Virus record (IMG/VR): IMGVR_UViG_3300032356_000008
Location: 1 to 31,948 of that record
DNA: 31,948 nucleotides
Source: a virus
Strand: one strand, 5' to 3'
Shown here: piece after piece, positions 1-31,948 of the stretch
Position numbering within the stretch: the first letter of the stretch is position 1
How the letters are laid out: each line of letters starts with the position of its first letter
Notes under the pieces: model-generated
Database searches by the model: none
Told to the model about the DNA's origin: nothing
The model's input: only the letters and a program-made list of their open reading frames with translations
Translations under genes and position numbers: made by a program

Positions 1-101
1 CTGTTTAAAACTTCATTCGTTTCTTCTTCTTCACTTCTCTCTCCTGATTGCTTGTCTACTCTAATTATTTTTATTTTTTTAATTTCATTTTTTCTTTTCA
101 T
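1..101 (-). CDS. Partial second copy of the 81-aa early protein (N-terminal part)
   Basis: Because of the terminal repeat, the first 101 bases repeat the start of the gene found whole at 31656-31901. Its start codon is at 101 and its RBS (AAAGGAGGC) lies just upstream at about 107-115. It is one gene on the circle, not a duplicated gene. Confidence 0.75.
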   Translation of the reverse strand, partial: MKRKNEIKKIKIIRVDKQSGERSEEEETNEVLN

Positions 102-126
102 TTTTGCCTCCTTTTACCTGCGTATT
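1..126. repeat. Terminal direct repeat, left copy (circle closure)
   Basis: Identical to 31801-31926. After base 126 the two copies differ by a substitution and a one-base insertion inside the GC-rich element (GTATTTTGCCCCC here, GTATTCTGTCCCCC at the right end). This is the pattern expected when a circular or circularly permuted genome is assembled linearly. The unit length would be about 31,800 bp. Confidence 0.9.
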
Positions 127-160
127 TTGCCCCCGCAGGCGGGGGAAGTTTTTGCCTGCC
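116..160 (-). repeat. GC-rich structured repeat, copy A (short form)
   Basis: Read on the minus strand, the element runs GGCAGGCAAAAACTTCCCCC, a hairpin CCCCCGC-CT-GCGGGGG, then a run ending in ACGCAGGT. It sits between the stop of the 182-aa gene and the RBS of the 81-aa gene (across the junction). Copies B (759-845), C (31572-31657) and D (31916-31948, the same locus as A) share it. Copy A lacks the upstream part present in B and C, which carries CGGGG/CCCCG. It is strikingly GC-rich in an AT-rich genome. Function unknown. Confidence 0.85.
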
Positions 161-192
161 ATTTGTTCAAGGAAGGCAAGTTTCCTTAACCA

Positions 193-741
193 TCAAATAA
201 ACTCAATTACATTGTTAAGAAACTCCCAAATGTCATCATAATACTCATTTTGGCTGACAAGGCCCTTCTCTTGTAGGACCTTATGAATACACGTAGTAAG
301 GTCCCATGTAGTTGTCTCGGGACGTGCTACGTTAAGTAAGCAGATTACGTCTGCTACCATCGAGGACTCTAAGTTCTCGTTAACGTATACTAGAGAGACA
401 TAGTCACGTTCCTCTAGTAATTTAACGAGTTTGACAAAGTCAAACTCGCTTTTGAGGTAACGATATAATTCGCTACCTTTATAAAATACTTTTTCTAAAA
501 CCGGTTCTATTTTTACGAACCGGTTATTTTTAAATATGACATATGCTGTAGTTTTTAATTTTTCGGTCATGACCGGCATATATGCCGGTACCGGCCCATC
601 CAGTTTTTTTATTCTTTCTAATTCTTTTTTTAATCTATTCTTCGGCGATTTACCGCCGAAGATTTTTTCTAATTCCTCTCTAACAACATCGTCCCTGTAA
701 AGAACGATGTTAATACTTTTTTCATTTTTTTGTAAAATCAT
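193..741 (-). CDS. Hypothetical early protein, 182 aa, gene packed with hairpins
   Basis: I do not recognise a family. The start follows AAAAGGAGGAGAA. The protein is soluble-looking, charged in its first third (KNRLKKELERIKKL near residue 35) and more hydrophobic toward the C-terminus, with no membrane segment or cysteine motif. The DNA is unusual. About ten perfect or near-perfect stem-loops follow each other, including a 10-bp stem with a 3-nt loop at 426-448 and overlapping palindromes at 564-595. Codon use also differs from neighbours, with more AAG, GAG, GTC and CTA instead of the A/T-ending forms. The gene is flanked on both sides by the GC-rich repeat. It is probably a real gene because of its length and RBS, but the nucleic acid may itself be functional. 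Confidence 0.7.
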   Translation of the reverse strand: MILQKNEKSINIVLYRDDVVREELEKIFGGKSPKNRLKKELERIKKLDGPVPAYMPVMTEKLKTTAYVIFKNNRFVKIEPVLEKVFYKGSELYRYLKSEFDFVKLVKLLEERDYVSLVYVNENLESSMVADVICLLNVARPETTTWDLTTCIHKVLQEKGLVSQNEYYDDIWEFLNNVIEFI

Positions 742-758
742 TTCTCCTCCTTTTTTTT

Positions 759-845
759 ACCTGCGTATTCTGTCCCCCGCAGGCGGGGGAAGTTTTTGCC
801 TGCCTTTTGTTTACGGGGTTTCAGGCGTTTTCCCCGGGGCTTTTT
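759..845 (-). repeat. GC-rich structured repeat, copy B (long form)
   Basis: On the minus strand this is the leader of the 182-aa gene. Its order is a GGGCAACC-loop hairpin just upstream (about 846-862), CGGGG...CCCCG (5-bp stem), a loop GCCTG able to pair with the later CAGGC (a possible H-type pseudoknot), and then the CCCCCGC-CT-GCGGGGG hairpin. It shares near-complete identity with copy C over the core. An AAAGGAGGTGA motif lies upstream (about 865-875) with no start codon at usable spacing. Confidence 0.85.
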
Positions 846-918
846 AGGGTTGCCCGCCCTCTCACCTCCTTTTTTTATTTTAACTCTAATTTTTTTTAAA
901 GAACTTTTTTATAACTTA

Positions 919-1119
919 TTAAAAATATAAATCAACTTCCGGCTCTTCGTTGTTTAATGCAAAAATTTCTTCTGTGTTAACCACTTCCCCTAATTTCCGC
1001 CAATACAACTTCCAGTTTTCCCCGTCGCTCGTTAAATACTCATGAGTATTTAACGAATAGTAAACTTTTCCTTTTTCTGCATCTCTTGCTTTTAACATTT
1101 TTACTTTTTTCCACTTCAT
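919..1119 (-). CDS. Hypothetical early protein, 66 aa
   Basis: The start is the ATG after ACAGGAGGTGCAAG. The longer reading upstream has no RBS and is rejected. The protein begins MKWKKVKMLKARDAEKGKVY, is tryptophan- and lysine-rich at first and acidic at the end. No family is recognised. A 28-bp perfect palindrome (1029-1056) lies inside the gene. Its leader (polypurine stretch, then AGGAGGTGC) is nearly identical to that of the next gene upstream, so the two transcription or translation leaders look duplicated. Confidence 0.7.
   Translation of the reverse strand: MKWKKVKMLKARDAEKGKVYYSLNTHEYLTSDGENWKLYWRKLGEVVNTEEIFALNNEEPEVDLYF
1029..1056. repeat. 28-bp perfect palindrome inside the 66-aa gene
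   Basis: The arm TCGTTAAATACTCA is followed directly by its reverse complement, with no spacer. In DNA it could be a dimeric-protein operator or a cruciform. In RNA it could form a long stem. The encoded peptide here is LNTHEYLTSD, so the protein does not obviously require the symmetry. Confidence 0.85.
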
Positions 1120-1162
1120 CTTGCACCTCCTGTTTTTTTTTTTTTCTTTCTTTCTACTGTAA

Positions 1163-1450
1163 TTAAAAAATATTTGATTCATACAAATCTTTTTTATTAA
1201 CAATATATTCAATATTATTTAAATATATTCTTACAAATTCATTATCATAGTTAAGAGATTTTACTTTTGAAATTTTTTCTTTGTTTATATATACTACTAA
1301 ATCATCCCCGTTTTTATATATTTTGTGATTCCAGTAACCTCTTGCAATTTTACCGTCTTCTGTTTCTAATACAAAAACATCATATGCTTTTTCATTCCAC
1401 CTTCCTTCAATCCACTTGCCTTCAATGTCTTTTACTTTTAAATTTTTCAT
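1163..1450 (-). CDS. Hypothetical early protein, 95 aa; first gene after the early promoter
   Basis: The start follows ACAGGAGGTGCTGAA. The protein opens MKNLKVKDIEGKWIEGRWNE and reads as a small beta-rich, aromatic protein (WIEGRW, GYWNHKIY), with alternating hydrophobic and charged stretches typical of small phage early proteins. No family is recognised. It lies about 40 bp downstream of a consensus sigma-70 promoter, so it is likely among the first proteins made after infection. A host-takeover or anti-defence role is possible but is inference only. Confidence 0.7.
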   Translation of the reverse strand: MKNLKVKDIEGKWIEGRWNEKAYDVFVLETEDGKIARGYWNHKIYKNGDDLVVYINKEKISKVKSLNYDNEFVRIYLNNIEYIVNKKDLYESNIF

Positions 1451-1491
1451 TTCAGCACCTCCTGTTGTTTTTTTTCTTTCTTTCTACTGTA

Positions 1492-1520
1492 ATTATACAA
1501 AATAATTTTTAGTTTGTCAA
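1492..1520 (-). promoter_or_regulatory. Consensus sigma-70 promoter of the early operon
   Basis: The minus strand reads TTGACA (-35, 1515-1520), 17 bases, TATAAT (-10, 1492-1497). This is a perfect match at both hexamers and in spacing. It lies upstream of the 95-aa gene and downstream of the structured gap. No other gene start intervenes, so it should drive the leftward early operon through the circle junction. Confidence 0.9.
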
Positions 1521-1889
1521 GTATTTTTTTTAATTTTTTTTATTTTTTTTTATTTTAGTTTCACAAGCCAGAACGCTTATTTGTTAGTCCTGTCTAACAC
1601 TTATTTTTAACTTCCGAAGTATTTTTTTTATTTTTTTTTAATAAAAATATCTGTATTGTAATTACTACTTTTCGCTTATAAATAAAGCGTTTTTTAGATT
1701 TTTGTAATCTAAATCACAATTTTACTTTAAAATACTCAATTAAATTTTAAACGTTTTAGCGTTCGTAAAAACGCTATGCGTTCTATTTTTCGCTTTATTT
1801 ATAAGCACTTGTTATTTTTACGTATATTTTATCGTCCTGATATAAGATAATAAAATTTTATACGTTTAAATAGCGTTAGAATAATACTC
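1521..1889. other. Non-coding AT-rich gap with a three-way-junction inverted repeat
   Basis: No supportable gene. The gap separates the end of the late operon from the early promoter. A perfect 16-bp inverted repeat (1674-1689 with 1791-1806, arm GCTTATAAATAAAGCG) encloses two further perfect hairpins: 8 bp at 1693-1713 and 7 bp at 1757-1776. Folded, it gives a closing stem with two side hairpins. A further 6-bp hairpin (TGTTAG/CTAACA) lies near 1582-1599. No T-run follows the stem on the minus strand, so a simple intrinsic terminator is unlikely. It could be a non-coding RNA, an attachment or replication site, or an atypical terminator. Confidence 0.7.
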
Positions 1890-2519
1890 TCATTTGTGTC
1901 TGCCTCGTTGTTTTTTCCCGTGTTTTTGATATTTTATAAAAATACGTTCTCCAATTAAATTCTTTATATCGGCAACGATAAAGTTTTTGTCCGCCCGCAA
2001 ATAATAAAATAAATCTGCTGGACTTATTCGACTTGTGTCCGCCTTTGAGCTCATCCTAACCCCAATCTTTTCAAAACTTTTAAAAACAAGTTCCGAGCAA
2101 AAAAACTTATCTTTGTCTTGAGACAAAAACGGAAGTATAAAAGCAAGTAGGCCTGCATAATCATACTTCCTACCTACCTGCGCATAAGCATAAGACAAAA
2201 TTTCCTTTTTTAAATTTTCGGTTAATAGTGTATATCTAAAAATAATAACGCCATCATCATTAGAAACATACTTCTGAAACGAGTTAACTTTTACGCCGTC
2301 CCCTTCTGCTTCAATAACCGTTCCATCTTTGCCTACTAAAAATGCGTGATTAAAAATCCCCTGCGTGATTTTCGTTATCTGATTTTTTAAAAATTCATTA
2401 AACGGGTTAGCCCCGTAATATCTTGTTAGCCCAATATCACACGAACGCACGCCATTTTCAAACGGCTTCTTGGTGTAATACTGGTCTTTTTGCGGAACAA
2501 ATTCAAGTAAGTTTATCAT
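1890..2519 (-). CDS. YiiX-like permuted papain-fold hydrolase
   Basis: A 209-aa protein matching the pattern of the YiiX/NlpC-P60-related permuted papain-like family. It has a His in FNHAFLV (His58), an acidic residue in VIEAEGDGV (Glu70/72) and the nucleophile in KFFCSELVF (Cys141), preceded by the usual YDYAGLLAF stretch. Members are amidases or peptidases acting on peptidoglycan peptides or lipid-linked amides. No signal peptide is seen. I chose the ATG 9 nt after AAAAGGAG, because the ATG three codons earlier directly abuts the RBS. It overlaps the RusA-like gene by 17 bases and is the last late gene. A role in lysis or cell-wall entry is plausible. Confidence 0.75.
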   Translation of the reverse strand: MINLLEFVPQKDQYYTKKPFENGVRSCDIGLTRYYGANPFNEFLKNQITKITQGIFNHAFLVGKDGTVIEAEGDGVKVNSFQKYVSNDDGVIIFRYTLLTENLKKEILSYAYAQVGRKYDYAGLLAFILPFLSQDKDKFFCSELVFKSFEKIGVRMSSKADTSRISPADLFYYLRADKNFIVADIKNLIGERIFIKYQKHGKKQRGRHK

Positions 2520-2943
2520 TTTTGTCATCTCCTTTTTTTAGTTTCCCGTCAACAGTAATTATTATTTTATCTTTTTCCTGCCCCAGCAAAATTTTAATTT
2601 CTAACTTTCTTATAATCTTACAACTGTCATCTTTTAGTATTCCTGCTTTTTTTACTGCGTCAATCAAAATTTTGCCAGAATAATTATCATAGTCCCGTGC
2701 TCTGTTGTCAGCAAAAAAATAAATCAAACTTAAATTTTCAACGTGTTCAAATTGCGGTATTTTTAAAAACTTTTCCCGAGTCGCATAAAATATTTGTTCT
2801 GTAATTTCTTTTAATGTTTTATCTCTTACCGCCCAATGTTGATGTAATAATACATTTAAACTTTCTACTTTGCCTAAAAATTCAATCTGTAATTGCGCTT
2901 TTTTTGTTAATTCATATAAAAAAATTTTATCAACTTTTATCAT
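2503..2943 (-). CDS. rusA: RusA-like Holliday junction resolvase
   Basis: A 146-aa protein with the RusA active-site layout: RARDYDNYSGK (Asp84, Asp86, Asn87, Lys91), ILIDAV (Asp95), then GILKDDSCKI (Asp105, Asp106). RusA enzymes are dimeric endonucleases that cut four-way junctions and debranch replicating phage DNA before packaging. The RBS is GAGGAGGTAAA. It lies downstream of the lysis genes, away from the other recombination genes. A 12-bp inverted repeat ends 22 bp upstream of the start and may control its expression. The N-terminal part is longer than in E. coli RusA and the family is divergent. Confidence 0.75.
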   Translation of the reverse strand: MIKVDKIFLYELTKKAQLQIEFLGKVESLNVLLHQHWAVRDKTLKEITEQIFYATREKFLKIPQFEHVENLSLIYFFADNRARDYDNYSGKILIDAVKKAGILKDDSCKIIRKLEIKILLGQEKDKIIITVDGKLKKGDDKNDKLT

Positions 2944-2964
2944 TTTACCTCCTCAATAATAAAT

Positions 2965-3038
2965 AAGCGTGGCAAATTAGGAGTATGAAAAGACATTTGA
3001 GGTGGGAGATTAGAAAGAAAGTTATCTTTGCCACGCTT
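2965..3038 (-). promoter_or_regulatory. 5' leader inverted repeat of the RusA-like gene
   Basis: A perfect 12-bp stem (AAGCGTGGCAAA / TTTGCCACGCTT) closes 50 nt. The 3' foot ends 22 nt before the start codon. The interior on the minus strand carries CACCTC and ACTCCT, complementary to the GAGGAGGT RBS that follows, so RBS sequestration is possible. There is no strong T-run, so a terminator is less likely. The upstream part overlaps the end of the 42-aa gene. Confidence 0.65.
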
Positions 3039-3150
3039 TCTCATTTTGGAATATGATTTCAAAGAAATCACTGTCATTTGTTGCAATTGTAATTTTACCA
3101 GCTAAAAGGCCAGTAAACAAAAACATTAAAATTAAAAATATTTTTTTCAT
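3022..3150 (-). CDS. Small exported or membrane peptide, 42 aa
   Basis: The ATG opens MKKIFLILMFLFTGLLAGKI, a positively charged start followed by a hydrophobic segment typical of a signal peptide or single membrane span. A short polar tail with NDSDFFEIIFQNEKAWQR follows. The RBS is weak (AAAGG). There is no lipobox cysteine. It sits between the DUF5675 gene and the RusA-like gene, in the lysis region, where spanin-like or holin-accessory peptides often occur. That role is inference. Its 3' end forms one arm of the leader inverted repeat of the next gene. Confidence 0.55.
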   Translation of the reverse strand: MKKIFLILMFLFTGLLAGKITIATNDSDFFEIIFQNEKAWQR

Positions 3151-3163
3151 GATTATACCTTTA

Positions 3164-3544
3164 TCACACTTCCTTTATTTCAATTTCAATTTTTTCTTGC
3201 CTTACAACTGCCTGACAAACTTTATCCCAAAATAATTTATATGCATTTTTGCTATTGTATATATAATCGTTTGTATTATTACAATCCATACCAACAATTA
3301 TACATCCTTCTGTGTCTTTTGCGCTATTACCTGTATGTATCAATATTGCTTCTCGCCCCGGAACTAAAATTTCAAGCATTAACTTTTTAAATTTATTGCT
3401 ATATCTTAATATACAATCATATATACCTGCTTTTATTTTTTTAAATTTGTTTTCCAAAGTTTTACAAAGAAAAATATTATTAACATACAGTTCACCAGTT
3501 ATTGCATTTTCATTAAATTTATCTCTTAAAACTTCAATTTTCAT
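3164..3544 (-). CDS. DUF5675 family protein (possible cell-wall enzyme)
   Basis: A 126-aa protein fitting DUF5675. It has a TGELYVNNIFLCKTLE strand pair, then IKAGIYDCIL, then VPGREAILIHTGNSAKDTEG, then CIIVGMD. The H-x-G-N...D-x-x-G-C arrangement resembles the L,D-transpeptidase fold, with His and Cys as likely catalytic residues. The family is common in phages near holins and is suspected to act on peptidoglycan. The start was chosen at MKIEVL, 3 nt after the holin stop with AGGTGG upstream. The longer reading has no RBS and overlaps the holin gene. It is the best local endolysin candidate together with the YiiX-like protein. Confidence 0.65.
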   Translation of the reverse strand: MKIEVLRDKFNENAITGELYVNNIFLCKTLENKFKKIKAGIYDCILRYSNKFKKLMLEILVPGREAILIHTGNSAKDTEGCIIVGMDCNNTNDYIYNSKNAYKLFWDKVCQAVVRQEKIEIEIKEV

Positions 3545-3546
3545 TT

Positions 3547-3864
3547 TTATCCACCTGTAAATTTTTTTTGGACAAACGTCCAAATAATATTTAAAAATCC
3601 CAATACACCGCCAGCAATTGCACTTATAATCAAAATCATTATTCTGTTTTTTAATTGCGTAATTATACAATTTTTTTCAATATCTTCAATTTTTTTTAAA
3701 CGAAAAACGAAACTTTCTTCAGGCTTACCGTTCCCGATTAAAATTTTGCGCATATTTTCAAAGTCCTTGCGCAATTCCGCAAATTCATTTTTGTTTTCTT
3801 TTAATATTTGTAAAATCGTTCCTTGCACTGTTTTAGTCTCAATTATCTCTTTTTCCAAGTCCAT
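3547..3864 (-). CDS. XhlA-like holin or holin-associated protein
   Basis: A 105-aa protein with an N-terminal helical region (MDLEKEIIETKTVQGTILQI...) suited to a coiled coil, and one C-terminal membrane span (MILIISAIAGGVLGFLNIIW, about residues 76-95) ending in a short basic tail. This matches the haemolysin XhlA type found in lysis cassettes of Gram-positive phages and prophages. The RBS is AAAAGGAGC. The DUF5675 gene follows after 2 nt, so the two are surely co-translated. Confidence 0.65.
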   Translation of the reverse strand: MDLEKEIIETKTVQGTILQILKENKNEFAELRKDFENMRKILIGNGKPEESFVFRLKKIEDIEKNCIITQLKNRIMILIISAIAGGVLGFLNIIWTFVQKKFTGG

Positions 3865-3922
3865 TTTTTTTTGCTCCTTTTACAAAAGTAACTCTTTATC
3901 TTTATTTTTAATAACAATCGCA

Positions 3923-6900
3923 TTAATAGTCACTTAATCTTTGTGTCCTTCCTGTAATTTTTACGTTATTTTCTTCGCTTTGTATGTTTATATCAATTTC
4001 ATAACTTTCTGGCTTTATTGTAATGTCTCTTTCCAAGAAGGCATCTTTTATAATTATATACTTACTCAATTCATAATTTAAAGTTTGTAAATCTGTTTCT
4101 GCTTCTTGTGATAAAAATTCAACAGGCAAATTTAAAAATCTTTGGTATTTTTTTATTATTCGCTGTATTTGTGTTTCTTGCACTATTTTTGCATTATTAA
4201 TTTTCTTTTCAATAACGCCGTAAGTTTTTTGGCTATCATCAAAATCTTTTATCTTTGTTTCGTTGTCTTTTTCTTTAACTAATTTTGCAGTAATTTTAAT
4301 TTTTTGCACCTCGTTTGTTACGCTGCCGTATGGTGTTATAACAACTTTACCGCCTAATCCTTGCAACCAAAATAATATATAACACTGCATCGTTGAGTTA
4401 TTATATTGCGTTTTACTATTTTCATAAGTAAATTCATAAGTATTGCCAGATATAACAACTTTGATATATAATGTTGGCGTGTAAGATGTTCCCCGCACAC
4501 TTTCGGTTTCTATGTTTACTTCATATACATTACTTGTTATTATATGTGTTTCAGTGTCGTCATATATTGTTTCTGCGTCTCCGTCTTTGTAGTTATACTT
4601 TGTGATATATAATTTATTTTGAATGTAATTATCACTTATATTATCAACAGATTTTAAATACTTTAACGTTTTTGGTAAAACATTTATGTTCCCTTTTTCA
4701 ATGTCGTCTTCCACGCCTTTTAAATAATAAATATATGAATTTTCGTCTAACATTAAATAGTCCCAGTTTGTTACAACGTTGTAAAAATAATTGTAATATT
4801 CGCTATAATCAAATGTTGCCGATTGTAATCTGTTTTTAATAACAAAATAAATTTTAGTTGTGTTACCAACATTATTAAGTAGTTGATTATTGCCAATTCT
4901 AACTGGAACGCTGTCATTTTCGCTTTTACTATATAGTGTCAGCATATACGGCGCAAAATTAACAGCCCCGTATTTTGTTTGAAAATAACCCAGCAAAAAT
5001 TGAATATATTTTAGACAATCTGTTGTATTTGCGCTAAACACAAGCGAGCGTGAATAATAGCCAGATGTCCCGATTCCTTCAATATACAACGTTTCGCTTG
5101 TTGTTGCTGCCGTTTTTATTGATAAACTAAAAAGGCCACCACCCAATAATCCAATTTGGCCAAGATATTCATTACTTCCCTGTCCGATTTCTGGAATAAT
5201 TGCTCTACGTATATCGTATATATATAAATAACCTGGAGTGATACGCAAATAATATACAATTTTAACTCTGCCAGCGCTTGTATCAACAGAAATTGTATCA
5301 ACATAACTTGTGCTATTATTTTTGTTATACATTTTAATTGTGTTATATATCGTTTTAGATGTTCCCTGTCCTGATGAAACTACATATTGCATACAAATAT
5401 ATTTACGATGTGATAAATATTTGCCTTGCGCAACTTTAAATGAATTTAATTCTATTTCGCCTCTTTTATTATTTAAATATTCCAATTTTAATTTATAATA
5501 ATTCGGCGCTGTTTTGGCCACAAATGTCCCGTTTACAATATTTAAAATTCTATTTTCTCTAAAATCAGAAAACAAATTATAATAAGTTTCTGCTTCTGAA
5601 AATCCTGACAACGGCGCTATTAAATCATATCCGCTTGTTGGACTTGTTATAAAATCAAAATCATCAAAATAATTGCCGTTTCTTCTTAAAACTGGTATGT
5701 TAGGCCCGGAAACTAAAACACCATTATTTATATTTGCATAAGAAGGTGTTTCTTGTGTTCGGCTTTTAATATTAAGTTTGCCATTTATTTTTACAACTTC
5801 AATGTCCCCACTTGCTTCACATAACTTTGTTATTTCGTCAAATACAATTTGCTTTTCAGGAAAATATGTTATACTGCCAGACATATTTAATTCATATAAA
5901 TCTCTGTGTATATCACAACTTGCCAATATATATTCAAAAATTTTATTATAATCGTAAGTCGCATAATATATATTATTTTTTAAGATATTATATTTTGTGT
6001 CATCAAAAAAATCATTAAAAATCAACGTTAAAATACGTGTTTCAACGTCAATTTCTGCTGATTTAATTTTGCAAAGTCCTGAATATCGTATTTCGGCGTT
6101 ATTAAACAAATAATAATAAACTTTTTGCCCGTATGTTAAATTTTTATAAAGCGAATAATCACTGTCAAATAATGTTGTTGTTGTTATAAGTCCTGAATAA
6201 TTATTACTTTCTTTATTTTCCTCCTTTAAATTTAATGAAATCGGCTCTAAAATATATAAGTTACTTATTTCAACTTCAGTAATTGCAATATTTTCAAGCG
6301 CTGTTATTTTAATTTTACTTGCTGTTACACCTGTTCTGTCATAAATTTGTAAAATACCTGTATTTGAAAAATATTGCCCTTCATCTGTAAAATTATTTTC
6401 TGTAAGATTTATAAATGAATTAAAATCTTTAAAATTTAATAAACTATAACCGTTGTTATAATATTCAATTTTAACTTTTGTTCCCGTATAGGTCGTTGTG
6501 CCGTAATACGTGCCTGATTTTGGGAAGTAATATATATTTATTTTTTTAACACTTTTGTTTTGGCCGAAATCAATCTCAATATAGTCGTTAGTTACAAGTT
6601 CAATAAAATTATTTGTTTCCGTCTCTAAATCATAATGATATTTTTTCCCGTCGTTTACTGCTGTAACAGTTGTGCTCCCATTTTTTTTAATTGTTGCATT
6701 TAAACACAGATTTTCTTTTTCAATAAAAATTTCTGATTTAATAAATTTTTCATTTGCTGGATTATCTAAAATCAAAAGTGCGTTTTGTTTTGTCGCCTGT
6801 GCTTCCTGTGAATTTACAACTTTTATACTGACAAATCCAGACGTGCCTAAAATCGGCTTTACAACTGATATGTGATTACTATTATAATAATACACTTCAG

Positions 6901-7663
6901 GGCATTCAACGTCGTCAATATACACCGTGCTTGTAGTTTGAAAATTATTGCCGTAAATATCAATACGGCTAATATCGCTATTAAATGCATAAAAAGGTCT
7001 AACTTCTGTGATATACGGAGTTAAAATTTCATTTACATCAACGCCATTTAAAACACCATTGTAAAATATAACTTTATCTATATACAAATTACTATTTCCA
7101 AATCCTATATTTGATTTTAAAAATCTTATTTTTTCTGTATTGTTGCCATAATTAAATGTATTATTACTATCAGTTTTGGTTGTTTTTAATGTGCCATCCT
7201 GATAAACTTTATATTGTGTTCCAGACCACTCAATGTTATATCTCCGCCAAACATTATCATCAGTTGAACTGTTATACGATATGTAATAGTTACTCCAGCT
7301 ACTGTTTAATTGAAAATTCCATTTACTTGCTAAAGAATGCGAGGGTAAATGTAAAGCAAAACAAAATCCTTGTCCACTATCTTGTTTACGTGCATAAATA
7401 AAATGCTCATTTGCCAGACCAGAAGGACAATAAACCCAAACAATTACTGAAAAATTTGGTAATGTTTTTAAAGTATCAATTAAACTTGAAGGTAAATCAA
7501 TATAATTACTACCAGAAGGATTTGTGATTGAATAACTTCCAAGTTTTGATTTTGCAGTAGTAAAAGGATTTCCTATTACAATTCCATTATGTCCATTTCC
7601 TGTTAAATCATTTGCGTTGTTTTCAAAAGAGTAAACTGCTACGCAATTTGCAGGCCAGCCCAT
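3923..7663 (-). CDS. Tail-tip/hub protein with N-terminal LamG-like and IPT/TIG-like domains
   Basis: The largest protein (1246 aa). Residues about 5-215 look like a concanavalin/LamG jelly roll (CVAVYSFENNANDLTGNGHN, later FSVIVWVYCPSG). Residues about 218-300 resemble an IPT/TIG domain (ITEVRPFYAF...IDIYGNNF...VYIDDVECPEV). From about 540 on, a stretch like the phage tail hub follows (KIFEYILASCDI...QIVFDEITKLCEASGDIEVV...GKLNIKSR). The C-terminus is a long beta-rich region ending INIQSEENNVKITGRTQRLSDY. Hubs close the tail tube, and LamG domains bind glycans, so the protein probably combines tail closure and receptor binding. The N-terminal position of the lectin part is unusual. The RBS is GGAGGGAAAA. 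Confidence 0.7.
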   Translation of the reverse strand: MGWPANCVAVYSFENNANDLTGNGHNGIVIGNPFTTAKSKLGSYSITNPSGSNYIDLPSSLIDTLKTLPNFSVIVWVYCPSGLANEHFIYARKQDSGQGFCFALHLPSHSLASKWNFQLNSSWSNYYISYNSSTDDNVWRRYNIEWSGTQYKVYQDGTLKTTKTDSNNTFNYGNNTEKIRFLKSNIGFGNSNLYIDKVIFYNGVLNGVDVNEILTPYITEVRPFYAFNSDISRIDIYGNNFQTTSTVYIDDVECPEVYYYNSNHISVVKPILGTSGFVSIKVVNSQEAQATKQNALLILDNPANEKFIKSEIFIEKENLCLNATIKKNGSTTVTAVNDGKKYHYDLETETNNFIELVTNDYIEIDFGQNKSVKKINIYYFPKSGTYYGTTTYTGTKVKIEYYNNGYSLLNFKDFNSFINLTENNFTDEGQYFSNTGILQIYDRTGVTASKIKITALENIAITEVEISNLYILEPISLNLKEENKESNNYSGLITTTTLFDSDYSLYKNLTYGQKVYYYLFNNAEIRYSGLCKIKSAEIDVETRILTLIFNDFFDDTKYNILKNNIYYATYDYNKIFEYILASCDIHRDLYELNMSGSITYFPEKQIVFDEITKLCEASGDIEVVKINGKLNIKSRTQETPSYANINNGVLVSGPNIPVLRRNGNYFDDFDFITSPTSGYDLIAPLSGFSEAETYYNLFSDFRENRILNIVNGTFVAKTAPNYYKLKLEYLNNKRGEIELNSFKVAQGKYLSHRKYICMQYVVSSGQGTSKTIYNTIKMYNKNNSTSYVDTISVDTSAGRVKIVYYLRITPGYLYIYDIRRAIIPEIGQGSNEYLGQIGLLGGGLFSLSIKTAATTSETLYIEGIGTSGYYSRSLVFSANTTDCLKYIQFLLGYFQTKYGAVNFAPYMLTLYSKSENDSVPVRIGNNQLLNNVGNTTKIYFVIKNRLQSATFDYSEYYNYFYNVVTNWDYLMLDENSYIYYLKGVEDDIEKGNINVLPKTLKYLKSVDNISDNYIQNKLYITKYNYKDGDAETIYDDTETHIITSNVYEVNIETESVRGTSYTPTLYIKVVISGNTYEFTYENSKTQYNNSTMQCYILFWLQGLGGKVVITPYGSVTNEVQKIKITAKLVKEKDNETKIKDFDDSQKTYGVIEKKINNAKIVQETQIQRIIKKYQRFLNLPVEFLSQEAETDLQTLNYELSKYIIIKDAFLERDITIKPESYEIDINIQSEENNVKITGRTQRLSDY

Positions 7664-7665
7664 TT

Positions 7666-7917
7666 TTATTTTCCCTCCTCAATAACAACTACTTCCTCTT
7701 TTTCTATCTTTATTTTTTTTTCTTTTAAATAATTTTTTAGGTTCTTTAAATCTTTATTTTTTGTTTCATCTACAAAAGCTGTTATTATTGCTACGTCCCC
7801 GTCATAATCAATTGTCGTTGAGTCCGTTAAATTATAAAAATTATCGTTATCAAAATCTGGTTCAAGCCCGCCTGCTTTATTACGTTTTGCTTTTACTTTT
7901 ATAACAATTTTTTTCAC
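7666..7917 (-). CDS. Hypothetical tail-region protein, 83 aa (GTG start)
   Basis: The start is GTG after GTGAGGTAAAAAA. The protein is MKKIVIKVKAKRNKAGGLEP..., small and charged, ending KIKIEKEEVVVIEEGK. It is flanked tightly by the tape measure and tail-tip genes, where minor tail proteins normally lie. No family is recognised. The end of the gene supplies the RBS of the tail-tip gene. Confidence 0.65.
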   Translation of the reverse strand: MKKIVIKVKAKRNKAGGLEPDFDNDNFYNLTDSTTIDYDGDVAIITAFVDETKNKDLKNLKNYLKEKKIKIEKEEVVVIEEGK

Positions 7918-7926
7918 TTTTTTACC

Positions 7927-9486
7927 TCACAGATTTTTTTTGATATACGGCGTAATTTGCTTTGCAATACGTTCAATTTGCGTTCTATCAAGTGTCCTGA
8001 CATCAAAAGCATTTATATTAAGATGTAAATTCATATTACTGCTTGTTTCGTTGTTTACGTTTGCACCAGCGGGGATTACCGTTTCTCCTTCGTGTAAAAT
8101 ATAATTGCCTGTTCGTGGCACTGTTCCGCCTGTCTGGAACGCCCCTTTTGTTGCGCCAAATAACGAACCGATACTCATCCCAAACAATGACCCTGTCCCG
8201 CCTGTTACTAAATTAAGCAATTGAAAAAAAACCGCTCTGGCTATTATTTCTGCAACCATTTTTATCAGCATATCCCGGAACCCTTGATATATTTGCGTGA
8301 ATACATCTTTTAGTGTGTCGCTTGTAAATTGCCCACTTTCAATTACACTTTTAAATGCTCTATCAAAAGCGTTTGCTAAATCATTTTGCATCCCTTCCCC
8401 AATTTTTTTAACAAACTGCTCAGTTTCGGATAATTCTTCTTTTACTTCTTTTTTTTCTTTTTTCGTTTCTTTTTTTAATGTCTCAAATGCTTTGTTCCCG
8501 ATTTCAACGTTTGCTTTTTCTGTCTGCTTAAATAATCTTTCATATGCTTTTTTGCTATCTTCAACTATGCCTTGCATTTCTTTACTTATTTCTTTCCCTT
8601 TATCTGTCCAAACTTCTTTTGCGCCTTTGATACCGTTCGTAAGTAAGCCAATAAACGCCCCTAACCCTCGCTCAACTTCTAAAAATGCAATTTTTAGAGT
8701 TCTCAATGTCACATTTATTGCCGTTAATACTGTTACAAGTGGAAACATTGCAGCTTTTAATAAAAAAGTAATTGTAGGTGCTACTTTCTCGCCAATTATT
8801 CCTGTCAATTCATTCCATGCATCTTTTAATTCAGATGTTTTGGCCGTTATTGTCTCGTCCTTTTGCGCCAGTCCGTCAAAATGTTTCCCAAGATTTAATA
8901 TAACTTCGCCCGTCGTTTTTCCTTCTGTTGCAAGTTTACCAAATTCACGCCGTAATATTAACATACCCCTTTCAGGACTTGCCAAGGCCATATTAAAAAT
9001 TGACATTACTTCGTTTAAATCTTTTCCTGTTCCTGTTGCTGTGTCCATTGCAACTTTCAACAGGCGCATCCCGTCAGTTACATTTCCTGTTATTTTTATT
9101 GCCTTGTTATAAGTGTCAAAAAGTTCATCTCGTGTCCATTTTGTCCCTTGTCTCAACGATTTAATTTGATTGTCAATTGCGTCTTTGTTTTTGTCGTAAG
9201 ATATACTCAATCCTTCCAGTGTCGCTTTTAATTGCCTTTGCCTCACAATCTCTTCATCGTATTGTTTTATTGCGCTTTTCAATATTGTTGTCAACGTCAG
9301 ATAAGTTGTTATTACTCCGCCATATTTTTTTATCAACCCTTCTAACGCCGTTGTATTTTCTTTTGCATTTTTACTTTGTGTGTTCAGCTCGTTTGCTGTT
9401 TTTTGCAATTGTGCATTTACAATTTCAAGTTTCCCTGTCTGCGCATCAACCTTTACAACTATCTTTAATTCTTGCGTTTCTGCCAT
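7927..9486 (-). CDS. Tape measure protein
   Basis: A 519-aa protein with the tape-measure layout. The N-terminus is a charged coiled coil (residues 10-60). The middle is long-helical with GTGKDLNEVMSIFNMALASPERGML and hydrophobic segments (about 225-285, TFLLKAAMFPLVTVLTAINV). A K/E-rich coiled coil follows (about 335-365). The C-terminus is glycine-rich with GGTVPRTGNYILHEGETVIP, a motif shared by many tail length proteins. At roughly 1.5 angstrom per residue the tail would be about 80 nm, short for a siphovirus. The start overlaps the previous stop by one base (TAATG). Confidence 0.85.
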   Translation of the reverse strand: MAETQELKIVVKVDAQTGKLEIVNAQLQKTANELNTQSKNAKENTTALEGLIKKYGGVITTYLTLTTILKSAIKQYDEEIVRQRQLKATLEGLSISYDKNKDAIDNQIKSLRQGTKWTRDELFDTYNKAIKITGNVTDGMRLLKVAMDTATGTGKDLNEVMSIFNMALASPERGMLILRREFGKLATEGKTTGEVILNLGKHFDGLAQKDETITAKTSELKDAWNELTGIIGEKVAPTITFLLKAAMFPLVTVLTAINVTLRTLKIAFLEVERGLGAFIGLLTNGIKGAKEVWTDKGKEISKEMQGIVEDSKKAYERLFKQTEKANVEIGNKAFETLKKETKKEKKEVKEELSETEQFVKKIGEGMQNDLANAFDRAFKSVIESGQFTSDTLKDVFTQIYQGFRDMLIKMVAEIIARAVFFQLLNLVTGGTGSLFGMSIGSLFGATKGAFQTGGTVPRTGNYILHEGETVIPAGANVNNETSSNMNLHLNINAFDVRTLDRTQIERIAKQITPYIKKNL

Positions 9487-9659
9487 TATTCTAACACCTC
9501 AATTTTTGCAGTTTTTAACAACGCTTCAAATTCTTTTTTCCCTCGTGATTTACTATTTTTTATACAATATATATAATATTCCCTTATTTTATCAGGGTTT
9601 TTGGTCTTGATTGCTTCGTTAAGTAAGACAATAGCTTTCTCAATGTCTTTTTTAATCAT
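9486..9659 (-). CDS. Small protein in the tail assembly chaperone slot, 57 aa
   Basis: The ATG after AAAGGAGTAAAAAAG opens MIKKDIEKAIVLLNEAIKTK and ends FEALLKTAKIEVLE. It occupies the whole interval between tail tube and tape measure genes, where tail assembly chaperones are encoded. It is much shorter than usual chaperones. A run GGGAAAAAAG is present, but its phase does not fit a classic -1 slippery heptamer and there is no downstream frame to enter. Chaperone function is inferred from position only. Confidence 0.6.
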   Translation of the reverse strand: MIKKDIEKAIVLLNEAIKTKNPDKIREYYIYCIKNSKSRGKKEFEALLKTAKIEVLE

Positions 9660-9688
9660 CTTTTTTACTCCTTTTATTTTTTTAAAAA

Positions 9689-10651
9689 TTAATATGCTGT
9701 TGTTGTATTAACAAGTGTTAATGTAACACTCTTGCTGTCTGATATTGAGTAAAAATTATCAAAATTAACAGTCGCACCAAGAAGCCCATTGAGGTCGCCA
9801 AACGGATACGCTGTATATTTTACGTTTTTTAAAGATATATCAAGTTTGTGTTTATACGTGCTTTCAATTGTCGCACCCTCAACTATAATTTGTATTGTCG
9901 TGCTTGTCCCTTCAAGAAATTTTGCTCGCTCTGTTTCGTTCTCAAAATAAACATTCATTGACCCTGTCGCTGTAAATTTTCCAACTGTTAATATTTCGTT
10001 CACGTCTTGCGACAAATTTAAAACCCTTTGCGTAATTGTTCCGTTGTCAATCATAACATTCCATTCCGCAACTGATGTTGTATTTGATGTCCCTGCAATT
10101 TTTATTGTTGTCTGATAAAATAAAAATGGATTTAATTCTGCCCAAGTCGGTGTTAATGAGCCTGTGTAATCTGCTTCTGTCCTAAAAAGTATATCTGCAT
10201 CAAGTGACACAATATTGTCAGCCGTGCCTTTCATTGAGACAGATTTGACAACGCATAGATTATATGATTTTTTTGAAAGCCCTCTATCAAAATAAAAAGA
10301 CAACGACGGATTTGTTATAGTTGAGTTGTCTTTTTCAAAAATATGCTGATACGCAGACGTTCCACCTTGCTGTGTGCTTGTCACTTTGCCAAAAAGTGAC
10401 AAAAACAAAAGTCCACAGTTTGAGCTGTTAACATTTACGCCTGTTATTTTTCCAGTTCCTTCTTTTGTGCCTGCATAAGAAGGATAACGCTCAAAAATTC
10501 CTCGTAACAAATCATCTGCAATTAAATTTAATTTATAATCAAATTCAGTGCCTTTGCCAACAGGTAAATATAGCGTTGGCGTTGCAAGTGTGCCTCGTGT
10601 CGTTTCCTTTCCCAAAGCTACATATTTTTGTTCAGTTGCGTAATAAGTCAT
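9689..10651 (-). CDS. Major tail tube protein
   Basis: A protein of about 320 aa. The N-terminus TYYATEQKYVALGKETTRGTLATPTLYLPV is the form usual for phage tail tube proteins (x-GKE-x-x-G-T). It is followed by alternating beta strands (LSFYFDRGLSKKSYNL, VSLDADILFR) and an immunoglobulin-like C-terminal part. I chose the second ATG, 8 nt after AAGGAGG. The first ATG, two codons earlier, is only 2 nt from the RBS. It directly precedes the chaperone slot and tape measure gene. It overlaps the end of the small gene upstream. Confidence 0.75.
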   Translation of the reverse strand: MTYYATEQKYVALGKETTRGTLATPTLYLPVGKGTEFDYKLNLIADDLLRGIFERYPSYAGTKEGTGKITGVNVNSSNCGLLFLSLFGKVTSTQQGGTSAYQHIFEKDNSTITNPSLSFYFDRGLSKKSYNLCVVKSVSMKGTADNIVSLDADILFRTEADYTGSLTPTWAELNPFLFYQTTIKIAGTSNTTSVAEWNVMIDNGTITQRVLNLSQDVNEILTVGKFTATGSMNVYFENETERAKFLEGTSTTIQIIVEGATIESTYKHKLDISLKNVKYTAYPFGDLNGLLGATVNFDNFYSISDSKSVTLTLVNTTTAY

Positions 10652-10820
10652 TTTCATTACCTCCTTGTTTTATATTTTTATTTTCTGGTATATCTTCTGT
10701 GTATAATTTAAAAATATCTGTTTTCAAAATACTTCCTGCATTAACTTTTATTATTTCCGTCTCTGTTATAATTACAAAATCCTTTTTTGCCAAAATTACT
10801 TGATTATTATTTTGTATCAT
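10632..10820 (-). CDS. Hypothetical tail-region protein, 62 aa
   Basis: It starts in an ATGA overlap with the preceding gene and ends inside the start of the tail tube gene. The protein is MIQNNNQVILAKKDFVIITE..., beta-rich at first and asparagine-rich at the end. No family is recognised. Tight coupling on both sides argues it is translated. Small neck-to-tail proteins are common here. Confidence 0.6.
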   Translation of the reverse strand: MIQNNNQVILAKKDFVIITETEIIKVNAGSILKTDIFKLYTEDIPENKNIKQGGNENDLLRN

Positions 10821-11287
10821 CTTGAGTCCGCCTTTGAAGTAAATCTAACATCAACTGTTATTTCAGCAGCTCGGTAAGGATATGTTTCAAAAATATATCG
10901 TGTGCTTACAAACGATATTTTAATCCCTTCTGATTGCTTTAAATTGTCTAAAACTGTTGATGAATTCAACACATTTTTAACTTTTGCAACAAAATCTAAA
11001 ATGCCTATTTCGCTTTCTTCCTCGCCTGTTATCTGCGTATCTATCCCGTAAACTTCCAGCCAACAAGTTATTGTAAGTCGAAATGTTATATCATAATAGT
11101 TTGGGATAGCATAATTATTTTCTGTTTCACTTATCGGCTCAATAATAATACACGGTAATAACGGTATATCTTCTCTAACTCCCTGCAAAATTTCTTTGAC
11201 AAATGATAAACTTCCGGCACGTTCTTCTTTCGCAGCTGTTAATGCCTCATAAATTGTTTGCCAGATATCTTTTGTTTTTGTTGCCAT
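10817..11287 (-). CDS. Probable tail terminator / neck protein, 156 aa
   Basis: The architecture fits tail terminator proteins. An N-terminal helix pair (DIWQTIYEALTAAKEERAG) is followed by LLPCIIIEP, a run of strands (DITFRLTITCWLEVYG), a helix with FVAKVKNVLN, and a final strand AAEITVDVRFTSK. Terminators cap the tail tube and join it to the head. The position after the virion morphogenesis gene and before the tube gene agrees. The assignment is by architecture and context, without a strong signature. Confidence 0.5.
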   Translation of the reverse strand: MATKTKDIWQTIYEALTAAKEERAGSLSFVKEILQGVREDIPLLPCIIIEPISETENNYAIPNYYDITFRLTITCWLEVYGIDTQITGEEESEIGILDFVAKVKNVLNSSTVLDNLKQSEGIKISFVSTRYIFETYPYRAAEITVDVRFTSKADSR

Positions 11288-11289
11288 TT

Positions 11290-11832
11290 TTAATCCTCTG
11301 TTTTATTTTCAAAGAACCATTTTTTAGCAATTTCAATTATTCTGTCTTTATGCTCTTCTCTGATAATCATAAACGGTCTGGCTGGTATCTTATGCCCGCC
11401 TTTTAGATTCATTGTATAACCACGCACTTTTGTTCCGTCTTTACGTTTAAACGGCGCTATTTCAACGCTATTCGGTTCGCTTACCCCGCCAAAATTAAGT
11501 TTACCGGCATACTTTACGTTTGTTGATACAACTGCATAATCTTCCCCTGTTTCGGGATAAATGCTTTGTCTCAATATTCCTTTATCTTGCAATTTTTTAA
11601 TGTTTCCAGTTTTATTCGGCGCACTTTGTCTATGCCTTCTGATAAATCTTGTTATCTTTGATAACGGTTCCCACTTTGCTTTGTCTGTTCCTTCCTCGTC
11701 AAAATTTTTCATTACATTTTTAAATAATTGTGTAGCAATCATTTTTAATGCTGGTCGTGGATTTTTCATTATATTCAACTGTTTTTCAACTCTACTTTTT
11801 ACCTCTGCAATATTGCTATTTATCTCAATCAT
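11290..11832 (-). CDS. Mu G-like virion morphogenesis (tail completion) protein
   Basis: A 180-aa protein fitting the phage virion morphogenesis family. It has KWEPLSKITRFIRRHR, then KGILRQSIYPETG, VVSTNVKYAGKLNFGG and KIPARPFMII near the C-terminus, in the usual order W-x-P-L...I-L-x-x-S...Y-A...P-A-R-P-F. The family includes Mu gpG and P2 gpS, which act at head-tail joining. It begins in an ATGA overlap with the connector gene, so it is translationally coupled. Confidence 0.8.
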   Translation of the reverse strand: MIEINSNIAEVKSRVEKQLNIMKNPRPALKMIATQLFKNVMKNFDEEGTDKAKWEPLSKITRFIRRHRQSAPNKTGNIKKLQDKGILRQSIYPETGEDYAVVSTNVKYAGKLNFGGVSEPNSVEIAPFKRKDGTKVRGYTMNLKGGHKIPARPFMIIREEHKDRIIEIAKKWFFENKTED

Positions 11833-12326
11833 TTTTCACCCACTACTTTTTCATCAGCATAAGTTACATCATCAACAGTCCAAGTGCTTGTGTCGGCAAT
11901 TTTAAATATACGTTTTGTGTTTTCTGTTGTAATTTGTGCTTTATATCTTCTGTCGCCGCATGTTGGACTTATTAATTTACCAGTTGTATCTACAAGTTTA
12001 ACCTCGTTTTTATCAATCTTATCTAAAACATCGTCAACGTGTTTTTGCCATTTTTCATACGCAACGCTTCCGCCAGATTTTGGCGATTCATTTGCATATA
12101 TATCACGTAATATACAATAACGAGTATAATTAACGCATAAATTAGATACAAGGGGAGCAGTTTTAAGCTGCTCCCGTGTGTATCCGATTTTAATCAAACG
12201 GGTTTCTATATAATTTTCGGCTTCGGCAATTGAAACATCAATGTCGGCATCTAACCAACCTGCTCGTGTTAGCGGGACATTAATCGTCTTACCTTTCACA
12301 TCATTAACCGTTATATAGTTTCCCAT
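11829..12326 (-). CDS. DUF1320/Mu gp36-like head-tail connector
   Basis: A 165-aa protein. The N-terminal half is helical (IDVSIAEAENYIETRLIKIG, NLCVNYTRYCILRDIY), with a W-Q-K-H-V-D-D-V-L helix and then a short beta region, as in DUF1320-type connectors that sit below the portal. It lies between the capsid gene and the G-like protein, exactly as in the Mu head module. The C-terminal extension (about 50 aa, VKLVDTTGKLISPTCGDRRY onward) is longer than I expect. The RBS is CGAGGTAAAA at the end of the capsid gene. Confidence 0.6.
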   Translation of the reverse strand: MGNYITVNDVKGKTINVPLTRAGWLDADIDVSIAEAENYIETRLIKIGYTREQLKTAPLVSNLCVNYTRYCILRDIYANESPKSGGSVAYEKWQKHVDDVLDKIDKNEVKLVDTTGKLISPTCGDRRYKAQITTENTKRIFKIADTSTWTVDDVTYADEKVVGEK

Positions 12327-12332
12327 TATTTT

Positions 12333-13262
12333 TTACCTCGAGGTTAAAACGTTTGTAAATAAATAGCCAGCATAAGAATCAATAATTTTGCAATCGTATT
12401 TGTCGCTGATTCTTAACCAGTCGCTTCTTGTTGCATCTTCACGCCATCTTTCAACTAGCGGATAACCAGATTTTCTGAAAATATAGCCGAATGAAATCTG
12501 TTTCAAGCCCGGAGTTTTTGGAACGTAAAGAAGTGCTGCCGTGTTTGTCCAGATATCTGTCATGCTTTCTTCTTTGCCTTCTTGTGCCGCATCGTATGAA
12601 CCAACGCCAACTAACAGATTTTCAACTTCAAATACTTCTTTCAAAATGTCAACGCTTAACGTTCCGCCTTTTGTGTATTTGTAGTATTCAAGCAATATTG
12701 GATGTCTGCGAACTGTTAAGTAAACGTCTTGAGGCAAAACCAACGTGTTTGGCCGTTTTAGAACTGCTTTTCTGATTTTTTCCCGCGCAGTATCTAAATC
12801 AGCAAGAATATCAGCATCTGGGGCATCCCATTTTGTTGCTGGATTACCAGAATACCCTGTTGCATAGTTTCCTGCTGTCTGCACAATATTTGCAATTCTG
12901 CGTTCTAAATCTAATTTTAAGATGTCAGTCCCAATTTCTGTGCTGTCGGCATCGTATTTAATCGGGTCGTCTGCATTGTCTCTTACTTCGTCAATCAACT
13001 GCACTTCTGCCGCCCTTTCAGAAACGGAATAAGTAGGCGTTTTTTTTATGTTCCACTCTACTTGTTTTGCCCTTGTCCCTGGTGCTCTGTCAAGCGAGTA
13101 AGATTTTAAATTTTGTTTGTCGTAAACAAAATACTTGTCGCTGTCTTTTTTCACGTTGATGACCGGGAAAATTTTTTCGGCTATCAATTCTTCGTTTTTA
13201 TACGCAATTGAAACTTGCGTTAATGCCGCATCTATGTGAACATCTCTTGTTGTCGGTTGCAT
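12333..13262 (-). CDS. Major capsid protein
   Basis: A 309-aa protein. The N-terminal region VHIDAALTQVSIAYKNEELIAEKIFPVINVKKDSDKY and SERAAEVQLIDEVRDNADDP are typical of a siphophage major capsid family with the HK97 fold. Later IRKAVLKRPNTLVLPQDVYLTVRRHPI and the basic EVERWREDATRSDWLRISDKYDCKII-type ending match the A-domain and C-terminal strand order. It has its own strong RBS (AAAGGAGGAA) and follows the decoration gene, consistent with high expression. Confidence 0.8.
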   Translation of the reverse strand: MQPTTRDVHIDAALTQVSIAYKNEELIAEKIFPVINVKKDSDKYFVYDKQNLKSYSLDRAPGTRAKQVEWNIKKTPTYSVSERAAEVQLIDEVRDNADDPIKYDADSTEIGTDILKLDLERRIANIVQTAGNYATGYSGNPATKWDAPDADILADLDTAREKIRKAVLKRPNTLVLPQDVYLTVRRHPILLEYYKYTKGGTLSVDILKEVFEVENLLVGVGSYDAAQEGKEESMTDIWTNTAALLYVPKTPGLKQISFGYIFRKSGYPLVERWREDATRSDWLRISDKYDCKIIDSYAGYLFTNVLTSR

Positions 13263-13297
13263 AGTTAAATTCCTCCTTTTTTAAAATTTATTTTAAA

Positions 13298-13660
13298 TTA
13301 CATATAAAGCGGTCTAACAAGAACTTCAATAACAGAACCATCTGAACCTGCTTCAAGAGCAATGCCAAAAATGTTATGTTCTGTTGTTCTTGTAATTCCT
13401 TTCCCGTTTGCATTTGCAACAATTGAATCACCAATTGCCACGGTTCCGCCAGCAACAACTTTAACCGTCTCGCCGATTGCTATCGTTGCTGCTTCGCCTG
13501 ATTTTGGCTTGTTTTGTAAAGAACCAATTACAACTGCGTCCGCTGTCGCTAATACTGTATTCCCATTTGTATCTAACTTTGTTAGATAATACTGACTTGA
13601 GCTTAAATCAGCGCCAGCATTTAATGTTAATGTTCTGGAATTTACATTCATTTGACTCAT
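13298..13660 (-). CDS. Capsid decoration / stabilisation protein (DUF2190-like)
   Basis: A 120-aa, almost purely beta protein rich in A, G, V and T (VVAGGTVAIGDSIVANANGK, FGIALEAGSDGSVIEVLVRP). This is the pattern of DUF2190 and related trimeric head decoration proteins, which bind capsid three-fold sites. The RBS AGGAGGAATAAACG is strong. It is positioned directly before the major capsid gene, as in many siphophages. Confidence 0.7.
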   Translation of the reverse strand: MSQMNVNSRTLTLNAGADLSSSQYYLTKLDTNGNTVLATADAVVIGSLQNKPKSGEAATIAIGETVKVVAGGTVAIGDSIVANANGKGITRTTEHNIFGIALEAGSDGSVIEVLVRPLYM

Positions 13661-13679
13661 CGTTTATTCCTCCTTCTGC

Positions 13680-14963
13680 TTAATTTTCTTTGCCAAAAAG
13701 TTTTTTTGCCGCTTCAACAACGGCATCTCTCATTGAGAGTTTCCGAGTTTCAGCAATCTTTTTTGCCAACGTGGCAACATCAATATTGCTTACTTCTCTA
13801 CCGCCTGAAACTTCTGAAAACTTTTCAGCTAAGTTCTGTTTATCAGTGTCGTTTACTTCAATATTTTCGTTTTCTGCCTTAAAATTTTTTGAAAGTTCTG
13901 AAAAAATAACCATCTTACTATTAACAATTTCATTGATAAACTTATAAAACAAATCTGCGGCATTAAAATCACTTTCGCCAAACTTTATAACTTTATCTTC
14001 ACTTAAAAATAACTCTGTAAATTTGTTAATATATTCATCAAATTTCGGCAGTAAAATCCCTCTGTTTTTAGTTTTCAATTCGTTAATTTTTTCTTTAATC
14101 TTTTCCTGTTCTAACTTTTTAATCTTTTCTTTTAATTCAATAACTTTTTTGTCTTTTTCACTTGCTGATATATCTTTTTTAGTTGCTGTGCTTGTTCCGT
14201 GATACCATACCCACCCGCATAGTTTTTCTGGCGTGTCTGTTTTTCCACTTACAGATGATATACATTTATCCCACCAATATTTTGGCGGCTTTTTGTCTTC
14301 AGGCCACGGGAAACCAACTACATCTTTTTTTTTGCTTAATTCTTTGCCTAATCCCCAGTTTTTATATTCTGGATTATTCTCAATTTCTTTTATGCCGTTA
14401 TCGTCAGGTATTACTATATCAACTTTATCTTGTTTATTTGCTTCTGCTTCTCCTTCTCCTTTTTTGTTTTTCCTTACATATTTTATTATATCTTTTAGTT
14501 TTTTAATTTCTTCAGGTTTCAATTCTGCTTTTTTCTTTGCAAACACAAGTTCGGCGTATTCGTCTGTTATCTCATCGTCGCTTATCTCGTCCTCAACAAT
14601 ATCTTTGTCTTTTTCCTTTTCACCTTCTTTTGCTACTTCAACCGGAACGCACTTATTTAATTTTTCGTCCCATTTATACCCTTTCGGACATATAATTTGT
14701 TCAGGCGTTGTTTTATCGTCCTGTTTTTCCTGTAATTTTACGCAACCCCCTTTTGCTTCATCCCATTTATACCCTTCCGGGCATTCAATCTTGTCTGCTT
14801 TGTCTTGTTCCTCTTGCATCTTCGCATACTTTACATCTGTTATAATCTTTGCTAATTCGTCTACTGTTAATGATTCTTTTTTGTTTTCTTCCATAAATTT
14901 TTTTACTGCTTCTACACAGCAAGGTAAACTAATTTCAACTTCTTTTAATGTCCATTTTTCCAT
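13680..14963 (-). CDS. Nested in-frame scaffold protein (Mu gpZ-like), 427 aa
   Basis: Inside the protease gene, codon 207 is an ATG (MEKWTLKEVE) preceded by AAGGAGG at 8-nt spacing (about 14972-14978), as good an RBS as for any gene here. Translation from it would give the scaffold region without the protease domain. Mu makes gpZ in the same way from gene I. The arrangement lets more scaffold than protease be made. Confidence 0.7.
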   Translation of the reverse strand: MEKWTLKEVEISLPCCVEAVKKFMEENKKESLTVDELAKIITDVKYAKMQEEQDKADKIECPEGYKWDEAKGGCVKLQEKQDDKTTPEQIICPKGYKWDEKLNKCVPVEVAKEGEKEKDKDIVEDEISDDEITDEYAELVFAKKKAELKPEEIKKLKDIIKYVRKNKKGEGEAEANKQDKVDIVIPDDNGIKEIENNPEYKNWGLGKELSKKKDVVGFPWPEDKKPPKYWWDKCISSVSGKTDTPEKLCGWVWYHGTSTATKKDISASEKDKKVIELKEKIKKLEQEKIKEKINELKTKNRGILLPKFDEYINKFTELFLSEDKVIKFGESDFNAADLFYKFINEIVNSKMVIFSELSKNFKAENENIEVNDTDKQNLAEKFSEVSGGREVSNIDVATLAKKIAETRKLSMRDAVVEAAKKLFGKEN

Positions 14964-15581
14964 TTCAGAAACCTCCTTGAAATTTTTTGTATTTTCCGAA
15001 AAACTTAAAACGCCTGCAAGTTTTTCTGTGTTATATAATTTTGTAATGTCGCCAATACCTTTAACCTCTGGGATATCGGCGCCTAAAAACGCAATCGCCC
15101 TTAATACATATCCAAGATTTTCTTGCGTTTCAGGATGCTTAAATTCTTGATATAACTCTGCTGATATTTTTGAATATGCTCGCTTTTCAATTAAATCTGC
15201 AATTTTTTTTGGCATATCTTTAACATCAGCAAAAATTTGATTGCCAATCCTGTAAACCTGCGTGACATATCCAGCTGCCGGATATCCGTCTGCTTGTAAT
15301 AACGTTTGTTCCTCGTTATGTCCTAACTTTACAGGCGGCTCTATAACTCCTGCAGTTATAAGTGCGTTTGTGTTTTTTACGATTTCGTCAAGTGTTGGAA
15401 CATCAAAAACTAAATTGTCCTTCCAAACGCCTGTCTTAAAAATCGGTATTCCTGACATATTAACAACGCCTTCGTCTTCGTTCATTTTCTTTTTATTTTT
15501 GCCTAACGGTTGCGGTATATGAACATCGGACACGTCAGGACTTATCATCTCTAATAACTGTTTTTGTTTATTATTTGCCAT
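13680..15581 (-). CDS. Mu I-like prohead protease fused to scaffold region
   Basis: A 633-aa protein. Residues about 40-190 match Mu gpI-type capsid maturation proteases: VKLGHNEEQ (His88), YPAAGYVTQVYRIGNQIFADV, and YSKISAELY (Ser138/140). Residues 207-633 form a charged scaffold with coiled-coil stretches and a C-terminal MRDAVVEAAKKLFG helix. Inserted are two tandem Cys modules (CPEGYKWDEAKGGC 267-280; CPKGYKWDEKLNKC 298-311) and a third Cys pair (440, 455) in YWWDKCISSVSG...LCGWVWY. A nested start with its own RBS lies inside. The gene is preceded by a promoter and structured leader. Confidence 0.8.
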   Translation of the reverse strand: MANNKQKQLLEMISPDVSDVHIPQPLGKNKKKMNEDEGVVNMSGIPIFKTGVWKDNLVFDVPTLDEIVKNTNALITAGVIEPPVKLGHNEEQTLLQADGYPAAGYVTQVYRIGNQIFADVKDMPKKIADLIEKRAYSKISAELYQEFKHPETQENLGYVLRAIAFLGADIPEVKGIGDITKLYNTEKLAGVLSFSENTKNFKEVSEMEKWTLKEVEISLPCCVEAVKKFMEENKKESLTVDELAKIITDVKYAKMQEEQDKADKIECPEGYKWDEAKGGCVKLQEKQDDKTTPEQIICPKGYKWDEKLNKCVPVEVAKEGEKEKDKDIVEDEISDDEITDEYAELVFAKKKAELKPEEIKKLKDIIKYVRKNKKGEGEAEANKQDKVDIVIPDDNGIKEIENNPEYKNWGLGKELSKKKDVVGFPWPEDKKPPKYWWDKCISSVSGKTDTPEKLCGWVWYHGTSTATKKDISASEKDKKVIELKEKIKKLEQEKIKEKINELKTKNRGILLPKFDEYINKFTELFLSEDKVIKFGESDFNAADLFYKFINEIVNSKMVIFSELSKNFKAENENIEVNDTDKQNLAEKFSEVSGGREVSNIDVATLAKKIAETRKLSMRDAVVEAAKKLFGKEN

Positions 15582-15601
15582 TTAACCACCTCTACAAAAC
15601 A

Positions 15602-15685
15602 AAAAAGCCGAATACCTTAAATGAGTTTAAGAACACAATTTTATTTTGCGTCCTTGCCATCCTCATAAAGGATATTCGGCTTTTT
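15602..15685 (-). promoter_or_regulatory. Structured 5' leader of the capsid operon with terminator-like 3' end
   Basis: On the minus strand a 17-bp stem with one bulge (AAAAGCCGAATA...TATTCGGCTTTT) closes 49 nt and runs into TTTTTTGTTTTG, so it can act as an intrinsic terminator or attenuator. The interior contains ATCCT-TTATG-AGGAT, and an upstream segment GTTTAAACACAA that can pair with interior TTGTGTTCTTAAAC, giving an alternative or pseudoknotted fold. It lies between the 15.7-kb promoter and the protease start (21 nt after the foot). Confidence 0.7.
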
Positions 15686-15730
15686 GTGTTTAAACGAATT
15701 CTTTTACCTTTTTAAAGAGCGTCTGCCTGC

Positions 15731-15759
15731 TATATAGCAAAAAAAATTGTCTTTGTCAA
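15731..15759 (-). promoter_or_regulatory. Sigma-70 promoter for capsid and tail genes
   Basis: The minus strand has TTGACA (15754-15759), 17 bases and TATATA (15731-15736), preceded by TGC, giving an extended -10. It lies in the 200-bp gap after the portal gene. A separate promoter here would raise capsid and scaffold expression over terminase and portal. Confidence 0.75.
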
Positions 15760-15781
15760 GTTTTTTTTTAAAATTTTTTAT

Positions 15782-18013
15782 TTAATATTTTATCACTGAA
15801 AAACCCTCGTCAGGTTTTACGTTTACAGGCGGTGGCGGGCTCTCTTCCCATTCATCATCTTGTGTTATCGGAATAAGCACGCATCTGCAATTATACCCAT
15901 TACTTGGAGTCCATATTTGCCATATCGGATTATTAACTCCGTAAATTCTCCCGTCCATCGCTGCGTGATTTGGCCTTACTCTGTCGTCAAGTATCGCACT
16001 ATACTGATACGCAACAACATATCCTTCTAATTCCGGGCCTTCAAAAAACATTTTCCGGCCCTCATTCATTGCGTCTGTTATGTTCGTTCTGACAATTGTT
16101 TCTAACCGATACCCCTTCATTGCTTCGTCATCAACTTCACCTATCGTGTAATATTCCTGCAAATCATCTTGTATTGCTTTAACTGTTTCTTTTAATGTCG
16201 CGCCTGTTTTTATTGCACTAAATAATCTTTGTTTGACTTGTTTCAAAATATTTTCTTTTTCAATTCCTGCCATATCAAAACTTTTTGCGTCAAAATATTT
16301 TAATGCTTCCTCATAATTTATTCGTCTCAAATCAATATCGTATTGAAACTTTAAATACTCACTCATCTTTTTTACTTTCTTTTTCTTACGTGCTATTTCA
16401 CCTCTTGCCTGATTATATGCTTTTTCAAATGCTTCTGTTAAAAATTGTTTAAACACTTCTTTTAAATCGCCTGTTGCTGGAAATACAATTCTATTTATTT
16501 CGTCAAAGTTTTTTGTTTCAATTATTTTTTTCTTTTGTATTTGCGAAATAATATCTAAAATTCCGTCCTGAACAATTTTGCTTGCTTGAATAACGTATTT
16601 GTCTTTTATATTTTCGTGTTCTGCCTTCATTTCTGCAAAATCAACAATGCCATCTTCGTATTTTGTAAACGTCCGCCTATTAACGCCTGTGAAAATCTTT
16701 TCCGCAAACGTTTCTATTAACTGTATATCTTCGCTTGGCTGTTCCTCCTGTGTTTGTTCTTTTTTTTGCTCTTCTAATTTTTTTGTAAGCGGTGGCAATT
16801 TCAACCACTCCCTTATAAGTTTTTCGTCACTCGCTTGATGTGTAATTATTTTTGCGTTTACTGCTTGTATATATTTGTCAAGTATTTGTATTATGTCATC
16901 CTGAACTAACGGCTTAAATTCAAAAGTTGGATAATCATCAAAATCACTAAAATTGTAATCAACAATTCGCTTTATTATTTGATTGTTAATTGCTTTTGCT
17001 GTTACGTCTTTGCCAATTTGCTCCTCGTAAAAAAGCAAAATATCAAAATGCACTTTGCCTAGCGCATAGCTTCCTGTTCCGCCTGTCTCGGACGTTAGCG
17101 TTTGTCCTAAAATCGTTTTGCGTATCTGCTTGTTTATAAAATCAATTGCTGTTTGATGTATACTTGCCCCTGCTGTGTTCGCTTGTGTCAGTGTCAATTC
17201 CAGACCTTCTGGCAACATTATCCCTGTTTCTAAACGTAATTGACGCAACATAGATTTCAATTTATTTTCTGTTTCGTCGTCTAAATTTGCGGGGTGTTTC
17301 AGAACCGGGAACGGATGCCCGAACTTTTCTAAATAAACGCCCCACGCTTTTATAAAAACTTGCTTCAAAAACCACAAGTCATATAACGCCCTTAATCTAC
17401 TTGTCCCCCAAATATTTTCAAATTGTTTATTAAAACTGTATATAACAAATTTTTCTGTTGGGTATTGCTCCCCATACCCCAACGCACTTATATTTACAAT
17501 CCCGCTTTCCCGTATATTATCAAAATCGTCAGTATATATGTTAAAGAATTTTGGATTTTTGCTTTTAATTGATTTTAAAACTATTTTTCCTTTCCACCTG
17601 CCTTTATCCTCAACGTCCCAAACTAACTCGTTTATACTTATTCCGTATTCAATGGCACTCATAATTTCCCTTAAATCATCATCAAAACTTCCCTCTACAT
17701 TTTTTAAATTAAATTCAACAAAATCTGCAATCTCTTTGTCTTTTGGATTGTCGCTTACTGCTTTAATCTGCCAGCCAGTTGACAATCTTATTGTTTTTAG
17801 CGTATTTATGCATTCCTCAATTTCGGCATCCTTCATCATACTTTCATAAATTTTAATTCCCTTTTTTGATAAAAGGGCGTCAGGCATATACGGAACTAAT
17901 TTAAGTCGTTTATAAATAGCCGTTTCGTCAACGCCAAATTCTACGCCTAAATACGGCTTCGTTGATTTTATAACTGCATCTTTCCGCCTGAAAAGTTGGT
18001 CAAAAAATGCCAT
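15782..18013 (-). CDS. Portal protein fused to MuF-like minor head protein
   Basis: A 743-aa protein. Residues about 20-420 match the DUF935 / Mu gp29 portal family (LSTGWQIKAVSDNPKDKEIADFVEF, WGTSRLRALYDLWFLKQVF, LLFYEEQIGKDVTAKAIN). The C-terminal part, about 560-715, matches the Mu gpF / SPP1 gp7 family (YRLETIVRTNITDAMNEGRK, RPNHAAMDGRIYG at 680-692, NGYNCRC at 705-711 with paired cysteines). These are separate genes (29 and 30) in Mu. Here they are one frame, with a linker rich in K, E and Q near 412-430. The RBS is AAAAAGGAG. The MuF part probably enters the head with the DNA end or helps portal assembly. Confidence 0.85.
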   Translation of the reverse strand: MAFFDQLFRRKDAVIKSTKPYLGVEFGVDETAIYKRLKLVPYMPDALLSKKGIKIYESMMKDAEIEECINTLKTIRLSTGWQIKAVSDNPKDKEIADFVEFNLKNVEGSFDDDLREIMSAIEYGISINELVWDVEDKGRWKGKIVLKSIKSKNPKFFNIYTDDFDNIRESGIVNISALGYGEQYPTEKFVIYSFNKQFENIWGTSRLRALYDLWFLKQVFIKAWGVYLEKFGHPFPVLKHPANLDDETENKLKSMLRQLRLETGIMLPEGLELTLTQANTAGASIHQTAIDFINKQIRKTILGQTLTSETGGTGSYALGKVHFDILLFYEEQIGKDVTAKAINNQIIKRIVDYNFSDFDDYPTFEFKPLVQDDIIQILDKYIQAVNAKIITHQASDEKLIREWLKLPPLTKKLEEQKKEQTQEEQPSEDIQLIETFAEKIFTGVNRRTFTKYEDGIVDFAEMKAEHENIKDKYVIQASKIVQDGILDIISQIQKKKIIETKNFDEINRIVFPATGDLKEVFKQFLTEAFEKAYNQARGEIARKKKKVKKMSEYLKFQYDIDLRRINYEEALKYFDAKSFDMAGIEKENILKQVKQRLFSAIKTGATLKETVKAIQDDLQEYYTIGEVDDEAMKGYRLETIVRTNITDAMNEGRKMFFEGPELEGYVVAYQYSAILDDRVRPNHAAMDGRIYGVNNPIWQIWTPSNGYNCRCVLIPITQDDEWEESPPPPVNVKPDEGFSVIKY

Positions 18014-18080
18014 TGTTTTTCTCCTTTTTAAAAAAATTTTAAAATCTATATTATAAATTTCTTTTGCTTTTTCAATCTCT

Positions 18081-19523
18081 TCATAAGTAAGCCCCTAATT
18101 CTGCACTTTCTACTGCGCCAGTTGTTTTTATTTCAGAAACACGCTTTTTAATTATCTCAACGTTTTGTTTTGCTTTTGCCGGCCATAAACTCAATACAAA
18201 AGCGTCCATCTCGTCCGGGCTTTCAAAACCCTGTATGAGTAATTCGTTTTTACTTTGCATTTGTATTTTGCCAGCACTGTCAACTTTGTATTTTGCAATC
18301 TTTAACTGCTCTTTTAAGTTATCGTTTAAGTCAATCGTCCCACCTGCTTTTACCCAATCCCGCATTTTCCAGTAATTTTCTGCTTTTAAGTTTGTAAATG
18401 TGTCATCATTGCTTTTGCTTCCCCATTTCATTGCGTTTACATTGTAGCCTTGCTCTTTCAATCTGTCTGTAACTCCCGCCCCCACTCCCGTGTCGTCAAT
18501 CACTACGTTATACGCTTTTATGTTATAGTTTCGCATTGCGTCTATTATCAGTCCAGTTATTGCCATTAAGTCTGGATTGTTGTTAACGTTTATTATCTTA
18601 CTTTGCTTTACGTTTGATATACACAACACTGTATTGTTTCCACCCCTGCCAACATCAACGCCTAAATAGTTTTCTTGCTTTAAGTCAATTTCAACATTAC
18701 CAAATGCCTTTTCAATTTCGTCGTCTGTCAATAAACGCATATAGCCTTTCTCGTCAATCGTGTCGCTTTCCGGGAATTTACATTCGTAAAAAATGTCAAA
18801 AAACTTTTCTTTTCGCATTTCGTTTATAAATTGTTCTGTAAACCGCCCTTCCTGTAAGGCAATTTTATAATCAATCCAAATTTTTTTAGTGTAATTATCG
18901 TGCATTGTTTCATAAAAATGATTTTTGCGAAGCGGGTTTGATAACTCAATCAGAAAGTTTTCTTTTTGTCCCCCAAGCATTCGCTTTATGTATGCGTATA
19001 ATTCATCGTCGCATAATGCGCTATCATCAATACAGATATTCTTACCCCCTTCTCCAAGCAAAATATCTCCAAGTCGTTTTTTGTTTCTGTATTCAGCCGA
19101 CATTGTTCTTATATAACCCCCGTTTTTGAAAGTTAAATATTCTTTTGTTCGCTCCCGTTTTAATTTCTCCAGCATCCCGCCTGTTATTTGTAATTGCGTT
19201 ATAAAAATTTCGTCATCAAACAAATGCTTTATCACATACCGTCCGATAATTTTGGCCTTTTTTTCTGTCCCGCCGATTATTGTAAAACCTTCGCCAAATA
19301 TAAATACACGCAAAATAATTCCCAACGCTGTCGCTGTGCTTTTGCCGTATTGCGTCGGACATATTACACCAACACGATTACTATCCTGAAACACAATTGA
19401 CTTTATAATTTCTTTTTGCGTCTGCGTTAATTGTATCTGTTCCCCATTATCGTCTTTAAATAATTTTAACAACTTTTCAAGTATTACTTCTTTTTTTTCT
19501 TTACTTACATTTTTTTGTTTCAT
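18081..19523 (-). CDS. terL: Terminase large subunit
   Basis: A 480-aa protein with an intact ATPase and nuclease. Walker A is CPTQYGKST (55-63), Walker B is ICIDDS (163-168), and a coupling motif follows in ELSNPL. Nuclease acidic residues are Asp290 in LGVDVGRGG, Asp343/344 in VIDDTGVG, and Asp437/440 in SPDEMDAFVLSLW. It packages phage DNA into the prohead through the portal. It starts in an ATGA overlap with the small subunit gene and has only a weak RBS, so translation is probably coupled. Confidence 0.92.
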   Translation of the reverse strand: MKQKNVSKEKKEVILEKLLKLFKDDNGEQIQLTQTQKEIIKSIVFQDSNRVGVICPTQYGKSTATALGIILRVFIFGEGFTIIGGTEKKAKIIGRYVIKHLFDDEIFITQLQITGGMLEKLKRERTKEYLTFKNGGYIRTMSAEYRNKKRLGDILLGEGGKNICIDDSALCDDELYAYIKRMLGGQKENFLIELSNPLRKNHFYETMHDNYTKKIWIDYKIALQEGRFTEQFINEMRKEKFFDIFYECKFPESDTIDEKGYMRLLTDDEIEKAFGNVEIDLKQENYLGVDVGRGGNNTVLCISNVKQSKIINVNNNPDLMAITGLIIDAMRNYNIKAYNVVIDDTGVGAGVTDRLKEQGYNVNAMKWGSKSNDDTFTNLKAENYWKMRDWVKAGGTIDLNDNLKEQLKIAKYKVDSAGKIQMQSKNELLIQGFESPDEMDAFVLSLWPAKAKQNVEIIKKRVSEIKTTGAVESAELGAYL

Positions 19524-20029
19524 TTTTTAAACGCTTCCCTCACTTCTTTTATAAGTGTGTCAACTTTGTTTTCAATTTCAGGCGCATTGTGTTCAACCTT
19601 TTGAATATTTATCCACTTACCATTGCCACGATTGACTAAATAAAATATAGTCGCTGTAACGTTCCCGCTTCTTATTTGTTTTAATAATTCTCCCTCAACA
19701 AGTTCAATCACAAAATCATTTATATTATTAACTCTTGCTGCAAAATTTTTATCTTTTTCAATCCACCTGTAATATGTTGTTCTGTTTATCCCGATTTGCT
19801 CGCATGTTTTGTTTATAAACCCAAGATTTTCTCGTAATTGCTTTATAAATTGTTCTTTTCTTGCTTCTGTTGACAATCTGCCTTTTTTAATATTGTTGCT
19901 TTCTGTCGTATTTTCTTTTTCTAATGATTTTTTTTTATTTAACATTGCGGTTTCAATAATAACATTATTAACAGTATTTTTTAATTCCTGAATTTGTGCT
20001 TTGTATGATTCATTTTTTTTATTGTTCAT
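19520..20029 (-). CDS. terS: Terminase small subunit
   Basis: A 169-aa protein. A central helix-turn-helix (EQFIKQLRENLGFINKTCEQ, IGINRTTYYRWIEKDKNF) is followed by an oligomerisation helix (IELVEGELLKQIRSGNVTAT) and the common FYLVNRGNGKW ending, as in phage terminase small subunits that bind the packaging site. It directly precedes the large subunit and is the first gene after the 20.1-kb promoter. The RBS is CAGAGGGA. Confidence 0.85.
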   Translation of the reverse strand: MNNKKNESYKAQIQELKNTVNNVIIETAMLNKKKSLEKENTTESNNIKKGRLSTEARKEQFIKQLRENLGFINKTCEQIGINRTTYYRWIEKDKNFAARVNNINDFVIELVEGELLKQIRSGNVTATIFYLVNRGNGKWINIQKVEHNAPEIENKVDTLIKEVREAFKK

Positions 20030-20090
20030 TATTCCCTCTGTGTTAGTTATGATATAAAAACAAAGTTAAGAAAAACTAACTTTTAGCCAA

Positions 20091-20119
20091 AATATACACA
20101 ATAAAATATAAAAAGTCAA
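20091..20119 (-). promoter_or_regulatory. Sigma-70 promoter of the terminase operon
   Basis: The minus strand has TTGACT (20114-20119), 17 bases and TATATT (20091-20096), just after the glycosyltransferase-like gene. The leader down to the terminase start holds two mutually exclusive short hairpins (AAAGTTA/TAACTTT and GTTAGTT/AACTAAC) and an AT-rich run. Confidence 0.75.
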
Positions 20120-20122
20120 GGA

Positions 20123-21064
20123 TTATTTTAAAATTTCAGTAAAAATTTTCTTTGCTTCTTTATCAAACTTTCTTTTTTCTTCAAACGCATATTCTTTTAG
20201 TTTCTTTTGTTTTTCAAGAAAATCTTTATAAAACTTCGCTTTTGCTTTTGTTTTCAAATCTTTTACACTATCAATCCAAAAATCATCATCAATTTTAACC
20301 CCATATTTTTCAAACGTATTTTTGCAATTTACATCATAAAACATAACTATGTCATAAGATAATGCTTCATAAAATCTATTTGCTGGAAAGTTATAATTAG
20401 TATGCGTAACTTTGTCTTCAATGTAAAAAGTAAAATAAAAGTGTTTTAAAAAACAACGTTCACTCCCAATATTTTTTATTTGTTTTAAAAATGTTGTATT
20501 CACGCCAATTTTTTTAAATTTAGGTATATTTTTTATACTTGTTGATAAAAATATATCTTTATCAATTAAATACTTTTTAAAATAATCAATTCTACCACGT
20601 CTAAAAGTGCCCCAATAAATTGGATTTTCATATTTTTTTTCTTTTAAAAAATCCTTTTTCAAATCAAACATCGTCAAACAATTAACATTTAACATAATTC
20701 TTTGTCTAAAATTCTTGTTATTAATAATTTCTCTTTCATAATTTGTTATTAGATAGTCAACAGGCCTTTTTTTAAATATTTTTGCCAATGAGCCGTTTTC
20801 GGCCAAATTATATTCATTAAAAAATCTTATTATTTTTGCTTCTGGATGATTTTCTATAAACTTACATTTTGTATTTATATCATCCATCAGCTGAAACGAA
20901 TAAGGTATTAAAATAAAATCTATTTTTTTATTGTTAAAATAATTTAATTGCTGTATTGAACAAATATCAATAAAATTAAAATTTAATTTTAAATAATCTA
21001 AAAAACGAAAAAATGCTGATATTGCTTTTTTATTATATCGTAAATGTAATATTATATTATACAT
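20123..21064 (-). CDS. Glycosyltransferase-like protein
   Basis: A 313-aa protein. The C-terminal part has the GT-B-like pattern FPANRFYEALSYDIVMFYD (about residues 228-246), where the conserved glutamate of the R-F-x-E-A-L motif contacts the nucleotide sugar. The N-terminal half alternates short strands and helices with many lysines, as expected of a Rossmann domain. There is no signal or membrane segment. It overlaps the ParB-like gene by 8 bases. The substrate could be phage DNA, virion protein or host envelope. The ParB-like neighbour makes DNA modification worth testing. Confidence 0.6.
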   Translation of the reverse strand: MYNIILHLRYNKKAISAFFRFLDYLKLNFNFIDICSIQQLNYFNNKKIDFILIPYSFQLMDDINTKCKFIENHPEAKIIRFFNEYNLAENGSLAKIFKKRPVDYLITNYEREIINNKNFRQRIMLNVNCLTMFDLKKDFLKEKKYENPIYWGTFRRGRIDYFKKYLIDKDIFLSTSIKNIPKFKKIGVNTTFLKQIKNIGSERCFLKHFYFTFYIEDKVTHTNYNFPANRFYEALSYDIVMFYDVNCKNTFEKYGVKIDDDFWIDSVKDLKTKAKAKFYKDFLEKQKKLKEYAFEEKRKFDKEAKKIFTEILK

Positions 21065-21650
21065 TTTTTTTATCCTCCTGTAATTTTAAAAATTCTTTTG
21101 CCTTAATAGAAGGCTTTTTAATTCCTAAAATTGCCATAACTTTATTTCTTTCTATCTCGGAAAAACATTTGATAACAACCGAATATTGATTTCGTAATTT
21201 CCCTTCATCAATATAAAAATCATCTATATCATCAAAAGTAATATTACTTATTTCTTTATCTGAAAACCCAACATTTTTTAATAAATCTTCATCAAAATTT
21301 GCCAGTAGGTCATAGTCCCACTCGCCTAAATTCTTATTTAGTCGTAGATTTAATTCTTGTTCTTTTTTTAAATCGTTAATTGTTATATATACAACCGGGA
21401 CTTGTTTTATACCAAGTTTTTTTGCAATGTAATATCTTTGGTGGCCACCGATTATTACATTTTCCCGCCCTTTTGCGTTGTTTACAATCAGCGGGTCAAC
21501 AAGCCCAAATTCTTTTATGCTATTAGTTAAGTCTCGCTCTTCTGCTTCAGTTAGTTTTCTCGGATTATACTCCGCCGGTTTTAATTCGTTTATTGCCACA
21601 TACTCAACTTTTATCTTACATTCGTTTAATTTTTTCACCAAATTATCCAT
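21057..21650 (-). CDS. ParB/Srx-fold nuclease-like protein
   Basis: A 197-aa protein with the ParB N-terminal signature: INELKPAEYNPRKL (about 20-33), FGLVDPLIVN, then GGHQRYYIAKKLG (about 69-81). The continuation, LNLRLNKNLGEWDYDLLANF and LKNVGFSDKEI, is that of ParB domains normally fused to phage adenine methylases. No methylase domain is present here. Such proteins bind or nick DNA, or act in DNA modification. The RBS is AAGGGG. It overlaps the zinc-ribbon gene and the glycosyltransferase-like gene. Confidence 0.8.
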   Translation of the reverse strand: MDNLVKKLNECKIKVEYVAINELKPAEYNPRKLTEAEERDLTNSIKEFGLVDPLIVNNAKGRENVIIGGHQRYYIAKKLGIKQVPVVYITINDLKKEQELNLRLNKNLGEWDYDLLANFDEDLLKNVGFSDKEISNITFDDIDDFYIDEGKLRNQYSVVIKCFSEIERNKVMAILGIKKPSIKAKEFLKLQEDKKNV

Positions 21651-21880
21651 TTTTTTCCCCTTTCTGCAATTTGCTTTAATCTTAATAACTCTCTTTTTAC
21701 TCTGTCAATTTTTATTTTAATAAATTCATTGTCCATTTTATCAATTAATTTAACAACTTTATTTTCACATTTCCTACAAATATACTCCAAATCTTTTTCT
21801 TTGTAAATATCTTTTATTTTTAAAATATCTAACTCTTTTACAAATTTACCGCAAACATCACACTTATAAATTATTCCCAT
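21635..21880 (-). CDS. Small zinc-ribbon protein, 81 aa
   Basis: Two CxxC pairs (CDVCGKF at 8-14 and CRKC at about 35-38) make a treble-clef or zinc-ribbon knuckle, followed by a long basic helix ending WIIW. The RBS is GAGGTG. It may be a DNA- or RNA-binding accessory factor. It overlaps the ParB-like gene by 16 bases. Confidence 0.65.
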   Translation of the reverse strand: MGIIYKCDVCGKFVKELDILKIKDIYKEKDLEYICRKCENKVVKLIDKMDNEFIKIKIDRVKRELLRLKQIAERGKKWIIW

Positions 21881-21893
21881 TTTTCACCTCTTT

Positions 21894-22229
21894 TTATACA
21901 AAAATAATTTTTTTTCTTTTTTTTCTAGCATATAAAATTTCAATTTGCATCCCAACCGTCGCAATTTGCGTTAGCGCTTTGCTTTTACCGCCGTCTTTGC
22001 GCAAAACATAAACAACGTCGCATATATCAATTAATCTTTTGCACAAGTTTAATATTTTGTCTCTATTTTCAATTGTTTCTGGCAGCCACATATAACTACC
22101 GTGGGTGTAAATTGGTATTATCCCTTTGTCCCAAATTTCTTTTGCAAATTGCTGGACACGTTTAATATTACGTTCAAGTTCTTTTTGGCAACTTGCTCTA
22201 TAAGGCGCACAAATATAAGCATATTTCAT
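21894..22229 (-). CDS. DUF4406/nucleoside deoxyribosyltransferase-like protein
   Basis: A 111-aa Rossmann-like protein with the family opening YAYICAPYRA, then RNIKRVQQFAKEIWDKGIIP, the N-R-D/K-x-x-L-x-x-C segment, LIDICDVVYVLRKDGG (acidic core), GMQIEI and a final strand KIIFV. This order matches DUF4406/DUF7768, relatives of nucleoside 2-deoxyribosyltransferases, which act on nucleotides or NAD-like ligands. The start overlaps the helicase loader stop (ATGA), with GGAGGTGG upstream. Substrate unknown. Confidence 0.65.
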   Translation of the reverse strand: MKYAYICAPYRASCQKELERNIKRVQQFAKEIWDKGIIPIYTHGSYMWLPETIENRDKILNLCKRLIDICDVVYVLRKDGGKSKALTQIATVGMQIEILYARKKRKKIIFV

Positions 22230-22810
22230 TTTTCCACCTCCTGTTTATTTTTTTGAATTCTATAACTTTCCCAGCAAAAATGAATAAACATATATGTTTC
22301 CAATAGTCGGTCTAAAACTGGTATTGTAACTAACGCCGAAAAATCGTCGTAAGTCAAATTTGTTATTAATATCGTTTGTAAATAGTCCTCATAACGATTG
22401 TTTAAAATATTAAATAAAAGATTTTGCTCAAATTCGCTTTTAAATGTTTTGCCAATTTCGTCAATTATCAAAAAGTCATATGTTGAAAATCGTTCTTTAA
22501 TTTCAAATAAATTATCCCAATCTTTTAGTAAAATAAATAAATCAAGTGCGTTGATATATTTACAATTTTTCCCTGCACGCACTTTTTCTTTTAGTAACGA
22601 AATAGCAAGATGTCCCTTCCCAGTCCCCGAGTTCCCAAAAAATATAAAATTGTTTTCTTTATGCGCTTTAATAAGCTCAAGCGCTTCATTTTGCTTTTTG
22701 TCATAAATAATATAATTTTCAAACTCTGCTTCTTGCTGTCGTTTTCTAAGCCCAATTTCTGCCCAGTCGGTTTCTTTTTTTACATTAAATATTTCAATCA
22801 TTTTTTCCAT
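22226..22810 (-). CDS. dnaC: DnaC/IstB-like helicase loader ATPase
   Basis: A 194-aa AAA+ protein. Walker A is GNSGTGKGH (59-67), Walker B is FLIIDEIG (113-120), sensor-1 is ILITNL, and an arginine-finger region lies in VLDRLLE. The usual threonine of GKT/S is glycine here (GTGKGH), which also occurs in some DnaC relatives. It should load the host replicative helicase at the origin inside the neighbouring initiator gene. The RBS is GAGGTGAAAT. Confidence 0.85.
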   Translation of the reverse strand: MEKMIEIFNVKKETDWAEIGLRKRQQEAEFENYIIYDKKQNEALELIKAHKENNFIFFGNSGTGKGHLAISLLKEKVRAGKNCKYINALDLFILLKDWDNLFEIKERFSTYDFLIIDEIGKTFKSEFEQNLLFNILNNRYEDYLQTILITNLTYDDFSALVTIPVLDRLLETYMFIHFCWESYRIQKNKQEVEK

Positions 22811-22826
22811 ATTTCACCTCTTTTTT

Positions 22827-23930
22827 TTAAGGAATTGGTGGAAGTCCCATTTCTTTGTTTTTATCATTCAATTTTTGCTTATACTCATGAAGTATTGCTT
22901 TGTCTTCGTCTTTAATGCTATTTGAAGTATTTTTATTTGTATTTTGTCTTACGTTTCCTGTCCCGTTGTCGTATTTGCCTTCCAAAATGTTTATATAGCG
23001 TGGACTTATAACAAAATCAAAGTCAACCTTCCAGTCGCTTTTTTTGCCAAGCAGAAAATCGCTTTGCTTGATTTTACTCAAAATAGCGTCAAAATCAAAT
23101 GTTTTTTCTCTTAATCTTGCCTTTAAGTGTTGTTTGCGTTTGTCGTTAAGCATAAGTATTTGTGCTAACCCGTTTTCCTTTGCAAAAGTATTCCATTTAT
23201 TAACAAAACTATTATAATCAATTTTATTTTTTTCAGCAGCTGAAATATATATATCTTTATTTTGGTTATTCTTATTTATGGTTATATCTTTATTTATGGT
23301 TATATCTTTATTTTGGTTATTCTTTAATACCTTATTATATTGGTCTAAATTTGATACCATAATGGTATCTTTTTTAGACCATAATGGTCTATTTTTTATA
23401 CTATATTGGTCTATATTTGATACTTTTAATGGTCTATTTTTTATACTATATTGGTCTATATTTGATACTTTTAATGGTCTATTTTTTATACTATATTGGT
23501 CTATATTTGATACTTTTAATGGTCTATTTTTTATACTATATTGGTCTATATTTGATACTTTTAATGGTCTATTTTTTATACCATCTGCCTGCTGCAAAAA
23601 TATTTTGGGAGTTATAGTATAATAATTTCTTGGTGGTATTCCTTTTCTACGTTTTACTTTTATATAACCATTATTTTCCAGCCATTTCAAAGCTTTCATA
23701 ATACTTATCCGATTAATATTAAAAAATTCTGATAATTGTTTAATACTCTGATATATTTCAATTTCATTTTCAATTTTTTTAAAAATCTCATCTCTATAAT
23801 TATCATTTTTTAGTAATTCCCATTGGTCAAACTTTTCAAACCAATCACTTAAATCAAACAATCTTGCAAAAATAAGCGCTGCAGTCCCATTTTCTTTTGC
23901 GATTTCCCAAAACAAAATACCGTTTATCAT
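22827..23930 (-). CDS. Replication initiator with winged helix and in-gene iterons
   Basis: A 367-aa protein. Residues about 1-110 form a helical start and a winged helix (SIKQLSEFFNINRISIMKAL, KWLENNGYIKVKRRKG), the DNA-binding part. Residues about 117-182 are four perfect 15-aa repeats (unit IKNRPLKVSNIDQYS) plus a degenerate one, which are the translation of the DNA iterons. Then comes an N/K-rich linker with DITINK repeats. The C-terminal part (about 235-320, NSFVNKWNTFAKENGLAQIL..., FDAILSKIKQSDFLLGKKSDWKVDFDFVI) resembles initiator/DnaD-type C-terminal domains that contact the helicase loader. It starts in an ATGA overlap after AAGGAGGTAGA. Confidence 0.8.
   Translation of the reverse strand: MINGILFWEIAKENGTAALIFARLFDLSDWFEKFDQWELLKNDNYRDEIFKKIENEIEIYQSIKQLSEFFNINRISIMKALKWLENNGYIKVKRRKGIPPRNYYTITPKIFLQQADGIKNRPLKVSNIDQYSIKNRPLKVSNIDQYSIKNRPLKVSNIDQYSIKNRPLKVSNIDQYSIKNRPLWSKKDTIMVSNLDQYNKVLKNNQNKDITINKDITINKNNQNKDIYISAAEKNKIDYNSFVNKWNTFAKENGLAQILMLNDKRKQHLKARLREKTFDFDAILSKIKQSDFLLGKKSDWKVDFDFVISPRYINILEGKYDNGTGNVRQNTNKNTSNSIKDEDKAILHEYKQKLNDKNKEMGLPPIP
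23256..23330. other. AT-rich repeat tract, likely DNA unwinding element
   Basis: Nearly pure A/T with short direct repeats (TTTATTTATGGTTATATC twice, with TTTATTTTGGTTATTC variants on either side). It lies immediately beside the iterons inside the initiator gene, as the AT-rich stretch does in the lambda origin. It encodes the repeated NNQNKDITINK segment. Confidence 0.65.
23342..23380. promoter_or_regulatory. Dyad at the edge of the iterons
   Basis: GGTCTAA...TTAGACC (7-bp arms) encloses GATACCA-TAA-TGGTATC (7-bp arms). It replaces one iteron period and contains the same GGTCTA and TTTGATAC words, so it reads as a diverged iteron turned into a dyad. It is a probable initiator binding site. 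Confidence 0.6.
23386..23580. repeat. Iteron array: four perfect 45-bp tandem repeats plus a 15-bp partial; likely replication origin
   Basis: Copies at 23386-23430, 23431-23475, 23476-23520 and 23521-23565 are identical, and a fifth stops after 15 bases. Each unit has two GGTCTA words and one TTTGATAC. The period is 45 bp (15 codons, about 4 helical turns). The array lies inside the initiator gene next to an AT-rich tract and a helicase loader gene, the arrangement of lambda O/ori and related phages. Confidence 0.85.
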
Positions 23931-24262
23931 TGTTCTACCTCCTTTTTTATTAAATTTAATATTTTTTCCCCTTTCTTCTCCCCGCCTTTTTCATATACTA
24001 TCCAATAATTAATTTCTGTTCCTTTTTTTTCATTTATTGTTCTTTCCCCTATATAACAAGTTACATTTATTTTTTTCAATATATCTTTAAAATTGTTCAT
24101 ATTTAATATTTCAATATATCCCATTACCTTTCCCGGTAACGGGATATATATTCTTTCTTTAATTTTTGTTTCCATTACCCATCTTTCTCCTACTATTTCC
24201 TTTTTTAATTCAATTTTTGCATTTTTTACTTCTTTTTTAAATTCAAATGCTTTCTTTTTCAT
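23927..24262 (-). CDS. Hypothetical early protein, 111 aa
   Basis: It opens MKKKAFEFKKEVKNAKIELK. It has alternating strands (RIYIPLPGKVMGYIEIL, VTCYIGERTI, INYWIVYEKGG) and a lysine-rich end whose codons form the RBS of the initiator gene. No family is recognised. The RBS is AAAAGGAGGAG. Its position directly before the initiator suggests a replication accessory or DNA-binding protein, by inference. Confidence 0.6.
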   Translation of the reverse strand: MKKKAFEFKKEVKNAKIELKKEIVGERWVMETKIKERIYIPLPGKVMGYIEILNMNNFKDILKKINVTCYIGERTINEKKGTEINYWIVYEKGGEKKGEKILNLIKKEVEQ

Positions 24263-24263
24263 T

Positions 24264-24626
24264 TTAACTCCTCCTTTTTATTTCATTTTTCCAGTTGTAT
24301 CGTTCTATTTCCCCGCACCTGTCGTGTAACAACAAGTCTTCGTAAATTTGATAATCTTTTTTATACTTTTCTAAATTTAATTGTATGTTATATAAATCTT
24401 TTCCTACTTTTGTTATTGTTATATACCCCCATTTTTCAAGTTTTTTTAGTGATTTTTTTATAATCTCTTGTTTTAGATATATTTCTTTTTCCAATTCTTT
24501 TAAACTAATTTTGTTTGTAAAATCAACTGCAAATCTATGACAATAATTAAGAACATAAGCAGTCAAAAAATCATTGTCGCAAAATTCAATCAATCTCATT
24601 GATATTAATAAATATTTTTCTTCCAT
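24264..24626 (-). CDS. Winged-helix protein, 120 aa
   Basis: It has the pattern of a small winged helix: ISLKELEKEIYLKQEIIKKS (turn-helix), LKKLEKWGYITITKVGKDLY (wing). An N-terminal helical part precedes it and a charged tail follows. It resembles the N-terminal domain of the initiator two genes downstream (KWLENNGYIKVKRR), so it may be a related DNA-binding protein, either a replication co-factor or a transcription regulator. The RBS is AAGGAGGTTTTTAA. Confidence 0.65.
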   Translation of the reverse strand: MEEKYLLISMRLIEFCDNDFLTAYVLNYCHRFAVDFTNKISLKELEKEIYLKQEIIKKSLKKLEKWGYITITKVGKDLYNIQLNLEKYKKDYQIYEDLLLHDRCGEIERYNWKNEIKRRS

Positions 24627-24643
24627 TTAAAAACCTCCTTTTG

Positions 24644-24955
24644 TCAAGTAATTTTGTTTGCGAAAGCATATTCTAAATTTACGAATATATGTTTAAGCGA
24701 CTTTGCAAGCGTCAATAACCGCCGAAGTTCCGCCGTCTCTGCTTTGTAAATTCGCTCAACATAGTTAGTCGGCTTGTCTTGCATATCAGGACGTCTAACT
24801 ATGTTGGCATATTCAATGTCAAGTTCATATTGTATATCAGCAAGAATATTAGCTAAGTCAACGTTCGCAACAATGCAATCTTCATACTCCCTAAATCTAT
24901 TTTTCGCCAGTTCCTGCAACTCTAAAATCTTTTTTGTTGTATTTTCAATGTCCAT
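24644..24955 (-). CDS. Hypothetical protein, 103 aa, helical
   Basis: I chose the ATG (MDIENTTKKILELQELAKNR) 6 nt after AAAGGAGGTG. The longer reading has its first ATG upstream of that RBS and is rejected. The protein is all-helical and soluble with an arginine-rich middle (IVRRPDMQDKPTNYVERIY). An inverted repeat lies inside the gene (12-bp arms at 24757-24768 and 24795-24806). No family is recognised. Confidence 0.6.
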   Translation of the reverse strand: MDIENTTKKILELQELAKNRFREYEDCIVANVDLANILADIQYELDIEYANIVRRPDMQDKPTNYVERIYKAETAELRRLLTLAKSLKHIFVNLEYAFANKIT

Positions 24956-24987
24956 TATTTCACCTCCTTTCATTATTCTTTATTCTT

Positions 24988-25335
24988 TTAATACTTCCAT
25001 TTATTTGTCGCCAATTTGTAAATTAAAATTATATCTGGAATTGTTATACTGCCAAATAAATGACTTGCATGAGGAATTATCTTTTCTTTTATAAATAAAT
25101 ATTCCTCCTTATTTTCTATCTCTTCTACATTATATCTTATATTAACTGATTCTAAAATATCCTCTACCCGCTCTGAATACTTTTTTTCAACATAAAGATA
25201 GAAAATAGAAACCATATTATAATGATCTTCCTTATCGTCTATCACATAATCGTATTTAATCTTTTTAGCATCAAAAATTATTTGTAAACTATTTCTAAAT
25301 TGATTTAATGAAAAATCTTTTATAATAAAAATCAT
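24988..25335 (-). CDS. Hypothetical early protein, 115 aa
   Basis: It opens MIFIIKDFSLNQFRNSLQII. It has an acidic middle and hydrophobic strand-helix alternation. It shares a loose pattern (M-I-x-I-x-K opening, an I-x-Y strand near residue 26, D-x-E-D, a long helix ending in K-x-Y...E-x-I-L) with the 124-aa protein at 29970-30344, so the two may be distant paralogues. The RBS ATGGAGGTA lies at the end of the XRE gene. Confidence 0.55.
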   Translation of the reverse strand: MIFIIKDFSLNQFRNSLQIIFDAKKIKYDYVIDDKEDHYNMVSIFYLYVEKKYSERVEDILESVNIRYNVEEIENKEEYLFIKEKIIPHASHLFGSITIPDIILIYKLATNKWKY

Positions 25336-25337
25336 TT

Positions 25338-25655
25338 TTATACCTCCATATTTTTATTTGTTCTGTAAATATGTATTTCGGGCATTTTAGGTGGTGTATC
25401 CGTAAAAAATGCTGCTAATGGGCGATGATAGATATCGGCTAATTTTTTTATTTGGGTCAAAGTAAATAAAGCAACGCCTTCTTCTGTTGCTTTTATTTTT
25501 TCTGTGGTAGTTTTAAGTTTTTTTGCTACTTCCTTAATAGTATAACCAGAAGTTTCCCGAAGAGCTTTAAGCACTTTAGGATTAAGGTTAGGAAAAAATC
25601 GTTTTTTACTTTTTGTTTTACTTAGTTTTTCTAATTTTTTTACTAATTTACCCAT
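25338..25655 (-). CDS. XRE-family helix-turn-helix regulator, 105 aa
   Basis: Residues about 28-90 carry an XRE-type domain (LKALRETSGYTIKEVAKKLK, TTTEKIKATEEGVALFTLTQ, then IKKLADIYHRPLAAFF). The YHRPLAAFF ending is that of XRE domains usually linked to ImmA/IrrE-type metallopeptidases. No peptidase (HExxH) follows, so only the DNA-binding half is present. It could be a repressor of early genes or a solo antitoxin-type regulator. The RBS is CAGGAGGCAGAA. A hairpin occupies the leader. Confidence 0.8.
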   Translation of the reverse strand: MGKLVKKLEKLSKTKSKKRFFPNLNPKVLKALRETSGYTIKEVAKKLKTTTEKIKATEEGVALFTLTQIKKLADIYHRPLAAFFTDTPPKMPEIHIYRTNKNMEV

Positions 25656-25682
25656 TTTCTGCCTCCTGTTTTATTTTTTAAA

Positions 25683-25718
25683 TTTGCCGTTGTTTTGCCA
25701 CGCCGGGACAACGGCAAA
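25683..25718 (-). promoter_or_regulatory. Hairpin in the leader of the XRE regulator gene
   Basis: A perfect 11-bp stem (TTTGCCGTTGT / ACAACGGCAAA) with a 14-nt GC-rich loop, in the 79-bp gap. The 3' foot is 28 nt before the start codon. It is followed on the minus strand by TTTAAAAAAT, not a strong T-run. It could be a weak terminator or a translation or RNA-stability element. Confidence 0.65.
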
Positions 25719-25734
25719 ACCCTCGATAAGGTAT

Positions 25735-25929
25735 TTACCGTATGTAAAAACCTCCGATTTTCATTTGTTCTCCATTTTCGCAACAATAATAAACGCCTGT
25801 TTCTTTATCAAGTATTGCGTTTAATTCCTCAATATATTTTATATTTACACTTTTTCGCAACAAATAACTAACGGCTTCTGTAACTCGCTCTTTTATTTCG
25901 TTGTTGTCAACAATAGTTAAGTCAATCAT
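25735..25929 (-). CDS. Hypothetical protein, 64 aa
   Basis: It opens MIDLTIVDNNEIKERVTEAV and ends ETGVYYCCENGEQMKIGGFY. Small, with a Cys-Cys pair near the end. The RBS is AAGGAGGAATAAA. It overlaps the preceding gene by 8 bases. No family is recognised. Confidence 0.6.
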   Translation of the reverse strand: MIDLTIVDNNEIKERVTEAVSYLLRKSVNIKYIEELNAILDKETGVYYCCENGEQMKIGGFYIR

Positions 25930-26263
25930 TTTTATTCCTCCTTTTTAAATTCAAATAAGCGCTCTGTTCCGCCCAGAACGCCTCTTCCAGTTTGTTTATT
26001 TTTTCAATCATACTTTTGATTTTAGACCAGTATTCGGCTTTTGCGTCGTCTAAATCTTTTTTATCTCTAATAATAAAATACCCTCGCTCGTTGTTACTCC
26101 CGATTAAATATTCTGTCATTACCTTTTCTTTTATTGCTCGCATTTCACGGTCTGTAATGTTAAAACCGGAACTTCTTAAATACGCTAAAACTTCTTTTCT
26201 TTTTGAATCACCTTTTCCTAATAAATAAAGTTTTATTAACTGCCCAATTTTATTTATATCCAT
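25922..26263 (-). CDS. Hypothetical protein, 113 aa, possibly DNA-binding
   Basis: The start was chosen at MDINKIGQLIKLYLLGKGDS, 6 nt after ACGAGGTGA. The upstream ATG lies inside an inverted repeat without an RBS. The segment KRKEVLAYLRSSGFNITDRE, MRAIKEKVMTEYLIGSNNER, GYFIIRDKKDLDDAKAEYW reads like a small winged helix with a C-terminal helix, as in phage proteins that sense or bind DNA. The family is uncertain. Confidence 0.6.
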   Translation of the reverse strand: MDINKIGQLIKLYLLGKGDSKRKEVLAYLRSSGFNITDREMRAIKEKVMTEYLIGSNNERGYFIIRDKKDLDDAKAEYWSKIKSMIEKINKLEEAFWAEQSAYLNLKRRNKND

Positions 26264-26288
26264 TTTTTCACCTCGTTTTTTTAAGAAT

Positions 26289-26356
26289 AGGCGGCACGGC
26301 AATAAAGGAGGCCTTTTTGGGGTATATTAAATGAGATTTGTGAGACCGTGCCGCCT
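26289..26356 (-). promoter_or_regulatory. 5' leader inverted repeat (11-bp stem, 46-nt interior)
   Basis: AGGCGGCACGG pairs with CCGTGCCGCCT and closes 46 nt. The foot is 26 nt before the start of the 113-aa gene. The interior on the minus strand holds an AAAGG/CCTTT hairpin and CCTCCTTT, which is complementary to a Shine-Dalgarno sequence. Its geometry matches the leaders at 2965 and 15602. Confidence 0.65.
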
Positions 26357-26362
26357 TCATTT

Positions 26363-26548
26363 TTATAACATCCCTTGCTTTGTCAAGTATTCTTTTATCA
26401 ACTTTCGCACCAATTGCGATACTGTTATGTCCTCTGCTTTTGCTTTTGCGTATAATTTTTGATACATTTCTTTGTCTAACGTAAATGTCCTTACAATTGT
26501 GTTTTCATATCTGTATATCTTGTTGTTGATTTTTGATTTTATTTCCAT
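26363..26548 (-). CDS. Ribbon-helix-helix DNA-binding protein, 61 aa
   Basis: The central strand-helix-helix TIVRTFTLDKEMYQKLYAKA, KAEDITVSQLVRKLIKEYL is the CopG/Arc pattern. Such dimers bind operators and act as repressors or plasmid copy regulators. The RBS is AAAGGAGGCA. Its targets could be the palindromes in this genome. Nothing ties it to one of them. Confidence 0.75.
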   Translation of the reverse strand: MEIKSKINNKIYRYENTIVRTFTLDKEMYQKLYAKAKAEDITVSQLVRKLIKEYLTKQGML

Positions 26549-26561
26549 TTTTTGCCTCCTT

Positions 26562-26639
26562 TCAGTTTAAAATTCTGATTAAATTAAATATAGCGCAAAC
26601 AAAAACTAAAAACAACCAAATTTTAAAAAATAGTTTCAT
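26562..26639 (-). CDS. Membrane microprotein, 25 aa
   Basis: It opens MKLFFKIWLFLVFVCAIFNL and ends IRILN, a single membrane span. It overlaps the stop of the preceding gene (ATGA) and has a perfect RBS, AGGAGGTGTAAA. The start, RBS and coupling support translation. Its role is unknown. Small phage membrane peptides often block superinfection or a host membrane enzyme. Confidence 0.5.
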   Translation of the reverse strand: MKLFFKIWLFLVFVCAIFNLIRILN

Positions 26640-26938
26640 TTTACACCTCCTGATTTTTTATTACTGATTTTCTTTTTAATTAACTCTTTTTTTTCTTCAA
26701 TCAATTGTGGTAATGCCGTTCTACAGTATAACATACCTTTTATCTCTATTTCATCGTTTATATCAAGTAAGTCATAAAACGTTAACAGCTGGAAAATATG
26801 CGATAAAATAAAAAACAAAGTTAGCTTGTCGTTTTTTGTTAATTCAAAAAAAATATTGTCAAATTCTTTTACAACTTTATAATACTCTTTTTTAAACTCA
26901 TAATCAATAGTATCATCAATATCATAATCTTTTATCAT
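26636..26938 (-). CDS. Hypothetical protein, 100 aa, helical
   Basis: It opens MIKDYDIDDTIDYEFKKEYY, with an acidic start, a hydrophobic helix LTLFFILSHIFQLLTFYDLL in the middle, and a lysine-rich end. The RBS is AGGAGGTGTAGA, at the end of the upstream gene. No family is recognised. Confidence 0.6.
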   Translation of the reverse strand: MIKDYDIDDTIDYEFKKEYYKVVKEFDNIFFELTKNDKLTLFFILSHIFQLLTFYDLLDINDEIEIKGMLYCRTALPQLIEEKKELIKKKISNKKSGGVK

Positions 26939-26939
26939 T

Positions 26940-27110
26940 CTACACCTCCTGGTTTTTAAGCAGTTCTTTTAGCTGCTTCTTTAAAATTTCGTTGTCCTCT
27001 AAAATAAATTTTAAAATCTTTATCAAGTTTATTTTCTTAAGCAAAAATAACCTATCTTTTTTTAAAATTTTGTATATACGTCTTCTTAATCTAATTTCAT
27101 ACGGCATCAT
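26940..27110 (-). CDS. Small basic helical protein, 56 aa
   Basis: It opens MMPYEIRLRRRIYKILKKDR and continues with leucine/isoleucine heptad-like spacing to LKKQLKELLKNQEV. This is consistent with a coiled coil or leucine-zipper-type DNA-binding peptide. It starts just after the stop of the upstream gene (RBS-like AAGGGGGTGG). Its last codons (CAG GAG GTG TAG) are the RBS of the next gene. Confidence 0.55.
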   Translation of the reverse strand: MMPYEIRLRRRIYKILKKDRLFLLKKINLIKILKFILEDNEILKKQLKELLKNQEV

Positions 27111-27112
27111 TT

Positions 27113-27748
27113 TTACCACCCCCTTGTTGACACGATTGGTTTTTGATATATTTTAACGCCAGGGATGTCTCTTATCCCCCTGTTTATTGCTTCCCTTATT
27201 TTGCCAGCATCAGGACTACAATATTCACGAGGAACTAATGATTCATTTTCAATTTCGTAAGTCCAAATCATTTTTGTCGTTGTTGTTCCCAGCCCTGATT
27301 TAGCACTTACCTTAACTTCAATTTTAGCAAGTTTTTCGGCATACTCCTGCTTATCAACTACCATTTGTTTTAATTCCTCGTTCTCTTTTGCCAATTGTTC
27401 AAGCAGTTTCGCTTGCGCTTCAATTTCTGCTTGTTTCTTTTTTAATTTCTCTTCCTGTTTCTTTTTCTGTTCAATCTGATATTCAGATATTACTTTTTCC
27501 AAATTTATTTTAATATCAAGTAAAGGCGCTAAAACTTTGTCGCCCAATTCGTTTACTTTTTTCATAAACTCTCTTGCTGGCTGTGTATATTCCTTTATCT
27601 TTTTTTCAATCTCTTTTATATCGCTTTTCACAAGCGCAAGCATATCTGCGCTTGTTTTAAGTTCCTGCTCTGTTTCTATTTTTTTTGGTATTTCATAATC
27701 TTTAATTTTTACCTTTAAGTCCTTTTCAATTGTCGTTAAGATATTCAT
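27113..27748 (-). CDS. Coiled-coil recombination-associated phage protein (DUF1351-like)
   Basis: A 211-aa protein. The start was chosen at MNILTTIEKDLKVKIKDYEI with AAAGGAGGGCAAAA upstream. A long coiled coil (about 25-155) is followed by a conserved-looking C-terminal domain: TKMIWTYEIENESLVPREYC, KIREAINRGIRDIPGVKIYQ. That ending (lVPreY...kIr.ai..G.r.iPGv.iy) is shared by phage proteins encoded beside single-strand annealing proteins. The role is probably structural or nuclease-partner in recombination. It overlaps the SSAP gene by 23 bases. Confidence 0.65.
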   Translation of the reverse strand: MNILTTIEKDLKVKIKDYEIPKKIETEQELKTSADMLALVKSDIKEIEKKIKEYTQPAREFMKKVNELGDKVLAPLLDIKINLEKVISEYQIEQKKKQEEKLKKKQAEIEAQAKLLEQLAKENEELKQMVVDKQEYAEKLAKIEVKVSAKSGLGTTTTKMIWTYEIENESLVPREYCSPDAGKIREAINRGIRDIPGVKIYQKPIVSTRGW

Positions 27749-28958
27749 TTTTGCCCTCCTTTGTTGCAAGTTCTTTTGTGTATTTGTCAATCTCTTTTTT
27801 TACAAACACAATTGCGTTAATAATTTCCTCGTGCGTTAATTCGCTCAAATATATCTTGTCTTTTATTCCCAGTTCGATAAATATATATTTTATATAATCA
27901 GCCATCTGTGTTTCAAAATTATAAACTTTACAACTCAATTTATATGCTGTGTTTAACAACTTTTCAAGCCGTTTCAAGTCGTTCAATCTATTTGTCGCTT
28001 TTATCTGCTGTATTTCAGCAGGAGTCACATTTGTTTTTTCTAAATCTGCAACTAACTTTTGCAATTGCGTAATATCAAAATATTTTAATTTTGTTTTAGG
28101 TAATTCAAGACGTTGAAGTATTTCATAATATACCTTTTCTCTTTCCTCATTTGTTAAATTTTCAGTAATTTTATACAAAATTTTTTGTGCTTTATTATAT
28201 AATACTTCCCACTCTTTATTTTTCTGTTCCTGTCCCTGTTTCGGTTCTGGATGCGTTTCTGTTTTTTTCGTATCGTCGTGCTCAATTTTTTCTTCTAAAT
28301 CTTGCGTAAACAAGTCGCTAACCCCTGACACTGTCAACGTTGCGTCAATATACGCCCGCTTTTTTGCCATTTTAAGGACAGTGTTATATTCGTCTGCAAT
28401 ATTTTCGTTTTCAATTTTGCCTACAACTTGATTTAAAATTGCTGGGTCGTTTTCAGCAAATTGCTTCCCGCAACCGCCTCTTTTAGTCCAACAATACCAC
28501 CCACCCCCTTCTTTTTTGTCTTTAAAAATTGTCTCTTTGCCGCATACAGGACACTTCCGATTTGCATCACGCCACCTATATTTTTTTTCAAGTGTGCTAC
28601 ACATTCCAACTCCTTCGCCTAACTTCTCCCCGTTTTGATTTAACAATTCGCACTTGCAATTAACAACTAAGTGACCATTCGGGAGCCACTCTTTTTCAGC
28701 AATAAAATTCGGGCGTAATCTAAACATAAACGTTATTTTTTCCGCCCCTGCCTTTAATAAAGAAGGCTTACCGCAACCGGGAATAACGCCGTAGTCCACA
28801 CCTTCCTTCATTGCTTTTGCATACAACTCTTGAATAATTTGCACCTGTTCAAGCACAGTTTGCACAGATGCTTTTTCTACAATCTGCACGTCCTTTTTAA
28901 CAATCGCCTTTTCTGTTTCTTGCTCAATTTCTGTTTCTTGTTTCTGTTTATTACTCAT
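27726..28958 (-). CDS. Putative single-strand annealing recombinase with zinc ribbon
   Basis: A 410-aa protein. Residues about 50-130 (EGVDYGVIPGCGKPSLLKAG, AEKITFMFRLRP, GEGVGMCSTLEKKYRWR) and NTVLKMAKKRAYIDATLTVS, GVSDLFTQD (192-220) form the conserved core of a phage family related to ERF/Rad52-type annealing proteins. A zinc ribbon is inserted at 136-163 (CPVC...C...C). The C-terminal half (about 225-410) is a helical, lysine-rich tail. It would anneal ssDNA during replication-coupled recombination. No exonuclease partner is seen. The RBS is AGGAGGTGCAAG. Confidence 0.65.
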   Translation of the reverse strand: MSNKQKQETEIEQETEKAIVKKDVQIVEKASVQTVLEQVQIIQELYAKAMKEGVDYGVIPGCGKPSLLKAGAEKITFMFRLRPNFIAEKEWLPNGHLVVNCKCELLNQNGEKLGEGVGMCSTLEKKYRWRDANRKCPVCGKETIFKDKKEGGGWYCWTKRGGCGKQFAENDPAILNQVVGKIENENIADEYNTVLKMAKKRAYIDATLTVSGVSDLFTQDLEEKIEHDDTKKTETHPEPKQGQEQKNKEWEVLYNKAQKILYKITENLTNEEREKVYYEILQRLELPKTKLKYFDITQLQKLVADLEKTNVTPAEIQQIKATNRLNDLKRLEKLLNTAYKLSCKVYNFETQMADYIKYIFIELGIKDKIYLSELTHEEIINAIVFVKKEIDKYTKELATKEGKNEYLNDN

Positions 28959-29013
28959 CTTGCACCTCCTAAATTGCAGTTTTTTTTGTTAACATTTTTA
29001 CGGTCTTTCTTTT

Positions 29014-29370
29014 TTATATCCCACGCCCTCCAACTTTCTTTAATTTTTCTATAAACTCTTTGTCTTTCTCTTTAATCTCACCGTTTTTATATCTCTGTAA
29101 AATTTTACTCAAAAATCCTTTATCCCCAGAGCAGGGAAGAGTAATAAAGTCCTCTAACTCTCCCTTGTCGTTTAACATTACCTCGTTATCGTCTTCATCA
29201 ATTAAAGATACATAACCACTATTTGCATAGAAACCTACTTTTGCAATTCTTTCAAAAATTTTAGTCTTATTCTTTGCACTGTCAAAATATGCTTTAATCA
29301 AATCTGCAAGTGTTTCAAGATCAACCCTTCCAACCTCCGAGATTTCAACTTCAAAATAAGAACTATCCAT
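29014..29370 (-). CDS. Hypothetical acidic protein, 118 aa
   Basis: It opens MDSSYFEVEISEVGRVDLET. Acidic strands and a helix (LADLIKAYFDSAKNKTKIFE), then SGYVSLIDEDDNEVML and a lysine-rich C-terminus. No family is recognised. The RBS is AAAGGAGGTGTAAAGG. A low isoelectric early phage protein could be a DNA mimic. This is only a suggestion from composition. Confidence 0.6.
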   Translation of the reverse strand: MDSSYFEVEISEVGRVDLETLADLIKAYFDSAKNKTKIFERIAKVGFYANSGYVSLIDEDDNEVMLNDKGELEDFITLPCSGDKGFLSKILQRYKNGEIKEKDKEFIEKLKKVGGRGI

Positions 29371-29374
29371 ACCT

Positions 29375-29428
29375 TTACACCTCCTTTTTTATTTTTATAT
29401 ACACTTCTTTATTTTTATAATAACTCAT
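29375..29428 (-). CDS. 17-aa translational-coupling peptide ORF
   Basis: MSYYKNKEVYIKIKKEV starts in an ATGA overlap with the 59-aa gene. It ends with AAG GAG GTG TAA, which is the RBS of the 118-aa gene. It probably serves to carry ribosomes through the gap rather than as a functional peptide. Low confidence. Confidence 0.3.
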   Translation of the reverse strand: MSYYKNKEVYIKIKKEV

Positions 29429-29604
29429 TTTTTCTCTTTCTTTGCAATTACTGGATATATCGCTTTAACTAATCTTTCAATACTTTCAATGGGAATCTCA
29501 ACTTCTGGAGCTTCTTTTTTATTAATATTTATTATCTCTGTTATTTCGTTAATAATTTGTTTTAATCTATTAACTCTATCTAATACTTCTTTATTTTTAT
29601 CCAT
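29425..29604 (-). CDS. Hypothetical protein, 59 aa
   Basis: The ATG after AAAAGGAGGTGTAAA opens MDKNKEVLDRVNRLKQIINE, is helical with I/L heptads, and ends YPVIAKKEKK. No family is recognised. It fills a stretch that would otherwise look non-coding, and its RBS is as strong as its neighbours'. Confidence 0.6.
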   Translation of the reverse strand: MDKNKEVLDRVNRLKQIINEITEIININKKEAPEVEIPIESIERLVKAIYPVIAKKEKK

Positions 29605-29605
29605 T

Positions 29606-29947
29606 TTACACCTCCTTTTTTATTTTTTCTTGTATAACTGTTTCAATTAAAAATTCAAGAGCGCTTGTTAAGTTTCCACGTAAATAAACAACGTAATATG
29701 ACACTTCCTCCTCTCTGTTATCTTCATAATATCTCCGCACTATATAGAATGATTCACCATAAAAACCATTTTTTAAAAACTCATCTTTTTCTACTTCTGT
29801 TTTTATTTTTACTACCCTTCCACCTGCTGGAATAAAAACATCATACTCATTCCACCAACTCGCCAAATGCCAATTATTTCTTTCATCCCTAAATTCTTTT
29901 GTTAGTTCATCTTTGTTGTTAACTTCTTTCAAATACAAATTTAACAT
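29606..29947 (-). CDS. Early protein, 113 aa, paralogue of the 134-aa protein at 31147
   Basis: Pattern shared with the 134-aa protein: YLKE opening, NER/DERxxW, SWW/SSWF-x-x-Y, V-x-IKTE, a block ending in VRRYYED against VHKRVYEDD, then Y-Y-V-V-Y-L-R against Y-Y-L-Y-Y-V-K and a final helix ALEFLIE against AIKFLIE. No external family is recognised. The RBS is GGAGGTGAGTAAG. The tail IKKEV is the RBS of the next gene. Confidence 0.65.
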   Translation of the reverse strand: MLNLYLKEVNNKDELTKEFRDERNNWHLASWWNEYDVFIPAGGRVVKIKTEVEKDEFLKNGFYGESFYIVRRYYEDNREEEVSYYVVYLRGNLTSALEFLIETVIQEKIKKEV

Positions 29948-29969
29948 TCTTACTCACCTCCTTCTTTTT

Positions 29970-30344
29970 TTATTTTTTTTTTGCTATAAATAAATATAAA
30001 TTTGCTAATTGTTGTATACGCTCTGTATTTATTGCCGCCCAGTCATATAAAAAACTCCATAAAACTCTTGTTTCGTCTTCTTCTTTAGTGCCAAAATTAT
30101 CTTTTAAAAATTTAAAGAAATTTATTGCATCACTTTCGCTTATATCAATTATAAAAAATGCAATTTTCAGGTTGGTCAATATTTTTTCAATTTTTTTGTA
30201 ATCTTCTTTTTTGATTTGCAAAAATACACCTTCTTCATCATCTTTATAACCTATAGCCTCATATTCAATTTCTCTCCCCAACAAAAAATCTAAATTTCCT
30301 TCTTTGAAATTAATTATAGTTAATTTTTTTAATATGATAATCAT
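29970..30344 (-). CDS. Hypothetical early protein, 124 aa
   Basis: It opens MIIILKKLTIINFKEGNLDF. Strand-helix alternation with an acidic middle (YKDDEEGVFLQIKKEDYKKI), a helix ending in VLWSFLYDWAAINTERIQQL and a basic end. Possible distant paralogue of the protein at 24988-25335. The RBS is GGAGGTTAAAA. Confidence 0.55.
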   Translation of the reverse strand: MIIILKKLTIINFKEGNLDFLLGREIEYEAIGYKDDEEGVFLQIKKEDYKKIEKILTNLKIAFFIIDISESDAINFFKFLKDNFGTKEEDETRVLWSFLYDWAAINTERIQQLANLYLFIAKKK

Positions 30345-30356
30345 TTTTAACCTCCT

Positions 30357-30596
30357 TTATTTTAATATCCACACGTATTCATATGTTATGCCTGCTGGTT
30401 CCGTTGTCCAGCAGTCCTCTTTTTCGTAAAAAACTTTTGGATGCTTCCACCATGTCAATAAAGTATCCCTATCTTTCTTTTTACTTAAATCATATTCATA
30501 CACCTTTCCCTCGCCGTATTTATGCAATTCAATCTTGTCATAGTTTCTTGATAGCTGAATTAACGCTCTCATACTGTTTTTTACAATTTTTTTCAT
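30357..30596 (-). CDS. Hypothetical early protein, 79 aa
   Basis: It opens MKKIVKNSMRALIQLSRNYD, then a tryptophan-rich stretch (LLTWWKHPKVFYEKEDCWTT) and a final strand YEYVWILK. No family is recognised. The RBS is TAGGAGGTGTAAG. Confidence 0.6.
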   Translation of the reverse strand: MKKIVKNSMRALIQLSRNYDKIELHKYGEGKVYEYDLSKKKDRDTLLTWWKHPKVFYEKEDCWTTEPAGITYEYVWILK

Positions 30597-30613
30597 CTTA
30601 CACCTCCTAATTT

Positions 30614-31024
30614 TTAATATACTCTAAATCTTACAAATTTAAAAACAGAGATTTTTTCCCCGTTTTCTTTTTCAACTACTTCCCGTTTTGTCGTTGCTAC
30701 AACGGGTATTTTTTCCCAACCTTTTAACATTTTTACTAAATTATATGTTAATGAGAATTCCCCCTGACACATTATATATTTAAAATTGTATTCCCCTAAC
30801 TCTTTTAAAACATTTTCGGCAATTTCTTTTACTTCCAAAATGTCCGCTTCTGGCGGAACATTCGGAAAAGGTATATCAATGATTTGAAAGTCAACCTTCC
30901 AATTTTGATAACCTTCCATTACAAGTGAGTAAAAAGCATCCCTTTGCTCCTGCGACCATTTGTCGCTTGGGTGGTTGCTCAAATTAATCGCAACCACTTT
31001 TTGTTTTTGTGTTAATTCGTTCAT
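30614..31024 (-). CDS. Csx20/CARF-type ring-nuclease-like protein (possible anti-CRISPR)
   Basis: A 136-aa Rossmann-like protein with a recognisable set of motifs: NLSNHPSDKWSQEQ (14-27), IDIPFPNVPPEAD (49-61), CQGEFSLTYNLVKML (86-100), VVATTKREVVE (108-118) and a C-terminal FKFVRFRVY. The combination of a LSNHP-W-Q opening, PFP, GE-F-T-x-x-LV, ATTxR and VRFRxY is that of small proteins linked with CRISPR-Cas and related to the Csx20/Csx16 ring-nuclease group. These degrade cyclic oligoadenylate, the signal of type III CRISPR. In a phage it would silence that defence. The RBS is AAAGGAGGA. The family link is from memory of the pattern, not from a search. Confidence 0.5.
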   Translation of the reverse strand: MNELTQKQKVVAINLSNHPSDKWSQEQRDAFYSLVMEGYQNWKVDFQIIDIPFPNVPPEADILEVKEIAENVLKELGEYNFKYIMCQGEFSLTYNLVKMLKGWEKIPVVATTKREVVEKENGEKISVFKFVRFRVY

Positions 31025-31065
31025 TTTTTCCTCCTTTTAATTTTTTAGTTTCAGCCAAAATAAAA

Positions 31066-31108
31066 AAGCCGTTAATCAGCGTGCTTTTACACGGCCGATT
31101 AACGGCTT
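31066..31108 (-). terminator. Intrinsic terminator within the early operon
   Basis: On the minus strand a 12-bp stem (AAGCCGTTAATC / GATTAACGGCTT) with an inner CGTG/CACG hairpin is followed by TTTTTTATTTT. It should end or attenuate transcription coming from the 1.5-kb early promoter and across the junction, so genes below it need antitermination or another promoter. None was recognised in the gap. Confidence 0.8.
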
Positions 31109-31120
31109 ACGTATATTTTA

Positions 31121-31136
31121 CCTGCTCGCCAGCAGG
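31121..31136 (-). other. Short GC hairpin before the terminator
   Basis: CCTGCT and AGCAGG pair across a 4-nt loop. It lies between the 31137 hairpin and the terminator, making three hairpins in a row. It could be an RNA-stability element. Confidence 0.6.
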
Positions 31137-31168
31137 AAAGAAACAATTACTTTTGTAATTGTTTCTTT
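31137..31168 (-). other. 14-bp hairpin overlapping the end of the 134-aa gene
   Basis: Arms AAAGAAACAATTAC and GTAATTGTTTCTTT with a 4-nt loop. The stem includes the last codons and the stop of the 134-aa gene. It may be a bidirectional terminator or 3' protection. Confidence 0.7.
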
Positions 31169-31551
31169 AAAGATTTAATTATTCTATTTCTTACTTTTAT
31201 TTTTCTATATAAATCAGCTTTTTCTAACTCTATTAAAAATTTAATCGCATCTGTTAAATATTCTTTAACATAATATAAATAATACTCAATATCAACCCTT
31301 TCATCGTCTTCGTATACCCGTTTATGCACAAAATAATTTATATTAAAATTATTATTTTGTATATACTTTTCCCTTTGTTCTTCAGTTTTTATTTCAATCA
31401 CATTTGAACTGTCCAGACATATCGAGTAGCCGTCAAACCAGCTGCTTGATACCCAATTATTCATTGATTCCCACCCTACTCTTTCATTTTCAAACAATTC
31501 TTTTATTTCTTCTTTTCCTTTTTCTTTTAAATACACATCATATCTATACAT
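31147..31551 (-). CDS. Early protein, 134 aa, paralogue of the 113-aa protein at 29606
   Basis: It opens MYRYDVYLKEKGKEEIKELF and has the shared W, Y and acidic pattern described for the paralogue, plus a C-terminal basic helix (KVRNRIIKSLKKQLQK) missing from the shorter copy. No external family is recognised. The RBS is AGAGGAGGTTTATT, just after repeat copy C. Confidence 0.65.
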   Translation of the reverse strand: MYRYDVYLKEKGKEEIKELFENERVGWESMNNWVSSSWFDGYSICLDSSNVIEIKTEEQREKYIQNNNFNINYFVHKRVYEDDERVDIEYYLYYVKEYLTDAIKFLIELEKADLYRKIKVRNRIIKSLKKQLQK

Positions 31552-31571
31552 AATAAACCTCCTCTATTTTT

Positions 31572-31657
31572 ACCTGCGTATTTTACCCCCGCCTGCGGGG
31601 GAAGTTTTTGCCTGCCTTTTGTTTACGGGGTTTCAGGCGTTTCCCCGGGGCTTTTTT
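31572..31657 (-). repeat. GC-rich structured repeat, copy C (long form)
   Basis: Nearly identical to copy B over the core, but the two-base loop of the palindrome is inverted (the minus strand reads CCCCCGC-AG-GCGGGGG here, CT in A and B). Upstream, AAGCGGT/ACCGCTT (31658-31680) forms a stem around GGGCA. Copy B has a stem of different sequence at the same place around the same GGGCAACC, so pairing is kept while sequence changes. It lies between the 81-aa and 134-aa genes. Confidence 0.85.
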
Positions 31658-31901
31658 AAGCGGTTGCCCTTTTACCGCTTTCACCTCCTTCTTTTTTAAT
31701 TACGTAGATTGCAAACATTGTTTGCAATCTTAATTCTTCTTCTTTTGAGTTAAAAAATTCTTCCAGTATCTTGTCCACGTCGTTGTAACACCCCTTCAAT
31801 CTGTTTAAAACTTCATTCGTTTCTTCTTCTTCACTTCTCTCTCCTGATTGCTTGTCTACTCTAATTATTTTTATTTTTTTAATTTCATTTTTTCTTTTCA
31901 T
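31656..31901 (-). CDS. Hypothetical early protein, 81 aa
   Basis: It opens MKRKNEIKKIKIIRVDKQSG, then an acidic stretch and a helix VLNRLKGCYNDVDKILEEFF, and ends EGGESGKRATA. The last codons contain AAGGAGGTGA and the 5' arm of the copy C hairpin, so stop codon and structured element are interlocked. The RBS is AAAGGAGGCAAAA, directly after repeat copy A/D. No family is recognised. Confidence 0.65.
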   Translation of the reverse strand: MKRKNEIKKIKIIRVDKQSGERSEEEETNEVLNRLKGCYNDVDKILEEFFNSKEEELRLQTMFAIYVIKKEGGESGKRATA

Positions 31902-31926
31902 TTTTGCCTCCTTTTACCTGCGTATT
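31801..31926. repeat. Terminal direct repeat, right copy
   Basis: Exact copy of 1-126. The following 22 bases match repeat copy B (759-791) better than copy A at the left end. Either the assembler entered another copy of the repeat or the population is mixed at this site. Confidence 0.9.
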
Positions 31927-31948
31927 CTGTCCCCCGCAGGCGGGGGAA
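31916..31948 (-). repeat. GC-rich structured repeat, copy D, cut by the window end
   Basis: The first 33 bases of the repeat. On the circle this is the same locus as copy A, with GTATTCTGTCCCCC instead of GTATTTTGCCCCC. Confidence 0.8.

Follow-up and report, generated by a model that had tools for sequence, protein, structure and literature searches.

A repeated, pseudoknot-capable RNA element preceding early genes in two related phages

Background

To our knowledge, most structured RNA elements described in phages come from a handful of mesophilic model systems. In bacteria, REP/BIME-type intergenic hairpins protect upstream mRNA. Phage HK022 has put RNAs of about 70 nt, folded into two stem-loops; they require no phage protein for their action and bind to the zinc-binding domain of beta' (PMC9378689). 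At the level of translation, gene 32 of T4 was described as possibly the sole viral case of a pseudoknot involved in autoregulation (PMC3014915). In the STAB-SD of cry3A, a Shine-Dalgarno (SD) sequence does not start translation; instead, the bound 30S subunit blocks RNase J1 (PMC4113751).

The element described here comes from a viral record in IMG/VR, 31,948 bases long and of 31% GC, which was analysed over its whole length (hereafter, the window). Like HK022 put, it appears as a structured RNA of a phage early operon, present in similar copies upstream of terminators. With the gene 32 operators of T4, T2 and RB69 it shares a predicted coaxial H-type pseudoknot upstream of the RBS, followed by an A-rich unpaired stretch. 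As in the STAB-SD of Bacillus thuringiensis cry3A, an untranslated region has, towards its 5' side, a strong SD without a start codon. Finally, it resembles REP/BIME-type hairpins in being a GC-rich palindromic repeat between cistrons.

Results and discussion

Copies of the element and organization of the early operon

The ends of the record are redundant, positions 1-134 repeating 31801-31934 at 99% identity, and the genome is therefore either circular or terminally redundant, its period being 31,800-31,801 nt. The predicted genes are on the minus strand. Downstream of the early promoter, their order is ORF 919-1143 (919-1212 in the ORF list), copy c2, ORF 193-741, copy c1, ORF 31656-31901 and copy c3, then ORF 31147-31551, the terminator, the Csx20-like ORF 30614-31024 and more early genes. 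Replication genes follow, then the terminase and structural genes. PK1, PK2 and PK3 below designate predicted pseudoknots, and S1 and S2 their stems.

1492-1520, minus strand: early promoter of sigma-70 type, TTGACA-17-TATAAT, 12/12 match
759-869, minus strand: full copy c2, with orphan SD, 5' hairpin/PK1, PK2, GC hairpin/PK3 and conserved ACGCAGGT tail
863-869, minus strand: GGAGGTG, the orphan SD of c2, without a start codon at a distance of 3-13 nt
193-741, minus strand: gene immediately after c2, 182 aa, without family match
116-189, minus strand: partial copy c1, with conserved 3' part (116-166), a different 5' half, no PK1 and no orphan SD
31916-31948, minus strand: record end, c1 locus with c2-matching bases, probable assembly switch
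31656-31901, minus strand: gene immediately after c1, 81 aa, without significant family match
31572-31688, minus strand: full copy c3, with orphan SD (31688-31682), PK2 (31647-31610) and inverted-loop GC hairpin (31601-31586)
31147-31551, minus strand: gene directly downstream of c3, 134 aa
31066-31108, minus strand: intrinsic terminator, the only strong one on this strand, -27.6 kcal/mol, one gene downstream of c3

The repeat was confirmed. When 759-875 was compared at the DNA level with the genome carrying it, c2 and c3 displayed 86% identity across 117-123 nt (E 6.9e-34), and c1 matched the same query at 94% over 52 nt (E 4e-18). Copies c3 and c2 also contain the two GC-richest 60-nt stretches of the window, and c1 contains the fifth. 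The first-pass annotation had placed copies at 116-160, 759-845 and 31572-31657, each between a stop codon and the next RBS. These positions were right, and all three copies follow this order on the minus strand; the 5' part of c3 overlaps the end of ORF 31656-31901. For the copy at 116-160, the short conserved part was recovered as described, but c1 is not a mere fragment, as its 5' half makes a pseudoknot of its own (see below). The last 37 nt of the record (31912-31948) are identical to c2 (755-791) and not to c1 (112-148), although the locus is that of c1. Probably the assembly changed path at the repeat; alternatively, a strain variant carries a c2-like copy at that place.

On their 5' side, c2 and c3 extend beyond the bounds first noted, up to the orphan GGAGGTG at 869 and 31688, respectively. 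Judged by sequence, this motif is present in all three full copies (c2, c3 and the copy from a related phage described below) and absent from c1. Among the 13 GGAGGTG on the minus strand of the window, only the two at the edges of c2 and c3 have no start codon within 3-13 nt; nearly all others start a gene, and the one at 26650 opens a frame of 25 codons.

Distribution

A fourth copy was found in the related contig IMGVR_UViG_3300029625_000019 (hereafter G002), whose terminase is 92% identical and which originates from Yellowstone hot spring SJ3 (61.9 C, pH 5.4; PMC8098120, PMC6368606). It lies at 27549-27666, with 92% identity (E 4e-45), or 93% over 127 nt in a second comparison, and its GGAGGTG opens 4 codons only. 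Most genes that align between the two phages do so at 70-89%, and the early genes flanking the element do not align; at about 93%, the element is thus above most of them. Behind the G002 copy comes a 209-aa gene that has no relationship to those following the window copies. In all four copies, then, the downstream genes are different and match no family, and the element lies 4-10 nt upstream of the real SD. Structure predictions of the 182-aa and 209-aa downstream proteins were too poor for use (pLDDT 37 and 34). Since a paralogue of ORF 31147-31551 (29606-29947, minus strand; 33% identity, E 4e-17) has no element in front of it, the element is not tied to a gene family.

Exact-pattern scans of the 2.9 million viral contigs of IMG/VR and, with an exact 19-mer, of the genomes of 84,980 species returned G002 and chance matches only; diverged homologues would escape both. 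No match to the element was obtained in phage and plasmid DNA records. A viral scan by early protein found G002 again and nothing else, and a terminase-based search for the host in 291 genomes from one bacterial class, chosen for a chance match in it, yielded nothing. The covariance model search called for by the first-pass annotation recovered only the four known copies and the cut record end (48 sources; 44 terminase-sharing viral loci). In Rfam, cmscan reported no family at or above gathering in the window, and permissive scans of c2 and c3 gave sub-threshold matches only, all with E of at least 0.26. The suggestion of a tiny mobile repeat found no support, no other searched genome (viral, species genomes, phage, plasmid) carrying a copy.

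Predicted structure

Read on the minus strand, c2 begins with the orphan SD GGAGGUG and a hairpin, AGGG-CGGGCAA-CCCU, followed without a gap by PK2 (CGGGG-AAAAC-GCCUG-AAA-CCCCG-UAAACAAAAGG-CAGGC). Then come AAAAACUU, the hairpin CCCCCG-CCUG-CGGGGG, ACAGAAUA, CGCAGGU, an A-rich spacer and the real SD of the next gene. The predicted parts are as follows.

837-860, minus strand: PK1 of c2; S1 AGGG (860-857)/CCCT (849-846); loop GGGC (855-852) complementary to GCCC (840-837)
798-836, minus strand: PK2 of c2; S1 CGGGG (836-832)/CCCCG (818-814); S2 GCCTG (826-822)/CAGGC (802-798); stem replaced in c1
759-789, minus strand: GC hairpin of c2, CCCCCG-CCTG-CGGGGG (789-774); possible PK3 with ACGCAGGT (766-759)
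31658-31680, minus strand: PK1 S1 of c3, AAGCGGT (31680-31674)/ACCGCTT (31664-31658); 0/20000 shuffles as stable
167-189, minus strand: S1 of the c1 pseudoknot, TTAAGGAA (189-182)/TTCCTTGA (174-167), 8 bp
155-180, minus strand: S2 of the c1 pseudoknot, CTTGCC (180-175)/GGCAGG (160-155), the loop pairing with the conserved GGCAGG

The pairing of CGGGG with CCCCG, with a loop GCCTG matching a later CAGGC, is present as initially claimed, and the stems of the element ranked at the top of the minus-strand H-type pseudoknots scored. The GC hairpin announced as 7 bp long does exist, with a stem of 6 bp and a 4-nt loop; the GC hairpin/PK3 region had the best crude score on the minus strand (-20.6 kcal/mol). 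In c3 the loop of this hairpin is inverted (CAGG vs CCTG) and the stem kept. Because the GGGC loop of the 5' hairpin is complementary to the GCCC directly before CGGGG, this hairpin is also a possible pseudoknot (PK1).

The stem of this 5' hairpin had been said to differ in sequence, yet to pair, in both long copies. This was borne out and extends to G002: S1 of PK1 reads AGGG/CCCU in c2, AAGCGGU/ACCGCUU in c3 and AAGGGU/ACCCUU in G002, with GGGC as the loop in all three. When the letters outside GGGCA were shuffled, an equally stable stem around GGGC arose 44 (c2), 0 (c3) and 4 (G002) times in 20,000 each. Likewise, the pseudoknot made with GGCAGG by the replacement 5' half of c1 (189-167; S1 as RNA, UUAAGGAA/UUCCUUGA) was matched by 2/2000 shuffles and by 3/3000 random genomic 26-mers. 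All these structure tests were post hoc, made once the sequences had been inspected; the comparison comprises four sequences, too few for any covariation statistic, and MAFFT leaves the replaced stems unaligned. Between c2 and G002, five positions differ in the 81-nt core, all within two long A-rich loops. S2 of PK1 is identical in all copies having PK1, so that no variation bears on it, and S2 of PK3 is broken in c3.

Nested folding energies of the copies were no better than those of dinucleotide shuffles (z -0.54, -0.08, -1.20 and -1.25). For c2 and G002, the nested structure of lowest energy is a rival to the pseudoknots, with GGGGAA/UUCCCC around GCCUG/CAGGC plus GCCUGCG/CGCAGGU. The pseudoknot model was favoured because c3, with its inverted loop, is unable to form the second helix of this structure, and because S1 of the c1 pseudoknot has no role in it. 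Switching between the two folds is possible, judging from these models.

The initial proposal of a structured RNA on the early transcript, able to form pseudoknots, is thus supported by stems that were replaced in independent copies and stayed complementary, and by the copy in a second phage. The element was also examined for a conserved encoded peptide, and the frames compared in c1, c2, c3 and G002 revealed none. Starting at a CTG within the PK2 loop, the longest frame in common is open in c2 but ends early in G002 (CGT TAA) and ahead of the tail in c3, and the ATG frames of c1 and G002 are absent from c2 and c3.

A feature acting as DNA, such as a palindromic site for protein binding or recombination, a plus-strand terminator or a small mobile repeat, would agree with the GC hairpin followed by AAGTTTTTG on the plus strand, and with the inverted loop of c3, as palindromes can be inverted. 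Yet the replaced stems still pair, plus-strand genes are not evident and no copy occurs in the 84,980 species' genomes (exact 19-mer) or elsewhere searched, which makes such a feature very improbable. Its terminator version was dropped, as neither c1 nor G002 retains the T-rich tail behind the longer hairpin of that strand.

The unpaired AAAAACUU and AAUACGCAGGUAAA are as invariant as the stems. This suggests specific recognition and not a mere roadblock, or else simply recent copying.

Possible functions

The copies were confirmed to lie between the early promoter (1520-1492) and a terminator of the same transcript (31066-31108), as expected of put sites. In G002, the strongest minus-strand terminator (-30.3 kcal/mol) is also one gene downstream of the element; the other minus-strand terminators of both phages reach -16.6 kcal/mol at most. 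Placement is the same although the gene between the last element and the terminator is not homologous between the two phages. In the window, the next gene starts about 40 nt behind the terminator, with no good promoter between them. Together with the 12/12 promoter upstream, this is the arrangement expected of a put- or nut-like system, and a cis-acting antiterminator accordingly remains a strong rival. Put-like, or as a nut-like site for a phage protein, it would as nascent RNA modify RNA polymerase and let it read through 31066-31108 and express the genes behind, including the Csx20-like one; HK022 likewise has two similar put copies (PMC9378689). Against this, three copies precede one terminator, c1 is missing the 5' part, and weaker promoter-like sites are found further downstream. 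Moreover, the copies are flush with RBSs, and the orphan SD is left unexplained. Instead of two stem-loops of about 70 nt downstream of early promoters, as in lambdoid phages, the element displays a 5' hairpin and one or two pseudoknots over about 110 nt, or two or three tandem pseudoknots if the 5' hairpin is counted as such. It also differs from put in its three copies within one operon, at RBSs and with an orphan SD; antitermination is here a conjecture, which we consider somewhat unlikely.

A second possibility is a translational operator or riboswitch common to several early genes, where a protein or ligand on the pseudoknots would repress or activate the adjacent SD, thereby forming a small regulon. 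The position just upstream of the SD in all four copies, the invariant unpaired bases and the mutually exclusive folds, which a switch requires (tandem pseudoknots vs nested GGGGAA/UUCCCC plus GCCUGCG/CGCAGGU), all fit. There is also the precedent of T4 gene 32, where gp32 acts at its pseudoknot (PMC3014915), and an H-type pseudoknot upstream of an RBS was found in the four copies of the two related phages, S2 of PK3 being broken in c3. However, none of the helices includes the SD, c3 cannot adopt the competing nested fold, no binding partner was identified and the downstream genes are without family match. In T4, T2 and RB69, by contrast, a single gene is autogenously controlled through one pseudoknot 67 nt upstream of the start, whereas the element has tandem pseudoknots before different genes. 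This possibility was rated unlikely, slightly below antitermination.

Our preferred reading, itself tentative, is a cis-acting structured mRNA module of the early operon, with a post-transcriptional effect on the directly downstream gene, most readily by stabilisation and ribosome capture. Its starting points, namely the transcript strand, the repeated copies, the structured 5' and middle parts, the orphan SD with which each full copy begins and the fixed place 4-10 nt before the real SD, are observed directly or well supported. The orphan SD would capture a 30S subunit that does not initiate, and exonucleases would be stopped at the GC-rich pseudoknots, presumed to stay folded at about 60 C within this AT-rich message. 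If the transcript were then cleaved between cistrons, the next gene would be left with a shielded 5' end and an accessible RBS, in a STAB-SD-like manner, and the preceding one with a protected 3' end. Modules made of the element and a gene may have been shuffled among early genes.

A function in the mRNA of each gene was placed first because every copy, even the partial c1, abuts the SD of a different gene, because the copies are repeated in one operon before a single terminator where antitermination needs one copy, and because ribosome capture explains the orphan SD whereas antitermination does not. Some observations count against an mRNA stabiliser: c1 has neither orphan SD nor PK1, the unpaired bases are invariant and nested energies do not exceed those of shuffles. 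The terminator context fits this module and antitermination equally well, and the three leading functions are close in probability. As the element has a terminator nearby, antitermination and mRNA protection should be distinguishable.

Compared with known stabilisers, an SD-like sequence that does not appear to start translation is found in c2, c3 and G002 and is absent from c1. The cry3A STAB-SD has no tandem pseudoknots and is located in a 5' UTR, whereas the element lies between cistrons, and 30S binding and an RNase J block are putative here. Unlike REP/BIME repeats, the element is phage-borne and of low copy number, has pseudoknot potential and invariant loops and is always flush with an RBS.

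A trans-acting RNA, released from the early transcript as a decoy for host defence or an RNase, could be imagined from the several copies in an operon that also encodes a Csx20-like ring-nuclease candidate. Such a role is highly improbable, given that each copy is tied to an RBS, that Rfam gave no match and that no processing signal was seen. A type III toxin-antitoxin RNA (ToxI-like) was rejected, as there are no identical repeats and no toxN-like gene downstream.

The element might even define a new class of phage regulatory RNA, combining an orphan SD and tandem pseudoknots in a cassette that has moved before different early genes of thermophilic phages, although we regard this as doubtful. 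It would be either a protein-free antiterminator of new fold or an exonuclease-blocking, ribosome-trapping RNA of bacterial viruses. If true, a small module of tandem pseudoknots, present in several copies and functional at about 60 C, would provide a new example and a heat-stable RNA part, at work in an early, probably counter-defence operon.

Other features of the genome

The first gene after the early promoter (1163-1450, minus strand) gave a weak Pfam match, below cut-off, to NARF, the nucleotidyltransferase-associated Rossmannoid fold (E 7e-4). Just before the terminator, a small hairpin (31110-31130, minus strand; CCTGCT-GGCG-AGCAGG) is followed by TAAAATATACG; its likeness to the GCAGGTAAA/ATACG motifs of the element may be due to chance. 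The first gene behind the terminator (30614-31024, minus strand) is Csx20-like (PADLOC PDLC01397, E 5e-27; NCBIfam NF040559, E 1e-13, below cut-off). Csx20 is a confirmed cA4 ring nuclease recorded in 4 of 28,114 phage genomes (PMC12409355), and this resemblance makes 30614-31024 a candidate type III anti-CRISPR. Finally, perfect 45-nt tandem repeats at 23382-23561 (minus strand) encode the repeated 15-residue KNRPLKVSNIDQYSI within the replication O-like protein 22827-23930, and are possibly an iteron-like origin.
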